Shown here one piece after another: positions 1 through 64,000 of a stretch of 64,000 nucleotides of DNA (position 1 is the stretch's first letter; the number at the start of each line of letters is the position of its first letter). The notes beneath the pieces were generated by a model. That model was not told the DNA's origin. It searched no databases and saw nothing but the letters and a program-made list of their open reading frames with translations. Position numbers and translations under genes: made by a program. This DNA is from Selenomonas sp. oral taxon 920 (GTDB taxonomy: Bacteria > Bacillota > Negativicutes > Selenomonadales > Selenomonadaceae), in the NCBI RefSeq assembly GCF_001717585.1, contig NZ_CP017042.1:248001-312000 (forward strand), given 5' to 3'.

Positions 1-1604
1 CTGATAAAGTGGTCGGTCTCACGGAACTCTTCCCCATCTCCATCGTCCGGTGTCTCCTTTCGGCTCAGTTCAAAACGTTCGCCGAGCCGCTCCATTAGTA
101 TCGCCTTGCCGTCCGGCAGAGGCTGTGCAAGCATTTTTTCGCGGTACTTTTCCACGGCATCGGCATCGAAATCATAGTCCTTGAACGCGCCCTTTTCCGC
201 CTCTGCGTTCATCGTCAGAATCTCCCACAGGGTATCGCTCGGGACGATGAGCAGGGGGACATAGCCGTCGTGCACACTGCGGCGTACGGCATAGCTGTAC
301 GCCGCCATAATCGGATCGTCGTCCGCCATCGGCGGGAAGTACATCAGGGAGCAGTCTGCCCTGCCGCAGTTCAGGTACTGCATGATTGCGGCAGCGACGT
401 CGCTTGGCGCCTCATCTTCATTTTCCTTCCGCTCGGCGCTGTTCCGCTTCCACGCCTCCCACCGCTGTGCGATGGTCGCCGCCATTGCTGCATAGTAGTC
501 CTCATCGAACGGGACGAACAGATATGCCTCGTCGTCGAACTCCTCCGAGAAGTACTGCTCCGTACCGAAGTACGCTAAGGCATGATTGTCGATGTCCGAG
601 GGAAAGGAGGGGGCCTCGCCGTCGTAGTAATACTGTGCGAACGCCGTGCCCTCCTCGCCAAAGAAGCCGTGCATCAGAATCCCGTGCAGTTCGTCGCGGA
701 TAAAGGGGCGCAGGTCGGTATCTGCCGGATGCTCCCGCACGGCGCGGACAGTCGCCGCATACTGGCGGACGAACCAATCCGCCATCAGCTCATGCTCGAT
801 GCACCAGCGCAGATAGATCGCGAGGTGGTTGTACGCCGTGATCTCGTCCACGGGCAGCTTCTTTTCGCGCAGGCTGTCGAGGTGCCACTGCGCATTGTCC
901 ATTACGAGATCGGTGAAGTCCTCGGGCGCGAGTGCGCTGCGCCTCTCCGGATCAATGACGAAGCTCACACGACGCTCGTCAAAGAGGTTCAGCAGCTCTT
1001 TTGCACTGCGGTCGAACTTGTAGTTGAGTTCATCCCGGTAGAGTGGGATGATCTGATAGAAATTGACCTCATCGCCGTTTGGGAGGGGGCAGACGGTGTC
1101 TCCTCCGCCTTTGATCTGCGCGCTGACGATCAGGGCAGCGGTCAGCTTGGTGTTCTCGGCATAGCAGCGAGCCCTATTATCAATGGTATGCCCCCAGCAA
1201 AGCCATGTATCGTCCTCGATCGGCAGACGTGCGAGGTTCTTCAGCAGGCGGATCGGCCAGTAGTGCACTTCATCGTCCTCGTGGATCTTCCAGTCGGGCG
1301 GCAGGGCGATCGCGAGTTCCGCGCGTTCGAGCTTGTATTCGGCGAGTTCTTTTGGCACGTTCATACGGTGTGCGCCCATCCCGAGGGTGACGAGCATATA
1401 GTAGTTGCGTTCCTCGGTCGGATCGACAATGCAGATGTCCAGGTGGATGTCCGGCGAGACAATCTCATGAAAGACGTTTGCATACGTGCCGAAGTTCGTC
1501 TCAATGTAACTTTCGACGATCTCCAGTTCTTCCTCGGTATAGACCTCTGTGGGCATTGGGGCTTTCTTTTTATATGCAGAATCATTTCTGCCAATTTTTT
1601 TCAT
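1..1604 (-). CDS. SUFU-domain protein, 3' end outside window
   Basis: The ATG at 1604 follows a good ribosome site (AAAGGAGAACACG), and the frame stays open to the left edge, giving at least 534 residues with the C-terminus missing. Residues about 20-170 resemble the bacterial suppressor-of-fused (SUFU) domain: HLDICIVDPTEERNYY, LVTLGMGAHRMNVP and ERAELAIALPPDWK. The rest is acidic and I could not assign it. The start overlaps the end of the preceding gene by 23 bp, so it is the last visible gene of a three-gene operon. Bacterial SUFU proteins have been proposed as immunity proteins of polymorphic toxin systems; no toxin gene is visible here, so that role is only a possibility. Confidence 0.8.
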   Translation of the reverse strand, partial: MKKIGRNDSAYKKKAPMPTEVYTEEELEIVESYIETNFGTYANVFHEIVSPDIHLDICIVDPTEERNYYMLVTLGMGAHRMNVPKELAEYKLERAELAIALPPDWKIHEDDEVHYWPIRLLKNLARLPIEDDTWLCWGHTIDNRARCYAENTKLTAALIVSAQIKGGGDTVCPLPNGDEVNFYQIIPLYRDELNYKFDRSAKELLNLFDERRVSFVIDPERRSALAPEDFTDLVMDNAQWHLDSLREKKLPVDEITAYNHLAIYLRWCIEHELMADWFVRQYAATVRAVREHPADTDLRPFIRDELHGILMHGFFGEEGTAFAQYYYDGEAPSFPSDIDNHALAYFGTEQYFSEEFDDEAYLFVPFDEDYYAAMAATIAQRWEAWKRNSAERKENEDEAPSDVAAAIMQYLNCGRADCSLMYFPPMADDDPIMAAYSYAVRRSVHDGYVPLLIVPSDTLWEILTMNAEAEKGAFKDYDFDADAVEKYREKMLAQPLPDGKAILMERLGERFELSRKETPDDGDGEEFRETDHFI

Positions 1605-2013
1605 CGTGTTCTCCTTTATGACTGAGGAGCAGGCTCTCCAGCATCGTTTCCAGAAGGCTTGTCGGTGTGATGACGAATCCCTCCGCCGTGATTTTTTCAT
1701 TGAAGAAATCAACGGAGCGGTCGTGGTCAAGGAAGTGATTCCGTGCCAGGTATTGCCCGACATCGTCGAGGGTAAAGGCACACTCCCTGAGCGCCGTGTC
1801 GGTGAAGGAGTTGGCGTAATGGATGCTCTTCATCGTGCGCTTCCGCTTTGTCGCCGGGTAGGCGTTGCATAGTGCCTGTCGGAGCGCTGTCGCCATTTGT
1901 GCGGGCGAGGCATCCTCTGTGACCGGCATGGATGGGAGGATGCGCTCACGGCAAAGGTGCGCGTACAGTGTGCGGAACTTTTCTGCAAGTACGGTATCAT
2001 CATGGTCAGTCAT
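1582..2013 (-). CDS. hypothetical protein, 143 aa
   Basis: No family recognised. It is a soluble, charged 143-residue protein without signal peptide or membrane segment, with leucine-rich stretches at both ends. It starts 9 bp after the stop of the zinc-ribbon gene, behind a GTGAGG ribosome site, and its end overlaps the start of the SUFU gene by 23 bp. This tight packing argues for translational coupling and a function shared with its two neighbours. Its codon use is like theirs. Confidence 0.7.
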   Translation of the reverse strand: MTDHDDTVLAEKFRTLYAHLCRERILPSMPVTEDASPAQMATALRQALCNAYPATKRKRTMKSIHYANSFTDTALRECAFTLDDVGQYLARNHFLDHDRSVDFFNEKITAEGFVITPTSLLETMLESLLLSHKGEHDEKNWQK

Positions 2014-2022
2014 GGCTGCGCC

Positions 2023-3108
2023 TCACGTCTGCTGGTGCTGCATGGAGACAATCTGACAGTCGGGGCAGAACTCGATGTAGAGCGTGCCCTCCATATAGTC
2101 CGTCAGCGCATCCCAATGAATCTGCATGAGATACTTCATCGGCTGCCCGCAGTCGGGGCAGGTCGTGTATTCCCAGTCTTGCCACCAGAGCGCAAAGCCG
2201 CCGAGCGTGCAGACATCCTCGAAGCGTGCGCCGCAGAACAGAGGAACAGGCGTCTCGCCGAGGATGAGATCGTTTTCAAAAATCCTGACAAGCTCCTCTT
2301 CGATATACATGGTATCGCCCGCATCCTCGCAGGAAAGCACCTCGCTGCCGCCGTCGAGCGCATAGCGGCTCAGCCTCGGTCCCTCATACGAAACGCAGTT
2401 CGGACAGCAGGTCGCTGTGAGGATGCCGTCGATGCCGAGGAAGTGCAGACGCGCATCCCGTCCGTCGAGGACGAGCATATCCGCCATGCGGCTGCCGCAG
2501 TGCGGGCAGTGTTCCTCCCGTGGTCGGGCAATGCGGACGGGCGAGCGGCGGAGCTCTTCCTCCGATGCGGCGTGCACCAGCGTATAGCAGGTGTCGAAAT
2601 TCAGCGTGCGCCGTCGCCCCTCGCGGTCGAATGTCCAGCCGCCGCACTGCGCATAGACAGAGGGGGTGACGTGCAGCTTCCCGCGCCACGGGCGCGGATT
2701 GCGTTCGAGCGCAAGGAGTGCCGCAAGGGATTGGTCGTCTCCCTGCATACCGAGGCACATCATAAGCTCGTTCGCCTCATGTGCGGCATCCGTCTCCATC
2801 AGTGCTGCGATCAGTCCGTCCCGCACGTCCGTCGGTGCATGATAGTAGAGTGCCGAGGGCCAGAAGGAACGTGCCGCGAGTGCCGCGCGTGGGATCTCCG
2901 GCGCGAGCCGTCCGCGACAGCAGAGCAGATACCAGAAGTCATCGGGAACATCCTCGATCTGCGCGATGATCTCCTGCTCCTTTGCCGAGACCTCCTCGGG
3001 CGTCCATGAGAGTGCCGCACGGCGATTCGCCGCCGTCCTGCAGCGCCAGCAGAGTCCCTTGTAGCCGAGCTCCGTGCCGCAGTCGGGGCACTGGTAGGGC
3101 AGCGTCAT
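2023..3108 (-). CDS. zinc-ribbon protein, DUF1963-like C-terminus
   Basis: A 361-residue cytoplasmic protein with three pairs of cysteine knuckles: CPDCG with CWRC at residues 8-23, CPHCG with CPNC near 200-245, and CPDCG with CPDC near 318-352. They should bind structural zinc. The stretch GGFALWWQDWEY just before the last ribbon resembles the GG-x-P-x-W-x-Q signature of DUF1963/YwqG-type proteins. The middle (about 35-125) looks helical and repeat-like. It is the first gene of the operon that continues with the 143-aa protein and the SUFU protein. The function is unknown; ribosome site and start are clear. Confidence 0.7.
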   Translation of the reverse strand: MTLPYQCPDCGTELGYKGLCWRCRTAANRRAALSWTPEEVSAKEQEIIAQIEDVPDDFWYLLCCRGRLAPEIPRAALAARSFWPSALYYHAPTDVRDGLIAALMETDAAHEANELMMCLGMQGDDQSLAALLALERNPRPWRGKLHVTPSVYAQCGGWTFDREGRRRTLNFDTCYTLVHAASEEELRRSPVRIARPREEHCPHCGSRMADMLVLDGRDARLHFLGIDGILTATCCPNCVSYEGPRLSRYALDGGSEVLSCEDAGDTMYIEEELVRIFENDLILGETPVPLFCGARFEDVCTLGGFALWWQDWEYTTCPDCGQPMKYLMQIHWDALTDYMEGTLYIEFCPDCQIVSMQHQQT

Positions 3109-3247
3109 GATCGGCTCCTTTCCGTGATTCCTGTTGTGGGAATATTCATCTGTTTTATGATAGTATAGATGTATTGCGGCTTCAATAGGTCTTTTGGGTA
3201 AGATTGACCATCAAAAACAGTCTTGACATGGATCAAGGCAGTCCTTC
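3109..3247. other. intergenic gap, possible operon promoter
   Basis: This gap lies between the zinc-ribbon gene and the MATE remnant, both on the minus strand. A minus-strand TTGAAG-N17-TATCAT pair near 3165-3193 could be the promoter of the SUFU operon; the match is weak. Nothing else was recognised. Confidence 0.3.
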
Positions 3248-3667
3248 CTACAGATATCCGTATTGCTTCCGCTTCTGCCAAAGGAGCAGGAAGGTGAGCG
3301 ATGCGCCGAAGAAGTAGAGAATCGGGTGCAGGAAGGTCATGCCGAGCACGGCAATCATCGTGCTGAGAATGACGCAGACGAGGACGAGCAGGGAGAAATT
3401 TTCGCGTGCATGGCGATTTTCGCCCGCGCCGAGCTGCGCTGCAACGAGCGCACTCCCGCCCGTGCCGAGCATGGTTGCAAGCACAATCGTGAGCGGGATG
3501 AACGGCATGACGATGTTGATCGCCGACAGTCCATCCGTCCCGACGGCCTGCGCGACGAAGAAGCCGTCGACGATGAAGTTCACATTCATAAAGAGCTGTG
3601 ACACGATCATCGGCACGGCAAACGCGAGCAGTGTGCGGTAGGTGATGGGCTGGGATAGCTGCGCCAC
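3248..3667 (-). pseudogene. MATE family efflux transporter remnant (internal deletion)
   Basis: The GTG at 3667 sits behind a strong AAAGGAGGATGTTCC ribosome site. The 139 residues begin as a typical MATE Na+ or H+/drug antiporter (AFAVPMIVSQLFMNVNFIVD, then GTGGSALVAAQLGAGE), covering roughly the first three membrane helices. At about residue 123 the sequence jumps from HPILYFFGAS to TFLLLWQKRKQYGYL, which looks like the extreme C-terminus of the same family. MATE proteins are normally about 450 residues, so some 300 codons appear to have been lost in frame. The product is unlikely to transport anything. Start signals are intact, so the deletion may be recent. Confidence 0.7.
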
Positions 3668-3734
3668 GGAACATCCTCCTTTTTGTAGTTCTGCTATCCT
3701 AGCATAAAGCGGAACAGACGCGCAAGTGGGGAAT

Positions 3735-3763
3735 TTGCAAAATCCTGCCGCATTTGGTACACT
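3735..3763 (+). promoter_or_regulatory. predicted promoter of the menaquinone genes
   Basis: TTGCAA at 3735-3740, a 17-bp spacer and TACACT at 3758-3763, 33 bp before the mqnE start codon. The match to sigma-70-type boxes is moderate. Confidence 0.5.
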
Positions 3764-3796
3764 TGCGGGAGTGTCATTAAGGAGAGAATATCGTAC

Positions 3797-4894
3797 ATGA
3801 GTGATCGAAAGAAAGCCCGTGCCGCCGCCGAGCGCGGGGCGCGGCTGACGAGGGAGGATGCGCTCGCCCTCTACGAGGACAACGATCTCCTCGCGCTCGC
3901 CGCGTGGGCGCGTGCGGCGAAGGAGCGCGAGAGCGGGAAGAACGTCTACTATACGGTGAACCGCCACATCAATCTCACGAATATATGCAGTGCAAACTGT
4001 CCGCTCTGTGCGTTCCAGGTGGAGCAGGGGGATGCGCGCGGCTATATTATGGAAACGGATGATGTAGCTCGCGTGCTGGAACTGGCGAAAAATACGCCGC
4101 GCCTCACGGAAATCCATATCGTGAGTGCCCTGCATCCCGATCGTCCCTTCTCCTACTACGAGGGGGTCGTGCGGCAGGTGCGTGCGGCACTTCCGCACGC
4201 GGATATCAAGGCGTTCACGCCCGTGGAGGTTGTGAACTTTGCAAAGACGGAGGGGACTTCTGTCCGCGACATTCTGCGTACGCTGCAGGCGGCGGGACTG
4301 TCGTCCCTCCCCGGAGGTGGCGCAGAGATTCTGTCCGACCGCGTCCGCGCCATCATCTGCCCGAACAAGGCAACGCGTGCCGAGTGGCTCGACTGTATGC
4401 GTACGGCGCACGAACTCGGCATCCGCACAAATGCCTCCATGATGTACGGGCACATCGAGACGGTCGAGGAGCGCATCGACCACCTGCTTGCCCTGCGCGA
4501 GCTGCAGGATGAGACGGGCGGCTTTCAGGCATTCATGCTCTTTCCGTTTCATCCAGAGAACACGGCTCTCGGCGCGGAGCGGAAGCTCGCGCGCGTCGGC
4601 TCGTGGGAGGATATGAAGATGCTCGCACTCTCACGCCTTGTCCTCGACAATGTGGCACATTTCAAGGCGTTCTGGGTCATGCTGACGCAGCCCATCGCGC
4701 AGCTTGCCCTTGGCTTCGGTGCGGACGATCTCGACGGCACGATTGGGGAGGAGAAGATCATCCATGCGGCGGGCGCACAGACGCAGACGGGCATCACGCG
4801 ACGCGAACTCGACGCGATGATTCGCGAGGCGGGCTATGTGCCTGTGGAGCGTGACACGTTTTATCAGCCGATTGCGGCAGGGGAGGGCGCATGA
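3797..4894 (+). CDS. mqnE: aminofutalosine synthase MqnE
   Basis: Radical SAM enzyme of the futalosine menaquinone pathway; it joins the enolpyruvyl benzoate made by MqnA to SAM-derived adenosine to give 6-amino-6-deoxyfutalosine. The 365 residues are a normal length. The 4Fe-4S cysteines are C64, C68 and C71 in CSANCPLC. MqnE-type signatures follow: LSSLPGGGAEIL, MMYGHIETVEERIDHLL, LRELQDETGGFQAF, and a C-terminal ALGFGADDLDGT. These distinguish it from its sister MqnC downstream. Ribosome site AAGGAGAG. The stop overlaps the mqnC start (ATGA), implying coupled translation. MqnA and MqnD are not in the window. Confidence 0.93.
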   Translation: MSDRKKARAAAERGARLTREDALALYEDNDLLALAAWARAAKERESGKNVYYTVNRHINLTNICSANCPLCAFQVEQGDARGYIMETDDVARVLELAKNTPRLTEIHIVSALHPDRPFSYYEGVVRQVRAALPHADIKAFTPVEVVNFAKTEGTSVRDILRTLQAAGLSSLPGGGAEILSDRVRAIICPNKATRAEWLDCMRTAHELGIRTNASMMYGHIETVEERIDHLLALRELQDETGGFQAFMLFPFHPENTALGAERKLARVGSWEDMKMLALSRLVLDNVAHFKAFWVMLTQPIAQLALGFGADDLDGTIGEEKIIHAAGAQTQTGITRRELDAMIREAGYVPVERDTFYQPIAAGEGA

Positions 4895-5916
4895 GAATCT
4901 CGGAGCGGGAGGCGGCAGACCTACTCACGCACGGCGACCCCATCGACCTTGGACGCGCGGCGGATGCGGAGCGGCGGCGGCGGTTCGGCGATACGGTGAC
5001 ATTCATCGTTGACCGCAACATCAACTATACAAATGTATGCGTGAACGAATGCCGTTTCTGTGCCTTCTATACGAAACAGGATGCGGAGAATGCGTATCTC
5101 CTGCCGATGGAGGAGATTCTCGCGAAGGTCGGCGAGACAGCGGAGGCGGGCGGTACGCAGGTCATGATCCAGGGCGGCATTCACCCCGATCTGCCGCTTT
5201 CCTACTATGAAGATATGCTGCGTGCGATCCGTGACCGCTATCCCTCCATCGTGATCCACTCCTTTACGGCGACGGAGATTCTGTACTTTGCCGAAAAGGA
5301 GGGCATTACGATTGAGGACACGCTGCGCCGCCTGCAGGATGCGGGGCTTGCCTCGCTCCCCGGCGGCGGTGCGGAGATCCTCGTCGACCGCGTACGCAAG
5401 CTCATCGCACCAAAGAAGATCATGACCGAGGACTGGCTGCGCGTGATGCGGACGGCACACAAGATCGGCATGGAGTCGACGGCGACGATGGTGATCGGCT
5501 TCGGCGAGACGATGGCGGAACGAGTGGAGCACATGGAGCACATTCGACGGCTGCAAGAGGAGACGGGCGGCTTCCGCGCATTCATCACATGGACGTTCCA
5601 GCCGGGCAATACCGCACTCGGCGGGGAGAAGACTTCGAGCTGGGACTATATGCGGACGCTTGCCGTCACGCGTCTCTACATGGACAATGTCGCGCACATA
5701 CAGGGATCGTGGGTCACGCAGGGCGAGCGCATCGGACAGCTGACGCTTGGCTTCGGCGCGGACGATCTCGGGAGCATCATGCTTGAGGAGAATGTCGTGC
5801 GTGCGGCGGGGACGCGGTACAATATGTCGATTAAGAAGATGATTGATCTGATACGCGGTGCGGGCAGAGAGCCGGCGCAGCGCGACACGCGCTATCGCGT
5901 GATACGGAGGTTTTAG
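4891..5916 (+). CDS. mqnC: cyclic dehypoxanthine futalosine synthase MqnC
   Basis: Radical SAM enzyme that cyclises dehypoxanthine futalosine, the next stage of the futalosine menaquinone route. It has 341 residues, the usual size. DRNINYTNVCVNECRFCAFY carries the cluster cysteines C50, C54 and C57. Other family features are GGIHPDLPLSYYEDML, LASLPGGGAEILVDRVR and LTLGFGADDLGS. It overlaps mqnE by 4 bp, and the MTAP-like gene follows 1 bp after its stop, so the three genes form one translation-coupled operon. MqnC and MqnE are paralogues; assignment rests on the GFGETMAERVEHM and WTFQPGNTALGG segments. Confidence 0.93.
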   Translation: MRISEREAADLLTHGDPIDLGRAADAERRRRFGDTVTFIVDRNINYTNVCVNECRFCAFYTKQDAENAYLLPMEEILAKVGETAEAGGTQVMIQGGIHPDLPLSYYEDMLRAIRDRYPSIVIHSFTATEILYFAEKEGITIEDTLRRLQDAGLASLPGGGAEILVDRVRKLIAPKKIMTEDWLRVMRTAHKIGMESTATMVIGFGETMAERVEHMEHIRRLQEETGGFRAFITWTFQPGNTALGGEKTSSWDYMRTLAVTRLYMDNVAHIQGSWVTQGERIGQLTLGFGADDLGSIMLEENVVRAAGTRYNMSIKKMIDLIRGAGREPAQRDTRYRVIRRF

Positions 5917-5917
5917 C

Positions 5918-6766
5918 ATGGCAGAGCAACAGGTTCCTGCGGCGGGATATGCCATCATCGGCGGCTCGGGGACGCTGTCGAGCGATTTCCCGCGCGCCTC
6001 GATGGCGGCGGATGTGGAGATCCTCGCGGACGGGCTGCACTTTGCAACACCCTACGGCGAGAGTCCTGCGTTCCGCCTCTTCTCCGTCGCGGGACGGCGC
6101 GTGCTGACCTGCCGTATGCACGGCTGGCGCAGCGGCGTGACGCGCGCGGATGCCTCGCGGCAGGTGTTCTGGGTGCTGCGGCAGGCGGGCGTGCGGCGCA
6201 TTCTCTCCGAGGGCGGCGTCGGGACGGTGAACCCACTGCTCGACCCGCGCGACTTCCTCATCCCCGACGATTACCTTGATATGTCCGTGCGCAAGGATGT
6301 CATGCTCGACGGGCGCTATCTGCTCGTGATGCGGGATGCGCTCTGCGCGGAACTTCGCACGGCGCTAATTGAGGAAACGAGGAAGCGCTATACGGGGCGC
6401 ATCTTTGACCGCGGCATCTACGCCGTCACTGACGGGCGGCATTTCGAGAGTCCTGCCGAGATCGCGATGCTGAAAGGGCACGCGGACATCGTGGGGCAGA
6501 GCCTCGCGCCCGAGGTCTACCTTGCGCGCGAGATCGGCGCGTGCTATGCGGGGCTGTATTTCGTCGTCAACTACGGCGAGGGCATCCGCCCGTGGTCACA
6601 CGACACGCTCACGCAGATTTTCTACGACGATGCTCCCATGATCGGCGACATCCTGCTCGCCGCCATCCGCAGCGTTCCCGCCGAGGAGAGCGCCTGCGAA
6701 TGCCGCAGCCTGCGCAAGGAGACACTGCTCAAGGACGTCTACAACGCAGAGTCGGATAAGGGTTGA
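5918..6766 (+). CDS. MTAP/PNP family nucleoside phosphorylase, likely futalosine pathway
   Basis: A 282-residue member of the 5'-methylthioadenosine/purine nucleoside phosphorylase family: GGSGTL near residue 16 for phosphate binding, SEGGVGTVNPLLDPRDFLIP, and ADIVGQSLAPEVYLAREIG near residues 195-215. It directly follows mqnC in the operon. The pathway needs an enzyme that removes adenine from aminofutalosine between the MqnE and MqnC steps, usually a hydrolase (MqnB or MTA nucleosidase). I infer that this phosphorylase fills that step. Alternatively it salvages methylthioadenosine and is only co-transcribed. Family confidence is high, substrate confidence moderate. Confidence 0.78.
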   Translation: MAEQQVPAAGYAIIGGSGTLSSDFPRASMAADVEILADGLHFATPYGESPAFRLFSVAGRRVLTCRMHGWRSGVTRADASRQVFWVLRQAGVRRILSEGGVGTVNPLLDPRDFLIPDDYLDMSVRKDVMLDGRYLLVMRDALCAELRTALIEETRKRYTGRIFDRGIYAVTDGRHFESPAEIAMLKGHADIVGQSLAPEVYLAREIGACYAGLYFVVNYGEGIRPWSHDTLTQIFYDDAPMIGDILLAAIRSVPAEESACECRSLRKETLLKDVYNAESDKG

Positions 6767-6791
6767 CGGAAGACTTCTAAAAATGTATAGG
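6763..6791 (+). promoter_or_regulatory. predicted promoter of the helicase-HNH cassette
   Basis: TTGACG at 6763-6768, a 17-bp spacer and TATAGG at 6786-6791. The -35 box overlaps the stop codon of the preceding phosphorylase gene, so the cassette can be transcribed independently although it sits tight behind the menaquinone operon. Confidence 0.6.
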
Positions 6792-6814
6792 CGTCGGAGG
6801 AGGAACAACGAAAC

Positions 6815-9097
6815 ATGAAGTGCGAATACATCGACTTTCCGGCAGCAGGAGAAGTGCATCCAATTCCTGGGAGTAATGCCCGGCATCCGTATCGTCACCA
6901 GTTGGATGCGATCCGCGCCCTTGATCGTATGGATGAAGAAAATGCCAGTTATAGTACCCTTGTGGTGCTTCCCACAGGAGGAGGGAAAACGTATACGGCT
7001 TCCACTTGGCTTCTTCGTCATGCGCTCGACAAAAGGAAAAAAATTCTCTGGCTTGCCCATCGGCAGACACTTCTTGACCAAGCTGCTGAATCCTTCCAGA
7101 AATTTGCCTACGCTGCTGAAATTCCCCACATATCGTCTTTCCGCTATCGTATTGTGTCCGGTTCATCGAATCATGATAAAACGATCAACATTGATCCGAA
7201 GGACGATTTGCTCATCATCAGCAAGGACAGTATTGGCAGGGAGACCAATCTGGCGCGTCTTGCCCCGTGGCTTGCGGGAGAGGACGAGATTTTCCTCGTC
7301 GTGGATGAAGCCCATCACTCCACGGCAAAAACATATCGGCGCGTCATTGATTTCGTCAAGGAAAAGGTGGAGCATGTGAAACTGATTGGTCTCACGGCGA
7401 CGCCCTTCCGTACTGCCGAGAATGAACAGGGGCTTTTGGCGCGTATCTATAAAGACGGCATGTCAGGTGGTAAATCGAAGAAAAATGACATCGGCATTGC
7501 CTACAAAATCGATCTCAAGGAACTCATCAATCGACAAATCCTCTCGCATCCTCATTTTGAAACATACTATACGGATGAGGAGTATGGCAAAGATTTGGGG
7601 CTTGAGGCGTTGGAAAGCATCCAGAACCTTGATACACTTTCTCCCGAGCTGTCCCAAAGCATCGCGGAGAGCGGGCCGCGCAACAAGCTGATTGTGGATA
7701 CCTATTTGAAGAAGGCTGACGAATATGGGCAGACCATTGTCTTTGCCGTCAGTATTGACCATGCGATTGCTCTTGCAAAACTGTTCAACAAGGCGGGCAT
7801 TAAGGCAGAGTACATCGTATCTTCCATTAAAGATATGGGAACGGGTGTGACCATCAGTGCCAAGGAAAACGATCGCAAACTCGAAGCCTTCCGCAGCGGT
7901 GATGTAGAGGTTTTGGTGAATGTAAATATTCTCACCGAGGGCGTTGATCTGCCCATGACGAAAACCGTGTTCCTCGCCCGTCCGACCGTGTCTACCATTC
8001 TTATGACACAGATGATCGGCCGTGCGCTGCGCGGTGAAAAAGCGGGCGGCACCAATATCGCCTACATTGTCTCTTTTGTTGATAACTGGAATGAACATAT
8101 CGCATGGGTCAGTCCGGATACAATTTTTGTCGGAGATAGCGAGTGGCCGCCGAAGGATAGTCCGGAGTATAAAAAGCAACAAATTCGATGGATCGCAATT
8201 TCCAAAATCGAGGAATTCGCTGCTGTCCTAAACGATGCGATCGATACCACACAGCTTGAGGCGGTTTCTTTTTGGGAGCTTATTCCCGTGGGAATGTATG
8301 CGTTCCAATACATCAACGAGGAGGGGGTCGATTTCTCCTATCAGGTCATGGTGTACAACAGCACCCAAGATGCCTATGAGGAAATGATGCAGGCACTCCC
8401 AGTGCTGTTTGAGGGAATCCATACCGACGACGAATATCTCTCCGACGATGCGCTGAACAAATTGGAGGCGGAATGCAAAAAGCGTTTTTTCCATCGTGAT
8501 ATGGTGCCGCCCTACGACCCCAGAGATGTGCGGCATATCTTGACATACTACGCGCAGAAGGAATCCGAGCCAAAATTCTATACGTTTGACCAAGTGGATC
8601 GAAGCAAGCTGGATGTTCCTGCGATTGCCAAGTACATTTGGGACGAAGATCTTGGACAAAAGAAGACAAAGGAATACCTCGATCAACTTTGGGAAGGCAT
8701 CGACGATAATCTTCTGCAGCTGTTTTTTGGAAAAAAGATATATTTTCTTAACAGAGTGCGTATTGAACTTATGAAGCTCACTGACCCGGATATTTATGCG
8801 TCGAAGTCGAATGTGACTTACGATCAAATAACCTTAGAGGACCTTCCTTTGGATAAAATCAAGGAATTTGATCCTGCATTGGAAAAAGAATTGCGGGAGG
8901 GGGCTTTTGCCAAGGCGAAAGTTCCTTCCGGCTATGTTTGTGCGCATTGCGGAAACGTATTTCCTGATCGGCGATACCTCAATGTAGACCATATCATCCC
9001 CATGAACCAGGGAGGGCTCTCTGTGCCCGAGAATTTGCAGATTCTTTGTCGTAGCTGCAACGCCAAGAAGGGCGACCGCTTGGAAGGGAAATACTGA
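6815..9097 (+). CDS. SF2 DEAH-box helicase with C-terminal HNH nuclease domain
   Basis: A 760-residue two-headed protein. The N-terminal half is a superfamily 2 helicase: HPYRHQLDAI at 24-33, Walker A PTGGGKT at 53-59, DEAH at 164-167, TATPFR at 194-199, TEGVDLP at 374-380 and motif VI QMIGRALRG at 399-407, similar to the helicase module of restriction-type enzymes. After a long unassigned middle, residues 703-760 form an HNH endonuclease: C709-x2-C712, DH at 725-726, N740 and C745-x2-C748. It uses more A/T-ending codons than the flanking genes, a sign of acquisition. Ribosome site GGAGGAGG. A helicase-nuclease fusion between housekeeping genes with its own promoter suggests antiphage defence; this is inference. 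Confidence 0.88.
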   Translation: MKCEYIDFPAAGEVHPIPGSNARHPYRHQLDAIRALDRMDEENASYSTLVVLPTGGGKTYTASTWLLRHALDKRKKILWLAHRQTLLDQAAESFQKFAYAAEIPHISSFRYRIVSGSSNHDKTINIDPKDDLLIISKDSIGRETNLARLAPWLAGEDEIFLVVDEAHHSTAKTYRRVIDFVKEKVEHVKLIGLTATPFRTAENEQGLLARIYKDGMSGGKSKKNDIGIAYKIDLKELINRQILSHPHFETYYTDEEYGKDLGLEALESIQNLDTLSPELSQSIAESGPRNKLIVDTYLKKADEYGQTIVFAVSIDHAIALAKLFNKAGIKAEYIVSSIKDMGTGVTISAKENDRKLEAFRSGDVEVLVNVNILTEGVDLPMTKTVFLARPTVSTILMTQMIGRALRGEKAGGTNIAYIVSFVDNWNEHIAWVSPDTIFVGDSEWPPKDSPEYKKQQIRWIAISKIEEFAAVLNDAIDTTQLEAVSFWELIPVGMYAFQYINEEGVDFSYQVMVYNSTQDAYEEMMQALPVLFEGIHTDDEYLSDDALNKLEAECKKRFFHRDMVPPYDPRDVRHILTYYAQKESEPKFYTFDQVDRSKLDVPAIAKYIWDEDLGQKKTKEYLDQLWEGIDDNLLQLFFGKKIYFLNRVRIELMKLTDPDIYASKSNVTYDQITLEDLPLDKIKEFDPALEKELREGAFAKAKVPSGYVCAHCGNVFPDRRYLNVDHIIPMNQGGLSVPENLQILCRSCNAKKGDRLEGKY

Positions 9098-9624
9098 TGC
9101 AGGAGCTCCTATACACTGCATTGGATGTCGCCTGCATTATTGATATGGAGGGATTATCTGTGCAGGAAGCCGTTCTCCTTGCGCAGCGGATGCACGCAGA
9201 GGACAAATCCTTTTTGGCGATGGAGTATCGGCAAAATTATCGAAAATGGCTGTGGGACATATTGTATTGGTCGGACTATATGCAGGACAAAATTGCTCTT
9301 GATGCCGAGTTCCCGTCGGTACAAGCCGTTTCTGATGGGTCGTTGGACGTATCTGACTGGATGCGTGATGACTTTGACTTGGATCTCTTTTTCAAGAAGC
9401 TGCGTGTGCAAATTCTTTATTTTGGGAAAAAAGATTATGCCCGCATGAAACTCAGGACGTTAATGGCGGCATACGGATATCAACGCCGCTCGAAGGACTT
9501 TGTACGCTTCCTAAAAACTCGGCTCATTTTTTACCATATTCAAACAGCACTTCGAGGAAATGAGGTCTGCGATGTGGAGACGATGGACAGTCTTGATGAT
9601 ATGATTACGTTTCGTGTGCTGTAA
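9097..9624 (+). CDS. unknown partner of helicase-HNH protein, 175 aa
   Basis: Not recognised. The ATG shares one base with the helicase stop (TGATG), so the two proteins are almost certainly translated together. The 175-residue product is predicted soluble and mostly helical, with many aromatic and acidic residues (RQNYRKWLWDILYWSDYMQ, DWMRDDFDLDLFFKKL) and no obvious catalytic motif. Codon use is AT-rich like the helicase gene. It may be a regulatory, sensing or inhibitory subunit of the helicase-nuclease. A hairpin terminator starts 31 bp after its stop, so the cassette has only two genes. Confidence 0.75.
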   Translation: MQELLYTALDVACIIDMEGLSVQEAVLLAQRMHAEDKSFLAMEYRQNYRKWLWDILYWSDYMQDKIALDAEFPSVQAVSDGSLDVSDWMRDDFDLDLFFKKLRVQILYFGKKDYARMKLRTLMAAYGYQRRSKDFVRFLKTRLIFYHIQTALRGNEVCDVETMDSLDDMITFRVL

Positions 9625-9654
9625 AGCGCAGCCCCCGTAATCTAAGAAATGGAT

Positions 9655-9696
9655 AAGAAAACCGCCTAGAGTTGGTGACTGCAGGCGGGTCTTCTT
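9655..9696. terminator. bidirectional intrinsic terminator
   Basis: AAGAAAACCGCCT at 9655-9667 pairs with AGGCGGGTCTTCTT at 9683-9696 across a 15-nt loop. T-rich tails on both strands let it end the helicase cassette on the plus strand and the small toxin-like transcript on the minus strand. Confidence 0.7.
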
Positions 9697-9769
9697 ATGG
9701 TCTCAAGGCTGCGATACAGATTGTCACAAGAAAGATGAACGACAGAAAATCGTATAGAGTTACAAGTAT
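9695..9769 (-). pseudogene. decayed type I toxin-like peptide
   Basis: A 24-codon minus-strand frame reads VTLYDFLSFIFLVTICIAAL and ends RP-stop at 9695. A short hydrophobic peptide with this N-terminus resembles the small membrane toxins of Firmicute type I toxin-antitoxin loci (TxpA/BsrG and holin-like types). A purine-rich GAGAGGGGGG ribosome site lies at the right distance, but where ATG is expected the sequence reads ATA CTT GTA, so the start codon looks lost. A promoter upstream and the bidirectional terminator downstream complete the unit. The antisense antitoxin RNA was not located. The family assignment is from memory of the general pattern and is tentative. Confidence 0.35.
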
Positions 9770-9825
9770 CGCCCCCCTCTCTTGAGGAGACTAACCGCCT
9801 ACCGTCGTTGACAACATCTGCGTGC

Positions 9826-9854
9826 ATTATAGACTGAAAATATTTGTCTGTGAA
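9826..9854 (-). promoter_or_regulatory. predicted promoter of the toxin-like transcript
   Basis: On the minus strand: TTCACA (9854-9849), a 17-bp spacer, TATAAT (9831-9826). It would start RNA near 9820, giving a roughly 50-nt leader before the toxin-like frame and ending at the hairpin 9655-9696. Confidence 0.5.
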
Positions 9855-9925
9855 CTGTTGTTTTACATTGGTACATCGGCAATAAAAACTCTCCTGTATA
9901 CACGCCGAACTCCGTCAAAAATCCA

Positions 9926-9954
9926 TTGACAATGATTCCCTGTGGTGCTACTAT
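9926..9954 (+). promoter_or_regulatory. strong predicted promoter upstream of the dehydrogenase
   Basis: A perfect TTGACA at 9926-9931, exactly 17 bp, then TACTAT at 9949-9954. It lies 155 bp ahead of the dehydrogenase start codon, and an intrinsic terminator stands between. Confidence 0.7.
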
Positions 9955-9960
9955 GATGGC

Positions 9961-10087
9961 GCAGGAAATCCTGCGGGAACTATTCTGTTGAAAAGAAGTG
10001 CAATCCACCATGAAACGGCTGGTTTCCACACAGTTCGTCATGAGTCCATAGCGTCCAAGCGCATACCATTGCGTTTGGACTTTTTTG
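9961..10087 (+). ncRNA. structured leader or small RNA upstream of the dehydrogenase
   Basis: Transcription from the 9926 promoter would give about 127 nt before the terminator at 10053-10087. The RNA opens with a GCAGGA-AA-TCCTGC hairpin near 9962 and carries a second possible hairpin, GAAAC-GGCT-GGTTTC, near 10011. A 13-codon frame (MKRLVSTQFVMSP) begins with the ATG at 10010 but has no convincing ribosome site. I recognise no known riboswitch or T-box. It could be an attenuator controlling the dehydrogenase or an independent small RNA. Confidence 0.45.
10053..10087 (+). terminator. intrinsic terminator inside the dehydrogenase leader
   Basis: GTCCAAGCGCA pairs with TGCGTTTGGAC (one G-U pair) around a 6-nt loop, followed by TTTTTTG. 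It ends 21 bp before the dehydrogenase start and leaves the ribosome site AGGAGG just outside. Confidence 0.75.
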
Positions 10088-10108
10088 CATTTTTAGGAGG
10101 TAATCGTC

Positions 10109-11068
10109 ATGTCAGTCAACAGGGGAAAAGTTGTCATCATCGGAACGAGCAACGTCGGTTCTGCCGTACTCAACAAGATCACGGATTTTCAGCTTGCCTC
10201 GGAGATCGCGCTGATTGATCTCGACATGGATCGCGCGCGCGGCGAGGCGCTTGACACGAGCCACGCCATGTCCTCGCCATACAGCACGAACATCAAGATT
10301 CATCCGGGCACATACGAGGACTGCCGGGACGCGGCGTTTATCGTTATCACCGCAGGACCGTCGATTCTGCCTGGCGAGACGCCCGACCGCCTAAAGCTCG
10401 CGAGCACAAACACAAAGATCATGCGCTCCATATTCTCCGAGATCGTGAAATACACGAAGGAAGCCATGATCATCATGATTACGAACCCTCTCGATGTTGC
10501 GACCTACGTCGTCTCGACCGAGTTCGACTATCCGCGCGAAAAGATCCTCGGCACGGGTACAATGCTCGAAACATACCGTTTCCGCTACCTCCTCGCCGAA
10601 CACTATGCGATGGATCCGAAGAACATCCACGGCTACGTGCTCGGCGAGCACGGCAATGACGCCTTTGTTGCGTGGTCGACCGTCAACTGTGCGGGGCTTG
10701 GCATCGACCATCTCGACGAGTATTTTCATTTCAAGGAAAAGCTCAACCGCCGCGATGTCGAGCAGGGGCTCATCCAGGCCGCCTACGATGTCATCAACCT
10801 CAAGGGCTTTACGAATACGGGCATCGCGATGGTCGCCTGCCGCTTCATCAAGGCGATCCTCTACAACGAACATACAATCCTGCCCTGTGCTGCCGTCATG
10901 AACGGCGAGTACGGAATGAAGGATGTAGCGCTCTCCATCCCACGCATGATCGCGCAGGACGGCATCGTGCGGTCATTTGAAGTGCGCCTTGCGGACGAGG
11001 AGATGGAAAAACTCCGCCGCGCACAGAAGAGTGTCCGCGCAGCGCTTGACGGAGCGGGTGTGAAGTAA
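10109..11068 (+). CDS. L-lactate/malate dehydrogenase family protein
   Basis: NAD-dependent 2-hydroxyacid dehydrogenase of the LDH/MDH family, 319 residues. The nucleotide fold shows GTSNVGSAV at 12-20 and an acidic end of strand two (LIDLD) favouring NADH. Catalytic residues visible are N126 in ITNPLD, R157 in MLETYRFRY, and H181 in GEHG; the usual aspartate before the arginine is glutamate (E154). The specificity loop reads AGPSILPGETPDR: at the position that is Gln in LDH and Arg in MDH there is Ile86, and the following arginine is displaced. The substrate is therefore uncertain, possibly a bulkier 2-oxo acid. A promoter-leader-terminator unit lies upstream. Confidence 0.82.
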   Translation: MSVNRGKVVIIGTSNVGSAVLNKITDFQLASEIALIDLDMDRARGEALDTSHAMSSPYSTNIKIHPGTYEDCRDAAFIVITAGPSILPGETPDRLKLASTNTKIMRSIFSEIVKYTKEAMIIMITNPLDVATYVVSTEFDYPREKILGTGTMLETYRFRYLLAEHYAMDPKNIHGYVLGEHGNDAFVAWSTVNCAGLGIDHLDEYFHFKEKLNRRDVEQGLIQAAYDVINLKGFTNTGIAMVACRFIKAILYNEHTILPCAAVMNGEYGMKDVALSIPRMIAQDGIVRSFEVRLADEEMEKLRRAQKSVRAALDGAGVK

Positions 11069-11080
11069 GCTCCGTCAAGA

Positions 11081-11110
11081 TTGACGGATACGATCTTCCT
11101 GTTCTATAAT
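11081..11110 (+). promoter_or_regulatory. possible promoter downstream of the dehydrogenase
   Basis: TTGACG at 11081-11086, an 18-bp spacer and a perfect TATAAT at 11105-11110. It points at the HxlR gene, but the hairpin 11135-11174 lies between, so transcripts may stop early or be attenuated. Confidence 0.45.
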
Positions 11111-11134
11111 GAACACCGTTCTGCATCCGAAATG

Positions 11135-11174
11135 AAAAGAGCCGTCCGAATTTGTAGAGAGGGCGGCTCTTCTT
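11135..11174 (+). terminator. intrinsic terminator after the dehydrogenase
   Basis: AAGAGCCGTCC at 11137-11147 pairs with GGGCGGCTCTT at 11161-11171 (one G-U), followed by a short T-rich stretch. Confidence 0.7.
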
Positions 11175-11214
11175 ATGGATATGAGATGTTCAGCAAAGAT
11201 TTGGAGGTGGACTT

Positions 11215-11562
11215 ATGGAGCGTGGAAGCTGCGTGCCGCAGGGAACAGAGATCGTACAGACGGGATTTCACTACACATTGTCCCTGATCGGCGGCAAGTA
11301 CAAGATGGCGATTCTCTATCTGCTCGCCGAGCACGGTGTACTTCGTCATAACGCGATTCATCGGCGGATTGCAGGGATTCCGTACAAGACGCTCGCTGTC
11401 GTGCTGAAGGAACTCGCGGCGGATGGGCTTGTCGTGCGGACGGAGTATCCGCAGGTACCGCCCAAGGTGGAGTATGCCCTCACGGAGCGCGGGCGGTCGC
11501 TTATCCCGATCCTGCACAGCATGTGTGACTGGGGCGAGCAGCATAGGGATGACTTACGATAA
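11215..11562 (+). CDS. HxlR family transcriptional regulator
   Basis: A 115-residue winged-helix repressor or activator of the HxlR family: LSLIGGKYKMAILYLL at about 23-38, HNAIHRRIAGIPYKTLAVVL for the recognition helix, and VEYALTERGRSLIPIL in the wing. Such proteins often control redox or aldehyde stress genes and usually act as dimers. It converges on the flavoprotein gene with a 9-bp overlap of the 3' ends, and family precedent makes that gene its likely target. Ribosome site TTGGAGG. Confidence 0.85.
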   Translation: MERGSCVPQGTEIVQTGFHYTLSLIGGKYKMAILYLLAEHGVLRHNAIHRRIAGIPYKTLAVVLKELAADGLVVRTEYPQVPPKVEYALTERGRSLIPILHSMCDWGEQHRDDLR

Positions 11563-12108
11563 CGCCGCCACAAAACGCGCGTAGTTCTCCGCGCTGCGCT
11601 CAATCTCCCCTGTCGTCGAGTGATAGTCCTCGCCCGGCACAAGCTCCGCACCGTAAAAGGCGAAGAACGGCTGATAGTCGGCGCGGCAGTAGTACCGCAG
11701 TGTCGTTTCAAACGGGGCGAGCAGCTGCGCGAGCGTATAGTGGTATCGTCCGTCGATGCTGTAATCCTCCGCGCGCACGCCCGTTGTGACCGCGAGCGCG
11801 ACCTTGCGCCCCTCCAATTTATCCCCGCCGTTTCTCCCGTATGCCCAGCCGTGCGTCAGCACCTCGTCGAACCATGTCTTCAGCAGCGGCGGGCAGGAGA
11901 ACCAGTAGATCGGGAACTGAAAGACCAGGCTGCCGTGCGCCTCGATGAGCCGATGCTCGCGCTCCACATCAATTCGCCCGTTGGGATAGCACGCGGCAAG
12001 CGTGTGGATCGTACAGAGGTCAGGATATTTGCGCAGCTCTGTCAGCCATCGCTTGTTGATGACGGACTCTTCGAGATTCGGATGCGCGGCGATAATCAAT
12101 GTCTTCAT
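11554..12108 (-). CDS. NAD(P)H dehydrogenase (quinone) family flavoprotein
   Basis: A flavodoxin-fold oxidoreductase of the KefF/MdaB/YwrO type, 184 residues from the ATG at 12108 (GGAGG 8 bp upstream; a longer open frame exists but has no initiation signals). KTLIIAAHPNLEESVINK is the FMN-phosphate segment, and FQFPIYWFSCPPLLKTWFDEVL near residues 77-98 and WAYGRNGGDKLEGRK are family signatures. Such enzymes make two-electron reductions of quinones or protect K+ efflux systems. It pairs with the HxlR regulator, and a palindrome lies just upstream. Confidence 0.82.
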   Translation of the reverse strand: MKTLIIAAHPNLEESVINKRWLTELRKYPDLCTIHTLAACYPNGRIDVEREHRLIEAHGSLVFQFPIYWFSCPPLLKTWFDEVLTHGWAYGRNGGDKLEGRKVALAVTTGVRAEDYSIDGRYHYTLAQLLAPFETTLRYYCRADYQPFFAFYGAELVPGEDYHSTTGEIERSAENYARFVAALS

Positions 12109-12125
12109 AAAGAAAACCTCCATTT

Positions 12126-12142
12126 CTATCGTTGAATGATAG
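12126..12142. promoter_or_regulatory. possible operator upstream of the flavoprotein gene
   Basis: The inverted repeat CTATC-N7-GATAG sits 18-34 bp upstream of the flavoprotein start, at about the expected promoter position. HxlR proteins bind such dyads; assignment to the neighbouring regulator is by position only. Confidence 0.35.
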
Positions 12143-12212
12143 CGCATGGAGGGATGGGGCACAAGAACGCACTTTTTCGTGGGGTACTTACAGAAGGGGA
12201 AGTGTTCAAAGA

Positions 12213-12246
12213 AAAATCCTCTCGTATGGTAATGCGAGAGGATTTT
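12213..12246 (-). terminator. terminator of the oxoacid oxidoreductase operon
   Basis: AAAATCCTCTCG pairs perfectly with CGAGAGGATTTT around a 10-nt loop, with a T-rich tail on the minus strand. It lies 14 bp beyond the gamma-subunit stop and can work in both directions. Confidence 0.8.
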
Positions 12247-12259
12247 GTGTGTTTGAAAT

Positions 12260-12790
12260 TTAGTTTGCCGCCGCCTCATATCCGACCATCAGTGCCTGCA
12301 TATTCGCGTCGACGGTATGCGGCGGGACACGGTTTGCGACGGCGTTCTTTACGGCGTCGAGAGGGACAATGCCGGAGACGCGCGTGATCGCGCCGAGGGC
12401 GACAATGTTTGCAAAGAGAGACTTGCCGATCTTCTCGATGGCGAGCGTCGTGATGGGGACGGCGACAACGTGTGCCGCCTGCGGGACGCTGGGGACGAGC
12501 TCGCTGTCAACGATCAGGATGCCCCTCTCGGGGTCGAGATCGCCCGCGTACTTGTCTGCCGCCGCCTGTGTCATGGCGAGTACAATATCGGGATGCTCGA
12601 CGTGCGGATGATAGATCGCGCCGTCGCTCACGATGACCTCGGAGCGGGACGCGCCGCCGCGTGCCTCAGGGCCATATGACTGCGACTGTGCGACATTCCT
12701 GCCGCACGCGGTCGCCGCCTCGGCGAAGATAATGGCGGCGGTGATCACGCCCTGTCCGCCAGAGCCTGAGAGACGAAGTTCCTTGTGCAT
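12260..12790 (-). CDS. korC: 2-oxoacid:ferredoxin oxidoreductase, gamma subunit
   Basis: 176 residues from the ATG at 12790 (MHKELRLSGSGGQGV); the longer open frame upstream is only overlap with the beta-subunit gene. The family signature is LSGSGGQGVITAAIIFAEA followed by SYGPEARGGASRSEV at residues 35-50. It is the last gene of a D-A-B-C operon, one base after korB. In four-subunit 2-oxoglutarate or branched 2-oxoacid ferredoxin oxidoreductases this subunit helps form the CoA-binding part. The reaction is oxidative decarboxylation to acyl-CoA with reduction of ferredoxin, or the reverse. Confidence 0.88.
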   Translation of the reverse strand: MHKELRLSGSGGQGVITAAIIFAEAATACGRNVAQSQSYGPEARGGASRSEVIVSDGAIYHPHVEHPDIVLAMTQAAADKYAGDLDPERGILIVDSELVPSVPQAAHVVAVPITTLAIEKIGKSLFANIVALGAITRVSGIVPLDAVKNAVANRVPPHTVDANMQALMVGYEAAAN

Positions 12791-12791
12791 A

Positions 12792-13643
12792 TCAGAGCCC
12801 TCCCGCACGACGCTGAATCTCGGCGTTTGCCATGCCGTACTCCTCGCCCGTGCATTCGTAGAGCAGTCCGATGGGGAACTTCTCCGGTGCACGCTTCTCG
12901 GGCGGAAGCTTGTCCCATGCCGCCTTCATGACGGCGGAGTTCTTCATCCATGTGAGCATCGCGGCGGGTGATCCCATCTTGTTCTTGCGCCCGTAGGCGG
13001 TCGGACACTGCACCATCGCCTCGACGAGGGCGAAGCCGTGATTTTTGAGCCCGCCCGCAATCATCTGCGTGAGATGTTTGACGTGGAACGCCGTCGAGCG
13101 TGCGACATAGGTCGCGCCTGCTGCCTCAGCGATGCGGCACGCGTCAAGCGGGCGGTCGATCGTCCCGTATGGTGCGGTCGCCGTCATTTTGCCCGGCGGT
13201 GTCGTCGGCGAGGACTGCCCGCCCGTCATGCCGTAGATGTTGTTGTTGAAGAGCACAACCGTCAGATCGACATTGCGCCGACAGCCGTGCAGGAAATGGT
13301 TGCCGCCAATGGCAGTGCAGTCGCCGTCTCCTGTGATGACGATGACGTTCAGCTCAGGGCGTGCGAGTTTAATGCCGGTTGCGAACGGAATGGCTCGTCC
13401 GTGCGCTGTATGTACCGTGTCGAAATCCATATAGCCCGAGCCGCGCGAGGAACAGCCGATGCCGGAGACAATGACGGTGTTGTCCTGCGTAAAGCCCGCC
13501 GTCCCCTCAATCGCCTCGGCGATACACTTCAGCGCCGTGCCGTTGCCGCAGCCCGGACACCAGAGGTGGGGCAGGCGGTTCTGACGAAAGAATTGCTCGA
13601 AGCCGCGGTCGATCTCCGTGTGTGTAGTCATCTCCGTGCTCAT
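12792..13643 (-). CDS. korB: 2-oxoacid:ferredoxin oxidoreductase, beta subunit (ThDP-binding)
   Basis: 283 residues from the ATG at 13643 (GAGGAGG upstream, and ATGA overlap with korA). It binds thiamine diphosphate and Mg: GDGDCTAIGGNHFLHGCRRN followed by NNNIYGMTGGQSSPTT is the classical GDG...N motif at about residues 100-145. WCPGCGNGTALK near residue 28 and GIGCSSRGSGYMDFDT near 60 are also typical of KorB. Together with korA it makes the catalytic core. Confidence 0.92.
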   Translation of the reverse strand: MSTEMTTHTEIDRGFEQFFRQNRLPHLWCPGCGNGTALKCIAEAIEGTAGFTQDNTVIVSGIGCSSRGSGYMDFDTVHTAHGRAIPFATGIKLARPELNVIVITGDGDCTAIGGNHFLHGCRRNVDLTVVLFNNNIYGMTGGQSSPTTPPGKMTATAPYGTIDRPLDACRIAEAAGATYVARSTAFHVKHLTQMIAGGLKNHGFALVEAMVQCPTAYGRKNKMGSPAAMLTWMKNSAVMKAAWDKLPPEKRAPEKFPIGLLYECTGEEYGMANAEIQRRAGGL

Positions 13644-14791
13644 GCCCGCACCTCCTCGCTCATCTGACGAATCGCCGCCGTGATTTCCTGCGGCGTGAAG
13701 TCCAGCATATTGTATTTGAGACACGGACGAACGGGCGTACCGTGCGCCGCACGCGTGACCTCACCCACGAGCTGGCCGTAGTTCAGCTCCGCGACAAGGA
13801 TGCTTTTCACGCGGTCGGCGAGCCGTCCGACGGCGGCATCGGCAAAGGGCCAGATCGTCTTGAGACGCAGGAAGCCGACACGTATGCCCTCCGCTCGCGC
13901 AGTACGTACCGCCTCGTACGCCGTGCGCGCTGTGCCGCCGTAGCTGACGACGGCGTACTCCGCGTCCTCCATAAAGGCTTCCTCCGTGTGGATGATCTCA
14001 TCGCCCACACGATTGATTTTCTCGTGGAGACGGTGGATCAGCTGCTCCGTGACGACGGGGCTGCCCGAGGGAAAGCCCGTCTCATCGTGGAGAAGCCCCG
14101 TGACGTGGATGCGGCAGCCGTCGCCGAAACGCGCGACATCGGGCACAAGGTCCTCGCCCACGGCAAAGGGCTGATAACCCTCGGCACGGTTTTTTTTCGG
14201 AAGACGGCGCGGATAGATGTCCAGCTCGTTCGCCGTCGGGAGTGTGACATTCTCGCGCAGATGCCCGACGATCTCGTCCGTCAGCAGAATGACGGGCGTA
14301 CGGAAACGCTCGGCGTAGTTCACGGACATCACCGCCAGATCGAACGACTCGCGCACGCTCCACGGCGAGAGCGCGATGATCGGATGGTCGCCGTGCGTGC
14401 CCCAACGCGCCTGCATGACATCGCCCTGTGACGGCGCGGTCGGCTGTCCCGTCGAGGGGCCGACGCGCTGTACATTCACCACGACGCACGGGATCTCCGC
14501 GCACGCCGCATAGCCGATCAGCTCCTGTTTCAGAGAGAAGCCCGGGCCGCTCGTCGCGTCCATCACCTTCGCGCCCGCGAGTGACGCACCGAGGATCGCC
14601 CCCATCGCGCCGATCTCGTCCTCCATCTGGAGGAACGTGCCGCCGATCTTCGGCAGCAGCTTTGCCATCTGCTCGGCGATCTCCGTGGACGGCGTGATTG
14701 GATAGCCTGCGAAGAACGTCACCCCCGCCGCAATCGCGCCCTCGGCGATCGCCTCGTTGCCCTGCATGAGCCTTGCTTTCGTCTCGCTCAT
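13640..14791 (-). CDS. korA: 2-oxoacid:ferredoxin oxidoreductase, alpha subunit
   Basis: 383 residues from the ATG at 14791, matching KorA in length and in segments: QGNEAIAEGAIAAGVTFFAG, YPITPSTEIAEQM, QMEDEIGAMGAILGASLAG, ATSGPGFSLKQE and QARWGTHGDHP. The gene overlaps korD upstream and korB downstream by 4 bp each, so the complex is translationally coupled. Gene order and the separate ferredoxin subunit point to 2-oxoglutarate as substrate, in line with a reductive TCA or amino-acid metabolism. A branched-chain or aromatic oxoacid cannot be excluded. Confidence 0.9.
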   Translation of the reverse strand: MSETKARLMQGNEAIAEGAIAAGVTFFAGYPITPSTEIAEQMAKLLPKIGGTFLQMEDEIGAMGAILGASLAGAKVMDATSGPGFSLKQELIGYAACAEIPCVVVNVQRVGPSTGQPTAPSQGDVMQARWGTHGDHPIIALSPWSVRESFDLAVMSVNYAERFRTPVILLTDEIVGHLRENVTLPTANELDIYPRRLPKKNRAEGYQPFAVGEDLVPDVARFGDGCRIHVTGLLHDETGFPSGSPVVTEQLIHRLHEKINRVGDEIIHTEEAFMEDAEYAVVSYGGTARTAYEAVRTARAEGIRVGFLRLKTIWPFADAAVGRLADRVKSILVAELNYGQLVGEVTRAAHGTPVRPCLKYNMLDFTPQEITAAIRQMSEEVRA

Positions 14792-14988
14792 TTGCTCTCC
14801 CTCCGCTCCACGAATATCGCAAAATCGGGACAGCGCATCTCGCACTGCCCGCACGCGATACAGTCCTCGGGGCGGACGGGTACGATCTTGCCGAGCAGGC
14901 TCACCTCGAGCACCTGCTTCGGGCAGAACGCGGCGCAGATGCCGCAGCCCTTGCACCGCTTTTCCTTGATATACAGCTCACCCTTCAT
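14788..14988 (-). CDS. korD: 2-oxoacid:ferredoxin oxidoreductase, ferredoxin subunit
   Basis: A 66-residue 2[4Fe-4S] protein with two C-x2-C-x2-C-x3-C clusters: CKGCGICAAFCPKQ at 12-25 and CIACGQCEMRCPDF at 43-56. It passes electrons from the ThDP subunits to external ferredoxin. The chosen start is MKGELYIKEK, behind a GGGAG site; the longer open frame upstream runs into the promoter. It is the first gene of the operon. Confidence 0.88.
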   Translation of the reverse strand: MKGELYIKEKRCKGCGICAAFCPKQVLEVSLLGKIVPVRPEDCIACGQCEMRCPDFAIFVERRESK

Positions 14989-15072
14989 GGCGTCAACTCC
15001 CGCCGGGATGTGGAAGAACATCCCCAATAATACACAAAATATCTTTTCCCATTTGTATTTGATGGTGAGATC

Positions 15073-15102
15073 ATTATAACAGAAAATACAGACAGGATAC
15101 AA
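15073..15102 (-). promoter_or_regulatory. predicted promoter of korDABC
   Basis: Minus strand: TTGTAT (15102-15097), an 18-bp spacer, and a perfect TATAAT (15078-15073), 85 bp before the korD start. The remaining bases of the 15000-15200 gap show nothing further. Confidence 0.6.
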
Positions 15103-15200
15103 TGCAAGAATGAACATATTCCTGCAGCGGCGACGCAGACAACAAACTTGACGCACCGTACATCCTGTAGTAATCTACAGGCGAAAAAGGAGGGGATTTC

Positions 15201-15653
15201 TTGAATTTTTATACCTATGACTATATCACGGCGCACAGCCAGTTCGGCGATAATGTCTGGTATGTGCTTTCATTTCTCGCGCTCGCTGCGCTGCTCGTCG
15301 TGAGCGTGAAGGATCTGCGCAACCGCCTTGCAACGCGCTACCGCGACCTCATCGTCATTCTGTTTCTCACGGTCGCATTCCTCGGAGGAATGCAGTGGAA
15401 CGACTACAACCGCACGAAGAGCGATGTGGAGGCGACCTCACGTATGGCGCAGTTCCTCCACAGCCTCAGCGTGGATCTGGACGTGCCCGTGCAAAAAATC
15501 CGCACCAACTCGACGTATTTGAAACAGGGAATGCTCGTTGATGTGCAGGGGACGTTTTACGCGGTGACATTCAATGCGGACTTTACCTCGTTTCAGTACG
15601 AGCGGACGCATCTTCTGAACCGCGATGTGAAGATTGTGGACAAGGAGGACTGA
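15201..15653 (+). CDS. DUF3290 family membrane protein
   Basis: 150 residues starting with TTG at 15201, supported by an AAAAAGGAGGGG ribosome site. Two membrane helices (about 20-38 and 49-64) precede a C-terminal soluble domain (TYLKQGMLVDVQGTFYAVTF). DUF3290 proteins are regularly encoded next to DUF421 proteins, as here, and probably form a membrane pair of unknown function. The DUF421 gene starts 1 bp after its stop. Confidence 0.78.
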   Translation: MNFYTYDYITAHSQFGDNVWYVLSFLALAALLVVSVKDLRNRLATRYRDLIVILFLTVAFLGGMQWNDYNRTKSDVEATSRMAQFLHSLSVDLDVPVQKIRTNSTYLKQGMLVDVQGTFYAVTFNADFTSFQYERTHLLNRDVKIVDKED

Positions 15654-15654
15654 C

Positions 15655-16302
15655 ATGCTGATCTACTCTCTGATGATGGGCAAGCTCGCGCTCGGTCTCT
15701 TGTGTCTCATCGTCCAGATCAACCTGCTCGGCAAGGGCAACCTCGCGCCGAACTCCGCGACCGATCAGGTGCAGAACTACGTCCTCGGCGGCATCATCGG
15801 CGGCGTGATTTACAACAACGCTATATCGATTTTGGACTTTTTGCTCGTGCTGATCGCGTGGACACTGCTCGTACTGGTCCTGAAATATCTCAAGATGAAC
15901 AGCGGTGCGATCAAGGACTTCGTCGACGGCAGTCCCGCCGTGGTGATCGAGCGCGGCAAGATCCTGATGGATGAGTGTATGCGGCACGGAATGCTCGCGC
16001 ATGACATCATGCTTAAACTTCGTATGGCGGGGGTCTACTATGTAAAGGATGTAAAGCGTGCTGTGCTCGAGCCGAATGGACAGCTCACCGTTATCCAGTA
16101 CGGCGAGCAGAACGCCCGCTATCCGCTCATCCTCGACGGACAGGTGGACGAGGACATCCTCGAACTCATCGAAAAGGATCGCGTCTGGCTCAACGCCGAG
16201 CTGCGTGCGGCGGACTGCGCGGTGAAGGACATCTACATCGGTGAGTATAAGGATGGCGAGCTGATTGTCCATCCGTATGAGAAGATTGTGAGTACCAACT
16301 GA
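15655..16302 (+). CDS. DUF421 domain membrane protein (YetF-like)
   Basis: 215 residues from the ATG at 15655. Three hydrophobic helices lie in the first 85 residues, then a DUF421-type cytoplasmic domain with DGSPAVVIERGKILMDECMRHG and MLKLRMAGVYYVKDVKRAVLE. Close relatives (YetF, YrbG) are uncharacterised, with some linked to sporulation or stress in Bacillus. It is coupled to the DUF3290 gene. The operon ends at the unusual terminator beginning 5 bp later. Confidence 0.82.
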   Translation: MLIYSLMMGKLALGLLCLIVQINLLGKGNLAPNSATDQVQNYVLGGIIGGVIYNNAISILDFLLVLIAWTLLVLVLKYLKMNSGAIKDFVDGSPAVVIERGKILMDECMRHGMLAHDIMLKLRMAGVYYVKDVKRAVLEPNGQLTVIQYGEQNARYPLILDGQVDEDILELIEKDRVWLNAELRAADCAVKDIYIGEYKDGELIVHPYEKIVSTN

Positions 16303-16307
16303 AAAAT

Positions 16308-16404
16308 AAAAAGCTCCCGACGGCGGAAGTGACCTGACCCCCAAAAGTTAGACATAGAGGATCTAACTTTTGGGGTCAGGTCAGAAGCGGTCGGGAGCTT
16401 TTTT
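16308..16404. terminator. bidirectional terminator, interrupted by a palindromic insertion
   Basis: AAAAAGCTCCCGAC at 16308-16321 pairs with GTCGGGAGCTTTTTT at 16390-16404. It ends the DUF3290/DUF421 operon on one strand and the RND operon on the other. Without the insertion in its loop it would be a 14-bp stem with a 10-nt loop. Confidence 0.8.
16326..16387. mobile_element. 54-bp palindromic element with IS3-like ends, in a terminator loop
   Basis: TGACCTGACCCCC continuing to AAAAGTTAGA (16330-16352) is followed after 9 bp by its inverted copy (16362-16383), with one base missing. The outer sequence resembles terminal inverted repeats of IS3-family elements. The direct repeat GAAG flanks it on both sides (16326-16329 and 16384-16387), as a target duplication would. 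There is no room for a transposase, so it is either a miniature element or the joined ends left by internal deletion of an IS. Confidence 0.6.
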
Positions 16405-16415
16405 CTACGGGGGAA

Positions 16416-19400
16416 TTAGTTTTTCACCCGATATGCGACTGCATACATGACGGGCAGGACGAGCAGTGTCAGCACCGTTGCCACAATCAGTCCGCCGGCG
16501 ATGGCAACCGCCATGGGTCCCCAGAAGATGCTGCGCATGAGGGGGAGCATGCCGAGGATGGCGGCGGCGGCGGTGAGCATGATGGGGCGGAAGCGCAGGA
16601 CGGCGGAGTCGATGATGGCGTCCATGGGCTGCTCACTCGCCTCCTCATGCTTTTTGATCTGGTCGATGAGGATGACGGAGTTGCGGATGATCATGCCGAA
16701 GAGGGCGAGCACGCCGAGGTAGGCGACGAAGCCGAGTGCGGAGTCGGTGATGAGCATGGCAAACGCAACGCCGATCAGACCCATCGGTGCGGTGAGGAGG
16801 GTGAGCGTCATCTTGCCCATGCTGCCAAGCTGGAGCATGAGCAGGGTCATGATGATAAAGATCATGGCGGGCAGCGGCTGCATGAGGTAACCCATGGAGT
16901 CGGCGGAGTCCGCGAGCGCGCCCGCCGTCTCGATGGTCGTGCCGGCGGAGAGGCTGCGGCGCAGCTCCTCCGTCGCTTTGTAGATGCGCAGCGCGGCATC
17001 GTTGCCCTCGCCTTCTCTGACCTCCGCCTGTACCATGATGCTTGGGCGCAGGTTGTGCCGCTTGATAAAGCCATCCTCTGCGCCATAGGAAAGGTGGGCG
17101 ATCTGTGCGAGCGGAACGCTGCCGCCCGCTGCGGCAATCGGCAGATCGCCGAGGCGTTCGATGTTCGTGCGGTCGCGCTCGGCAAGGCGCAGGACAATGC
17201 CGATGGTGCGGTCGCCCGTGTAGAATTCTGCTGCCTGTGCGCCCGTCAGCTCGGTGTAGAGCATCTGCTTGACCGCCTTTGCACTGATCCCGTAGAGTTT
17301 CAGCTTGTCCTTGTCGAAGTCGATGCGGACGGTCTTGGATTTCTCCGTCCAGTCGAGATGGACATTCGTCGCGGCGGGATCGGCGGCGGTGATGGCGGCG
17401 ACCTCCTCGGCGACGCGGCGCACTTCGTCCGTCGTGGGCGCGGAGACGCGCAGCATGATGGGGAAGTCGGCGGGCGGTCCCGTCTGGATGTACTGCGTGG
17501 TGACGCGCACGCCCGAGAGCTCGTCGCTGCGTGCGGCGGCAATCATGGCGGAAAGCTCCTCACGCGCGGCGGTATCGTTCGCGGTGATGACAAACTGGGC
17601 GCTGTTCGCTGCGTCTGCCTTCGGATCGACGGTGAGGACGAAGCGGGGTGTGGAGCGTCCGATGTAGGCGGCGTAGTTTTGGATTTTGTCGCTATGCGCC
17701 GCAAGGAGGTCAGCGAGACGATTCGCCTCCGCCGCTGTCGCCTGCATGGAGGCACCCTGCGGCAGGGTCAGACGCACGAGCAGCTCGGGGCGCAGCGAGG
17801 GGGGGAAAAAGGTCTGTTTGATGTGCGGGAATGCCGCAAGGCTCACGGCAAAGAGGAGGACGGTGCCGACGAGGACGGCGGAGCGGTGTGCGAGAAATGT
17901 TGTGAGCACGCGGCGAAAGAGCCGATAGAATGGGCTCGTGTACGGATCGTGCACGCCCCCCTCCATTTTTTTGACGCGAATCAAATAATAGCCGAAGAGC
18001 GGCGCGACCATGACGGAGACGATCCAGCTGAGGATTAGGGAGATGCCGATGACGGGGAAGAGTGCGGCACAGAACTCGCTCGCCATGCCCTTGGAGAATG
18101 CGACGGGGATGAAGCCCGCGCAGGTAATGAGCGTGCCTGTGAGCATGGGTTTCGCCGTCTGGGTAAAGGCATAGCATGCCGCGTCAAAGCGTCCCATGCC
18201 GCGCTCGAGCTGGACGCTCATCATCTCGACGGCGATGATTGCATCGTCGACCAAGAGGCCAAGTGAGATAATCAGTGCGCCGAGGGAGACCTTGTGCAGA
18301 TCGATGCCGAGCATATACATGGCGACGAATGTGCCCGCGAGGACGAGCGGGATGCAGCCCGCGACGACGAGCCCCGTGCGCAGTCCGAGCGAGAGGAAGC
18401 TGACGGCGAGGACGATGAGGATCGCGAGTGCGAGCGTCTCGACAAAGTCGTGAATGGAGTGCTGCACGACGGCGGGCTGGTTCGACACCTCGTGCAGTTC
18501 TGCGCCGAGCGGGAGGTCCTGCTGAATCGCGGCGGTCAGTTTTTTGAGGTTTTCGCCGAGTGCGAGGATGTTGCCGCCTGCCTCCATCGAGACGGCGATG
18601 CCGACGGCGGGCGCACCGTTATACAACATCTGCGGCTCGGGCGGATCGACCGCCTTGCGCTCGACGCTTGCGATATCGCCGAGGCGGAACACCTTTCCGT
18701 TTGCCGCAATCGGGAGCGCACGGATGTCCTCGATGTTTTCAAACACACCCGAGGCGCGCAGCTGTACGGTGTCGCTCTCCGTCTCGATGCTGCCGCTTGT
18801 CGCCATCGCATCCTGTGCGGCGAGTGCGTCCGTGATGGCGGTCGGGGGATGCCGAGCTGTGCGAGCCGTTCGAGGGCGATCTCAACGTAGACGCGCTCGC
18901 TCTGTACGCCGATCAGCTCGACCTTTTGCACGCTCGGGACGGCGAGGATGCGGCGGCGGGCGTCCTCCGCCATGCTGCGCAGCTCCTCGCCGCTGTAGTC
19001 CGCGCCCGTGATGGCGTAGACTGAGCCGTACACGTCGTCGAAGCGGTCGTTGTAGAACGGCCCGTAGACCCCTGCGGGCAGGTCGCGCTTTACGTCCTCG
19101 CCGAAGTTCCGTACGTCGCGCCACGTCGGGCGAATCTCTCCCGCATCCACATCGTCGCGCAGCTGGACGTAGATCGTGGTCTGTCCCGCGCGTGTCTCAC
19201 TATGGATCTGTTTCAGCCCCGGGGTGTCCTGAAAACGCCGTTCGAGCTTGTCCGTGACCTGCTCCTGCATCTCCTCCGCGCTTGCGCCCGGCCATGCGGC
19301 GGAGATCACCATCTGGCGGATGGTAAAGGCGGGGTCCTCCATGCGCCCGAGTGCATTGTAGGCGAAGATGCCGCCGACGGCAAAGACGATGATGAAGTAC

Positions 19401-19447
19401 CAGACGAGTGCGCGGTGGCGCAGGGAGAGCTCTGTGAGGTTTCTCAT
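16416..19447 (-). pseudogene. RND efflux permease, frameshifted near residue 200
   Basis: Together the two frames encode a full-length (about 1,010-residue) AcrB-like RND drug/proton antiporter. Frame one (from the ATG at 19447) carries the first helix ALVWYFIIVFAVGGIFAY and porter domain up to LERLAQLGIP. At a run of five Cs (minus strand of about 18843-18848) the frame slips; adding one C restores PTAITDALAAQDAM and the downstream frame, which runs without stops to 16416. That part contains helices and the SLGLLVDDAIIAVEMM motif of the proton relay. Either the gene is inactive, the C tract is phase-variable, or it is a sequencing error. The adaptor gene is coupled upstream. Confidence 0.8.
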
Positions 19448-20496
19448 TTCGTCCGCACCTTCTCTCCCTCGTGGAGTTGATGCACGCCCGCCGTTACGAT
19501 GCGTGCACCCTGCGGCAGTCCCGTGACGAGGGCGTCATTTGTGCGGAACGCCGTGATGGTGACGGGGACGAGATGCACCGCATCGTCCTCGACCACGTAG
19601 ACCTGCGCCGTATCACCTGTCTGGTACAGCGCAGACAGGGGGATGGCAGCACCGTCTTGGACGGATGCACCGAGGCGGACGCGTGCCGTCATGCCGAGCG
19701 GGAGGTCAGCGGGCGCATCCGTGAGCGCGATCCGCGCCGTATAGGTGCGCGTCGCCGCATCGGGTACGGGAGAGAGTTCACGCAGTATGCCCGTGTAGGC
19801 GGCACTGTTCGCCCAGAGGGCGACGGCGGCGGGCATACCGACAGAGACCTCTGCGAGACGGCTCTCGGGCACGGCGATCTCGATCTCGCGCTCGCCCTCC
19901 TGCGTGAGCGTCATGACGGTCTGCCCTGCAGCGATGATCTGTCCCTCCTCCGCCGTGATGTTCGAGATCACGCCGTCCGCACCCGCGACGAGGTTCGTGT
20001 AGCCGAGTGCATTATGGCTCGCCGTGTCCTGCGCGACTGCCTGACGGTACGCCGCCTCGGCGGCGCGTTCGTTCGTGCGGTACTGGTCGAGCATCGCCTC
20101 AGAGATTGCCTGTGCGGCGTAGAGCTGCTCGTAGCGTGCGCGTTCCGTGCGTGCGAGCTCGTAGCGCGAGCGTGCGGCTTGGGCGGCGGCGTTCGTCGCG
20201 TTCGCCTGCTGCTGCACGTCGCGTGCATCGATCACCATGAGCACATCGCCGGCGCGGACGTGTGCGCCGACGTTCACGTTGCGCGAGAGAATCTGTCCGC
20301 CGACCTGAAAGGCGAGCCGCGTCTCATAGCGTCCGTGCACCGTGCCCGTGTAACCGCCCTCCGCCGCGGCGGCATCGCCGACCGTCATCGTCCGTACGAG
20401 GGGCGCCGGTGTTTCTTTTGCGGCATCATCGCTGCAGCCGGCGGCGGTGAGGAGGAGTGCCGAGAGGATGATGGTCATGTAGAAACGCGCATGCAT
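19444..20496 (-). CDS. RND efflux periplasmic adaptor lipoprotein
   Basis: 350 residues of the HlyD/AcrA membrane-fusion family. The N-terminus is a lipoprotein signal with lipobox LTAAGC (Cys21). The first half of the lipoyl-like domain (YETRLAFQVGGQILSRNV) is followed by a helical hairpin (about 90-155, rich in Ala and Arg), the return lipoyl half (NLVAGADGVISNITAEEGQ) and the beta-barrel and proximal domains. It bridges the inner-membrane pump to an outer-membrane channel. The stop overlaps the permease start by 4 bp (ATGA). No TolC-like gene is in the window. Confidence 0.87.
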   Translation of the reverse strand: MHARFYMTIILSALLLTAAGCSDDAAKETPAPLVRTMTVGDAAAAEGGYTGTVHGRYETRLAFQVGGQILSRNVNVGAHVRAGDVLMVIDARDVQQQANATNAAAQAARSRYELARTERARYEQLYAAQAISEAMLDQYRTNERAAEAAYRQAVAQDTASHNALGYTNLVAGADGVISNITAEEGQIIAAGQTVMTLTQEGEREIEIAVPESRLAEVSVGMPAAVALWANSAAYTGILRELSPVPDAATRTYTARIALTDAPADLPLGMTARVRLGASVQDGAAIPLSALYQTGDTAQVYVVEDDAVHLVPVTITAFRTNDALVTGLPQGARIVTAGVHQLHEGEKVRTK

Positions 20497-20571
20497 GGTG
20501 ATCTCTCCTTTGTTTTCAGTAACTTCTTAAAGTTTACCACCGAATCGGGAGCGTGTCCATAAGGAAGGGAT

Positions 20572-20600
20572 TTGAACCCGCACGCATTTTATGCTAGAAT
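20572..20600 (+). promoter_or_regulatory. predicted promoter of the methyltransferase gene
   Basis: TTGAAC at 20572-20577, a 17-bp spacer and TAGAAT at 20595-20600, 33 bp before the start codon. Confidence 0.5.
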
Positions 20601-20633
20601 ACATTTCAATAAGCAGCGAGAAAGGGTGTCACG

Positions 20634-21326
20634 ATGGACGAAGAACTGCGGCGGTATGAGAAGATCCGAGGGGCGTATCATTCGGTGGGGCGGCTTGCGA
20701 ACCTGTACGATGGGATGATGACGTACTCGACGTGGTCGGGCAAGTTCGTCTCGCGGCTCGTGTGGGGACTGGACAGAAACGGTGTGAGCCGCTATGTCGG
20801 GCTTGCCCTGCGTGCGGCGCACGAGGGGTTCGAGGGAAAACTGCTCGAAGTGCCGGTCGGGACGGGCTGTCTCTCGCTGCCCGTCTATGCGGAGCTGCCG
20901 AATGCGGACATCACCTGCCTCGACTACTCGCCCGCGATGCTCGCAGCGGCGCGTGCGCGTGCGGACGCACTCGGCGTGCACAACGTTGCGTTTGTGGAGG
21001 GCGATGTCGGACAGCTGACGTTCGAGAATGACTTTTTCGATGCGGCAGTTTCGATCAACGGCTTTCACGCCTTCCCCGATAAGGAGGCGGCGTGGAGTGA
21101 GGTGCACCGTGTGCTGCGTCCCGGCGGGCGACTGACGGGCTCGGTCTTCGTGCTCGGCGGAAATCCGTGTACGGAGTTCGTTGTGCAGCATCTCTATACA
21201 CGTATGGGCTTCTTTACACCGCCGTACGATACAAAGGAAAGTCTCGAGGCACGTTTGCGCTCGCTCTATCGCGAAGTTTCGGTCGAGTGTGTGGAGTCGC
21301 TTGCGTGTTTCTCCTGCATTAAATAG
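20634..21326 (+). CDS. class I SAM-dependent methyltransferase
   Basis: 230 residues with a Rossmann-type methyltransferase core: LLEVPVGTGCLSLPVY at about 70-85 (motif I, with V instead of the usual second Gly), ITCLDYSPAMLAAARARA at about 93-110, and FDAAVSINGFHAFPDKEAAWSEVHRVLRPGGRL. It belongs to the Methyltransf_11 group, whose members act on quinones, lipids or small molecules. A menaquinone-type substrate would be a guess. No partner gene is adjacent; the secreted DUF3887 pair follows after 33 bp. Confidence 0.8.
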   Translation: MDEELRRYEKIRGAYHSVGRLANLYDGMMTYSTWSGKFVSRLVWGLDRNGVSRYVGLALRAAHEGFEGKLLEVPVGTGCLSLPVYAELPNADITCLDYSPAMLAAARARADALGVHNVAFVEGDVGQLTFENDFFDAAVSINGFHAFPDKEAAWSEVHRVLRPGGRLTGSVFVLGGNPCTEFVVQHLYTRMGFFTPPYDTKESLEARLRSLYREVSVECVESLACFSCIK

Positions 21327-21359
21327 TTTTTGATTTGGTTGGATGAAGGAGGAAAATCC

Positions 21360-21818
21360 ATGAAAATCCGTATGCTTTCCCGTATTCTTGGAACTGCGCT
21401 CGTTGCGGGCAGTGTGTTCACCGTATCGCCCGCCGCGTTTGCCGAGGAAGGCGCAGCGGCTCCCGCACAGGCAGAGACGGTGCAGGAGCAGGCACCCTTT
21501 GATGTGCATGTGGTGGAGGAGCACATGATGGCGACGATCGCCCGCTTTGAGAGGGAGGACATCACGGCGCTCCAGCTTGAGGCAACACAGGAGCTGCGTC
21601 CGCATCTGACGGCGGCGCAGGTCACGGGAGCGAAGGCGGAGTTCGTGCCGAAGTGGGGCGCACGCACGGGCGTCGGCAAGCCGCTCATGACGGCGGGCAA
21701 AGAGGGCAGCAAGTGGTACGTTGTCTGCGAGATCGCCGTGGGCTATAAGGCGACTGCCGTCATCTACCGCCTCACCTACGATGAGAATATGAAGCTGGCG
21801 GGGTTCCTCGTCCGCTGA
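21360..21818 (+). CDS. secreted DUF3887-like protein, copy 1
   Basis: 152 residues from the ATG at 21360 (AAGGAGG upstream). A Sec signal peptide of about 29 residues ends at AAFA. The mature part has a helical segment (VVEEHMMATIARFEREDITALQLEATQELRPHL, about 50-82) then a beta-rich half ending LTYDENMKLAGFLVR. The pattern resembles DUF3887, a small fold related to NTF2-like domains and often attached to hydrolases. The next gene is a clear paralogue, so this is a tandem duplication. Function unknown; probably periplasmic. Confidence 0.7.
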   Translation: MKIRMLSRILGTALVAGSVFTVSPAAFAEEGAAAPAQAETVQEQAPFDVHVVEEHMMATIARFEREDITALQLEATQELRPHLTAAQVTGAKAEFVPKWGARTGVGKPLMTAGKEGSKWYVVCEIAVGYKATAVIYRLTYDENMKLAGFLVR

Positions 21819-21866
21819 ATGCAGCGCACATAAGCAGAGCTGTAAGAGAAAAAGGAGACTTTAATT

Positions 21867-22316
21867 ATGAAAATGCGTCGTATGTTATGTGTACTTTCAA
21901 CGGCACTGATGGTGGGCGGCATGACCCTCACCGCGTCGCCTGCAGTGTTCGCTAAGGACGCTCCTGCTGCTGCCGCACAGGAGCAGAAGCCGCCGTTTGA
22001 TGAGCAGGCGGTGGTCCAGCAGATGCTGACGACGATTTCGCTCTTTGAGAAGGGCGATGCACAGGGACTTCAGGCGGAGGCGACGCAGGAGCTGCGCCCT
22101 CACCTGACACAGGAGCAGATCGACGGAGCAAAGGCAGAGATTGCGAAGGTGTGGGGCGCGCGCGTCAGTGCCGGCACGCTCTCCATGACAGCGACGCAGA
22201 CAGATGGTGCATGGGTCGTCATCTGCGAGCTGCCCGTCGGCTACGAGGGGACGGCTGTGGTCTATCGCATCAGCTACGATGCAAACATGAAACTCGCGGG
22301 ATTGTTCATTCGCTGA
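21867..22316 (+). CDS. secreted DUF3887-like protein, copy 2
   Basis: 149 residues with a signal peptide ending near VFAKD. It shares with the preceding gene ATQELRPHLT, GAKAE, WGAR and the closing YRISYDANMKLAGLFIR, roughly half of all residues, so the two arose by duplication and then diverged. It starts 48 bp after its paralogue behind AAAAAGGAG and ends at a strong bidirectional terminator. Confidence 0.7.
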   Translation: MKMRRMLCVLSTALMVGGMTLTASPAVFAKDAPAAAAQEQKPPFDEQAVVQQMLTTISLFEKGDAQGLQAEATQELRPHLTQEQIDGAKAEIAKVWGARVSAGTLSMTATQTDGAWVVICELPVGYEGTAVVYRISYDANMKLAGLFIR

Positions 22317-22352
22317 TACAAATTTACAATGATTGCCTTATCCATTGATAAA

Positions 22353-22385
22353 GGGCTCACATGTCAAACAGCATGTGAGCCCCTT
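22353..22385. terminator. bidirectional terminator between convergent genes
   Basis: GGGCTCACATG at 22353-22363 pairs with CATGTGAGCCC at 22372-22382, between the DUF3887 gene and the convergent YcxB-like gene. Confidence 0.7.
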
Positions 22386-22388
22386 GTG

Positions 22389-22934
22389 TTACTGTGACAC
22401 CCTCGACCGAACAAACGCAAGAAGCCCCCTTTTCTCTTCCTCCGATGCAAAGATATACAGGGGCAGGATGATTGCCTCTGCTGGTGCAGTGAAGAGATAA
22501 ATGCCGCTGTCGGAGAGCCTGATGTCTGTAATGCTCCGATAGGCGATTGTGCGCTCTGTATGCTCGCTGCATTCGACGATGTGCACATCGTCGAAGATGA
22601 CGGTACGGATGCCGAACATACGCGCAGCGTGCATCGTCTCAAGGCGGTGCAGCACGTCTCGTGCGGCAATGCGTTCCGAGAAATGGCTGTAAATGCGGTA
22701 GAGCACCCCGCAGAGGACGGTGGTCAAAGCGGTCTGTATGAGCACAGCATCGACTTCCCATGGGGCATCGTCCAGGAGATCTTGGAGAAAAAATAGGATG
22801 GGGATCAGCGGGACCGTCAGCAGGAGAGCGAGCACCGTTCGATTTGCCCGCTTGAACGAGAGGGTATTCAGAGTGCGAAAGAGCGCGAAGTGAAGTGCAT
22901 CCTCCTCTGTGAAATCAAATGTGAATTTGAACAA
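22389..22934 (-). CDS. YcxB-like membrane protein
   Basis: 181 residues if read from the TTG at 22934, which has GGAGG at ideal distance; a TTG 21 bases upstream is the other option. The opening FKFTFDFTEEDALHFALFRT is typical of YcxB family proteins. Two membrane helices follow (about 38-55 and 66-85), then a soluble domain with the GIYLF core. The function of this family is unknown. It is a single-gene unit with a terminator at its 3' end. Confidence 0.7.
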   Translation of the reverse strand: MFKFTFDFTEEDALHFALFRTLNTLSFKRANRTVLALLLTVPLIPILFFLQDLLDDAPWEVDAVLIQTALTTVLCGVLYRIYSHFSERIAARDVLHRLETMHAARMFGIRTVIFDDVHIVECSEHTERTIAYRSITDIRLSDSGIYLFTAPAEAIILPLYIFASEEEKRGLLAFVRSRVSQ

Positions 22935-22961
22935 AGTGTTATCCTCCAGCCGCAATAAAAA

Positions 22962-23008
22962 TTCCGCATCTGCCGCGTTTTATAAGGCGTGACAGATGCG
23001 GAGCTTTT
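22962..23008 (-). terminator. terminator of the secreted-protein gene at 23039
   Basis: On the minus strand CTCCGCATCTG pairs with CAGATGCGGA, followed by ATTTTTATT. The copy-1 palindrome of the intergenic repeat family lies directly between this hairpin and the gene. Confidence 0.7.
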
Positions 23009-23010
23009 AG

Positions 23011-23037
23011 GGAATCGCTGATAAATTCAGCAGAAAT
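23011..23037. repeat. intergenic palindrome family, copy 1
   Basis: GGAATCGCTGA-TAAAT-TCAGC, with the right arm decayed (AGAAA). The full family consensus is GGAATCGCTGA-TAAAT-TCAGCGATTCC, an 11-bp perfect dyad. It adjoins the stop codon of the next gene. Confidence 0.6.
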
Positions 23038-23038
23038 G

Positions 23039-24046
23039 TTATACTTCGTCGTCGTAGACACTCGTGTCGTTGGTTCCATTATGCGAGGAGGAAGATGCTG
23101 CCGTTGACTGGAACGGGGCGGCGCTGTCGTAGGTGGTCTGAACGCCGTAGACGGTGGTATCGCTCTGCGTCTGGATGTAGAGCTCGGTACCGGCGGGGAG
23201 ATCGACGTTTTTGCCGTGGACGAACGCGCCCGCGACAACGCCGAGAGGCCCGAGGACGGCGATGCCTGCGAGCGAGGCACCCGCAGCCATTGCGAGATGC
23301 TGCATCTCCTTCTTCGCCTCTTCGCCGATGAAGGTGGTCACATACGTGCCGTCGAGTGCCTTTGTGTTCTTGAAGTCGATCTCAACGACGGCGTTGCGGC
23401 CGAAGTTCTTTGCCTGCTTCACCTTCGTGACCGTGCCCTCGCCGCGCGAGCCCTTTGTAAAGACGAGGACATCGCCGACAAAGACATCATCCGCGACCTG
23501 GTACTCGATCGTGTCGCCGACCTTCAGGTTCTTTGCGTTGACGGGGGTTATGAGTGCGACTTTGACAAGTGTGTTTGCGGGGACGGAGACGGGGGTGACG
23601 GGGATCTCCTTCTTGCCGAAGGATGCCATCGAGAGCGCGGAGATGCGCTTCTGGAAGGTTCCCTCAGACGTCTTGCCGAGGAGTGCCGTCTCCATCTCGC
23701 TGACGCGTTCCTGCACGGAACGCAGACTTGTCTCGTGGTTGATGTTCCACTCGATCGCATTGAGATTCATCAGGACAGACGGTGTGGTGCTGTTTGTATA
23801 CACCTCGTCATAGATAGCATCGATGCGTGCCATCAGGCTGCCCGTACGGTGCTTGCCGTCATAGTCGCGCTCGAGCTTGTTGATGCGGTCGATGAGCGCT
23901 CCCGTCTGCTCCTGTCCGTAGGTGTCCTGCTCGATGAGTGCGAGTTTCGACTGGACGGCGTTGGGCGGCTCTGCGGCGAGTGCCGTGCCAAAGGATGTGA
24001 GTGCGAGTACGAAGGTCAGCACAAGTGCACAGATTTTCTGTCGCAT
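23039..24046 (-). CDS. secreted protein with N-terminal short repeats, unknown
   Basis: 335 residues with a signal peptide ending GTALAAE. Residues about 33-145 hold at least three degenerate repeats of 30-36 residues with a leucine/isoleucine register and a TG-x-L-x-x-RI core (TGALIDRINKLERDYDG, TGSLMARIDAIYDEVY, EGTFQKRISALSMASFG). A beta-rich domain follows (LITPVNAKNLKVGDTIEYQV, FTKGSRGEGTVTKVKQAKNFG) resembling surface-protein modules in which a soluble part is tethered to the envelope. A hydrophobic Gly/Ala stretch near 255-280 may be membrane-associated. The tail is Ser/Thr-rich. Family unknown to me. Confidence 0.6.
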   Translation of the reverse strand: MRQKICALVLTFVLALTSFGTALAAEPPNAVQSKLALIEQDTYGQEQTGALIDRINKLERDYDGKHRTGSLMARIDAIYDEVYTNSTTPSVLMNLNAIEWNINHETSLRSVQERVSEMETALLGKTSEGTFQKRISALSMASFGKKEIPVTPVSVPANTLVKVALITPVNAKNLKVGDTIEYQVADDVFVGDVLVFTKGSRGEGTVTKVKQAKNFGRNAVVEIDFKNTKALDGTYVTTFIGEEAKKEMQHLAMAAGASLAGIAVLGPLGVVAGAFVHGKNVDLPAGTELYIQTQSDTTVYGVQTTYDSAAPFQSTAASSSSHNGTNDTSVYDDEV

Positions 24047-24058
24047 GAGTATCCTCCT

Positions 24059-24469
24059 CTACTTTGTTTGCGGCTGTTTTTCTTTCAGCAGCTCCTCAAT
24101 AAAGTCTGCGATGTTTCTGAACGGGGAGGACGGCATATACCGCTGCGGTGTGTCCATGCCCTGCGATGTGCGCAGCACTTCCTTCGTATCATAGACCTCG
24201 ACCTGCGTGGAGATGAACTGATAGGTTCCTGCCTGCGGGTTGAGTCGTGTACGATAAAGATAGCGGCGGTTCTCATCCGCCTTCACAACGGCGATGACAG
24301 CGACGCGCTCTGCGTCCGAGACGCGGACGACGCTCGCGGCGTCGACGTAGTAGCCCGTATTATCCTCGGCATCGACGAAGCGCATATCCTCCGCCGCCTC
24401 GCATGTGCCCACTCCCACGATCCATAGGGTGACAGCAAGCAGAAGCGCGCTTGCTGTGAAACGCTGCAT
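24059..24469 (-). CDS. small secreted protein, unknown
   Basis: 136 residues from the ATG at 24469 (GGAGG upstream; the longer open frame contains the promoter). The signal peptide ends at CEAAED. The mature domain starts MRFVDAEDNTGYYVDAASV and includes RYLYRTRLNPQAGTYQF, a small beta-rich pattern common in selenomonad secreted proteins; I cannot name the family. It precedes the repeat-containing secreted protein by 12 bp, so they are co-expressed. Confidence 0.6.
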   Translation of the reverse strand: MQRFTASALLLAVTLWIVGVGTCEAAEDMRFVDAEDNTGYYVDAASVVRVSDAERVAVIAVVKADENRRYLYRTRLNPQAGTYQFISTQVEVYDTKEVLRTSQGMDTPQRYMPSSPFRNIADFIEELLKEKQPQTK

Positions 24470-24512
24470 GTACGGATCGCCTCCTTCCATTGTGAAAATC
24501 CTAATGTTAATT

Positions 24513-24541
24513 ATTATAGAGGAAAAATTTTTGTGCGTCAA
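24513..24541 (-). promoter_or_regulatory. predicted promoter of the secreted-protein pair
   Basis: Minus strand: TTGACG (24541-24536), a 17-bp spacer and TATAAT (24518-24513), 44 bp before the start at 24469. Confidence 0.65.
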
Positions 24542-24594
24542 ATTTATCTTGTATGAGACTGCAGGGGTGTGACGGGCGCAGGAGCTCTTTTCAG

Positions 24595-24623
24595 TTGCGA
24601 AAATTTCGTTTATGATGTAGTAT
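24595..24623 (+). promoter_or_regulatory. predicted promoter of the LPS-core operon
   Basis: TTGCGA at 24595-24600, a 17-bp spacer and TAGTAT at 24618-24623, 42 bp before the lptD-like start. No other good promoter was seen until 37309, so it may drive about 12.7 kb. Confidence 0.5.
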
Positions 24624-24664
24624 AAGAACGTCAAACTACTTTATAAAGACTGGAGAACGCGCCG

Positions 24665-26191
24665 ATGACCGAGCTTATGAAAACGCGCATCCTACTGACA
24701 CTGACTGCCGCCTGTGCCGTATTTCCAAGTGGGGCCGATGCCGCCTTCAATGGAACCTCGGACACCGGCTTTCAGCATTTGGACTTCATCGAGAACGAGC
24801 GGCGGGAGGAGCGTGAGAACCGTCTCACGGATGAGCAGAAGAAGCTGCTCGCGGATGTGGAGGAGATGGGGCGGCATCTGCGCCATCCCGTGACGGCGGG
24901 GGCGCCGTCCCCGGTCGCATTCGAGGGCGACGACCTCACCTATGATGAGCGTACGGGTGAGTTCACGGCAAAGGGGCATGTGGACATCATGCAGCTCGAA
25001 GCACGACGTTTTCAGGGGGACTACGTGGAGGGGAACACCATCACGGGTGCGGTCTCCGTCCCCGACCGCGCGCACCTGCTCCAACTGACGAAGGGCGAAG
25101 CGCGTGTGACGCTCGACGGCTACCGCATCAACTACAACTACAAGACGCGTGAGGGGACGATGGCGGAGGCTGCGGGTAAGGTCGGCGGCTACTATATGAC
25201 GGGCAAGCGCTTCGAGTTCTATCCGGACAGGATCGTGGCCTACGACGGCACGCAGACGCGGTGCCCCGCCGAAAAGCCGGACTACCATATGAGCGCGGAT
25301 GTTGCGGAACTTTACCCTGGTGACCGCATGGTGCTGACGAATGTGAAGTTCTGGATCAAGAACAAGGTGATCTTCACGAGGAAGCGCTACGAGGTGGACT
25401 TGGCACATCCTATGCAGCGGAACTTTCCGACGATGGGATATGACAGCGACGACGGACTCTGGCTGGAGCAGACGTACGAGTATGATCTCGCGCCGCATGT
25501 GACAGCGAGTGCGAATCTCTACGTGACGACGAACAAGGGCTGGCGCAGCCACTACGACCTCGGTTGGAACAATGCCGGAGCGAGCGCTGTCCTGACCTAC
25601 GGTCTCTTTGAGGACGGTGACGACGGCTCGATCAAGAAGCAGCCGTCGCTCATCCTCGGTTACGGGCACCGCCTCGGTAGGACACCGATCTCCTACAACC
25701 TTTACTCCGAGTACGGGCGCTGGTATTCGGACGGGATTCACAGCAACCATTGGAAATACGGCATCTCCGTCGTACATGATACGATTCACTTTCATAACTA
25801 TCGGCTCGATCTCGCGGCAGGCTACTCCGTCACGCGCGAGAGTTATGATGGCTCGCGCGTACAGGGATTCAACGCGAGTGCCTATCTCACGAAGCCCTTC
25901 AGCGAGCGTTTTGCAGCGTATATCGGCGCGCTTTATTCGAAGAGCACGAAGGAGAACGCACTCTTTGACTTCGATCAGGAGGACTACTCGAAGGTCCTGC
26001 AGGCGGGGCTGAGCTATCGGCTGAATGAGCGCAACCGCATCGCGGTGGGGATGAAGTACGCCGTCGATCCCGAGCGGTGGACGGATGTGGACTACTACTG
26101 GTTCCACGATCTGCACTGTTCGCAGATCATCCTGCGGTACCGCTCGAAGCAGGATTCGTGGAAGGTCAAATGGGAGTTCACCCCATGGTAA
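24665..26191 (+). CDS. LptD-like outer-membrane protein (LPS assembly)
   Basis: 508 residues with a signal peptide ending near AAF. Residues about 80-200 form an OstA/LptA-like region (VAFEGDDLTYDERTGEFTAKGHVDIM, RFEFYPDRIVAYDGTQTRC), and the rest has the alternating pattern of an outer-membrane barrel with many Tyr and Trp, ending in EFTPW. LptD inserts LPS into the outer leaflet with the LptE lipoprotein. It is shorter than the proteobacterial LptD (about 750-800), as is usual in Negativicutes. Its stop overlaps the next start by 7 bp, tying LPS export to heptose synthesis. An LptA-like or related role is the alternative. Confidence 0.75.
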   Translation: MTELMKTRILLTLTAACAVFPSGADAAFNGTSDTGFQHLDFIENERREERENRLTDEQKKLLADVEEMGRHLRHPVTAGAPSPVAFEGDDLTYDERTGEFTAKGHVDIMQLEARRFQGDYVEGNTITGAVSVPDRAHLLQLTKGEARVTLDGYRINYNYKTREGTMAEAAGKVGGYYMTGKRFEFYPDRIVAYDGTQTRCPAEKPDYHMSADVAELYPGDRMVLTNVKFWIKNKVIFTRKRYEVDLAHPMQRNFPTMGYDSDDGLWLEQTYEYDLAPHVTASANLYVTTNKGWRSHYDLGWNNAGASAVLTYGLFEDGDDGSIKKQPSLILGYGHRLGRTPISYNLYSEYGRWYSDGIHSNHWKYGISVVHDTIHFHNYRLDLAAGYSVTRESYDGSRVQGFNASAYLTKPFSERFAAYIGALYSKSTKENALFDFDQEDYSKVLQAGLSYRLNERNRIAVGMKYAVDPERWTDVDYYWFHDLHCSQIILRYRSKQDSWKVKWEFTPW

Positions 26192-27183
26192 ATGCACTTG
26201 AACAGATGGCGGATGTCCCCGTCCTTATCATCGGGGACATGGTGGCGGATGTCTACCTCGACGGTGCAATTGCGCGCATCTCGCGTGAGGCCCCCGTGCT
26301 CGTCTTGGAGCAGCGAGAGGAGCGCGTGGTTGCGGGCGGCGCGGCAAATGTCGCGAACAACGCCGCGACGCTCGGCGCTGCAGCATATGCGGTGGGGGTC
26401 TGCGGTACGGAGCGCAGCGGGGATGCCCTTCTCGCCGTGCTTGGCGAAAACGGCGTGCATACAGAGTTTATCCGCGCGGAAGCGCATCCGACGATCACGA
26501 AGACGCGGATCATCGCAGGCGGGCGCGCAACGGTCAGCCAGCAGATCGTACGCGTGGATCGCGAGTGGCACGCGCCGCTTGACGCAGAGACGGAGGAGGC
26601 GCTGCTTGCGCGCATCCGTACCCTGCTCCCACAGGTGCGCGGCGTCGTGCTCTCGGACTACGGCTCTGGGACAGTGACCGCGCGCGTACGCCGGCTCGTC
26701 ATCGAGGAGGCACGCAAGTTGGGCATTCCGAGCATCGTGGATTCGCGCTATGACATCCTCTCCTACGCAGGCATCGGCTATGTCAAGCAGAATGATGCGG
26801 AGCTTGCGGCAGCGCTCGGGCGTACGCTGCGCTCCGAGGAGGACATTCACGCGGCGGGGCGGGAACTCCGCGAGCGGCTCAGCGCCGACGGCGTACTGAT
26901 TACGCGCGGGGATAAGGGGATGACTCTCTTCCTTGCCGACGGCTCAGCGACGAATATTCCCGTCAGCGATCACAGCGAGATCTTTGATGTGTCCGGAGCA
27001 GGCGATACCTGCGTTGCCGTAGTGATCCTCGCGCTCTCGGCGGGCATCGACCCACGGACGGCAGCGCGCCTCAGCAACATTGCGTCCGGTATTGCTGTGC
27101 GCAAGCGCGGGACGGCGACGGTCGCTGCCGAGGAACTGCGCGCTGCTGTGAGCGCAGCAGAGGGAGGCATGTGTGTATGCTGA
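26185..27183 (+). CDS. PfkB-type heptose kinase, first copy (RfaE1-like)
   Basis: 332 residues from the ATG at 26185, which overlaps the lptD-like stop. PfkB-family signatures: [11 protein letters not shown] with RISREAPV and [15 protein letters not shown] at the start, and [15 protein letters not shown] near residue 275 with the catalytic Asp in GAGD. The neighbours are an adenylyltransferase (7-bp overlap) and heptosyltransferases, so it most likely phosphorylates D-glycero-manno-heptose 7-phosphate at C1. A second such kinase at 32081 is closer to the canonical type; this copy has lost some conserved residues and may act on a related sugar. Confidence 0.75.
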
Positions 27184-27641
27184 TTCCAAACGAACGGATT
27201 GAGGCCTTTGCCGCTGTCCTGCGCGCGGCGGGGCAGCGCGTCGTCTTTACGAATGGCTGCTTTGACATCCTCCATGCGGGGCATGTGCGCTATCTCACGG
27301 CGGCGCGGGGGCTCGGGGACTATCTGATCCTCGGCCTCAACAGCGATGCCTCTGTACGGCGGCTGAAGGGCGCGGGGCGCCCCGTGAACAGCGAAGCGGA
27401 TCGTGCCGAGGTTGTCGGCGCGCTGCAGTCGGTGGATGCAGTCGTCATCTTTGACGAGGACACGGCGGAAACCCTGATTGCGAAGGTGCGCCCCGCTGTC
27501 TACGTAAAGGGCGGGGACTACACGCGTGAGACGCTGCCCGAGGCGCGCATTGTCGAGAGCCACGGCGGCGAGGTGGCGTTTATTCCTCTTGTCGAGGGAA
27601 AGTCAACGACGAACATCATCGCGCGGGCTGCGCAGAAGTAG
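27177..27641 (+). CDS. rfaE2: D-glycero-beta-D-manno-heptose 1-phosphate adenylyltransferase
   Basis: 154 residues from the ATG at 27177, placed 7 nt after GGAGG; an in-frame GTG at 27171 is too close to it. A nucleotidyltransferase of the cytidylyltransferase fold: [18 protein letters not shown] carries the HxGH motif, then [18 protein letters not shown] and [11 protein letters not shown] (the ISxTxx-like end). It transfers AMP to heptose 1-phosphate, giving ADP-heptose. It overlaps the kinase gene by 7 bp; in many bacteria the two are fused as HldE. Confidence 0.9.
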
Positions 27642-27738
27642 TGTCTGCCGCGTATTCTGCGCAAACGCCTTGCTGCACAAGCGTTCGCGTGGGGCAAGAG
27701 CCAAAACAAACAGTGCAATGACGAAAGGAGGGCAGGGC

Positions 27739-28761
27739 ATGAAGAACATTCTGGTCGTGAAACTGAGCGCGATCGGCGACGTGATTCATGCTCTGCCCGT
27801 TTCGTATGCCATCAAGGAGCAGTTCCCCGCAGCGCATCTGACGTGGGTGGTGGAGCCGGCGGCATACGCGATCCTTGAGGATAATCCGTACATTGACGAA
27901 CTCATCCTGTTCGAGAAGGCAAAGTTCCGCAGTCTTGGCGGCTTTTTGCGTGAGATTCGCCCGTTCCGCCGGCGGCTGCGCGCGCGTTCCTACGATGCCT
28001 CGCTTGATCTGCAGGGGCTTTTCAAGTCGGCGGCAATCGTCTTTAATGCCGGTGCGAAACTGCGCATCGGCACGGCGAATATGCGTGAGGGGGCGCATCT
28101 TGTGAGCCGCCCCGTGCGTGGAGCACACGCGGAGGGGCATATTGTCGAGCGCTGCCTCGATGTCGCACGTGCGCTTGGCTGTGCAGTGCGCGAGGTACGC
28201 TTTCCCGTCGCGATTTCTGAACGGGACAGGGCGGCGGCAGACACGCTCCTTGCGCGTGAGGGCGTGCGGGAGGGGCGGCCGTTCGTTGCCTTTGCCATCG
28301 GAGCGAACTGGCCGAACAAGCGTTGGCCGGCGGAGCACTTTGCAGAACTCTGTGACCGTCTCTACCATGCACATTATGTCCCCGTCCTCATCGGCGGCGG
28401 GCGCCTGGATGAAAGCATAGCGCAGGATATTATGGCAGCGAGCGGGATTCCGCCTGTGAATCTTGTCGGACGGACGAATCTGAAGCAGCTCGCACACGTC
28501 TTCACGCGTGCGGCGCTTGTCCTCGGCGGCGACACGGGACCGGTACACCTCGCGGCGGGGCTTCGTACACCGACGGTCATGCTCATGGGGCCAACCGATG
28601 CGAACCGCAACGGGCCCTACGGTCAGCTCGAAAATGCGATCGAGGCCGACCATCCCTGCCGCGGATGTTGGAAGCGTGCCTGCCCGAAGGGGCTCGACTG
28701 TCTCGCGGCGATTAGCGTGGAGGAGGCCGCGGCAAAGATGCGCCCCCTTCTTCGGCACTGA
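27739..28761 (+). CDS. waaC: heptosyltransferase I-like (GT9)
   Basis: 340 residues from the ATG at 27739 (AAAGGAGGG). GT9 fold with the family start NILVVKLSAIGDVIHALPVSY, FVAFAIGANWPNKRWPAEHF in the C-terminal domain, and LVLGGDTGPVHLAAGLRTPTV, where the DTGPVH loop contacts ADP. It adds the first L,D-heptose to Kdo in LPS inner core. The WaaC identity rests on the SAIGDVIHALP start; the 98-bp gap to the upstream gene is the largest in the operon and could hold a weak internal promoter. Confidence 0.83.
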   Translation: MKNILVVKLSAIGDVIHALPVSYAIKEQFPAAHLTWVVEPAAYAILEDNPYIDELILFEKAKFRSLGGFLREIRPFRRRLRARSYDASLDLQGLFKSAAIVFNAGAKLRIGTANMREGAHLVSRPVRGAHAEGHIVERCLDVARALGCAVREVRFPVAISERDRAAADTLLAREGVREGRPFVAFAIGANWPNKRWPAEHFAELCDRLYHAHYVPVLIGGGRLDESIAQDIMAASGIPPVNLVGRTNLKQLAHVFTRAALVLGGDTGPVHLAAGLRTPTVMLMGPTDANRNGPYGQLENAIEADHPCRGCWKRACPKGLDCLAAISVEEAAAKMRPLLRH

Positions 28762-28811
28762 GACGGGACCGCAGGATTTTACGGAATAAAAAGAAAGGAG
28801 CGGAGCGAAGA

Positions 28812-30842
28812 ATGCGCATTGAACGATACAGAACGCGGCAATATGGACGGTTGGCGGCGTTCTATGATGCCGCACAGCGTGACTTGAAGCTGTTTGCCTT
28901 CCTGCTGCTGACGCTTTGCATCTATCGTGCGTATTTCATGCTCTACATGGCGGGCTATATGTCCCCAGCCGCAGGGGCGGCAGACGTAGGGGTTGCCCTC
29001 ATGGCGGGGCTGCGGCTCTCGCTCAAGACGGCGGGTGCACTTGCCTTGCCCGCGTTTGTCCTCTGTACGCTGCCGCTCCTCATCGCACCGCGCCTGTCCC
29101 GTGCACTGCAGCATCTGCGCCTCGCGTGGGGGACACTTGCGGCATTTGCCTTTGCCGTGCTCTTTCAGGCGCGGTTTCCGTTCTACCGACAGTATCAGAC
29201 GGGCTTTCACCTGCAGGTAACGGCAGGGCTGAATGACGATATCCCCACGATTTTCCTGATGCTCGTGCAGGAGTACGGCTTTGTCTGGCGATTTGCAGCC
29301 GCCCTCCTGCTGTCAGCGCTGTCCTTCTGTCTCCTGCGTCAGCTTCTCATCGTGCGCGGGACATATGCGCTCCCTATGCTCCGCTCGGGTGCACGGCGCG
29401 CATTCTTTTCGCTCGGTATGCTGCTGGCCTTTGCGGCGCTGTTTGTCTTTGTGCGCTTCGGCGGGAGCTTTACCTATGCACGCGGCATCAACTGGGAGAA
29501 TGCGGGCGTGACGAGCGATGCCTTCCTCAACGAGTGTATTCTGGACGACGGACAGGCGCTCTACCGCGTGTACTCAATGCAGAAGCGGCTCAACAGCGGG
29601 GAGATCGCAGGTGTCGAAAAGGCGCGCGTACGCGAACTCGCGCGTGCGGCGGCGGGGCATGAGGATCTCGCCGCAGACACGCTCACGCCCTATCTGACGC
29701 GCACGGCAGCGGGCGCACGTATTCCGCAGCCGCGTCACATCTTTATCGTTCTCGGCGAGACGTATGCACAGTGGCCGATGCTCGCGCCATACGCGGCACT
29801 GCACGCCGCCGATGGGATCAAGGGACTGATCATAGAGCCGAATGCCTACTATTCGCGCCGTTTCATGCCGAACGGAGACTTTACGTCTGTTGCAATTACG
29901 GGGCTTGTGACGGGGCTGTCCGAGGTCAATCAGCACGTCAACTATGTGCCGCGCAGTCTGAAAGAGGTCTATCCGACCGCGATGGCACCGCAGTTCAAAC
30001 AGCTCGGATATGCCGTTGATTTCTGGTACGGCGGCGTGCCCTCGTGGGAGGGAATGGATCGCTTTTCCCGTGCGCAGGGCTTTGACCACTTCTACGGTTA
30101 TCCCGATTTTCATGCGGAAAAGGTGAATACGTGGGGCACATCGGATGCACAGCTCTTTGCGGCGCTCGGGCAGCATCTTGCGGATGAGCCGCCGACGGTG
30201 CACCTTATCATGACGGTGTCAAACCATCCGCCCTACGATATCGACGTCGCGGCGGAGGGGTTCGACCTTGAAAATGCGCGCACGGAGGCGGCAAAGATTC
30301 CGAATGTGGACGATCCGAACCAACTTGCGCTCGAGCTCGGGCACTACTGGTATATGGACAAGATTGTCACGAATTTCGTGCATGAGACGATGGCGAAGTA
30401 TCCGGACAGCCTCTTTGTCATCACGGGTGACCATGCTGTGCGCATGAATCCGTCGCGCACGCCGACCATGTATGAGTACCAGTCTGTTCCCTTTGTCCTG
30501 TATGGGCAGGGCGTTGCGCCGGACATCCTGCCGCCCGATGTGGTGGGCGGTCATACGAATATCGTTCCGACGCTGCTCGAACTGATCGCACCCGCAGGAT
30601 TTTCTTACGTCTCGATTGCGCCGCCGCTGACGGAGGGAAGTATGGGGGCGGCGTTCAACCGCGACTACTTCCTGACTGCAAATCTCATGGGAACGGTTGA
30701 CGGGACACGGACGGAGCAGCTGCCGGGCGGAACTGCGGGCGATGGCTCTGCCGCCCATGAGCTTCTGCATGCACGGATGTCCATTCTGCGGACGCTCTCA
30801 TGGCAGCTGATCGAACATGGCGATTCGTTGGAGGGACAATGA
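28812..30842 (+). CDS. LTA synthase/sulfatase-family membrane transferase
   Basis: 676 residues: five membrane helices in the first 230, then a periplasmic sulfatase-fold domain (about 315-600). HIFIVLGETYAQWPML starts the metal site, FMPNGDFTSVAITGLVTGL supplies the likely Thr nucleophile, FWYGGVPSWEGMDRF and FVITGDHAVRM complete it. Relatives transfer phosphoglycerol or phosphoethanolamine from lipids to envelope polymers. In this LPS operon it most likely decorates core or lipid A, but the donor cannot be told from sequence. Its stop overlaps the next start (ATGA). Confidence 0.8.
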   Translation: MRIERYRTRQYGRLAAFYDAAQRDLKLFAFLLLTLCIYRAYFMLYMAGYMSPAAGAADVGVALMAGLRLSLKTAGALALPAFVLCTLPLLIAPRLSRALQHLRLAWGTLAAFAFAVLFQARFPFYRQYQTGFHLQVTAGLNDDIPTIFLMLVQEYGFVWRFAAALLLSALSFCLLRQLLIVRGTYALPMLRSGARRAFFSLGMLLAFAALFVFVRFGGSFTYARGINWENAGVTSDAFLNECILDDGQALYRVYSMQKRLNSGEIAGVEKARVRELARAAAGHEDLAADTLTPYLTRTAAGARIPQPRHIFIVLGETYAQWPMLAPYAALHAADGIKGLIIEPNAYYSRRFMPNGDFTSVAITGLVTGLSEVNQHVNYVPRSLKEVYPTAMAPQFKQLGYAVDFWYGGVPSWEGMDRFSRAQGFDHFYGYPDFHAEKVNTWGTSDAQLFAALGQHLADEPPTVHLIMTVSNHPPYDIDVAAEGFDLENARTEAAKIPNVDDPNQLALELGHYWYMDKIVTNFVHETMAKYPDSLFVITGDHAVRMNPSRTPTMYEYQSVPFVLYGQGVAPDILPPDVVGGHTNIVPTLLELIAPAGFSYVSIAPPLTEGSMGAAFNRDYFLTANLMGTVDGTRTEQLPGGTAGDGSAAHELLHARMSILRTLSWQLIEHGDSLEGQ

Positions 30843-32041
30843 GCGAATATCGGAATATTCTCGTTATCAACCTCATGCATCTCGGCGATCTCATGCTTGT
30901 GACGCCCGTCCTGCGCACGCTGCGGCACAATTATCCCGCCGCACGCATTACACTCCTTGCGGATCGGATTCTCGCGGACATCGTGCAGGAAAATGCACAC
31001 ATCGATGAATGTCTGCTGATCGACAAGAAGGGCCGCGACCGGAGCTTCCTCGGCATCATGCGCTTTGCGCGCCGCCTGCGGGAAAGGAAATACGATCTCG
31101 TCGTCAACCTGCACCGCAACGAGCGCTCCTCCGCGCTCGCGGCACTCAGCGGGGGAAAACGCATTGTGGGCTATACAAAGCCCGGCTTCTCCCTCCTGTT
31201 CGATCACGTCAGCCCCGATCAGCACATGGTGATGCACGAGGTGCACTCACACTACGCGGCACTGCGTGCGGCGGGCATCATCGGGGAGATCGATGATGCA
31301 GGGCTCGAGATGTGGCTGCCGCCCGCTGCCGAGGCGGAGGCGGCGCGGCTCTGGGCAGCGCATTTTGCGCCGGAGGACAAGGTGATTGCGCTCAACATCG
31401 GCGCGAGCTGGCGGACGAAGCGTTGGGAGGACGGCTATTTCGCGCAGGTTGCGGATACGTACCTCGCGCGCGGCTACCATCTCGCAGTCATGGGCGGGCC
31501 GACGGATGTGGAGATGGTCGCAGCGTGCCGCGCACAGATGCGGGAGAAGGATCATCCGCATCTGCACATCTTCACGGGGCAGGTCAGTCTTGGTGTGCTC
31601 GCAGGACTTCTTCGCCGCTGCATCCTCTTCATCACAACGGACTCGGGGCCGATGCACGTCGGCGTTGCGATGAACGTGCCCGTTCTCTGTATGTTCGGCG
31701 CATCGCCGATTCCGGGTTTCTACCCCTACGACGAGAAGAGCATTTCCGTCCGCGCGCCCGTTCCGTGCCATCCCTGCCGCCTGCACGAATGTCCGCTTGC
31801 GGAGGCAGAGTATATGAAGTGCATGAAGCAGATGCCGCCCACGCTGATTTTGAAATATGCGGATCAGATGCTCGCGGAGAACGGGGAGCGTCCCGCATGC
31901 GAACTCGTGCGTCCGACGGATTTTGAGACGCGTGTGGCGGAGCAGGCGAACGGCTCATTTGCCCTTGCACCGAGGGGGGCGGCGGGACGTGTTGTCCGTC
32001 CCGTTTTGCCCGCAGGGCTCAAAGCACATGGATTTGACTGA
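30839..32041 (+). CDS. heptosyltransferase II-like (GT9)
   Basis: 400 residues from the ATG at 30839, overlapping the previous stop by 4 bp. GT9 markers: RNILVINLMHLGDLMLVTPV, IALNIGASWRTKRWEDGYF, and ITTDSGPMHVGVAMNVPVL. The tail contains a Cys-rich segment (CHPCRLHECP) also seen in family relatives. About 50 C-terminal residues after LAENGERP look disordered. It probably adds a further heptose to the inner core, after the first GT9 enzyme of the operon. Confidence 0.82.
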   Translation: MSEYRNILVINLMHLGDLMLVTPVLRTLRHNYPAARITLLADRILADIVQENAHIDECLLIDKKGRDRSFLGIMRFARRLRERKYDLVVNLHRNERSSALAALSGGKRIVGYTKPGFSLLFDHVSPDQHMVMHEVHSHYAALRAAGIIGEIDDAGLEMWLPPAAEAEAARLWAAHFAPEDKVIALNIGASWRTKRWEDGYFAQVADTYLARGYHLAVMGGPTDVEMVAACRAQMREKDHPHLHIFTGQVSLGVLAGLLRRCILFITTDSGPMHVGVAMNVPVLCMFGASPIPGFYPYDEKSISVRAPVPCHPCRLHECPLAEAEYMKCMKQMPPTLILKYADQMLAENGERPACELVRPTDFETRVAEQANGSFALAPRGAAGRVVRPVLPAGLKAHGFD

Positions 32042-32080
32042 TATCTTTTGATGGTTTCCATAACAGATAGGAGCGTTCTC

Positions 32081-33079
32081 ATGGATATGGCAAAGATCCG
32101 CGCAACGGTCGCGGAGAAGAGTGGGCGCAGCAACATCCTCGTCGTCGGCGATGTCATGCTTGACAAATACTATTCGGGTGAGGTCACGCGCATCTCGCCC
32201 GAGGCACCCGTGCCGATTACGCACGTAACGGGCACGCGCGAGACTCTCGGCGGCGCGGCAAACGTTGCGCACAACCTCGCGCTTCTCGGGACGAATGTCA
32301 GCATTGCGGGCTATGTCGGCGACGACGCACACTGCAAAAGTCTCCTCGAGAAATTTGCTGCACGCGGCATCGATTACGCGGGGCTTGTCCGTACGGAGCG
32401 CCCGACCACGACGAAGATCCGCATCATCGGCGGGCATCAGCAGATGCTGCGCCTCGACTTTGAGGATGCGAGCCCGATCGACGGCGACTACGCTGAGCAG
32501 TATCTTGCCTACATTGACCAAAAGCTGAACGAGAGCATGGACTGCGTGATCATCTCGGACTACGGCAAGGGCGCATGCACGGAGTTTGCGTGCCAGCACA
32601 TCATCCGCGCGGCGCACGACCACGGCGTGCCCGTCATCGTCGACCCGAAGGGGGCACAGTGGCTGAAGTACAAGGATGTCGACTACATCACGCCGAACAT
32701 CAAGGAAATCAACGAGATCATGCTCGAACCGATTGCGAACAACGATTTCGAGGTCGAAAAGGCGGCGCGCTACGCCATGCGCAAGTTCAGCCTGCGCAAC
32801 GTCGTTCTCACGCGCTCCTCGAAGGGGCTTTCGCTGGTCCACGGCGAGGAGGTTGTCCATATCCCGACGAAGGCGCAGGAGGTCTTTGATGTCTCCGGTG
32901 CGGGCGATACGGTGATCGCCGTGTTCGGGCTCGCACTCGCGGGCGGGCTGAAGCCGGCAGATGGCGCCTATCTCGCAAACCTCGCGGCGAGTGTTGTCGT
33001 TTCGAAACTCGGTACCTATGCGGTCAATCGGGAAGAGCTTCTTCAGGTACTTGAGCATCAGGAAGGGGTAAATGGATGA
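32081..33079 (+). CDS. rfaE1: D-glycero-beta-D-manno-heptose-7-phosphate kinase (RfaE1/HldA)
   Basis: 332 residues from the ATG at 32081 (TAGGAG 10 bp upstream); the extra 11 codons of the open frame are not needed. It matches the kinase half of HldE closely: ILVVGDVMLDKYYSGEVTRI, SPEAPVPITHVTGTRETLGG, NVALL-like NLALLGTNVS, IVDPKGAQWLKYKDVDYITP and [20 protein letters not shown]. It makes heptose 1,7-bisphosphate, the substrate of GmhB encoded two genes later. It overlaps hldD by 4 bp. Compared with the copy at 26185, this is the more canonical enzyme. Confidence 0.9.
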   Translation: MDMAKIRATVAEKSGRSNILVVGDVMLDKYYSGEVTRISPEAPVPITHVTGTRETLGGAANVAHNLALLGTNVSIAGYVGDDAHCKSLLEKFAARGIDYAGLVRTERPTTTKIRIIGGHQQMLRLDFEDASPIDGDYAEQYLAYIDQKLNESMDCVIISDYGKGACTEFACQHIIRAAHDHGVPVIVDPKGAQWLKYKDVDYITPNIKEINEIMLEPIANNDFEVEKAARYAMRKFSLRNVVLTRSSKGLSLVHGEEVVHIPTKAQEVFDVSGAGDTVIAVFGLALAGGLKPADGAYLANLAASVVVSKLGTYAVNREELLQVLEHQEGVNG

Positions 33080-34047
33080 TTATTGTCACCGGCGGTGCCG
33101 GCTTTATCGGCAGCAATCTCGTTCACGCACTGAATGCGCGCGGGCACAGGGACATCCTCATCGTCGATGATCTTGGGGATGGCAAGAACTACAAGAATCT
33201 GCGCGGTCTGCACTTCATCGACTATCAGCAGAAGGACGACTTCCTCCACCTCATCGAGGAGGGGGATTTTGACGGCACGGACATCGATGCGATCTTTCAC
33301 GAGGGCGCGTGCTCGGACACAATGGAGTACGATGTCAACTACATGATGAAGGAGAACTACTCCTATTCCAAGGCACTCCTGCACTTTGCGATGGGTGCAC
33401 GCATCCCGTTCTTCTATGCCTCCTCCGCCTCGACCTATGGCGGCGGCAAGAACGGCTTCACCGAGGGCGGGAAATGTGAGGATGCACTTAATCCGTATGC
33501 GTTCTCGAAGCTCGCGTTCGACCGCTACGTGCGGCAGGTGATCCCAGAGGCACGCAGCCCCATTGTCGGACTGAGGTACTTCAACGTCTATGGTCCGCAG
33601 GAGCACCACAAGGGCAAGATGGCGTCGATCTTCTACCAGCTCTACCATCAGATCATGGAGACGGGTGAGGCGCGCCTCTTTCGTGGGACGGACGGGCTTG
33701 CGGACGGCGAGCAGCGCCGTGATTTCGTCTATGTCGGCGACGTGGTGCGTGTGAATCTGCACTTTTTCGAAAACGGCGGCGAGAGCGGTGTCTACAACTG
33801 CGGCACGGGAGCTGCGCACAGCTACAACGAGGCAGCACGCGCTGTCATTGCCGCGCTCGGCAAGGGGCGAATTGTCTACCGCGACTTCCCCGAGGTGCTG
33901 CGCGGCAAGTACCAGAACTACACACAGGCAGATACGACGGCACTCCTCGCTGCGGGCTACGACGGCGGCTTCACCCCGATGGAGGAGGCGGTCAAGAAGT
34001 ACTGCGACTTCCTGAATGCGGGCGGATATTTCTCCTATGCAGAATAA
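33076..34047 (+). CDS. hldD: ADP-L-glycero-D-manno-heptose 6-epimerase
   Basis: 323 residues of the extended SDR family. MIIVTGGAGFIGSNLV binds NADP; FHEGACSDTMEYD is characteristic of HldD/RfaD; the catalytic pair is Tyr and Lys in NPYAFSKLAFDRYV (about 140-146); GLRYFNVYGPQEHHKGKMAS is also family-specific. It converts ADP-D,D-heptose to ADP-L,D-heptose, the donor for GT9 enzymes in this operon. Start overlaps the kinase stop (ATGA), and its 3' end overlaps gmhB by 11 bp. Confidence 0.93.
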   Translation: MIIVTGGAGFIGSNLVHALNARGHRDILIVDDLGDGKNYKNLRGLHFIDYQQKDDFLHLIEEGDFDGTDIDAIFHEGACSDTMEYDVNYMMKENYSYSKALLHFAMGARIPFFYASSASTYGGGKNGFTEGGKCEDALNPYAFSKLAFDRYVRQVIPEARSPIVGLRYFNVYGPQEHHKGKMASIFYQLYHQIMETGEARLFRGTDGLADGEQRRDFVYVGDVVRVNLHFFENGGESGVYNCGTGAAHSYNEAARAVIAALGKGRIVYRDFPEVLRGKYQNYTQADTTALLAAGYDGGFTPMEEAVKKYCDFLNAGGYFSYAE

Positions 34048-34543
34048 GGCGGTCTTCTTCGACCGCGACGGCACGCTGAACGTGGATGTGCACTATCTCC
34101 ACGATCCTGCAGATTTCGTCTGGATCGAGGGGGCGATGGATGCCATCCGCTGGGCGAATGTGCATGACTATCTCGTCGTCGTCGTCACGAATCAGAGCGG
34201 CATCGCACGCGGCTACTATGACGAGGCTGCCGTGCACCGTCTGCACGACTGGATGAATGTACAGCTTGCTGCGTACGGCGCACACATTGACGCATTCTAC
34301 TACTGTCCCCATCATGCGGAGGGGAGCGTGCCCGCTTACCGAACGATGTGTGACTGCCGCAAGCCCGCACCCGGAATGATCCTCAGGGCGATCGCAGAGC
34401 ACAATATCGACCCCGCTGCCTCCGTCCTCTTCGGTGACGCGGCGAGCGATGTCGCCGCTGCCGAGGCTGCGGGTGTGCGGGGGGTGTGCTATACAGGCGG
34501 GAGTTTGTGCGCCTGTGTACAGAGTGCATTGGAGCATCGGTGA
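34037..34543 (+). CDS. gmhB: D-glycero-beta-D-manno-heptose-1,7-bisphosphate 7-phosphatase
   Basis: 168 residues of the HAD superfamily, histidinol-phosphatase group. KAVFFDRDGTLNVD gives the nucleophilic Asp and acid Asp; VVVTNQSGIARGYY is motif II; CPHHAEG with MCDCRKPAPGM is the zinc-binding loop and motif III; LFGDAASDVAAAEAAG is motif IV. It removes the 7-phosphate before adenylylation. The start at 34037 lies inside hldD; an in-frame ATG at 34016 is the alternative. Confidence 0.9.
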   Translation: MQNKAVFFDRDGTLNVDVHYLHDPADFVWIEGAMDAIRWANVHDYLVVVVTNQSGIARGYYDEAAVHRLHDWMNVQLAAYGAHIDAFYYCPHHAEGSVPAYRTMCDCRKPAPGMILRAIAEHNIDPAASVLFGDAASDVAAAEAAGVRGVCYTGGSLCACVQSALEHR

Positions 34544-34581
34544 TTTTCCATCTGCCGATCATGGAAAAGAGAGGCGATAGT

Positions 34582-35361
34582 ATGACCAGCAATCTCTCTG
34601 TGCTGATTCTGGCGAAAAACGAAGAAAAGAATATTGAGGAGTGCATCCGCAGCGTATCCTTTGCGCGGGAGGTCGTTGTCATTGACGATCACAGCACGGA
34701 CCGCACAGCCGAACTCGCACGCGGCATGGGGGCGCGTGTCGTTGCGCATGCCATGAACGGCGACTGGGGGGCGCAGCAGACGTTTGCCGTAACGCAGGCA
34801 TCGTGTGACTGGATTTATTTTCTGGATGCAGACGAGCGTGTAACGGCGGGGCTTGCAAAGCGCATCGCGGAGATTGTCGTCGCCGATGACCGCCGCTGTG
34901 CCTATGCGAACGCGCGTCTGAGCTATCTGTGGGAGCAGCCGATTCGGCACGGAGGCTGGTTCCCGGACTATGTCGTGCGGCTTCTGCCGCGCGAGGGGAC
35001 GACCGTGGAGGGGCTCGTACACCCGAAGATCTGCCATCCCTATCGGGAGATCAAGCTGCCGCACAAATACTGCCTGATTCACTACACATATCGGGATTGG
35101 GAGCACTATTTCAACAAGATGAATGTCTACAGTACACTTGCCGCGCAGAAACTCCACGATGCGGGGAAAACAGCATATTTTATCAACATCCTGCTGCACC
35201 CCCTGTGGGCTTGGTTTCGCATGTATATCCTGCGCGGCGGCTTTATGGATGGACGCATCGGCTTTGTGCTCGCCGCGTTTCATTTCTTTTACACCATGTC
35301 GAAATATACGAAGTTCTACTATCTTGGGAAAAGCAATCGGCATACGGGGGCGCTTTCATGA
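34582..35361 (+). CDS. GT2 glycosyltransferase, WaaE/KdtX-like
   Basis: 259 residues from the ATG at 34582 (AGAGG upstream; the ATG at 34561 is possible). GT2 fold: LSVLILAKNEEKNIEECIRS, VVVIDDHSTDRTAELA and the metal-binding FLDADERVTAGL. The middle reads LWEQPIRHGGWFPDYVVRLLPR, a hallmark of WaaE-like LPS core glucosyltransferases. A hydrophobic tail (INILLHPLWAWFRMYIL, about 200-216) may anchor it to the membrane. It probably adds a hexose to the inner core heptose. Confidence 0.82.
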   Translation: MTSNLSVLILAKNEEKNIEECIRSVSFAREVVVIDDHSTDRTAELARGMGARVVAHAMNGDWGAQQTFAVTQASCDWIYFLDADERVTAGLAKRIAEIVVADDRRCAYANARLSYLWEQPIRHGGWFPDYVVRLLPREGTTVEGLVHPKICHPYREIKLPHKYCLIHYTYRDWEHYFNKMNVYSTLAAQKLHDAGKTAYFINILLHPLWAWFRMYILRGGFMDGRIGFVLAAFHFFYTMSKYTKFYYLGKSNRHTGALS

Positions 35362-36260
35362 TTGCAGAAATCAGCGATGTGGCACGTCGGGCGTATCGGC
35401 TTCGGAACATCAGAGAGGGGCGGCGTGCACTGATCTTCAGCGTGCGGGCAGTTCTGTATTGGAAGACGCTGCGGGAACTTTGGAGATTCTTTCAGGAAAC
35501 AGAGCTGCGCAGAGCACTCTACGCGCGCAATCCCTACCCCTTGGAGCAGGCGACGCGCGCCTTTTTTTATGCGGGCTCGACGGTGCGCACGCGCATTGAC
35601 CTCATTCGGGCGCATTATGCCTATCTCGAGCAGAAGATGAAGCCCGCGGATTTTGTGCGCCTGAGCTATGATACGGCACACGAGATCTGGCGCGCGTCCG
35701 AAACGGATATGCGGTGGAATGCCTATCTGAAATTCGAGCAGGGACAGCGCAAGGAGGGGCTTCTCTCCGTCATGATGGATGTGGACGGTACGCATCTCTA
35801 TCAGATCGTCTTCTGGATCGCGCAGCAGGATGGTCAGCCGACGCTCGTGATCGGCGCGATGCAGGGGCCGAATACGGAGGACGCGCAGGCGTTCGTCCGC
35901 GAGATGACGAAGCGCGCCCACCGTTTCCGCACGAAGAATCTTATCCTCTATATGGTGCAGGCGGTTGCGCGCGCACTTGGCGTGCAGCGTCTCTGCGCCG
36001 TATCAAATGCGGGCTACTACGCGAACAATCACATCCTCCGCGACCGCAAGCTCAAGACGGACTTCGGCGCGTTCTGGGAAGAGGCGGGCGGCTGGCAGAC
36101 GGAGGATGAGAGGTTCTACGAGCTGCCGCTGATCCTGCCGCGCAAGACGATGGAGGAGGTGCCGACGCGCAAGCGCGCGGTCTATCGGCGGCGGTTTGCG
36201 TTCCTCGATGCGGTGGATGCGGAGATTGCCGCGCGTGTGGGGGAGGTTCTGCGATCGTGA
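35358..36260 (+). CDS. DUF535/VirK-like protein
   Basis: 300 residues starting at the ATG that overlaps the GT2 stop by 4 bp. It resembles DUF535 proteins (VirK, YbjX): RRALYARNPYPLEQATRAFFYAG near the start, LYQIVFWIAQQDGQPTLVIGAMQGPN in the middle, then LYMVQAVARALGVQRLCAVSNAGYY. It is predicted cytoplasmic or peripheral. Relatives affect lipid A or virulence in enterobacteria by unknown means, which fits its place between two LPS glycosyltransferases. Confidence 0.72.
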   Translation: MIAEISDVARRAYRLRNIREGRRALIFSVRAVLYWKTLRELWRFFQETELRRALYARNPYPLEQATRAFFYAGSTVRTRIDLIRAHYAYLEQKMKPADFVRLSYDTAHEIWRASETDMRWNAYLKFEQGQRKEGLLSVMMDVDGTHLYQIVFWIAQQDGQPTLVIGAMQGPNTEDAQAFVREMTKRAHRFRTKNLILYMVQAVARALGVQRLCAVSNAGYYANNHILRDRKLKTDFGAFWEEAGGWQTEDERFYELPLILPRKTMEEVPTRKRAVYRRRFAFLDAVDAEIAARVGEVLRS

Positions 36261-37309
36261 GGGAGTATCATAACATTCTCGTTTACGCGATGGTGAACCT
36301 CGGTGATGTCATCCTCTTGACAAGCGCGATCGCTCTGCTCAAAAAGATCTATCCGAACGCGCGCATTACGATGCTGTCGCGCCCCATTGTGCGCGAGGTG
36401 ATCGAGCACAACCCTGTGATTGACGATGTGATCCTCTTTGACTACAAGGCAAAGCAGAACGCTGCCGGCCGGATGTGGGCGATGGTGCAGGAACTGCGTG
36501 CCCGAAAATTTGATCTTGCGATATCGTTCGACCGCAAACTTCGCACTGCACTCCTCTGCTGGCTCGCGGGGATTCCCGTACGCGTCGGTCCATCGCGTGT
36601 CCTGGACGCGCGGCCGAGCCGCGTGACGTGGCTCTATACGAATACCGTCCCGATCACGTATAATCTCGACGAAACTCTGCAGGCCGAGACGTATCAGGAG
36701 ATCATCCGCAGCTTTACGGGCAGGGAGGGGCACGAGCGTCCGATTCTGCCGTCTCCGACCGAGCAGCAGAGGGAAAAGGCAGCGGAACTTCTCTCGTCTG
36801 CTGCGGGGAAACGAAGGATTGGACTCTGCGTCAAGGGCACATTCGGTCTGAAGACGTGGCCGAAGGAGTATTTCGTGGAGGTCGTCCGCGCGCTCCACGC
36901 GCGCTATGACGCGGCGTTCTACGTGACGGGCGCACCGGGTGACCATGCCTACGCCGAGGAAGTGATTCAGGCGATCGGACTTCCTGTTGAAAACCTCTGC
37001 GGGAAGACGAATCTCATGGAACTCACGGCGCTCTATGCGCAGCTTGACCTGCTTGTCAGCGTGGATACGGGCGGTGCTCATATTGCGGCAGTGACGGGCG
37101 TTCCACTCGTGGTCATGTTCGGCTGCACCTCGCCGCGCCGCTGGCATCCAATCAGCGAGCGTGCCGCGGTATTTTCCTCGCATGAGCCGTGCTGCCCGTG
37201 CAGCTATGGGGAGACGGACTGCCCAAGCTATCCTCAGCCCGACTGCCTCTACCATGTGAAGCCCGACACGATTATTGCGGCGTGCACCGCATATTTGGAT
37301 GAGACATAA
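36257..37309 (+). CDS. heptosyltransferase family protein (GT9), third copy
   Basis: 350 residues from the GTG at 36257, overlapping the previous stop (GTGA). GT9 features: NILVYAMVNLGDVILLTSAI, RIGLCVKGTFGLKTWPKEYF and LLVSVDTGGAHIAAVTGVPLV; in the last, the usual P of DTGPVH is replaced by G. It ends with a Cys-rich segment (CCPCSYGETDC). It likely adds an outer heptose or related sugar. It is the last gene of the LPS operon; a hairpin follows 13 bp later. Confidence 0.8.
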   Translation: MREYHNILVYAMVNLGDVILLTSAIALLKKIYPNARITMLSRPIVREVIEHNPVIDDVILFDYKAKQNAAGRMWAMVQELRARKFDLAISFDRKLRTALLCWLAGIPVRVGPSRVLDARPSRVTWLYTNTVPITYNLDETLQAETYQEIIRSFTGREGHERPILPSPTEQQREKAAELLSSAAGKRRIGLCVKGTFGLKTWPKEYFVEVVRALHARYDAAFYVTGAPGDHAYAEEVIQAIGLPVENLCGKTNLMELTALYAQLDLLVSVDTGGAHIAAVTGVPLVVMFGCTSPRRWHPISERAAVFSSHEPCCPCSYGETDCPSYPQPDCLYHVKPDTIIAACTAYLDET

Positions 37310-37322
37310 GGGGATATTCTGC

Positions 37323-37357
37323 AAAAAACCGCAGTGAGAGCTTCTCACTGCGGTTTT
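37323..37357. terminator. terminator closing the LPS operon
   Basis: AAAAACCGCAGTGAGA pairs with TCTCACTGCGGTTTT around a 3-nt loop. It is very stable, can serve both strands, and separates the LPS operon from the convergent recombinase gene. Confidence 0.85.
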
Positions 37358-37375
37358 CATATGGATATGTGTCTG

Positions 37376-38488
37376 CTATTCTGTGTCGGCGTTCGTCGGC
37401 TGCTGGATATGCTCCACATTCATTCCCGGTGTGATGCCGCGCGTGTAGCGGCGTTCCATGCGATCGTGGACATGGGCATACTTCGCAGTGACCTTCGGGC
37501 TGCGCTGGCGCAGGGTCTCCTGCACGACGCGCAGATCCTTCGTCTCCTGATAGAGGTTTGTGCCGCAGCTGTGGCGGAAGAGATGGCACGCGTAGCCGGG
37601 CTGTTTCAGCCCCGCATCCGTCAGTGCCTTGTTGATGACGTAGCGGATGCCGACGCGCGTGATGCGTCCGCTGCGGTTGTTCGGCGAGCAGGAGATGATG
37701 GTCGGCGTGAGACGATTTTCCGGCGGGATGGCGCCGCGCGTCTCCACGTATGCCTTGAGGAGCTGAAAGGTCTCCTCGCACGGGTAGATGATCCCTGCGT
37801 GCCCCTTGCCGCGTATCTCGATGCGTCCGCGCTGCCAGTCGATGTCCTCGTCCGAGAGGCGCATGACCTCGACGACGCGCAGCCCCTCGACACCCATGAG
37901 GTAGACGATGAGGAGGTTGCGCAGGCGGCGCAGGGCGTTCTTGTCCGCCGCAAGTCCCTCGCAGATCTCCTTGATCTGGTCGACGGTGAGATATTTATAG
38001 TCCTCGTCGAGGTGCTGCGGGTTGCGCAGCTGCAGGTCGGCACAGGGGTTCTCGGCGATGAAGGAGAGCCGCTCTGCGACCTTGTAAAAGGCGCGAATCG
38101 CAGCACCCTTGATCATGAGTGTCGCGGCGCTGTAGCCCTTTGTCCGCATATCTTCCATGTAGACGCGGATCTGATAGTCATGCACGTCGTTCAGCGGATG
38201 CAGTCCCTGCTCCATGCACCAGTGGAGGAAGAGACGAATTGCGAGCTCGTATGTGTCGCGCGTGTCTGCTGTGGGCGCACCGCCCGCGATGTAGCGCGGC
38301 AGATACTCGTAGAAGTGGGTGATGAAGTACTCAGGGCTAATTGCGTCCTGCCGTACACTTGCCGTGACTTCGCCCATGCGCCGCACGCTGCCGGGGGCAG
38401 TCTCCGTTCGCCGTGCAGGAACGCCCATTGCAGCACTTTCACCGCTGCGGAAGCTTTCGTTTGCAGCCAATACATCACCCGCTTTCAC
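37376..38488 (-). CDS. tyrosine recombinase (XerC/D-like integrase)
   Basis: About 370 residues from a GTG at 38488; the ATG at 38428 is the other candidate. The open frame runs up to a TTG at 38533, but the promoter lies inside that extension. An N-terminal core-binding domain (YLPRYIAGGAPTADTRDTYE) is followed by the catalytic domain: Arg in VEGLRVVEVMRLS, Lys in RGKGHAG, HLFRHSCGTNL, and Tyr in VTAKYAHV. In the box between them, the usual GH before the Tyr reads RQ, so one of the six catalytic positions is altered. No att site or mobile-element gene is adjacent, so its role may be site-specific inversion or resolution. Confidence 0.82.
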   Translation of the reverse strand: MKAGDVLAANESFRSGESAAMGVPARRTETAPGSVRRMGEVTASVRQDAISPEYFITHFYEYLPRYIAGGAPTADTRDTYELAIRLFLHWCMEQGLHPLNDVHDYQIRVYMEDMRTKGYSAATLMIKGAAIRAFYKVAERLSFIAENPCADLQLRNPQHLDEDYKYLTVDQIKEICEGLAADKNALRRLRNLLIVYLMGVEGLRVVEVMRLSDEDIDWQRGRIEIRGKGHAGIIYPCEETFQLLKAYVETRGAIPPENRLTPTIISCSPNNRSGRITRVGIRYVINKALTDAGLKQPGYACHLFRHSCGTNLYQETKDLRVVQETLRQRSPKVTAKYAHVHDRMERRYTRGITPGMNVEHIQQPTNADTE

Positions 38489-38505
38489 CTTATTTGATGA
38501 GGTGA
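38485..38505. promoter_or_regulatory. inverted repeat at the recombinase start (operator-like)
   Basis: TCACCT-N9-AGGTGA lies just downstream of the -10 box of the recombinase promoter and overlaps its likely transcription start and GTG. This is a good position for an autoregulatory operator. Confidence 0.4.
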
Positions 38506-38533
38506 TTATAGCACGTGAAGAGGAACTTAGCAA
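38506..38533 (-). promoter_or_regulatory. predicted promoter of the recombinase gene
   Basis: Minus strand: TTGCTA (38533-38528), a 17-bp spacer and TATAAT (38510-38505). Its presence inside the longest open frame shows that translation must start further downstream. Confidence 0.5.
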
Positions 38534-38549
38534 CAGGTATTAAACACAT

Positions 38550-38584
38550 AAAAACCGCCGCATACACGGTGTACGCGGCGGTTC
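38550..38584 (-). terminator. terminator of the amidohydrolase operon
   Basis: Minus strand: ACCGCCGCGTACA pairs with TGTATGCGGCGGT, followed by TTTTATG. It lies 14 bp beyond the amidohydrolase stop. Confidence 0.75.
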
Positions 38585-38597
38585 GATGCCGATCGGG

Positions 38598-39911
38598 TTA
38601 CTTGCCGAGCAGGATGGATGCACCGCTGGCAGCGAGCATCTTTGCGGCGTAGACGAGTGCCTTCTCGTCGAAGTTGAAGCGGGAGTCGTGATGCCCCGCG
38701 GCGAGCTGCGCGCCGATCATCATGTAGGCGGCCTGTCCGCCGCGCTCCTGTACGCGCTCCATGAAGTAGGAGAAGTCCTCACTCGCGCCGAAGTTCGTCT
38801 CACTCATGATGTCGCGGAAGAGACCAAGCTCCTTCGCACGGTTCTCAAGGTAGGCGGCGAGCTCCGGCGTATTGTTGCCGCCGGCAGCACCGCCCGCCTT
38901 TTCGATCGTGACATTGACATCGTACATGGCCGCCGCTGCCTTGATGATGCGCTCGGCTTCCTGCTCCATGTAGCGATTGATCGCGCTTGTCGCGCCGCGC
39001 GTTTCAATGCGCAGCAGACCCTTGTCACCGATGACGTTGCGCCCGCTGCCCGCCTCCATATAGCCGACATTGATGCGCGAGGCACCGCCTGAGTGGCGCG
39101 AGATCGCATGAAGGTTTAGTGCCGCACACGCGGTCGCGAGCACGGCGTTTTTGCCCTCCTCGGGCGCGGCACCCGCATGTGCGGGTACGCCGACGAAGTG
39201 CGCGTCGTATTTGCTCGTTGCGAGGAAGCCGACGACGTTGCATGCGACGCTGCCCGTCTCCTTCGCCTTGAAGCCGAAATGTGCGCCGAGCATGTAGTCC
39301 ACATCGTCCACGACACCCTTTTCCACCATCGCATGCGCTCCGCGCACACCTTCTTCGGCGGGCTGAAAGACGAGCTTCACAGTTCCCGCAAGCTCATCCT
39401 TCAGTGCGGCGAAGATGCGCGCGACACCGAGTCCGACAGAGGTATGCCCGTCATGCCCGCACGCGTGCATCGCACCCGCGTGGCAGGAGGCAAAGCCCTC
39501 GCGGTTCGGGAAATGTTCGGGTGCATCCGTCTCCGTCACATCGTTGGAGTCCATGTCAAAGCGCATTCCAAGCGTCGGCCCCTTGCGCGCAAAGTGCAGG
39601 ATGCCGACAACACCCGTATAGCCTCCGTCCATGCGGTCGAGCCACGCGGGATCGGCACCCTCTCTGCGGGCGCGCTCCTTCTCCCGTGCGAGAACATCCG
39701 CTGTGGGGACGCCCATACGAGCGCTCTCCTCCATGACCTCGCGTCCGATGTGCACCTCGTAGCCGAGCTCCGAGAGCGTCTTTGCGACAATCGACGCCGT
39801 GCGGAACTCTGTCCAGCCCGGTTCCGGATGGCGGTGGAGATCCCGGCGCTGCCGCGTCAGTTCTTCTGCCATCTCGTCTGCCATCTGCATGATCTTTGCA
39901 TCCAGTTCCAT
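38598..39911 (-). CDS. M20 amidohydrolase, AbgA-like
   Basis: 437 residues from the ATG at 39911. Peptidase M20D family: LHRHPEPGWTEFRTAS at the start, MRFDMDSNDV, CHAGAMHACGHDGHTSVGLG with metal ligands, and FQPAEEGVRGAHAMVE with the catalytic Glu. The length and the inserted region (VLAREKERARREG to MDGGYTGVVG) match AbgA, a p-aminobenzoyl-glutamate hydrolase subunit, better than IAA-amino acid hydrolases. It is third in an operon after a DcuC-like transporter and a tripeptidase-like enzyme, suggesting uptake and cleavage of an acidic peptide or acyl amino acid. No AbgB partner is present. Confidence 0.82.
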   Translation of the reverse strand: MELDAKIMQMADEMAEELTRQRRDLHRHPEPGWTEFRTASIVAKTLSELGYEVHIGREVMEESARMGVPTADVLAREKERARREGADPAWLDRMDGGYTGVVGILHFARKGPTLGMRFDMDSNDVTETDAPEHFPNREGFASCHAGAMHACGHDGHTSVGLGVARIFAALKDELAGTVKLVFQPAEEGVRGAHAMVEKGVVDDVDYMLGAHFGFKAKETGSVACNVVGFLATSKYDAHFVGVPAHAGAAPEEGKNAVLATACAALNLHAISRHSGGASRINVGYMEAGSGRNVIGDKGLLRIETRGATSAINRYMEQEAERIIKAAAAMYDVNVTIEKAGGAAGGNNTPELAAYLENRAKELGLFRDIMSETNFGASEDFSYFMERVQERGGQAAYMMIGAQLAAGHHDSRFNFDEKALVYAAKMLAASGASILLGK

Positions 39912-39933
39912 CGTATTCCCCTTTTCCGTTGTT

Positions 39934-41061
39934 CTATGCGTTCTCAGCGACCTCGCGCACGATGGCGAGGGCAAGCTCTGCCGCATCATAGAGATCCTGC
40001 TCGCGGATGCTCTCGTCCTTCGTGTGGCAGTCCGTCATGCCGACAGCGAGCACTGTTGTCGGCACGCCGTACGTGTTGAAGTGATTTGCGTCCGAGCCGC
40101 CGCCCTCCTCCAAGATTTCCACGGGGAGACCGAGTTTTCCCGCGGCACGGTGCAGATACTGTATGGGGAGGGCATCCTTTGGCAGCTCAAAGGGATCGTA
40201 GTCTTTATTGACTGCGATCTCCACAGTGCAGCCCGTTCCTGCTATCGCGCCGTTCACAGCGTCCACGATGCGCTGCGTAATGGCATCGAGTTTTGCCTTG
40301 TCGCGGCTGCGCGACTCGAAGTTCACCGTGCAGAACTCGGCGACGACATTAGTCGCCGTGCCGCCCGTGATCTTGCCGACGTTGCAGGTGGTCTCCTCGT
40401 CGATGCGCCCCTGCGGGACAGCGGTGAGTACACTGCCCGCCGCTGTGATGGCGTTCTTCCCCGCCTCGGGCTCGATGCCCGCGTGAGCCGCCTTGCCGTG
40501 TATCCGCACCTCGATCTGGTTCTTGCCGGGTGCCTTGAATACCGCGATGCCGGGATGCCCGTGCGTGTCGAGCGTATAGCCAAAATCAGCACGGAGAAGC
40601 GACGCGTCGAGGCAGCGCGAGCCGTTGACCCCGCCCTCCTCGGCGACGGTAAAGACGATCTGGAGATCGCCGTGCGGGAGATTGTGTTCCTTCAGACAGC
40701 GCAGTGTCTCAAGAATGGCGACCACGCCCGCCTTGTCGTCCGAACCGAGAATCGTCGTGCCGTCGGAGCGGATGACACCATCCTTCAGGACGGGCTTGAT
40801 GTTCGCGCACGGCTCGACGCAGTCCATATGTGCCGTGAGCATGACGGTGGGGACACCCGTGATCGTTCCCTTGAAATTTGCGATGATATTGCCGCAGCTG
40901 CCGCCGAGTTTTTCCCCTGCCGTGTCCTCGTGGATCTCCGCCGCCCCGAGTTCCTTCAGGCGTGCGGTGAGCAGGTCGCCGATTTCGCGTTCCGCAAGCG
41001 TCGAGCAGCGGATGGAGACGAGTTCGAAGAATTCATCGAGCACTCTCTTTTTGTCGATCAT
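39934..41061 (-). CDS. M20 family peptidase, tripeptidase-T-like
   Basis: 375 residues of the M20 metallopeptidase family. TVMLTAHMDCVEP and GTTILGSDDKAGVVAILE supply the metal-binding His and Asp, FTVAEEGGVNGSRCLD the catalytic Glu, and GGSDANHFNTYGVPTTVL the last ligand region. The length and the dimerisation insert (KAPGKNQIEVRIHGKAAHAG) resemble PepT and its PepT-like relatives. It lies 16 bp after the transporter and 22 bp before the AbgA-like gene. A role in hydrolysing imported peptides fits. Confidence 0.8.
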   Translation of the reverse strand: MIDKKRVLDEFFELVSIRCSTLAEREIGDLLTARLKELGAAEIHEDTAGEKLGGSCGNIIANFKGTITGVPTVMLTAHMDCVEPCANIKPVLKDGVIRSDGTTILGSDDKAGVVAILETLRCLKEHNLPHGDLQIVFTVAEEGGVNGSRCLDASLLRADFGYTLDTHGHPGIAVFKAPGKNQIEVRIHGKAAHAGIEPEAGKNAITAAGSVLTAVPQGRIDEETTCNVGKITGGTATNVVAEFCTVNFESRSRDKAKLDAITQRIVDAVNGAIAGTGCTVEIAVNKDYDPFELPKDALPIQYLHRAAGKLGLPVEILEEGGGSDANHFNTYGVPTTVLAVGMTDCHTKDESIREQDLYDAAELALAIVREVAENA

Positions 41062-41076
41062 GAGGCTGTTCCTTTC

Positions 41077-42351
41077 TCAGATGAACAGTGCGATCATAAA
41101 GGTAATCGTTGCGAGCAGCATGGGAATCGCGTTGCGCTTGGAGATCTCCATCGGGCTGACCTTTGCAAGCCCTGCGCAGACCATTGCCGCACCAGCGACG
41201 GGGGACATCGAGCGTCCAATCGCACCCGCCATCTGTGCAAGCGAACCGAGATCGACGATGCTCATGCCGAACGCCTCCGCCTGCGGTGTGATCGCGCCGT
41301 TGAAGGCGAGTGCTGCCGCGTCACCCGAGCCGGAGATCACGGCGATGAGGAAGGGACCGAATGCGCCCGCGAACTTTGCGACGGACTCCGATCCCTTCAT
41401 CGCCTCGATCAGTGCGCCGGTCAGTCCCATTGCCGCCATACCGGCGGTAAAGACGCCTGCCGCGACGATGAGGCCCATGACGCTGCCATAGGCGCTGCCC
41501 ATGCCGTCAAAGAATTTCTTCGTGACCTCCTGCGGATTCGTGCGCGTTGCAATGAGTGCGAGGATCGAGCCCGTAATCATGGCAGTCGGCACGTCCGTCA
41601 GCGGCAGGATCGCGATCTGCTTGCTGCCGAGCACGAGCATGACGAGGGGGACGAGCGGGATGAGCGCATAGATGGGATTGATCTTGAACGTTCGGTTCTG
41701 CTCCTCCTCGGAGAGCTCCGCGAGGTATGCCTGACGGCGGTCATCGCTTGGACCTTCGTTGCGGATCACCGAAATCGCAGTGAGTGCAATGATACAGACA
41801 AAGGATGCGATAATGGCAGCGGGTGCCTCATTCATGATGACGGACATCACGTCTGTCCCCGCCAGATCTGCAACGAACGGGTTGTGTGAGGTACCGGGGC
41901 TGATCGCACTGCCCCACGTCCCTGCGAGGACTGCCGCTGCCGCCATTGCGGGGTGCACACCCGCCGCAATGAGGGCGGGGATGAGGATACTGCCGACCGC
42001 AGCTGCGCAGCCTGCCGCACTCGGGATCGCGATGTTGATCCACCACGTCAGCAGCACGGCGAGCGGGATGAGAATGATGCGCGCCTTTGTGATGACGCCG
42101 GAGATGGACTCGACGAGGTGACGGTCGCACTCCGTGAGCTTCATGACGAACGAGAAGCCCATGACCGTACAGATGACGGGCACGAGTGTGCCGTGCACCA
42201 TCGTCTTGCTGAACGTCGTGATCGCATTGCCCGCGACGCCGCCGATGATGCACATGAGGAGTCCTGCCGCAAAGAGCACCATGCGCGCCTCGTACTTCTT
42301 GATGATGGCGGCGAAGGCGATGATGACAATAATTCCTCCTGCAAGAGCCAA
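41077..42351 (-). CDS. DcuC-like C4-dicarboxylate/anaerobic transporter
   Basis: 424 residues starting with TTG at 42351 behind AAAGGAGG. About 11-12 membrane helices are visible. The segment TWWINIAIPSAAGCAAAVGSI with TWGSAISPGTSHNPFVADLAG, and the repeated AISGSGDAAALAFNGAITPQA near residue 340, fit the DcuC/ion-transporter superfamily. In E. coli DcuC exports succinate; here the operon partners are two peptidase-like hydrolases, so a peptide- or acylamino-acid-type substrate is also possible. First gene of the operon. Confidence 0.78.
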   Translation of the reverse strand: MALAGGIIVIIAFAAIIKKYEARMVLFAAGLLMCIIGGVAGNAITTFSKTMVHGTLVPVICTVMGFSFVMKLTECDRHLVESISGVITKARIILIPLAVLLTWWINIAIPSAAGCAAAVGSILIPALIAAGVHPAMAAAAVLAGTWGSAISPGTSHNPFVADLAGTDVMSVIMNEAPAAIIASFVCIIALTAISVIRNEGPSDDRRQAYLAELSEEEQNRTFKINPIYALIPLVPLVMLVLGSKQIAILPLTDVPTAMITGSILALIATRTNPQEVTKKFFDGMGSAYGSVMGLIVAAGVFTAGMAAMGLTGALIEAMKGSESVAKFAGAFGPFLIAVISGSGDAAALAFNGAITPQAEAFGMSIVDLGSLAQMAGAIGRSMSPVAGAAMVCAGLAKVSPMEISKRNAIPMLLATITFMIALFI

Positions 42352-42374
42352 TGAAAAGACCTCCTTTGATATAG

Positions 42375-42401
42375 GGAAGCACTGATAAATTCAGCGATCC
42401 C
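42375..42401. repeat. intergenic palindrome family, copy 2
   Basis: GGAAGCACTGA-TAAAT-TCAGCGATCCC: the same 27-bp dyad as at 23011, with a few changes in each arm. It lies 24 bp upstream of the DcuC-like start. Confidence 0.6.
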
Positions 42402-42483
42402 ATAGAACCCAAAACGATATAAATTTCGACAAAAGGAAAAGGATTCCTTCCATTTATCGAAAAAGAAAGGGAGGATGCACAAG

Positions 42484-42513
42484 AAGGGAAGTATCGTCCA
42501 TGATACTTCCCTT
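42484..42513 (-). terminator. terminator-like hairpin after aspA
   Basis: AAGGGAAGTATC and GATACTTCCCTT form a perfect 12-bp stem around 6 nt, 10 bp beyond the aspA stop, with a short T-rich stretch on the minus strand. Confidence 0.55.
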
Positions 42514-42522
42514 CGTTCATTG

Positions 42523-43908
42523 CTAAGCGATGCCCGGCCGTGTCATCTGGCGCGGCGAGAGAATGTGATCGAGTTCCTTCTTCGAGAGAATCCCCTGATC
42601 GAGGATGATCTCGCGGATGGGCCTGCCAGTCGTGTATGCCTCACGTGCAAGTTCGGCAGACTTTTCATACCCAATATGCGGCAGCAGTGCAGTCACGATA
42701 CCAACGCTGTTGTCCAGCCACTTCTGGCACTGCTCGACGTTCGGCTTCAGGTCGACGAGGAGTTTGTCGACGAAGGTATTGACCGCGCGTGTGATGTAGT
42801 TGAGCGAGTTGAACATGTTGAACGCCATGACCGGCTCCATAACGTTCAGTTCGAACTGTCCGTTCTCTACACCGAGCGTCACGGCGAGATCGCCTGCGAT
42901 AACCTGATAGCACGCCTGGTCGAGCACCTCCGCGATGACGGGGTTGACCTTGCCCGGCATGATGGAGGAACCCGGCTGCCGCATCGGAAGATGCAGTTCG
43001 TTCAGGCCGCAGCGCGGTCCCGATGCCATCAGGCGGAAATCATTCGCAAGCTTGATGAGGACGAGCGCCGCATTCTTGAGCGCGGAGGAGAAGTCGGCGA
43101 ATGCATCCGTGTTGTTCGTCGCATCAATGATGTTCTGTGAAGTGCGGTACTGTTCACCCGTGATCTCGGAGAGTCGTTTGGCAACCGCCTTGATGTATGC
43201 CGGCTCGGCGTTCAGTCCCGTACCGACGGCGGTGCCGCCCATGTTGATCGTGTGGATGTGGCGCAGGACGTAGCGGATGCGGCGCATGGAGCGGCGCACG
43301 GCAGAGGCGTAGGAACCCATCTCCTGTCCGAGCGTGATGGGGACAGCATCCTGCAGATGTGTGCGCCCCATCTTTAGAATTGCACGGTATGCCGTCGCCT
43401 TTTTCTCGAGTTCCGCAGCGAGGCGGTCAAGCGCGGCGAGGAAGACCGCACCCTTCGTGGAGAGGCAGACCTTGATGCCCGTGGGGAACGAGTCGTTCGT
43501 CGACTGTGCCATGTTGGCGTGGTTGTTCGGCGAGATGATGTCATAGCGTCCCTTTGCTTCGCCGCGCAGTTCGAGCGCACGGTTGCAGAGCACCTCGTTC
43601 ATGTTCATGTTGACGGATGTGCCCGCGCCGCCCTGAATCGGGTCGACGGGGAACTGGTCGATGAGACCGCCCGCAATGATCTCATCTGCCGCCTGTACGA
43701 GCACGTCACCGATCTCGTGCGGGAGACGTCCCGTATCCATGTTCGCGAGTGCAGCCGCCTTTTTCACCGTGGCAAGTGCCTTGATGAAATCGGGGTCGAG
43801 CTTCTGTCCCGTGATGTAGAAGTTCTCGATGGCACGCATCGTCTGCACGCCATAGTAGACATCATCGGGGACTTCCATGTTGCCGAGGAAATCGTGTTCG
43901 GTTCTCAC
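42523..43908 (-). CDS. aspA: aspartate ammonia-lyase (aspartase)
   Basis: 461 residues, starting with GTG at 43908 (AAGGAGAG 8 bp upstream). It is the reversible deamination of aspartate to fumarate and ammonia. Fumarase/aspartase superfamily signatures: QGGAGTSVNMNMNEVLCNRA, STNDSFPTG, GRTHLQDAVPITLGQE, and the SS-loop GSSIMPGKVNPV holding the catalytic Ser. Fumarate supply fits anaerobic fumarate respiration or the propionate route. A divergent LysR gene lies 135 bp upstream and probably regulates it. Confidence 0.93.
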   Translation of the reverse strand: MRTEHDFLGNMEVPDDVYYGVQTMRAIENFYITGQKLDPDFIKALATVKKAAALANMDTGRLPHEIGDVLVQAADEIIAGGLIDQFPVDPIQGGAGTSVNMNMNEVLCNRALELRGEAKGRYDIISPNNHANMAQSTNDSFPTGIKVCLSTKGAVFLAALDRLAAELEKKATAYRAILKMGRTHLQDAVPITLGQEMGSYASAVRRSMRRIRYVLRHIHTINMGGTAVGTGLNAEPAYIKAVAKRLSEITGEQYRTSQNIIDATNNTDAFADFSSALKNAALVLIKLANDFRLMASGPRCGLNELHLPMRQPGSSIMPGKVNPVIAEVLDQACYQVIAGDLAVTLGVENGQFELNVMEPVMAFNMFNSLNYITRAVNTFVDKLLVDLKPNVEQCQKWLDNSVGIVTALLPHIGYEKSAELAREAYTTGRPIREIILDQGILSKKELDHILSPRQMTRPGIA

Positions 43909-43957
43909 AACAATCTCTCCTTAATAAATGGTGTAGAACGATTTATCTTCTGTATAA

Positions 43958-43973
43958 TTTATGATATCATAAA
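43958..43973. promoter_or_regulatory. likely LysR-type operator between aspA and the regulator
   Basis: TTTATGATATCATAAA is a perfect 16-bp palindrome with the T-N11-A core typical of LysR sites. It lies midway between the divergent starts, 50 bp from aspA and 71 bp from the regulator gene. Confidence 0.6.
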
Positions 43974-44043
43974 GAATGAATGCAGTAAAATTGAAAGAAA
44001 TGAATTTGCTTATCGAAAAAAATGATGGAAAGGAGAATTTCGG

Positions 44044-44934
44044 ATGGAACTTCGCAACATCAAGACCTTTATCCATGCGGCAGAGACGGGCAGCTTTTCG
44101 GCGGCGGCACTGCGTGAGAACTACGCGCAGTCGACCATCACGCAGCAGATCCAGGCACTTGAGCGCGAACTTGGCGCCTCACTCTTCATTCGTGCGGGGC
44201 GTCGTGTGATCCTCTCGAGTGCGGGGCATGCATTTCTCTCCTATGCCTATCGCATGGCGGCGCTCGAACAGGAGACCCTCATGCAGTTCCGTGGGGAAGG
44301 AGAGCCGGAGGGCGAGTTCTTCCTCGGCATCATCGAGACAATTGCGACCTCGCGCTATATGCAGCGTGTCGGAGCTTTCCTGCGCCAGTATCCGAAGGTT
44401 CGCCTGCACGTCAATGTAGATACGGCGCCGCGTCTGCGCAAGGCACTCACACATGGTGACATCGACATTGCGATCCTGCTCGATCCCTATCATGAGGGGG
44501 AGCGCCTGCGCATCCTGCATCACAGTCCTTCGCCGATTGCCTTCATTACGGCGGTGGATTCGCCGTTCGCCAATCGCTCCGTCTGCCTGCATGAACTCGT
44601 GGACAGTACGTGGGTGCTCACGCAGCGCGGCACAAACTACCGCAAGAAGCTCGAGGATGATCTCACGGAGCGGCATCTCTATCTGCGCGACCGTGTCGAG
44701 ATCGGTACGAGCAAAACCATCATCGACTTCGTCGCGTCGGGACTCGGCCTCTCCCTCCTGCCCGCCGTCACCGTCGCAGATGCTGTGCGTACAGGTCATG
44801 TCGCCGTCATTGATGTCACGGATTACCAAATCGACATGCAGCTCCAGATCCTCGCCGCCGATGAGCGCTGGCTGCCGCAGCCGCTCGCACTGCTTGCAGA
44901 GGATTTTGCTGCGGGACTTGAGGAAGAGGGATAG
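44044..44934 (+). CDS. LysR family transcriptional regulator
   Basis: 296 residues. MELRNIKTFIHAAETGSFSA and LRENYAQSTITQQIQALERE form the N-terminal helix-turn-helix; ASLFIRAGRRVILSSAGHAF is the linker. The effector domain starts near residue 90. It diverges from aspA with the palindrome between, so control of aspartate/fumarate metabolism is likely; effector unknown. A terminator follows 1 bp after its stop. Confidence 0.9.
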   Translation: MELRNIKTFIHAAETGSFSAAALRENYAQSTITQQIQALERELGASLFIRAGRRVILSSAGHAFLSYAYRMAALEQETLMQFRGEGEPEGEFFLGIIETIATSRYMQRVGAFLRQYPKVRLHVNVDTAPRLRKALTHGDIDIAILLDPYHEGERLRILHHSPSPIAFITAVDSPFANRSVCLHELVDSTWVLTQRGTNYRKKLEDDLTERHLYLRDRVEIGTSKTIIDFVASGLGLSLLPAVTVADAVRTGHVAVIDVTDYQIDMQLQILAADERWLPQPLALLAEDFAAGLEEEG

Positions 44935-44935
44935 C

Positions 44936-44986
44936 AAAAAAGCGGAACTGCCGCTCAGGGGTTTCCTGATAGCAGCTCCGCTCTTT
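44936..44986. terminator. bidirectional terminator between lysR-type gene and hsp20
   Basis: AGCGGAACTGC pairs with GCAGCTCCGCT (one mismatch), with A-rich and T-rich flanks on the two sides. Confidence 0.6.
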
Positions 44987-45013
44987 GTTGTTGATGGGGA
45001 AAAATACGCGTAC

Positions 45014-45472
45014 TCAGTGAATCTCAATCTGCTTGCGTTCGGGTTCGCCCGCCGTCTTCGGCAGATTCACCTGCAGTACGCCGTCCTTGAACTCTGCGTG
45101 GATGTTCGCATCGTCGATGCCGTCGATGTAGAACGAGCGGCTGACCTCGCCCGTGTGACGTTCGCGGCGGATGTAGTTGCCCGCATCGTCCTTTTCGTCA
45201 TTCGACTCCGTGCGCGAGGCGGCAATCGTGAGATAGCCGTTCTCGTAGTGGAGGGCGATGTCCTCCTTTGTCATGCCCGGGAGGTCTGCGGTCAGCTCGT
45301 AGTGATCGCCGCTGTCCTTCACGTCCACCTTGAACGAGGCGGCGCCCCAGTTCGCGGCGGGGAAGTCGTCGCGGAAGAAGGAATCACGCATCGCGTCGAA
45401 GAGTGCAAACGGATTTGCGGCATCGCGCTGCGAGAGGTTCCGGCGTCCGGCAAAAGGTACAAGTCCAAACAT
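45014..45472 (-). CDS. small heat-shock protein, Hsp20 family
   Basis: 152 residues from the ATG at 45472 (AAGGAG). The alpha-crystallin domain spans about 45-150: FKVDVKDSGDHYELTADLPG, MTKEDIALHYENGYLTIAA, YIRRERHTGEVSRSFYIDG and DGVLQVNLPKTAGE, ending in KQIEIH, the IxI-type tail that docks oligomers. It holds unfolding proteins in an ATP-independent way. Its promoter overlaps three 8-bp direct repeats, which suggests repression relieved by stress. Confidence 0.9.
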   Translation of the reverse strand: MFGLVPFAGRRNLSQRDAANPFALFDAMRDSFFRDDFPAANWGAASFKVDVKDSGDHYELTADLPGMTKEDIALHYENGYLTIAASRTESNDEKDDAGNYIRRERHTGEVSRSFYIDGIDDANIHAEFKDGVLQVNLPKTAGEPERKQIEIH

Positions 45473-45585
45473 GGTAATCAACTCCTTAAAGTCTTTGCAG
45501 CATATTCGATGTTTGGTATTCGATATGCCATTCATTTACTTTTGATTGGGAAGGTGCGTTTGCTTTGAATCACCTTTCGATTGTT

Positions 45586-45613
45586 ATTATACCTTAAATA
45601 GTCAAAAAGTCAA
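45586..45613 (-). promoter_or_regulatory. predicted hsp20 promoter
   Basis: Minus strand: TTGACT (45613-45608), a 16-bp spacer and TATAAT (45591-45586), 114 bp before the start codon. The -35 box lies within the octamer repeats. Confidence 0.55.
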
Positions 45614-45623
45614 TAGGTCAAAA
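45600..45623. repeat. three 8-bp direct repeats over the hsp20 promoter
   Basis: AGTCAAAA, AGTCAATA and GGTCAAAA follow one another without a gap. The half-site RGTCAAA equals that of the heat-shock repressor CtsR, but CtsR sites are spaced 10 bp, not 8, so the identity of the regulator is open. Confidence 0.5.
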
Positions 45624-45631
45624 AGAAAAAA

Positions 45632-45659
45632 TTGAAATTTTTTTTTGAGAGACTATAAT
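45632..45659 (+). promoter_or_regulatory. predicted promoter of the ArsC/Spx-like gene
   Basis: TTGAAA at 45632-45637, a 16-bp spacer and TATAAT at 45654-45659, 42 bp before the start codon. Confidence 0.5.
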
Positions 45660-45701
45660 AGAAAAGTAAATAAGTAGATTTTATGCAAGGAGAGATGATA
45701 T

Positions 45702-46064
45702 ATGGATCAAGATGTGCTGTTTATCGGCTATCCGAAGTGCTCGACCTGTCAAAAGGCGGAGAAGTTTCTGCGGGCGCACGGCTGCGCCGCGCCGATGCGT
45801 GATATCAAGGCGGAGAAGCCGACGGCGGAGGAGCTGCGTGCGTGGCACGAGCGGAGCGGGCTGCCGCTGAAGCGTTTCTTCAACACGAGCGGTATGATTT
45901 ACCGCGAGCTCGCGCTCAAGGACAAGCTGCCTGCGATGACGGAGGAGGAGCAGTACGCAGTGCTCGCCTCGGACGGGATGCTTGTGAAGCGTCCTCTTCT
46001 CATCACGAAGGATCGCGTGCTTACGGGGTTCCGCGAGAAGGAGTGGGCGGAGATTTTTGCTTGA
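45702..46064 (+). CDS. ArsC/Spx family thioredoxin-fold protein
   Basis: 120 residues. The N-terminal CSTCQ in FIGYPKCSTCQKAEKFLRA matches the CxxC-type motif of the ArsC/Spx/YffB group; later parts include KRFFNTSGMIYREL and ASDGMLVKRPLLI, a hallmark of the family, with LTGFREKEWAEI at the end. Members are arsenate reductases, Spx-type transcription modulators or unknown YffB-like proteins; this one is closest to the YffB-like type by eye. The YeiH-like gene follows 13 bp later. Confidence 0.82.
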   Translation: MDQDVLFIGYPKCSTCQKAEKFLRAHGCAAPMRDIKAEKPTAEELRAWHERSGLPLKRFFNTSGMIYRELALKDKLPAMTEEEQYAVLASDGMLVKRPLLITKDRVLTGFREKEWAEIFA

Positions 46065-46077
46065 GAGAGGTGCTTTT

Positions 46078-47061
46078 ATGAAGCGTGAATACATGGACGG
46101 CATTCTCTATGCGCTGCTCTTTGCGATCCCTGCGTATATCCTGGGGCTGTACTTCCCCATCGTGGGCGGTCCCGTGTTCGGCATTCTGCTCGGCATGCTG
46201 TTCGCGAAGAAACGGCGGCCGCAGGCGACCGAGAGCGGGATCAAATTCACGGGCAAGAAGATTTTGCAGTATGCGATCATCCTGCTTGGCTTTGAGATGA
46301 ATCTCTTTCATGTGGTGGAGGTCGGGGAGCAGTCGCTCTACGTCATGATCTTCACGCTGCTCGCGGCGTTCGGCGCGGCGTTCCTGATGGGAAAGGTTCT
46401 GGGGATGGACCGCGATATGACCGCGCTCGTCGGGGCGGGGACGGCGATCTGCGGCGGTTCCGCGATTGCGGCGGTCGCACCCGTGATCGGAGCGAAGGAT
46501 CGGGATGTCGTGATCTCGATTGCGACGATTTTTTTCTTCAACGTGCTTGCGGTCTTTATCTTCCCGTTCCTCGGGCATAGTTGGGGGATGTCGGACGCAG
46601 GGTTCGGCATGTGGGCGGGTACTGCCATCAACGACACGTCGTCGGTCGTTGCAGCGGGCTATGCCTACAGCCATGATGCGGGCGCGTACGCGACCATTGT
46701 GAAGCTGACGCGCACGCTGATGATTGTGCCGGTCTGCCTGTTCTTCGCGCTGCTGATGATGCGCAGCGCGGCGCAGAGCGGCACGGGTTTTTCGCTGAAG
46801 CGCATCTTCCCGATGTTCGTACTCTACTTCGTGCTCGCGTGTATCGTGAACACGACGGGCATTCTCCCCGCAGAGGTTTCGCATGGGCTTGGGATGCTCG
46901 GCAAGTTCTCCATCGTGCTCGCGATGAGTGCAATCGGGCTGAACACGGATCTGCCGTCGCTCATCAAACACGGGACGCGCCCGCTCCTGCTCGGCATGGT
47001 CTGCTGGATTGCGGTCGCGGGTACGTCACTTATCGTGCAGCACGCACTGGGGCTGCTGTGA
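46078..47061 (+). CDS. YeiH family putative sulfate/sulfonate exporter
   Basis: 327 residues from the ATG at 46078; about ten membrane helices. Characteristic segments: FPIVGGPVFGILLGMLFA, KILQYAIILLGFEMNL, LVGAGTAICGGSAIAAVAPVI, and FGMWAGTAINDTSSVVAAGYAY. Family members (UPF0324) are suggested exporters of sulfate or sulfur compounds; experimental support is limited. The ArsC/Spx-like protein upstream may link it to thiol stress. The UDG-like gene follows 8 bp downstream. Confidence 0.82.
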   Translation: MKREYMDGILYALLFAIPAYILGLYFPIVGGPVFGILLGMLFAKKRRPQATESGIKFTGKKILQYAIILLGFEMNLFHVVEVGEQSLYVMIFTLLAAFGAAFLMGKVLGMDRDMTALVGAGTAICGGSAIAAVAPVIGAKDRDVVISIATIFFFNVLAVFIFPFLGHSWGMSDAGFGMWAGTAINDTSSVVAAGYAYSHDAGAYATIVKLTRTLMIVPVCLFFALLMMRSAAQSGTGFSLKRIFPMFVLYFVLACIVNTTGILPAEVSHGLGMLGKFSIVLAMSAIGLNTDLPSLIKHGTRPLLLGMVCWIAVAGTSLIVQHALGLL

Positions 47062-47069
47062 GGTGAACG

Positions 47070-47678
47070 ATGACGGATGAACATGAAATCGAGCTTCGCC
47101 CGTTTCCTCCTTTTTTGCCGCCCAATGCGACCGTACTCATGATGGGCTCGTTTCCGCCCGCTGCCGAAAAACGGGCAATGGAGTTCCACTATCCGAACTT
47201 CCAGAACGATATGTGGCGCGTCTACGGGCTGGTGTTCTTCGGTGATGCGATGCATTTTCAGCGCGTAGGGGAAAAGGCGTTTGATGCGAAGAAGATCAAG
47301 GCGTTCCTCGCCGAGCGCGGCATTGGCTCGTGCCCCGGTGTGCGCCGTGCCATTCGTACGCATGGAAATGCATCCGATGCCTATCTGAAGGTTGTGGAGA
47401 CGGTTGAGCTGCCCGAGATTTTGGAGAAGATCCCGCAGTGCCGCCGCATCTGCACAACGGGCGGCAAGGCAACGGAGATCCTGCTCGCACTGCTTGAGAC
47501 GGAGGTCAAGGCAAAGGCCTTCAAGACGGGCACGACGATAACTGCGCGCTGCGGTGACCGTGACCTCCTCGTCACGCGCCTGCCGTCCACCTCGCGCGCC
47601 TACCCAATGAAACTCGAAAAGAAGGCCGAGGCATATCGGAAATTTTTCGTTGAGGCGGGCTTTACGGTGGCGAAGTAA
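47070..47678 (+). CDS. uracil-DNA glycosylase superfamily protein
   Basis: 202 residues with VLMMGSFPPAAEKRAMEF near the start, then YPNFQNDMWRVYGLVF, a pattern of UDG-superfamily proteins related to the mismatch-specific Mug group. The usual motif 2 is replaced by VTRLPSTSRAYPM. It may excise damaged bases, but activity cannot be judged from sequence. It starts 8 bp after the exporter gene and ends in a terminator. Confidence 0.72.
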   Translation: MTDEHEIELRPFPPFLPPNATVLMMGSFPPAAEKRAMEFHYPNFQNDMWRVYGLVFFGDAMHFQRVGEKAFDAKKIKAFLAERGIGSCPGVRRAIRTHGNASDAYLKVVETVELPEILEKIPQCRRICTTGGKATEILLALLETEVKAKAFKTGTTITARCGDRDLLVTRLPSTSRAYPMKLEKKAEAYRKFFVEAGFTVAK

Positions 47679-47690
47679 AATAGGAAATAA

Positions 47691-47731
47691 AAACGGCACA
47701 CCGTGAGTAAATCACAGAGTGCCGTTATTTT
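47691..47731. terminator. terminator between convergent genes
   Basis: AACGGCAC at 47692-47699 and GTGCCGTT at 47719-47726 form the stem, with ATTTTTAC after it on the plus strand. It ends the gene at 47070 and probably also purA. Confidence 0.65.
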
Positions 47732-47744
47732 TACAAAGAAATGG

Positions 47745-49031
47745 TTAGAACAGATCCTTGGCAAGGACGATGGTCTGTTCGCGCGAGGGACCGACGGAGA
47801 CGATGCCGAGGGCGATGCCCGTGATCTCTGCCATGCGCTCGAGGTACTTGCGTGCGTTCTCTGGCAGCGCGTCGTAGCTGCGGATGCCGGAGATATCCGT
47901 CTTCCAGCCCGGGAAGGTCTCGTAGACCGGCTCCACCTCGGCGAGGACGTTGAGGCTTGCGGGAACCCCCTTCAGCAGCTCACCCTTGTACTTGTAGCCC
48001 GTGCAGATCTTGATCTCGTCGAAGCCGTCGAGGATATCGAGGCGCGTGACCGCCATGTAGTCGATGCCGGAGAGGAGACCCGCATGGCGGACGACGACGG
48101 CGTCGAGCCAGCCCGTACGGCGCGGACGCCCCGTGACAGTGCCGAACTCATGCCCTGCCTCGCGCAGCTTCTCACCAATTGCGTTTAGCTGCTCGGTGGG
48201 GAAGGGACCCTCACCGACGCGCGTGCAGTATGCCTTCACGATGCCGACGACCTTGTCGATTTTCTTCGGTGCAACGCCTGCGCCGACGGTGACGCCGCCA
48301 GAGACGGGGTGCGAGGCGGTGACGTAGGGGTAGGTGCCGTAGTCGATGTCGAGCATGGTCGCCTGTGCGCCCTCAAAGAGGATCTTGCGTCCTGCCGCGA
48401 TCTCCTCGTTGATGAGGGGGATTGTGTCCGTGACAAGCGGACGCAGGCGCTCGGCGTAGCCCTCGTACTCCGTGAGTACCTCTTCGTAGTCGAGCGGTTC
48501 GTGGGCGTAGACGGCGGCGAGCTCCCCGTTCTTATTGTCGAGGTTCTTTTTGAGCTTCTTCGCGAACTCGTCCTTCTCCATGAGGTCGCAGACGCGGATG
48601 CCGATGCGGTCATCGCGATCCATATAGCAGGGACCGATACCGCGTCCCGTTGTGCCGATCTTGTCCGCGCCGCGCTGTGCATCGCCGATGCCGTCCATCA
48701 GGCGGTGATAGGGCATGACGACATGGGCGCGGTCGGAGATGCGGATGCTTGAGGTATCAATGCCGCGTGCCGCCATGGCGTCCATTTCCTGTAAGCATAC
48801 CTCGGGATCAAAGGCGACGCCGTTTGCGATGATGTTGTGCGTGCCCTTATAGAGGATGCCCGACGGCAGGAGGCGCAGCTTGTACTCCTCTCCGTCCGCG
48901 ACGACGGTGTGACCCGCGTTGCAGCCGCCCTGGAAGCGGACAACGGTGTCTGCCTTGCTTGCGAGGTAGTCGACGATCTTCCCTTTGCCCTCGTCGCCCC
49001 ACTGTGTGCCCGTGATAACGATGGTTGACAT
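47745..49031 (-). CDS. purA: adenylosuccinate synthetase
   Basis: 428 residues, canonical length. STIVITGTQWGDEGKGKIVD contains the P-loop, QGGCNAGHTVV the catalytic His, GTTGRGIGPCYMDR, and EGAQATMLDIDYGTYPYVT the IMP site. It makes adenylosuccinate from IMP, aspartate and GTP. It lies 27 bp after purB, so the two genes that convert IMP to AMP are one unit. Ribosome site AAGGGGG. Confidence 0.96.
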   Translation of the reverse strand: MSTIVITGTQWGDEGKGKIVDYLASKADTVVRFQGGCNAGHTVVADGEEYKLRLLPSGILYKGTHNIIANGVAFDPEVCLQEMDAMAARGIDTSSIRISDRAHVVMPYHRLMDGIGDAQRGADKIGTTGRGIGPCYMDRDDRIGIRVCDLMEKDEFAKKLKKNLDNKNGELAAVYAHEPLDYEEVLTEYEGYAERLRPLVTDTIPLINEEIAAGRKILFEGAQATMLDIDYGTYPYVTASHPVSGGVTVGAGVAPKKIDKVVGIVKAYCTRVGEGPFPTEQLNAIGEKLREAGHEFGTVTGRPRRTGWLDAVVVRHAGLLSGIDYMAVTRLDILDGFDEIKICTGYKYKGELLKGVPASLNVLAEVEPVYETFPGWKTDISGIRSYDALPENARKYLERMAEITGIALGIVSVGPSREQTIVLAKDLF

Positions 49032-49057
49032 AGATGAGTCCCCCTTAATTCTTTCCC

Positions 49058-50350
49058 TTAGAGATCAAAGCGCGCAAAGATGGAATCCACATGGCGCAGG
49101 AAATAAGTATAGTCAAAGCACGCGTCAATCTCTTCCTTTGTAAGATGTGCGGAGATATCTGCGTCCTTTTCGACGTTGGTACGGAAATCCTCCTTCTCGA
49201 GCCAGCGCTTCATGGCGTTGCGCTGTACCCAGACGTACGCGGTCTGGCGCAGGATACCTTTGTTCACAAGTGCCGTGAGGATGCGCTGGCTGTAGATGAG
49301 TCCGCCCGTGCGGTTCATGTTGTGCAACATGGCGTCGGGGTAGACGAGAAGTTTGTCGACGATGCCCGTCAGCTTGTGCAGGCAGTAGTCCACGTTGATC
49401 GTCGCGTCGGGCAGGATGACGCGCTCGACGGAGGAGTGCGAGATGTCGCGCTCGTGCCAGAGGGTCATGTCCTCGAGTGCCGCGACGGCGTTGCCGCGTA
49501 CGAGACGCGCCATGCCCGAGACGCGTTCGCAGTTGATCGGGTTGCGCTTGTGCGGCATCGCGGACGAGCCCTTTTGCCCCGCCTTGAAGAATTCCTCTGC
49601 CTCGCGAATGTCCGTGCGCTGCAGGTTGCGGATCTCGGTAGCGATCTTCTCCATTGTACCCGCGATGATGGCGAGCGTTGTGACGAACTCGGCGTGACGG
49701 TCGCGCTGAATGACCTGCGTGGCGAGACGCACGGGGGTAATGCCGAGCTTCTTGCACGTCAGCTCCTCGATGCGCGGGTCGATGTTGGAGTAGGTGCCGA
49801 CAGCACCCGAGAGCTTGCCGACAGAGACGATCTCCTTCGCACGCATCAGGCGCTCGATGTCGCGCTCGATCTCGGCACTCCAGAGGAGAAGCTTCAGGCC
49901 GAATGTCATCGGCTCCGCGTGGATGCCGTGGGTGCGTCCGATGCACGGCGTGTGGCGGAACTCCTCTGCACGGCGGCGCAGCACTTCACGGAATGCGCGC
50001 AGATCATCGAGGATGATCGCGGCGGCATCGCGCATCATGACGCAGTATGCCGTGTCCTTTACATCGCTCGACGTGAGGCCTTTGTGGATGTACTTCGAGT
50101 CCTCGCCGACATTCTCCTCGAGATTCGTGAGGAAGGCAATGATGTCGTGGTCGGTGGTCTTTTCGATCTCGTTGATGCGCGCGACATCGAACTTCGCGTT
50201 TGCCTTGATGTTCTGCACGGCAGCGGCTGGGATTTCGCCCAGTTCCGCCATTGCCTCGCACGCGGCAATCTCCACATTCAGAATGGTCTGCCACTCGTTC
50301 TGGATCGACCAGAGATGTCCCATCTCCGGACGGGTATAGCGCTCTATCAT
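49058..50350 (-). CDS. purB: adenylosuccinate lyase
   Basis: 430 residues from the ATG at 50350 (AGGAGG 6 bp upstream; an earlier in-frame ATG has no such site). MIERYTRPEMGHLWSIQNEW is the standard start of the Bacillus-type enzyme; GRTHGIHAEPMTFGLK holds the general acid His, and GSSAMPHKRNPINCE is the superfamily signature loop. It acts twice in purine synthesis, on SAICAR and on adenylosuccinate. First gene of the purB-purA operon. Confidence 0.96.
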   Translation of the reverse strand: MIERYTRPEMGHLWSIQNEWQTILNVEIAACEAMAELGEIPAAAVQNIKANAKFDVARINEIEKTTDHDIIAFLTNLEENVGEDSKYIHKGLTSSDVKDTAYCVMMRDAAAIILDDLRAFREVLRRRAEEFRHTPCIGRTHGIHAEPMTFGLKLLLWSAEIERDIERLMRAKEIVSVGKLSGAVGTYSNIDPRIEELTCKKLGITPVRLATQVIQRDRHAEFVTTLAIIAGTMEKIATEIRNLQRTDIREAEEFFKAGQKGSSAMPHKRNPINCERVSGMARLVRGNAVAALEDMTLWHERDISHSSVERVILPDATINVDYCLHKLTGIVDKLLVYPDAMLHNMNRTGGLIYSQRILTALVNKGILRQTAYVWVQRNAMKRWLEKEDFRTNVEKDADISAHLTKEEIDACFDYTYFLRHVDSIFARFDL

Positions 50351-50394
50351 CTGTTTCCTCCTGCTCATGTAAATGAACATAACGCAACACCTCT

Positions 50395-50423
50395 ATCATA
50401 TATCGCGCGGCGTGGAATGTCAA
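50395..50423 (-). promoter_or_regulatory. predicted purBA promoter
   Basis: Minus strand: TTGACA (50423-50418), a 17-bp spacer and TATGAT (50400-50395), 45 bp before the purB start. No purine riboswitch or PurR box was recognised. Confidence 0.7.
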
Positions 50424-50471
50424 TCATGGGCTTTGGACTGCGGTGCAGCGGAAAGATTCCAGGGGCTATCA

Positions 50472-50500
50472 TGTTCATTTCAGAATTTTTGCGTTATAAT
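50472..50500 (+). promoter_or_regulatory. possible promoter of the phosphatase gene
   Basis: A perfect TATAAT at 50495-50500 with a poor -35 box (TGTTCA, 17-bp spacer). Transcription would start in or just before palindrome copy 3. Confidence 0.4.
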
Positions 50501-50505
50501 AGAAG

Positions 50506-50532
50506 AGAAACAGTGATAAATTGAGCGATTCC
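50506..50532. repeat. intergenic palindrome family, copy 3
   Basis: AGAAACAGTGA-TAAAT-TGAGCGATTCC, a diverged copy ending 8 bp before the AGGAGG-containing ribosome site of the phosphatase gene; if transcribed it is part of that mRNA leader. Confidence 0.5.
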
Positions 50533-50551
50533 GAAAGGAGGGGCGGCTGCG

Positions 50552-51295
50552 ATGACCTTTCGGCGGATTCTCGCTGTGGGCGATATTCACGGGAATGCAG
50601 ACCAGCTGCGCGCCCTCTGGAAGAAGATTGCCTTCGATGAGCGTACGGATCTGCTCGTCTTTCTCGGCGACTATATTGATCGCGGCGCGGCACCCGTGGA
50701 TGTACTGCGCTTCGTACGTGCACAGGTGGAGCGCTATGAGAACGTGCATGCGCTCTACGGCAACCACGAGGCGATGATGCTCGGCTACCTGCGGGAATAT
50801 GGACTGGGGCGGACGCTCCGCGGACACTTTGATATCTGGCTGATGAACGGCGGCAAGGTGACGAAGAAACAGTTCGCTGCACTCCCTGCGGAGGAGTCAG
50901 AGGAGCTCCTTGCATTCGTCAAGGCGCGCCCGCTTTACTTCCGTATGACGCACGGAGCGCAGAGCATTCTCTTCGTCCATGCGGGCGTGAACCCACGTCG
51001 TGCGAAACAAACTTCGCAGGATTTGCTGTGGATTCGTGAGGATTTCTTCGATAACTACAGTGGAACGGAGCTCATTATCGTGGGGCATACACCGACCCAG
51101 TCGATCGGCGGACGCGATATGAGCCGCAATGTTCCGCTTTTCCTGCCGAATAATATCATCGCTTGCGACACGGGATCCTTTCTTCCCGGCGGACGGATCA
51201 GCTGCGTGGATGCGGCACACTATCTCGCGCTGCGCGGCGCGGGCAGGAAACTGACGGAAACGGAACTTGCCTCCTGCTATATACAGTCTGCATGA
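50552..51295 (+). CDS. PPP-type serine/threonine or bis-nucleotide phosphatase
   Basis: 247 residues of the PPP metallophosphoesterase family: GDIHGN at 11-16, GDYIDRG at 39-45, and GNHE at 69-72 carry the metal ligands; FVHAG and VGHTPTQ supply the later histidines. Relatives include bacteriophage-lambda-type protein phosphatases and ApaH-like enzymes, so the substrate could be a phosphoprotein or a dinucleotide. Ribosome site AAAGGAGGGG. Palindrome copy 3 lies in the leader. Confidence 0.85.
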   Translation: MTFRRILAVGDIHGNADQLRALWKKIAFDERTDLLVFLGDYIDRGAAPVDVLRFVRAQVERYENVHALYGNHEAMMLGYLREYGLGRTLRGHFDIWLMNGGKVTKKQFAALPAEESEELLAFVKARPLYFRMTHGAQSILFVHAGVNPRRAKQTSQDLLWIREDFFDNYSGTELIIVGHTPTQSIGGRDMSRNVPLFLPNNIIACDTGSFLPGGRISCVDAAHYLALRGAGRKLTETELASCYIQSA

Positions 51296-51373
51296 GGTAT
51301 CGGCAGAAAATTGGACAGAGAACATACACTAAGGGGTATGATATGACAGCATAGAACGAGGGAATAGAAACGA

Positions 51374-52684
51374 ATGAACAATCAACAGAAGATGAATCGC
51401 CGCCGCTTTATCAAGATGGCCGCGGCGGCAGGCGCCCTCGCTGCGGGCGGTGCGGCGCTCTGGAAGCTCGGTGCCGTGCGCCTGTTTCGCGACACGGCGC
51501 TGCAGCAGTTCCCGGGCGTACTCTATGTCGATCGGCTGCGGCAAGTCGTCGCGGCGGACAGCGGACATGCCCGCGTCCTCATGTGGGAGCGGCCGTCGCC
51601 GACCGAGAAGCAGATCGTCGAGGTGCGTTTGCAGGGGGCAGGGGGGCTGCGCCGCTATGCAGCGGCAGACGACAGCTTCACCGATGATGGCACGGAGGTC
51701 TATCAGTACACGGCAGAACTGGATCAGCTGACGATGGGCAATGCGTATCAATACCGCATCACGGCGGGGGAGGCGGCGACGGACTGGCAGACGCTCTATG
51801 TGCCGACGGCGAATGAGCCGTACAAGATGCTGATCTTCCCTGATTCGCAGTCGAGCGACTATGCGGACTGGAAGCAGCTCGCGCATCTCGCATGGGCGCG
51901 CAATACCGATGCGCAGCTCTTTGCCTGCATGGGTGACCTCGTGGACAACGGCGAGGATCGCCTGCAGTGGACCGAGTTCTTTGGCGGGGTGAAGGAGATG
52001 CAGCGCGCGATCCCAATGGCGCCTGTCATGGGGAATCATGAGACGTACAACCGCGACTGGAAGGTGCGTCTGCCCGAGGCATATCTGCACTATTTCAAGA
52101 CCCCGCGCAATGGGAGCAGAGAATTCGAGCGCTATTACTACTCCTTTGACTACGGCGAGGTGCACTACGTCGTGCTCTGCACACAGACGAAGGAGATCGG
52201 CAACTTCAAGAGCGGACTGCTGGAGGAGCAGCTCGCGTGGATACGCCGTGATTTGAAGGCGCACCGGAAACGGTGGAATGTTGTCCTCATGCACAAGGAT
52301 GTACTGCAGTACCGCATCAACGGGCGCCCCGAGCGCGCGGAGGGCATTGACGAGGAGAACGGGCGCGTGTGGATGCCTGTCTTTGACGAGCTTGCGATCG
52401 ATATTGTCTTTACGGCGCATCTGCACACCTATCGAAATCGCGGGCACATTTACGGATTCGAGAAGACTCCGGACAAGAAGGGACCACTCTATATTCTCAC
52501 GGGGGTCGCAGGCAACGTCCGCTATCCGAACCTCTGGATCGATCACTCCTTCGACGAGGTGACGCTGCCGCAGCCCGAGACGGACAACTATCTCACGATG
52601 GAGGTCACGCGGGACTCGATCGAGATCGCATGCTTCCTGATGGACGGCACGGAGATGGATCGCGTGCGCGTGACGAAGAAGTAG
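51374..52684 (+). CDS. Tat-exported purple-acid-type metallophosphoesterase
   Basis: 436 residues. A twin-arginine signal (MNRRRFIKMAAAAGALAAGG) precedes an N-terminal fibronectin-like domain (about 45-140) and the metallophosphatase domain: FPDSQSSDYADWK, ACMGDLVDNG, PVMGNHETYNRD, VVLMHKDVLQ and VFTAHLHTYRNRG give Asp, Asp, Asn, His and H-x-H ligands. It would dephosphorylate external substrates in the periplasm. No TatABC genes are in the window. Ribosome site GAGGGAA is only fair. Confidence 0.85.
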   Translation: MNNQQKMNRRRFIKMAAAAGALAAGGAALWKLGAVRLFRDTALQQFPGVLYVDRLRQVVAADSGHARVLMWERPSPTEKQIVEVRLQGAGGLRRYAAADDSFTDDGTEVYQYTAELDQLTMGNAYQYRITAGEAATDWQTLYVPTANEPYKMLIFPDSQSSDYADWKQLAHLAWARNTDAQLFACMGDLVDNGEDRLQWTEFFGGVKEMQRAIPMAPVMGNHETYNRDWKVRLPEAYLHYFKTPRNGSREFERYYYSFDYGEVHYVVLCTQTKEIGNFKSGLLEEQLAWIRRDLKAHRKRWNVVLMHKDVLQYRINGRPERAEGIDEENGRVWMPVFDELAIDIVFTAHLHTYRNRGHIYGFEKTPDKKGPLYILTGVAGNVRYPNLWIDHSFDEVTLPQPETDNYLTMEVTRDSIEIACFLMDGTEMDRVRVTKK

Positions 52685-52741
52685 GGGGGCGCACACTTCG
52701 CCTTGAAAATGAATTGTTGTGGTAGAATAAGCACAGAAAAA

Positions 52742-52771
52742 GAGCTGATGTGTAAATGGTCAGCTCACACA
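52742..52771 (+). other. pseudoknot-like element upstream of bioY
   Basis: GAGCTGA then TGTGT, a 6-nt link, TCAGCTC then ACACA: two consecutive segments each complementary to a later one in the same order, the arrangement of an H-type pseudoknot. It lies in the 254-bp gap before bioY and is followed by a terminator. I could not match it to a known riboswitch. Confidence 0.4.
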
Positions 52772-52784
52772 TTTGGAAAAGTTT

Positions 52785-52824
52785 TCCGCCTATCGTTCGC
52801 AGTTACGGGGCGGATTCTTTTTTG
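52785..52824 (+). terminator. intrinsic terminator before the bio operon
   Basis: TCCGCC (52785-52790) pairs with GGCGGA (52809-52814), followed by TTCTTTTTTTG. It may end the phosphoesterase transcript or a short RNA carrying the pseudoknot-like element. Confidence 0.6.
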
Positions 52825-52833
52825 CAAAAATAT

Positions 52834-52888
52834 TTGTAAACCGAAATAAAATAAATTGGTTGACAGTAAAACACGAAACGTGTATGAT
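52834..52888 (+). promoter_or_regulatory. BirA operator overlapping the bio promoter
   Basis: TTGTAAACC (52834-52842), a 15-bp spacer, GGTTGACAG (52858-52866): the dyad of Firmicute BirA sites, with 7 of 9 bases of the second arm matching. The right arm contains TTGACA (52860-52865), the -35 box of a promoter with TATGAT at 52883-52888 (17-bp spacer). Binding of biotinyl-AMP-loaded BirA should therefore block transcription when biotin is plentiful. Confidence 0.72.
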
Positions 52889-52937
52889 AAAGCAAGTTTA
52901 TTTCACCGATAAATATGCTTGGAGGTATCTGAACATT

Positions 52938-53474
52938 ATGAAGTTACGAGAAATAATCCTTTGCGGACTATTTATTGCGCTCGTTGCCGTCGGTGCATTT
53001 GTCCGCATTCCCGTCGGGACAGATGTGTATACGCTCCAGTTCCTCTTTACGCTGCTCGCGGGGTTGATGCTCGGTGCGCGGCTTGGTGCACTCGCGGTTG
53101 GGACGTATGTGCTTATGGGACTGGTCGGGATCCCGGTCTTTGCCTCGGGCGGCGGTCCTTCCTATGTGCTTCAGCCGACGTTCGGCTATCTCGTGGGCTT
53201 CATTGTACAGGGCTGGGTGACGGGTGCATTTGTCCGCACGGGTGTGCCGACGTTTCGCCGCGCACTGACGGCATGCCTTCTGGGCATGGTGGTGGTCTAT
53301 GTGTTCGGCATCTCGTATTTCTACTTTGCATCGAACTATATTATCGACGCGCCGATCGGCTTCTGGGTGGCGATCTGGTACTGCGGCGTGCTGCAGGTTC
53401 TGCCGGACTTTCTGCTCTGCGTGGCGGCGGCATACATCGGTATGCGGACACAGCGGGCAGGTCTGTGGCTGTAA
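52938..53474 (+). CDS. bioY: biotin transporter BioY
   Basis: 178 residues from the ATG at 52938 (GGAGG). The substrate-binding S component of biotin ECF transporters, with six membrane helices; LREIILCGLFIALVAVGAFV at the start, GLMLGARLGALAVGTYVLMGLVG, and GGGPSYVLQPTFGYLVGFI, a BioY signature. It can work alone or with an EcfAAT module, which is not in the window. The BirA operator and the bioD and bioA genes downstream support the call. Confidence 0.92.
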   Translation: MKLREIILCGLFIALVAVGAFVRIPVGTDVYTLQFLFTLLAGLMLGARLGALAVGTYVLMGLVGIPVFASGGGPSYVLQPTFGYLVGFIVQGWVTGAFVRTGVPTFRRALTACLLGMVVVYVFGISYFYFASNYIIDAPIGFWVAIWYCGVLQVLPDFLLCVAAAYIGMRTQRAGLWL

Positions 53475-53552
53475 TGGGGCGGGTTCTCTCGGCGGCACAA
53501 CAGCATAGTGCAAAAGACGAGTAGTTCAGCAGAAAGGAAGTATATTTACACG

Positions 53553-54233
53553 ATGGGCAAGGCATTATTCATCACGGGTACGGGCACAGACATCGGTAAG
53601 ACGTACGTGACGGGGCTGATCGTAAAGAAGCTGCGTGATGCGGGGCTGGGTGCGGGCTACTACAAGGCGGCACTCTCAGGTGCGGAGACCCTCGCGGACG
53701 GTACGCTGCTGCCCGGTGACGCACTCCATGTTGCACGTGTCGCAGGACTTGCGGCAGCGGATACAACGGTCTCCTATATTTACCGTGATGCGGTATCGCC
53801 CCATCTCGCGGCACAGATTGAGGGGCGTCCGATGGACTTTGACAAGGTGGAGCAGGACTACCGCACGGCGAAGGAACGGACGGAGTATCTGACGGTGGAG
53901 GGGAGCGGCGGCATTATCTGCCCCCTGCGCTGGGACAATGAGGAGCACGTCATTCTGGACGATCTCGTCGTGCGTCTCGGGCTCTCTGCGCTCGTTGTTG
54001 CGGATGCGGGGCTCGGCACGATCAACGCCGCCGTTCTCACGGCAGAGCATCTGAAGATGCGCGGCATTCCTCTGAAGGGCTTTATCTTCAACAACTGGAC
54101 GGGCGGCACGATGCAGGAGGACAACGTAACGATGGTTGAGGCACTGACGGGAGCGCGCGTGCTTGCCTGTGTAGAGCACGACGCTGCGGAGCTGCCGATG
54201 GCGGCGGATGCACTCGCCGCACTGTATCAGTAA
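53553..54233 (+). CDS. bioD: dethiobiotin synthetase
   Basis: 226 residues from the ATG at 53553 (AAAGGAAG). ALFITGTGTDIGKTYVTGLI contains the P-loop, and YYKAALSG the Lys binding region; LTVEGSGGIICPL and VVADAGLGTINAAVLT are also typical. It closes the ureido ring of 7,8-diaminopelargonate using CO2 and ATP. Next in line is bioA, whose product is its substrate source. Confidence 0.93.
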   Translation: MGKALFITGTGTDIGKTYVTGLIVKKLRDAGLGAGYYKAALSGAETLADGTLLPGDALHVARVAGLAAADTTVSYIYRDAVSPHLAAQIEGRPMDFDKVEQDYRTAKERTEYLTVEGSGGIICPLRWDNEEHVILDDLVVRLGLSALVVADAGLGTINAAVLTAEHLKMRGIPLKGFIFNNWTGGTMQEDNVTMVEALTGARVLACVEHDAAELPMAADALAALYQ

Positions 54234-54244
54234 AGGAGAGAGCT

Positions 54245-55588
54245 ATGCCGACGATTGAGGAGCGCGACCTGCGCCATATCTGGCATCCGTGCGCACAGAT
54301 GAAGGACTATGAGGACTTGCCGCCGATGGTGATCGACCATGCAAAGGGGGCGTGGCTCTACGATGTACACGGGCATTCCTATCTCGATATCGTGAGTTCG
54401 TGGTGGGCGAACCTCCTCGGGCATGCGAACGAAAAGATCAATGCGAGGATCAAGGCACAGCTCGACCGCCTCGAGCACGTCATCTTCGCGAATTTCTCCC
54501 ATCGCCCTGCGATTGAACTCGCGGAGCGGCTCGCATCGCTCGTGCCTGCGGGGCTTACAAAGTTCCACTTCAACGACAACGGCTCCTCGGCGGTCGAGGC
54601 AGCGCTCAAGATGGCGTTCCAATACTGCCAGCAGACGGGGCGCACGGAAAAGACGCGCTTTATGTGTCTCTCGGAGGGCTATCACGGCGAGACCATCGGC
54701 GCACTCTCGGTCGGGAGCATGGATCTCTTCGCCGAGATGTATAAGCCGATGATGATGGACAACATCCATATTGAGGCACCTGACTGCTATCGCTGCCCGT
54801 ATGGGAAGCAGCGCGGGAGCTGTGACTGCGCGTGCATCGAGCACGCGGAGCATGCATTCGCGGAGCATGGCAAGGAGACGGCGGCGATGATCGTCGAGCC
54901 GCTCTTGCAGGGGAGCGCGGGGATGCGCATCTATCCCGAGGAGTATCTCAGAAAGCTGCGCGCCCTCTGCGACGCGCATGACGTACTCCTCATCGCGGAC
55001 GAGATTGCGACGGGCTTCGGGCGCACGGGACGGCTCTTTGCGTGCGAGCGTGCGGGCATTACGCCCGACCTCATGTGTCTCTCGAAAGGCCTGACAGGCG
55101 GCTATCTGCCGATGTCGATCACCGTTGTGAAAGAAAAAATCTATGAGGCATTCTACGCCGATTGGAGCGAGGGCAAGGCGTTCATGCACTCTCACACCTA
55201 CGCGGGCAATCCGCTCGGCTGTGCGGCGGCACTTGCCGTTCTCGACATCCTCGACGAGGAGAATGTATTGGAGCAGGCGGAGAATACCGCCGCGTGGCTG
55301 ACGGCCCAGATGACGGAGCGTTTCGGTGCACATCCGAATGTCGGCGAGATTCGCCGCATCGGACTGATTCACGCGGTTGAGCTTGTGGAGAACCGCGCGG
55401 AGAAGCGTTCCTTTGACAGCAAGAAACGCCTTGGTTATGCGATCTATCGTCGCGCACTCACGCACGGGCTGCTCCTGCGTCCGCTCGGCGACGTACTCTA
55501 CTTCAACCCGCCGCTGAACATCGGAAAGACTGACCTCGAGATTGCGATGGAGCGCATGAAACGCGCGATGGACGAAGTTTTGGGATAA
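54245..55588 (+). CDS. bioA: adenosylmethionine-8-amino-7-oxononanoate aminotransferase
   Basis: 447 residues, class III PLP-dependent aminotransferase. HIWHPCAQMKDYEDLPPM is the BioA start; GSSAVEAALKMA, EGYHGETIGALSVGS, VEPLLQGSAGMRIYP and ADEIATGFGRTG are on the active-site path; Lys of LSKGLTGGYLP binds PLP. It makes diaminopelargonate using SAM as amino donor. It starts 11 bp after bioD. bioB, bioF, bioC and bioH are not seen in this window. Confidence 0.94.
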   Translation: MPTIEERDLRHIWHPCAQMKDYEDLPPMVIDHAKGAWLYDVHGHSYLDIVSSWWANLLGHANEKINARIKAQLDRLEHVIFANFSHRPAIELAERLASLVPAGLTKFHFNDNGSSAVEAALKMAFQYCQQTGRTEKTRFMCLSEGYHGETIGALSVGSMDLFAEMYKPMMMDNIHIEAPDCYRCPYGKQRGSCDCACIEHAEHAFAEHGKETAAMIVEPLLQGSAGMRIYPEEYLRKLRALCDAHDVLLIADEIATGFGRTGRLFACERAGITPDLMCLSKGLTGGYLPMSITVVKEKIYEAFYADWSEGKAFMHSHTYAGNPLGCAAALAVLDILDEENVLEQAENTAAWLTAQMTERFGAHPNVGEIRRIGLIHAVELVENRAEKRSFDSKKRLGYAIYRRALTHGLLLRPLGDVLYFNPPLNIGKTDLEIAMERMKRAMDEVLG

Positions 55589-55599
55589 ATATGGCAAAC

Positions 55600-55632
55600 G
55601 AAAAGACGCACCCGTATGAGTGCGTCTTTTCT
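55600..55632. terminator. bio operon terminator
   Basis: GAAAAGACGCAC pairs with GTGCGTCTTTTC around an 8-nt loop, 11 bp after bioA; it also suits the minus strand. Confidence 0.85.
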
Positions 55633-55657
55633 TGTATTGAAATTCTCCTTGCCTTAG

Positions 55658-55684
55658 GGAGGCACCGATAAATTCAGTGATTCC
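55658..55684. repeat. intergenic palindrome family, copy 4
   Basis: GGAGGCACCGA-TAAAT-TCAGTGATTCC, with compensating changes (C and T) keeping much of the dyad. It touches the stop codon of the autotransporter gene, as copy 1 touches that of the gene at 23039. Confidence 0.6.
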
Positions 55685-58600
55685 TTAGAAGATCCAGCGC
55701 ATTCCTGCATCCATGCGCCATGCAGTCTTGATATCTCCGCCGAAGGTTTTCTCGAAGTTGCCGTAAAGATTCGTCTTGTCACTGAGCTTGAGCGTTCCGC
55801 CGAGCTGAACGCCGACCCACGTATCCTTGCCGCGCTGCATGGTGCTCTTCGGCGTGAAGCCGTCGGAGTAATCCGTGTGCATATCGCCTGCAAACTCATG
55901 ATAGAGCGATGCCCTCGCATAGTATGTGCTGCGCTCCGTCTCCTTGCCGAATCCGAAGCCGATGCGTCCGATGAAGCTGTCGAACGGCTTCTGGTGCACA
56001 TACATGCTCATGCCGCTATAGTCTGTGCTGCCGACGTAGTTCGTACCCTGCATGTGGCTGTAGATGAGCTCAATTTGCGGCTCAACGAAGCTGCCGTCCT
56101 TCATGGAAATGCGCTTGCCGTACTCTGCCGAGAGGGAGCCGCCCCACATGCTGTAGTCGCCCTTGACATAGTGTCCAAAGTCATTGTAGACGGTGTACTC
56201 GTTCTGGAGTCTGCCGATCTTCGCAATGAGATCGACGTATTGTCCTGATTTGCCCGTCCACGTGCCGTAAACACCGAGGTTGCCCTCTTTGTTCTTGCCG
56301 TTGCCTGCAGCATAGGCCGATGAGCCGCTCATGTAGCTGCCTGCAACGCCGACACGCCAATCCCTGCCTACCTTCTTGTCGCAGCCGACCTGAATGGTGG
56401 AGTAGTTCATACGGAAATCGGTATTGTCCTTGTTGCTCGTCGATTTGCCGCGATAGACACGCGCCCAGATCCCGGTATCGTTGGGCAATAGACGCAGGTC
56501 GCCCATACGCTTCATGAGGTCGTTCGCCTCGGCGCGCCATGCCATCGTGGAGGCGGTCATCGCCGACTTGACACCTTTCATGAGCTTCGTCTCGTAGTCG
56601 CCGTACTCGATGTTCGACACAAAAGGCTTTACATCGCCAGATGTTCCGTCCGCCTCCATGAGGATATTATATCTCTTTGAGGAGGAAACAAGGCCATCTG
56701 CAATGAGCGCACTCAGAGAAAGCCCCCGAATCCTTTGATTCTGAATGTTGCTGCTGCTGCCGACATATTCAAACTGCCTTGCCAGCGTCTTTGCAACTCG
56801 CTCATCTGCCGTATCGCTGCCACCGTGTGCATCCGTCGCAATCGTGAGTGCATTGCCGGTACCGTCAACATTCCGAATGCGGAACTTGCCGGTATTAGCG
56901 AGGGTCAGCGTTCCGTCGGACGTTGCCGTGCCATTGTAATGAACCGTCGCCGAGCCCTTGAAATTTTCGACATTGACACCCTCATTATGGCTGAAGAGGT
57001 AGTTGATGACACTGCCCTGCTTTGCGTTCAGCCGGGTAAGGTTGGACGGTGACGTAACATTCCAGACCGTGCGGTTCTCAAGCGTCAGTCTGCGGTCACC
57101 TGTGCCCGCTTCCCGTGCACTTCCCGCACCGCGGATACTGCCCGTAAAGGTCGCGCCCGCACCTTCCATGGAGAGATCCAGAACTCCGCCGCTCGCGATG
57201 ATATTTCCTTTGAGCTTCGAGTCCACACCCTGCATTCTGAGGTTAAAGCTGCCTGCTGTCTGTGTGATATCACCGACTAACGAGCTCTTCCGCCCCATAT
57301 CGTTGAGAGAGATGCGCCCGCCATTATTCTCGATTGCCCCTTTGAGGTCAAACCCTGCGGCAACGGAAATATCAGAACCTGCTGCTGCGCGAATGCTGCG
57401 GCTGCCCGCATCAATCGTGAGCTGCTTTCCTGTAATCGCAACCTTGCTGTTTGCGCCGGCATCCACACCATAATCCGCTGCCTGAATCTTGAGTTCCGCA
57501 CCTGCGGCCTGCACCTTGATTGGCTTGTTCTGTATCGCCTGAATGCCCGTGGCCGCCGTAATCTTCGAGTTCTTGGTGAACGTGTACGCATTATTCTTGA
57601 GCACATGACCCGCAACATAGTCCGCATCGGAAGCTGCGTCACCGGTGATGGGGGTTGTGAACTCCGTCGTCGTCTGCTCATCCTGTCCCGGCTGCGGCGG
57701 CTTCGGCGGATCAACCGCAGGCGTATAGGCATAGCCGCCCTGTCCGGTCGATTCGTTGAACGTGATATTCTCAACACGCTTGCTTGCAGACGATGTCGTC
57801 AGACCCTCGGCGATCTCCGCCTTGCCTGTGAGATTCCGTTCTCCCGTCGTATAGGCGGTGTACCAGAGCTTGTTTGCAAGGGCGTTGAGCGTCGCACTGA
57901 CAAGGTTTTTGTCTGCTGCTTTCGTCGACTCCGTATTGAGCCCCACATTATCCGTTGCCAGCGTAATGGCGCTGCCCGCCGCCGCGTTCTTGATGCGCAG
58001 GTCGCCGCCGATTATCGTTGTCGGTGTTCCGGCATCATGCTTGTAGAATACACGCGCATGGCCGCTGTAGTTGTCGATTGAGATGTCATAGTTGTTCTTC
58101 TGGAAGATCACGCCTGCACGGGAAGCGTCGCTGCCGCCCGTGAAGTTCGACAGACGACTGCTAAATCCTGTCGGCTGCGTCGTGTACTCCTCATTATGCC
58201 AAACAGCACCATTCTGAAGCCAGAGATTGAGCGTCCCAACACCGGAGACAAGCCCTTTGAGGTATGACGTTCCGGTTGTAAGCGCTGCATCCACACGGCT
58301 GCCGGACTCCCTGGCGGTAATATTGCCGTCGAGCATGACTTCGTTGCTGCCAACCGTGCCGTCCTTGACATTGACGTTGATGCGCCCCGTGCCCTGTACA
58401 TCAAGCGTCACCGCATCCTTGGAAGCAGCATTCGCCTTGGCACGGAGGCCTTCCAGTGTCACCGTGCCGTCATAAGCCTGCACCGCCTTGCTGCGCTCCG
58501 TGCCGGCGACATCAATTTCCGTCATACCGGAGATATTCGTCGTACCGCCCGTAGACAAAATGCCCCAGGCGGTCTGCAGCGGAGCAGCCGAAGTCGTGCC

Positions 58601-61600
58601 GTTCACGAGGAGCTTCAGCGTCTTTGCCTTGATATCAAGCCCCTTTCCATAATTGGCGATGGCAGCACCTTGTGTGACGCTCGCGATCCCGCTTCCGCTC
58701 TTGATCGTCAGGACGCGATCTGCGGCATTGATGTGGACATCCGCACTCGGCATGATTGCCCCACGAGCCCCACTCACGTTATTTTGATATGTGATGGTCG
58801 AGTCCTTCGTGAAGTGATACGTGCCATCTGCCTGACGAACATGTGCGTCAATATACTCCTGATCCGAATCCGTACCGATGAGCGGTTTCGTGAACTCCGT
58901 TGTCGTCTGTTCCGTGCTTGGCGGCGGATCAACCGCAGGTGTATAGGCATAGCCGCCCTGTCCGGTCGATTCGTTGAACGTGATATTCTCAACGCGCTTG
59001 CTTGCAGACGATGTCGTCAGACCCTCGGCGATCTCCGCCTTGCCCGTGAGATTCCGCTCTCCCGTCGTATAGGCGGTGTACCAGAGCTTGTTTGCAAGGG
59101 CGTTGAGCGTCGCACTGACAAGGTTCTTGTCCGCTGACTTTGCCGACTCTGTATTGAGTCCCGTGTTGTCTGTTACCATCCTGACGAGACTTCCCGCCGC
59201 TGCTTTGCCGATTGTCAACTTACCGCCGTAGATCGTTGTCGGTGTTGTCACGTCATGGCGGTAGAGCATCGTCGTCGAACCGCTGAACTCATCAATCGTG
59301 AGATCGCCCGTTTCACCAAGCCCCTTTTCCTCAATGGAGGAAGAACCTGTCTGTACGGGAGCGCCGCTGAGGCTGTTGCTCGACGCGAGGAAGCGGTTCG
59401 TTCCCGTCATGTCGATAAAGCCGCCCTCGCCCGTGAAATACTTGACTTTGCTGATTGCGGCTTTGCCGTCCTGATTCTTCTGCTCCTGTGTGATGGCATT
59501 GTGCCAGATCGCGCCGTCGAAAAGCTTGAGCTGCATATTGTCGCCAAGATTGAAGCCCGTCCAGCTCGTGCCCGCACCGCTCATCTCCACCTTCATCGTG
59601 CCGTTGGAGAAGCCCTTCCAGTAGGAGCCGTTCTTCATAAAGAGGTTGACTGCACCGAGTGCCCCTGGCGTCACGCCGTAGCCGCGCGTATCGGCATAGT
59701 TGCCGATCCAGTGTGAGTTTGCTGTGGAGAGACCGACGGAGACGCGACCTTTCGTGCCCATGCCGCCGTTTGTGACGATATCACCTTCGATGACAGCGCG
59801 ATTTGTACCGGCACCGTTGGCAAGACCGTCTGCCCCCTTCGTAACGTTAAAGTTGACCGTGCCATAGTTGTCCGAGACAAACTCACCGTAGGCGCGGATC
59901 GCCGCCCATGCACCATTGATTGCACGGATCGTGCCGCCGCCGATATCAATCGTCGAGGCGACCGCGCTGACACCTTCGTTTGCGCCTTTGCCGTTTGCCG
60001 CATCATTTCCGTCTGCCAGCACATCGACGAGCCCGTCGATCGTGATGTTTGACTCGACCCCCGTCACCCCGTTCATCGACTTGATCACGGCGACGTTCGT
60101 CTTATGGTTTCCGTTTGCGCGTACCTTCAGCACCTTGTCCTCAAGATTGCCGCCGCCGTTCCGGATGTGGATCGCGCCGCCGCCGTTCACGAAGAGCGCC
60201 GCCGTCTGACCATAGTTCGTACTCTCCGCATCAATCGAGATTGCGCCCGCATTCTTGACGATGACCTTCGAGTCCTTACCGATCGAGGAGATTCCCGTCG
60301 TACTGACATCCGTCTTTGTCTTGACGGTGAGGTTCTTTCCGCTCAGATCGAGATCGAGCGTCCCCTTATCCGCGCTTGAGATCGCAGCGCTGATATTGGT
60401 CATCCACGCGCCCGCCACGATCAGATCCTTACCGCTCGTGATCGTGGAGTCCTTGGTAAAGACATACCGCCCGTCCGGCTTGCGGACACCGGCATTCGTG
60501 TACGGAGTATCATGCACTTCATCCCCCGTGATGGCGGTGGTGAAATCGGTATCCGTCTGAGAAGCCGGCGGATTAATCAGCGGCGTATACACATAGCTGC
60601 CCTGTCCCGTCGCCGTATCGAACGTGATATTCTCAAGCCGTTTGCTTGCGGACGAGGCAGTCAGACCCTCGGCAATCTGCACTTGTCCCAGGAGATTGCG
60701 CTCGTTTGTTGCATAGCCTGTGTACCAGAGCTTGTTGGCAAGAGCGTTGAGCGTCGCGCTGACGAGATTTTTCTCTGTGATCCCCGCCGTCGTGCTCGTA
60801 TTGAGACCGCTCTGATCCGTGACCAGCGTGATACTGCTGCCGCCGACGGCACTCTTGATGTCGATGTCGCCGCCCTTGATGTTTGTCGGTGTCGCGGCAT
60901 CATGGGCAAAGAACACCTTCGTATGACCCAAATATTTGTCGATGGTGATCTTTCTCTCATCCCGCTGGAAGATCAACCCTGCCCTCGACGCATTGCCGCC
61001 GCCGGTCAGCTGGCTGACATGACTGCCGGTAAACCCGGTCGGTACATTCGCCCCACGTTTTTCATTCTCCCAAACGCCGCCGTTCTGCAGCCACAGATTG
61101 GTCTTGCCTTCGCCATAGACGAAGCCCTTCAGATGGGACGACGTTCCATAGATTGCCGCATCCACGCGGCTTGCCGCATCTTTTGCCACGATATGACCGT
61201 CGAGCGTTACCGTACCCGTGCCGCCGTTGTTGTGATTCATGTTGACATTGATGCGGCCGTTGTTCTGTGCATACAGCGCCGCCGCTTCCTCTGCGGCAGC
61301 ATTCGTCGTCGCATGGAGGCTGCCCAGTGTCACCGTGCCGCCGGATGCGTGTACCGCCTTGCTCTCCTTTGTGCCGGCGACATCAATCTCCGTCGTGCCG
61401 GTCACCTCGGTCGTACCGCCCGTTGTACGGATGCCCCAAGCGGATTGCAGCGGTGCCGCCGAGGTCGTGTCGTTCACCAGCAGTTTCAGCGTTTTGGCCG
61501 CGATGTCAAGATCCTTCCCATCGTTTGAGATGGCGGCGGATTCCTTGACACTCGCGGATTTGCCGCCGCTCTTGACCGTCAGCACGCGATCTGCAGCATC

Positions 61601-64000
61601 AATCTGCACATCTGCGTTCGGCTTGATCGCGCCGCGGTTCATATTCGATCCGTTTTGATATGTGATGGTCGAATCTTTCGTGAAGCGGTATGTGCCGTCT
61701 GCCTGACGGACATGGGCGTCAATATATTCCTGATCCGAAGTCGTGCCAAAGAGCCGCTTGGTGAACTCCGTCTTCGTCTGTCCTTCCGCCTGCGGCGTAT
61801 AGACATAGCTGCCCTGCCCCGTCGACTCGTTGAACGTGATATTCTCAACGCGCTTGCTCGCGGACGAGGTCGTCAGACCCTCGGCGATCTCCGCCTTGCC
61901 CGTGAGATTCCGCTCGTTCGTTGTATATGCCGTGTACCAGAGCTTATTCGCAAGAGCGTTGAGCGTTGCACTGACAAGGTTCTTGTCCGCCGCCTCTGTC
62001 GACTCCGTATTGAGTCCCGTGCTGTCCGTCGTCAGCGTGATGGCACTGCCCGCCGCTGCGTTCTTGATGCGGAAGTCGCCGCCCTTGATCGTCGTTGGCG
62101 TTGCGACATCATGCTCGTAGAATACACGTGTATGGCCGCTGTAATTATCAATCGTGATGTCCTTGTTGTTTTTCTGGAAGATCACGCCCGCATTGTTGGC
62201 ATCGTTGCCGCCCCGTAAAGAGGAAAGTCGGCTGCCCAGCCATTTGTCCGTAACACCGGATCTCTGTTCATTTGTCCAGTGTGCGCCATTCTGCAGAGTC
62301 AAGTTGAACTGCCCCACATCGTGCGCTGTGAAGCCGCCCGTCCCGAAGTCTGCCCGATTGACATCATATGTCGCCGCACCCGTCCATGAGGAATCTGCCG
62401 TCGTCAACGAGACGTTCAGCATGCCCTTCTTGTCAAAATCTACAAGCTGACCGCCGCTGTATTCGACGACCTTCTTTCCGTACTCACGCGTGACATATAT
62501 ATCGCCCGTGATGTTTGTCTTTCTGCTCCCGCTGACACCTTCGGGCGTGTTAATATTCACCGTGCCCTTTTCAGCACGGACAGCACGGTACTGCTTCATA
62601 TGATCGGCATCCTCAGCAGCCGAAATCGTACCGCCGCCGACATCTATCACGCTGTCTGCACCGATTGTCTGGAGTACGCTTCCCTTGATATTCTGAATAT
62701 CGACATTGCCCTTGACCGTGATCTTGGACTCATCCGCTGTCGTTTTAAGCCCGGCCACATTCCTCCCATCGTCTGCGCCCTTGTTTTTCGTATCCACACG
62801 ATCGGCCCGCACGGACTGCACGGTGAGATCGCCGTCGATCATGACATCACTCGGGGAGCCGATGGTTCCATTCGTCTGGATCGCCGCCGCATTGTATCCT
62901 TTGGTATGAACGTCCTCAATGACGACAGGCCCCTGGATATGGATATGGCCATTCGCCTCCGTCTGGATGCCGTTCGCTGCACGTGTATCCGTATTCGATG
63001 CCTTGATGGTCAGTGCCTTCTTCTCACCGCTGTTCACAATTCGAATGTACTTGTTGTTGCCGCCGTGAATCGCACTGGCAATTTGGTTCTTACTGTTTGC
63101 CTCAATGTGCAGACTATGCCCGTTCATATCGACGACCATCGGGTGCTGCTTATCGTACGCCGTGTTATCCGTATAGAGGCCGGAGACAATACGACCACCC
63201 TTGGTATTTGGCGCTGTCGCAAGTGCCTGACGATCATAGGACAGAGTCTCCGATTCCTTAATCGGGTCGGTCGTCGCCTCCGACTGCGGCGTATAGACAT
63301 AGCGGCCTTGCCCGCTCGCCGTATCAAATGTGATGTTTTCGAGCCGCTTACTCGCAGACGAAGAGGTCAGACCTTCCGCGATCTCAACCTTTCCTGTGAG
63401 GTTGCGCTCATTCGTTGTGTATGCTGTGTACCAGAGCTTGTTTGCAAGGGCATTGAGCGTTGCGCTCACGAGATTCTTGTCTGTGGCTTTCGTTGACTCC
63501 GTATTGAGACCGCTGCTGTCTGTCGTCAGTGTAATGCCACTGCCCGCCGCTGCGTTCTTGATACGGAAGTCGCCGCCCTTGATTGTCGTTGGCGCTGCGG
63601 CATCATGCTCATAGAATACACGTGTATGGCCACTGTAATTATCGATCGTGATATCCTTGTTGTTTTTCTGGAAGATCACGCCCGCATTGTTGGCATCGTT
63701 GCCGCCCCGTAAAGAGGAAAGTCGGCTGCCGGCGAAGGTATAATCATAATCGTACCCAAGCTGGTTATCCTCTTTGTCAGGCACTGTCCCGCCATATTGC
63801 TCATTGTTCCAAACAGCACCGTTTTGCAGCCAGAAGTTAATCTTCCCCTTACCAAAGGCAAGACCATTCACTCCAGAATCTTTGTTTACCATAGCGACAT
63901 CAATGCGGCTCGCTTCACCCATAGCACCCACGTTGCCGTCAATCTTCACCGTCTTGTTGCCTGCGCTGCCATCTTTTGCGTTGACATGGATCTGTCCCGT
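55685..64000 (-). CDS. giant autotransporter adhesin (5' end outside window)
   Basis: At least 2,771 residues, open at the right edge, so the start and signal peptide are not seen. The last 265 residues (55688-56482) form an autotransporter beta-barrel: IWARVYRGKSTSNKDNTDF, then alternating strands, ending in MDAGMRWIF with the terminal Phe needed for Bam insertion. The passenger is a long beta-helix-like array of Gly/Asn/Thr-rich repeats, with five modules that each carry LVSATLNALANKLWYT and a following SASKR-x-ENITF. Stretches of DNA are nearly identical between modules. The likely role is adhesion, biofilm or immune interaction. No catalytic domain was recognised. Confidence 0.9.
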   Translation of the reverse strand, partial: TGQIHVNAKDGSAGNKTVKIDGNVGAMGEASRIDVAMVNKDSGVNGLAFGKGKINFWLQNGAVWNNEQYGGTVPDKEDNQLGYDYDYTFAGSRLSSLRGGNDANNAGVIFQKNNKDITIDNYSGHTRVFYEHDAAAPTTIKGGDFRIKNAAAGSGITLTTDSSGLNTESTKATDKNLVSATLNALANKLWYTAYTTNERNLTGKVEIAEGLTSSSASKRLENITFDTASGQGRYVYTPQSEATTDPIKESETLSYDRQALATAPNTKGGRIVSGLYTDNTAYDKQHPMVVDMNGHSLHIEANSKNQIASAIHGGNNKYIRIVNSGEKKALTIKASNTDTRAANGIQTEANGHIHIQGPVVIEDVHTKGYNAAAIQTNGTIGSPSDVMIDGDLTVQSVRADRVDTKNKGADDGRNVAGLKTTADESKITVKGNVDIQNIKGSVLQTIGADSVIDVGGGTISAAEDADHMKQYRAVRAEKGTVNINTPEGVSGSRKTNITGDIYVTREYGKKVVEYSGGQLVDFDKKGMLNVSLTTADSSWTGAATYDVNRADFGTGGFTAHDVGQFNLTLQNGAHWTNEQRSGVTDKWLGSRLSSLRGGNDANNAGVIFQKNNKDITIDNYSGHTRVFYEHDVATPTTIKGGDFRIKNAAAGSAITLTTDSTGLNTESTEAADKNLVSATLNALANKLWYTAYTTNERNLTGKAEIAEGLTTSSASKRVENITFNESTGQGSYVYTPQAEGQTKTEFTKRLFGTTSDQEYIDAHVRQADGTYRFTKDSTITYQNGSNMNRGAIKPNADVQIDAADRVLTVKSGGKSASVKESAAISNDGKDLDIAAKTLKLLVNDTTSAAPLQSAWGIRTTGGTTEVTGTTEIDVAGTKESKAVHASGGTVTLGSLHATTNAAAEEAAALYAQNNGRINVNMNHNNGGTGTVTLDGHIVAKDAASRVDAAIYGTSSHLKGFVYGEGKTNLWLQNGGVWENEKRGANVPTGFTGSHVSQLTGGGNASRAGLIFQRDERKITIDKYLGHTKVFFAHDAATPTNIKGGDIDIKSAVGGSSITLVTDQSGLNTSTTAGITEKNLVSATLNALANKLWYTGYATNERNLLGQVQIAEGLTASSASKRLENITFDTATGQGSYVYTPLINPPASQTDTDFTTAITGDEVHDTPYTNAGVRKPDGRYVFTKDSTITSGKDLIVAGAWMTNISAAISSADKGTLDLDLSGKNLTVKTKTDVSTTGISSIGKDSKVIVKNAGAISIDAESTNYGQTAALFVNGGGAIHIRNGGGNLEDKVLKVRANGNHKTNVAVIKSMNGVTGVESNITIDGLVDVLADGNDAANGKGANEGVSAVASTIDIGGGTIRAINGAWAAIRAYGEFVSDNYGTVNFNVTKGADGLANGAGTNRAVIEGDIVTNGGMGTKGRVSVGLSTANSHWIGNYADTRGYGVTPGALGAVNLFMKNGSYWKGFSNGTMKVEMSGAGTSWTGFNLGDNMQLKLFDGAIWHNAITQEQKNQDGKAAISKVKYFTGEGGFIDMTGTNRFLASSNSLSGAPVQTGSSSIEEKGLGETGDLTIDEFSGSTTMLYRHDVTTPTTIYGGKLTIGKAAAGSLVRMVTDNTGLNTESAKSADKNLVSATLNALANKLWYTAYTTGERNLTGKAEIAEGLTTSSASKRVENITFNESTGQGGYAYTPAVDPPPSTEQTTTEFTKPLIGTDSDQEYIDAHVRQADGTYHFTKDSTITYQNNVSGARGAIMPSADVHINAADRVLTIKSGSGIASVTQGAAIANYGKGLDIKAKTLKLLVNGTTSAAPLQTAWGILSTGGTTNISGMTEIDVAGTERSKAVQAYDGTVTLEGLRAKANAASKDAVTLDVQGTGRINVNVKDGTVGSNEVMLDGNITARESGSRVDAALTTGTSYLKGLVSGVGTLNLWLQNGAVWHNEEYTTQPTGFSSRLSNFTGGSDASRAGVIFQKNNYDISIDNYSGHARVFYKHDAGTPTTIIGGDLRIKNAAAGSAITLATDNVGLNTESTKAADKNLVSATLNALANKLWYTAYTTGERNLTGKAEIAEGLTTSSASKRVENITFNESTGQGGYAYTPAVDPPKPPQPGQDEQTTTEFTTPITGDAASDADYVAGHVLKNNAYTFTKNSKITAATGIQAIQNKPIKVQAAGAELKIQAADYGVDAGANSKVAITGKQLTIDAGSRSIRAAAGSDISVAAGFDLKGAIENNGGRISLNDMGRKSSLVGDITQTAGSFNLRMQGVDSKLKGNIIASGGVLDLSMEGAGATFTGSIRGAGSAREAGTGDRRLTLENRTVWNVTSPSNLTRLNAKQGSVINYLFSHNEGVNVENFKGSATVHYNGTATSDGTLTLANTGKFRIRNVDGTGNALTIATDAHGGSDTADERVAKTLARQFEYVGSSSNIQNQRIRGLSLSALIADGLVSSSKRYNILMEADGTSGDVKPFVSNIEYGDYETKLMKGVKSAMTASTMAWRAEANDLMKRMGDLRLLPNDTGIWARVYRGKSTSNKDNTDFRMNYSTIQVGCDKKVGRDWRVGVAGSYMSGSSAYAAGNGKNKEGNLGVYGTWTGKSGQYVDLIAKIGRLQNEYTVYNDFGHYVKGDYSMWGGSLSAEYGKRISMKDGSFVEPQIELIYSHMQGTNYVGSTDYSGMSMYVHQKPFDSFIGRIGFGFGKETERSTYYARASLYHEFAGDMHTDYSDGFTPKSTMQRGKDTWVGVQLGGTLKLSDKTNLYGNFEKTFGGDIKTAWRMDAGMRWIF
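57705..57912. repeat. near-identical module DNA, copy A1
   Basis: About 208 bp almost identical to 58923-59130 (1,218 bp away, same orientation), encoding the ENITFNESTGQGGYAYTP part and LVSATLNALANKLWYT. Confidence 0.75.
58923..59130. repeat. near-identical module DNA, copy A2
   Basis: Partner of 57705-57912; only a few scattered base changes. Recombination between the two would remove or add 1,218 bp (406 codons) in frame. Confidence 0.75.
61905..62236. repeat. similar module DNA, copy B1
   Basis: About 330 bp closely similar to 63399-63730, offset 1,494 bp (498 codons). The last 130 bp are nearly identical. Confidence 0.7.
63399..63730. repeat. similar module DNA, copy B2
   Basis: Partner of 61905-62236; a crossover would change passenger length by 498 codons without a frameshift. 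Confidence 0.7.

Follow-up and report, generated by a model that had tools for sequence, protein, structure and literature searches.

A 54-bp palindrome inside an intrinsic terminator of Selenomonas sp. oral taxon 920 is in all likelihood a relic of an IS3-family element. Comparison with related genomes shows that it was inserted into the loop of the terminator behind a yetF-like gene, where the element would have lodged harmlessly and would have lost its interior by deletion; its lineage is often found at the centre of terminator dyads. The copy itself is an ordinary relic. The interesting part is the targeting preference of the parent lineage: there is an excess of terminators among its insertion sites, the lineage as a whole seems to favour terminator dyads, and we infer that the target is chosen by structure. 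An IS-derived unit in a terminator loop had been proposed in an earlier note on this DNA; our analysis supports that proposal and extends it from one site to a lineage.

The palindrome and its parent element

The palindrome lies between two convergent genes. In the window (the whole stretch of DNA that was analysed, 64,000 nucleotides), it occupies positions 16330-16383 (G000:C1:264330 in the 2.44-Mb genome), within the stem of a terminator between a YetF-family (DUF421) gene on the forward strand (15634-16302), which ends just before the terminator, and an AcrB/AcrD/AcrF-type RND permease gene on the reverse strand (16416-18806). Read on the forward strand, the host terminator has 14-bp arms, AAAAAGCTCCCGAC (16308-16321, with the A-tract) and GTCGGGAGCTTTTT (16390-16403, the T-tract extending the feature to 16404), both assigned from sequence and fold and the left one also from empty orthologues. 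Copies of the direct repeat GAAG (16326-16329 and 16384-16387) flank the palindrome, whose arms measure 23 and 22 nt. The left arm, TGACCTGACCCCCAAAAGTTAGA (16330-16352), is an IRL-type IS end identical to the IRL of full-length copies such as L162. By sequence comparison, the 9-nt loop (16353-16361) is like the loop of the left-end hairpin in those copies. The right arm (16362-16383) has an IRL-like outer end (TGACCTG) and is one G shorter than in relatives. Sequence and fold thus bear out the 14-bp stem, the 22/23-bp inverted repeat and the GAAG repeats that the earlier note had described.

The nested structure is predicted to be very stable. For a 131-nt region the predicted energy is -68.2 kcal/mol, whereas shuffled versions average -32.9 (sd 3.6; z -9.8), and 0 of 200 shuffles matched its stability. 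Host stem and inner hairpin form together in the predicted fold. An Rfam scan of the window gave no match above gathering scores.

Orthologous sites without the palindrome carry an uninterrupted terminator. In G029 (L203) and G028 (L205) this terminator holds a single GAAG and reads CTCCCGACGGCGGAAGCGGTCGGGAG, and a third genome, G025 (L206), has an empty variant of it. The sister genome G032 (L190), 93% identical over the region of the window site, has a 55-bp palindrome between two GAAG copies. No palindrome follows yetF in G024, G027, G030, G031, G033, G035 and G036. The genus set comprises 14 genomes, our own (G000) included; 11 of the 13 others could be resolved, with the insert present in one (G032) and absent in ten, while the stretches from G026 and G034 contained no yetF. 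Filled sites with duplicated GAAG and empty sites with one GAAG together demonstrate that a unit with these ends was inserted into the loop with duplication of 4 bp, either once, in an ancestor shared by G000 and G032, or separately in the two. The relative lacking the 54 bp that the earlier note had named as proof of insertion is thus at hand in two genomes, and their terminators match what it had expected to remain after removal of the insert and one GAAG. Conservation at this site in distant species, which it had held against insertion, did not appear, G032 being the only carrier among the resolved genomes. The loops of the two orthologous solo palindromes, in G000 (window 16353-16361) and G032 (L176/L190), differ more than their flanks do.

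Empty sites were also found for other insertions, both of full-length copies and of solo palindromes, that is, two element ends without the interior. The full-length, 1517-bp copy L164 of G036 corresponds to an empty terminator in G032 (L225), where the flank is 94% identical and the loop differs. Solo L177 has empty orthologous terminators in G000, G029, G028 and G025, and solo L149 has them in, for example, G025, G031, G000 and G034, with varying loops. The filled L177 site has no target-site duplication (TSD) and lacks, next to the solo, four bases that the empty loop contains, so some events were other than plain duplication. Orthologue searches for L178, L162 and L157 met other terminators and diverged or repeated sequence, with no clean empty sites. 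Nor did any single locus turn out to carry a full-length copy in one genome and a solo palindrome in a second.

The relic shares its termini with full-length IS3-family elements. Its 23-bp end (at most three mismatches) occurs in 28 of the 189 genomes of the family, and a backwards control matched once. Full-length copies with these termini are present in the genus (six in G036 and one each in G028, G026, G024 and G031). They measure 1516-1518 bp in the genus, with boundaries set by hand, and 1427-1611 bp in other hosts, and several of those in the genus likewise lie in terminators. The family assignment rests on the transposase profile of the L162 copy, whose orfB (3623-4468) matches the NCBIfam IS3 transposase NF033516 at 244.4 bits (cut-off 160) and Pfam rve, rve_2 and HTH_21, an IS3-type DDE integrase core; orfA (3066-3626), which overlaps it by four bases, carries HTH_28 and HTH_Tnp_1. 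Terminal inverted repeats are of the form TG..CA, except in L169, which ends CC, and we take the ends to resemble those of IS150, a subgroup of IS3. A 3-bp TSD flanks 20 of the 27 full copies, and none was detected in the other seven. The search for full-length elements suggested in the earlier note has thus succeeded within the genus, so that its reading of the outer ends as IS3-like, and of the unit as an IS or its minimal derivative, holds; the lack of any related IS, which would have told against it, was not what we found. Right ends (e.g., L162:4466-4506) have a terminator-like hairpin of their own, AAAAAAGCGCAGGAAA..TTTCCCACGCTTT, directly after orfB. At C1:1729351 our genome also has a degraded left end, together with the beginning of an orfA-like frame.

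The left-end hairpin and the origin of solo palindromes

The left end of the element is itself a hairpin. All ten complete Selenomonadaceae copies, which were found by their end alone and not by the hairpin, have the same layout: IRL, a short loop, an inverted copy of the inner part of IRL, and then ATG. The same layout in 17 full copies from other hosts (Streptococcus, Enterococcus, bacilli and others) proves nothing in itself, since these 17 of the 27 were found with the hairpin as the search key. Nineteen Selenomonadaceae left ends were tried; for nine of these no right end was found, and L168 among them has no hairpin and L159 and L188 have shorter ones. A hairpin scan of the collection gave at least 112 stretches, the matches listed being mostly from Streptococcus and other Firmicutes. 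Four stretches with the hairpin pattern lie in viral contigs. The sequence around the hairpin is the same in L060 (Centipeda periodontii) and L017 (genus member G031), which places Centipeda periodontii in the genus set.

The left-end hairpin may act on translation of the transposase. The first 75 nt of six full copies fold at -26.9 to -35.0 kcal/mol. In the predicted fold, the GGGG or GGGGG before the ATG is paired; RNA that starts inside the hairpin cannot form it. In read-through RNA from the tail of a host gene, the hairpin would hide this putative orfA ribosome-binding site, and, to judge from the folds, transposase would therefore be kept low. Silencing of transposase on read-through is a device known for other IS elements.

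Solo palindromes are related to the left end in detail. Full-length copies start with a hairpin of about 47 nt, and about 46 of the 54 bp of the window relic can be aligned to it; the relic is thus more than two ends joined at random. In 24 of the 27 full copies, the motif TCTAACTTTT occurs both in the inner arm and where IRR borders the interior. Among the full copies listed, GGGG follows TCTAACTTTT without a gap at one of these two places and is set off by a single differing base at the other. At the window site, an IS3-family element would have inserted into the yetF terminator loop and duplicated GAAG. A deletion may then have removed its interior, running from the inner arm of the left hairpin (TCTAACTTTTGGGG..) to IRR, whose first 10 bp are the same. 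The product would be IRL, the left loop and IRR, about 55 bp in all, and later hairpin-templated correction could make the palindrome perfect. We regard deletion between inner arm and IRR as the likeliest route to the solos and, on balance, a probable one. Nearly precise excision of Tn10 likewise involves deletion between short repeats near the ends and leaves a palindromic remnant of about 50 bp; Tn10, however, is a composite of IS10, whereas the repeat here belongs to the left-end hairpin.

The outer ends of the solos add a requirement to this route. On manual reading, about 15 of the 31 solos have unlike ends, about 15 are symmetric and one is unclear. Unlike-ended solos of the Selenomonas set have an IRL-like end (TGACCTG) opposite an IRR-like end (TGTAGTG), and the window copy is among the symmetric (IRL/IRL) ones. 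Matching outer ends are not predicted by simple deletion, so an IRL-like IRR or later correction is needed. The right-end remnant L154 reads TGACCTG, that is, an IRR like IRL. The TSDs also weigh against our reading of the solos, as one of 3-4 bp is kept at only 11 of the 31, compared with 20 of the 27 full copies.

A rather unlikely alternative is that the solo palindrome is a mobile MITE, a 54-bp unit that a transposase supplied in trans moves between terminators. In form the unit is MITE-like, being short and non-autonomous with IS3-type ends and a TSD. The discrete size of the solos (52-56 bp in 31 of 31), the TSDs of 3-4 bp at 11 of the 31 and the like ends of about half of them are all consistent with mobility. 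Against it, solo loops mostly differ from one another and resemble full-length left ends, and an IS3 element that forms circles would hardly be as short as 54 bp. The second solo of our own genome (L003) lies in another terminator.

Terminators among the insertion sites

We compared 58 non-redundant sites with both boundaries (31 solo and 27 full; 34 from Selenomonadaceae and 24 from other records). The set leaves out L123 and L127 (same sites as L149 and L177), L175, L176 and L222 (orthologues of kept sites), L057 and other sites with N in the flanks, and second-strand duplicates of palindromes. It also excludes loci with one recognised end only (L005, L008, L154, L155, L158, L159, L160, L168, L179, L184-L188, L219 and L223). 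Only 24 sites come from the hairpin scan, the remaining stretches mostly having no second end or too little flank. Matches to the 23-bp end in G013, G042, G047, G048, G131, G154 and G161, and one pair in G132, likewise lie outside the set.

Flanks of the insertions pair with each other far more often than expected. In a flank-swap test, in which pairing of the own left and right flanks is set against pairing with the right flanks of other sites, the own pair beats every swap at 27 of the 58 sites (about 1 expected) and ranks within the top 5% at 32 (about 3 expected). Swapped flanks often share A- and T-tracts, so this test addresses the dyad and not composition. Both tracts are present at 40 of 58 sites. 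A left A-tract and a right T-tract of at least 4 each, with pairing of -12 kcal/mol or lower, characterise 28 of 58 sites versus 0.37% of window positions. Absolute pairing energy was rejected as a criterion: 62% of positions in this GC-rich window reach -12 kcal/mol, and tract criteria and flank swaps were used instead because energy alone does not discriminate. A looser fold criterion picked out 36 of 58 sites, a modest enrichment over the swaps (mean 21.9, maximum 28). The sites share no target sequence, with at most 0.43 bits at any of 30 flank positions.

The preference is not universal. Roughly half of the 58 sites fail the swap test, some copies have no clear hairpin (e.g., L152, L165, L172, L173, L180 and L039), and L166 is beside a terminator, not within one. 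An extra solo site outside the 58, L025 (orthologue L024), shows no pairing (rank 53 of 58).

Insertions at the best-pairing sites are centred. The junction is within 2 nt of the hairpin axis in 25 of the 32 top-5% sites (16 of 21 with a TSD and 9 of 11 without), and 48 of 65 TSD bases at the 21 sites with a TSD are unpaired in the rebuilt hairpin. Overall, 37 of 58 own sites are centred versus 26% of random swaps. As stand-alone proof, centring was discarded; 73% of best-pairing swaps are centred too, so it adds little beyond pairing.

Several further features of these sites were observed. L064, L073, L133 and L183 have no TSD, and the host stem reaches or nears the junction, which would suit loss of the loop and not its duplication. 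A terminator palindrome like GGGCTGTTGCACGAAGCTAGAAAACTTCGTGCAACAGCCC recurs in several genus genomes (L254, L255, L003, L156 and L170), and some solos and IS ends sit in it. An interspersed repeat of about 150 bp (about 90% identity; L157:2825-2975 and G000:C1:1163352-1163502) has at least 40 matches in 10 of 14 genus genomes and 45 in our own, with a weak partial match at window 42372-42403.

Selection could in principle produce such a pattern in the absence of targeting, if the element inserts widely and only intergenic copies at terminators survive; we consider this improbable. The position of the window copy between convergent genes would fit, as would the over-representation of pneumococcal IS elements between convergent genes (PMC3049150). 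The six G036 copies point both ways: L165 and L166 rank only 18 and 30 of 54-57 in the swap test, but these equal-length, presumably recent copies include two that rank first (L162 and L164) and two in the top 10% (L163 and L167). A control IS3-family element of our own genome (L285-L290, six copies of 1487 bp with other ends, TGCACTAGTCAACAAAAACTGGACA) also pairs somewhat, ranking 0, 1 and 5 of 63 at three sites, yet both tracts are present at 0 of its 6 sites versus the 40 of 58 here, a comparison with a small control. Furthermore, selection alone would not account for junctions close to the hairpin axis and TSDs that fall in the loop, an argument that the centring control weakens. "Least harm", the reason given in the earlier note, and active targeting are not fully separated by these data. 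Evolution of the nested hairpin in place, as an ordinary terminator or a regulatory one, can be set aside as highly implausible, since its single, very stable fold would suit this reading but empty orthologues with one GAAG contradict it, as do the same termini on full-length IS3 elements and the solos in unrelated terminators.

Known systems and consequences for termination

Insertion into palindromes has precedents, compared here with excerpts of the cited papers. IS1397 and ISKpn1, of the IS3 family, insert in palindromic units (REP), and their transposase is reported to set target choice (PMC1525189). They share with our lineage an IS3-family transposase and insertion into palindromes, but their target is a repeated host REP sequence, whereas here it is a dyad with A/T-tracts and no common sequence. 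The target of IS1272 in Staphylococcus is recognised as an inverted-repeat structure, not as a sequence (PMC5678879). IS1272 removes the target stem-loop without a TSD, while the elements studied here leave the stem in place and usually duplicate 3 bp; loss of the loop is hinted at in the few sites without a TSD described above (L064, L073, L133 and L183). Replacement of the stem-loop in the IS1272 manner was rejected for the window site, where the host stem is intact and GAAG is duplicated.

Other elements reach terminators by different means. Rho-independent terminators are the homing sites of group IIC (bacterial class C) introns (PMC3522654), but these introns are retroelements that insert downstream of the stem-loop, whereas ours are DDE transposons in its centre. 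Pneumococcal SPRITE, BOX and RUP are short, MITE-like hairpin repeats near gene ends, and SPRITE is terminator-like (PMC3049150); in that account SPRITE has no similarity to pneumococcal IS ends, while the palindrome here has IS3 ends. For ISSau2, a member of the IS150 subgroup, a term search of the main text (PMC5771124) returned no "terminator", "stem" or "hairpin". IS1447, an IS3 element of Firmicutes, is described for transcriptional slippage, with nothing on terminator targets in the available passages (PMC6211511). An IS3 lineage with terminator preference, a left-end hairpin and solo relics was not found in the literature covered, a scope that excludes ISfinder and most subscription papers. 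IS3 elements in palindrome loops were already known; what the present analysis adds is the generality of the apparent preference for terminators.

The consequences for the host are likely to be slight. Members of the lineage often insert in or close to the centre of a terminator dyad, and most of the short target duplication then falls in the loop. The relic may merely lengthen the terminator hairpin; as relic and host stem are predicted to fold together, termination would be expected to persist. Relatives in other bacteria, often at the hairpin centre, probably do little harm there. A more speculative reading, less likely than not, is that an IS3-type lineage of wide distribution recognises no sequence but the hairpin of the terminator, as a cruciform or single-stranded loop. 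Strand transfer across the loop would duplicate it (3-4 bp) or occasionally lose it, and the left-end hairpin would take over or extend termination. Insertion would then be self-healing, and relics would persist as nested terminators.

In these elements we have a concrete case, open to test, of a DDE transposon that may pick its target by a structural dyad and find a safe place in intrinsic terminators. Terminators that are nested and unusually long could, as a class, be scars of such transposons. The left-end hairpin points to a simple means by which an element in the transcribed tails of genes could keep its transposase silent.
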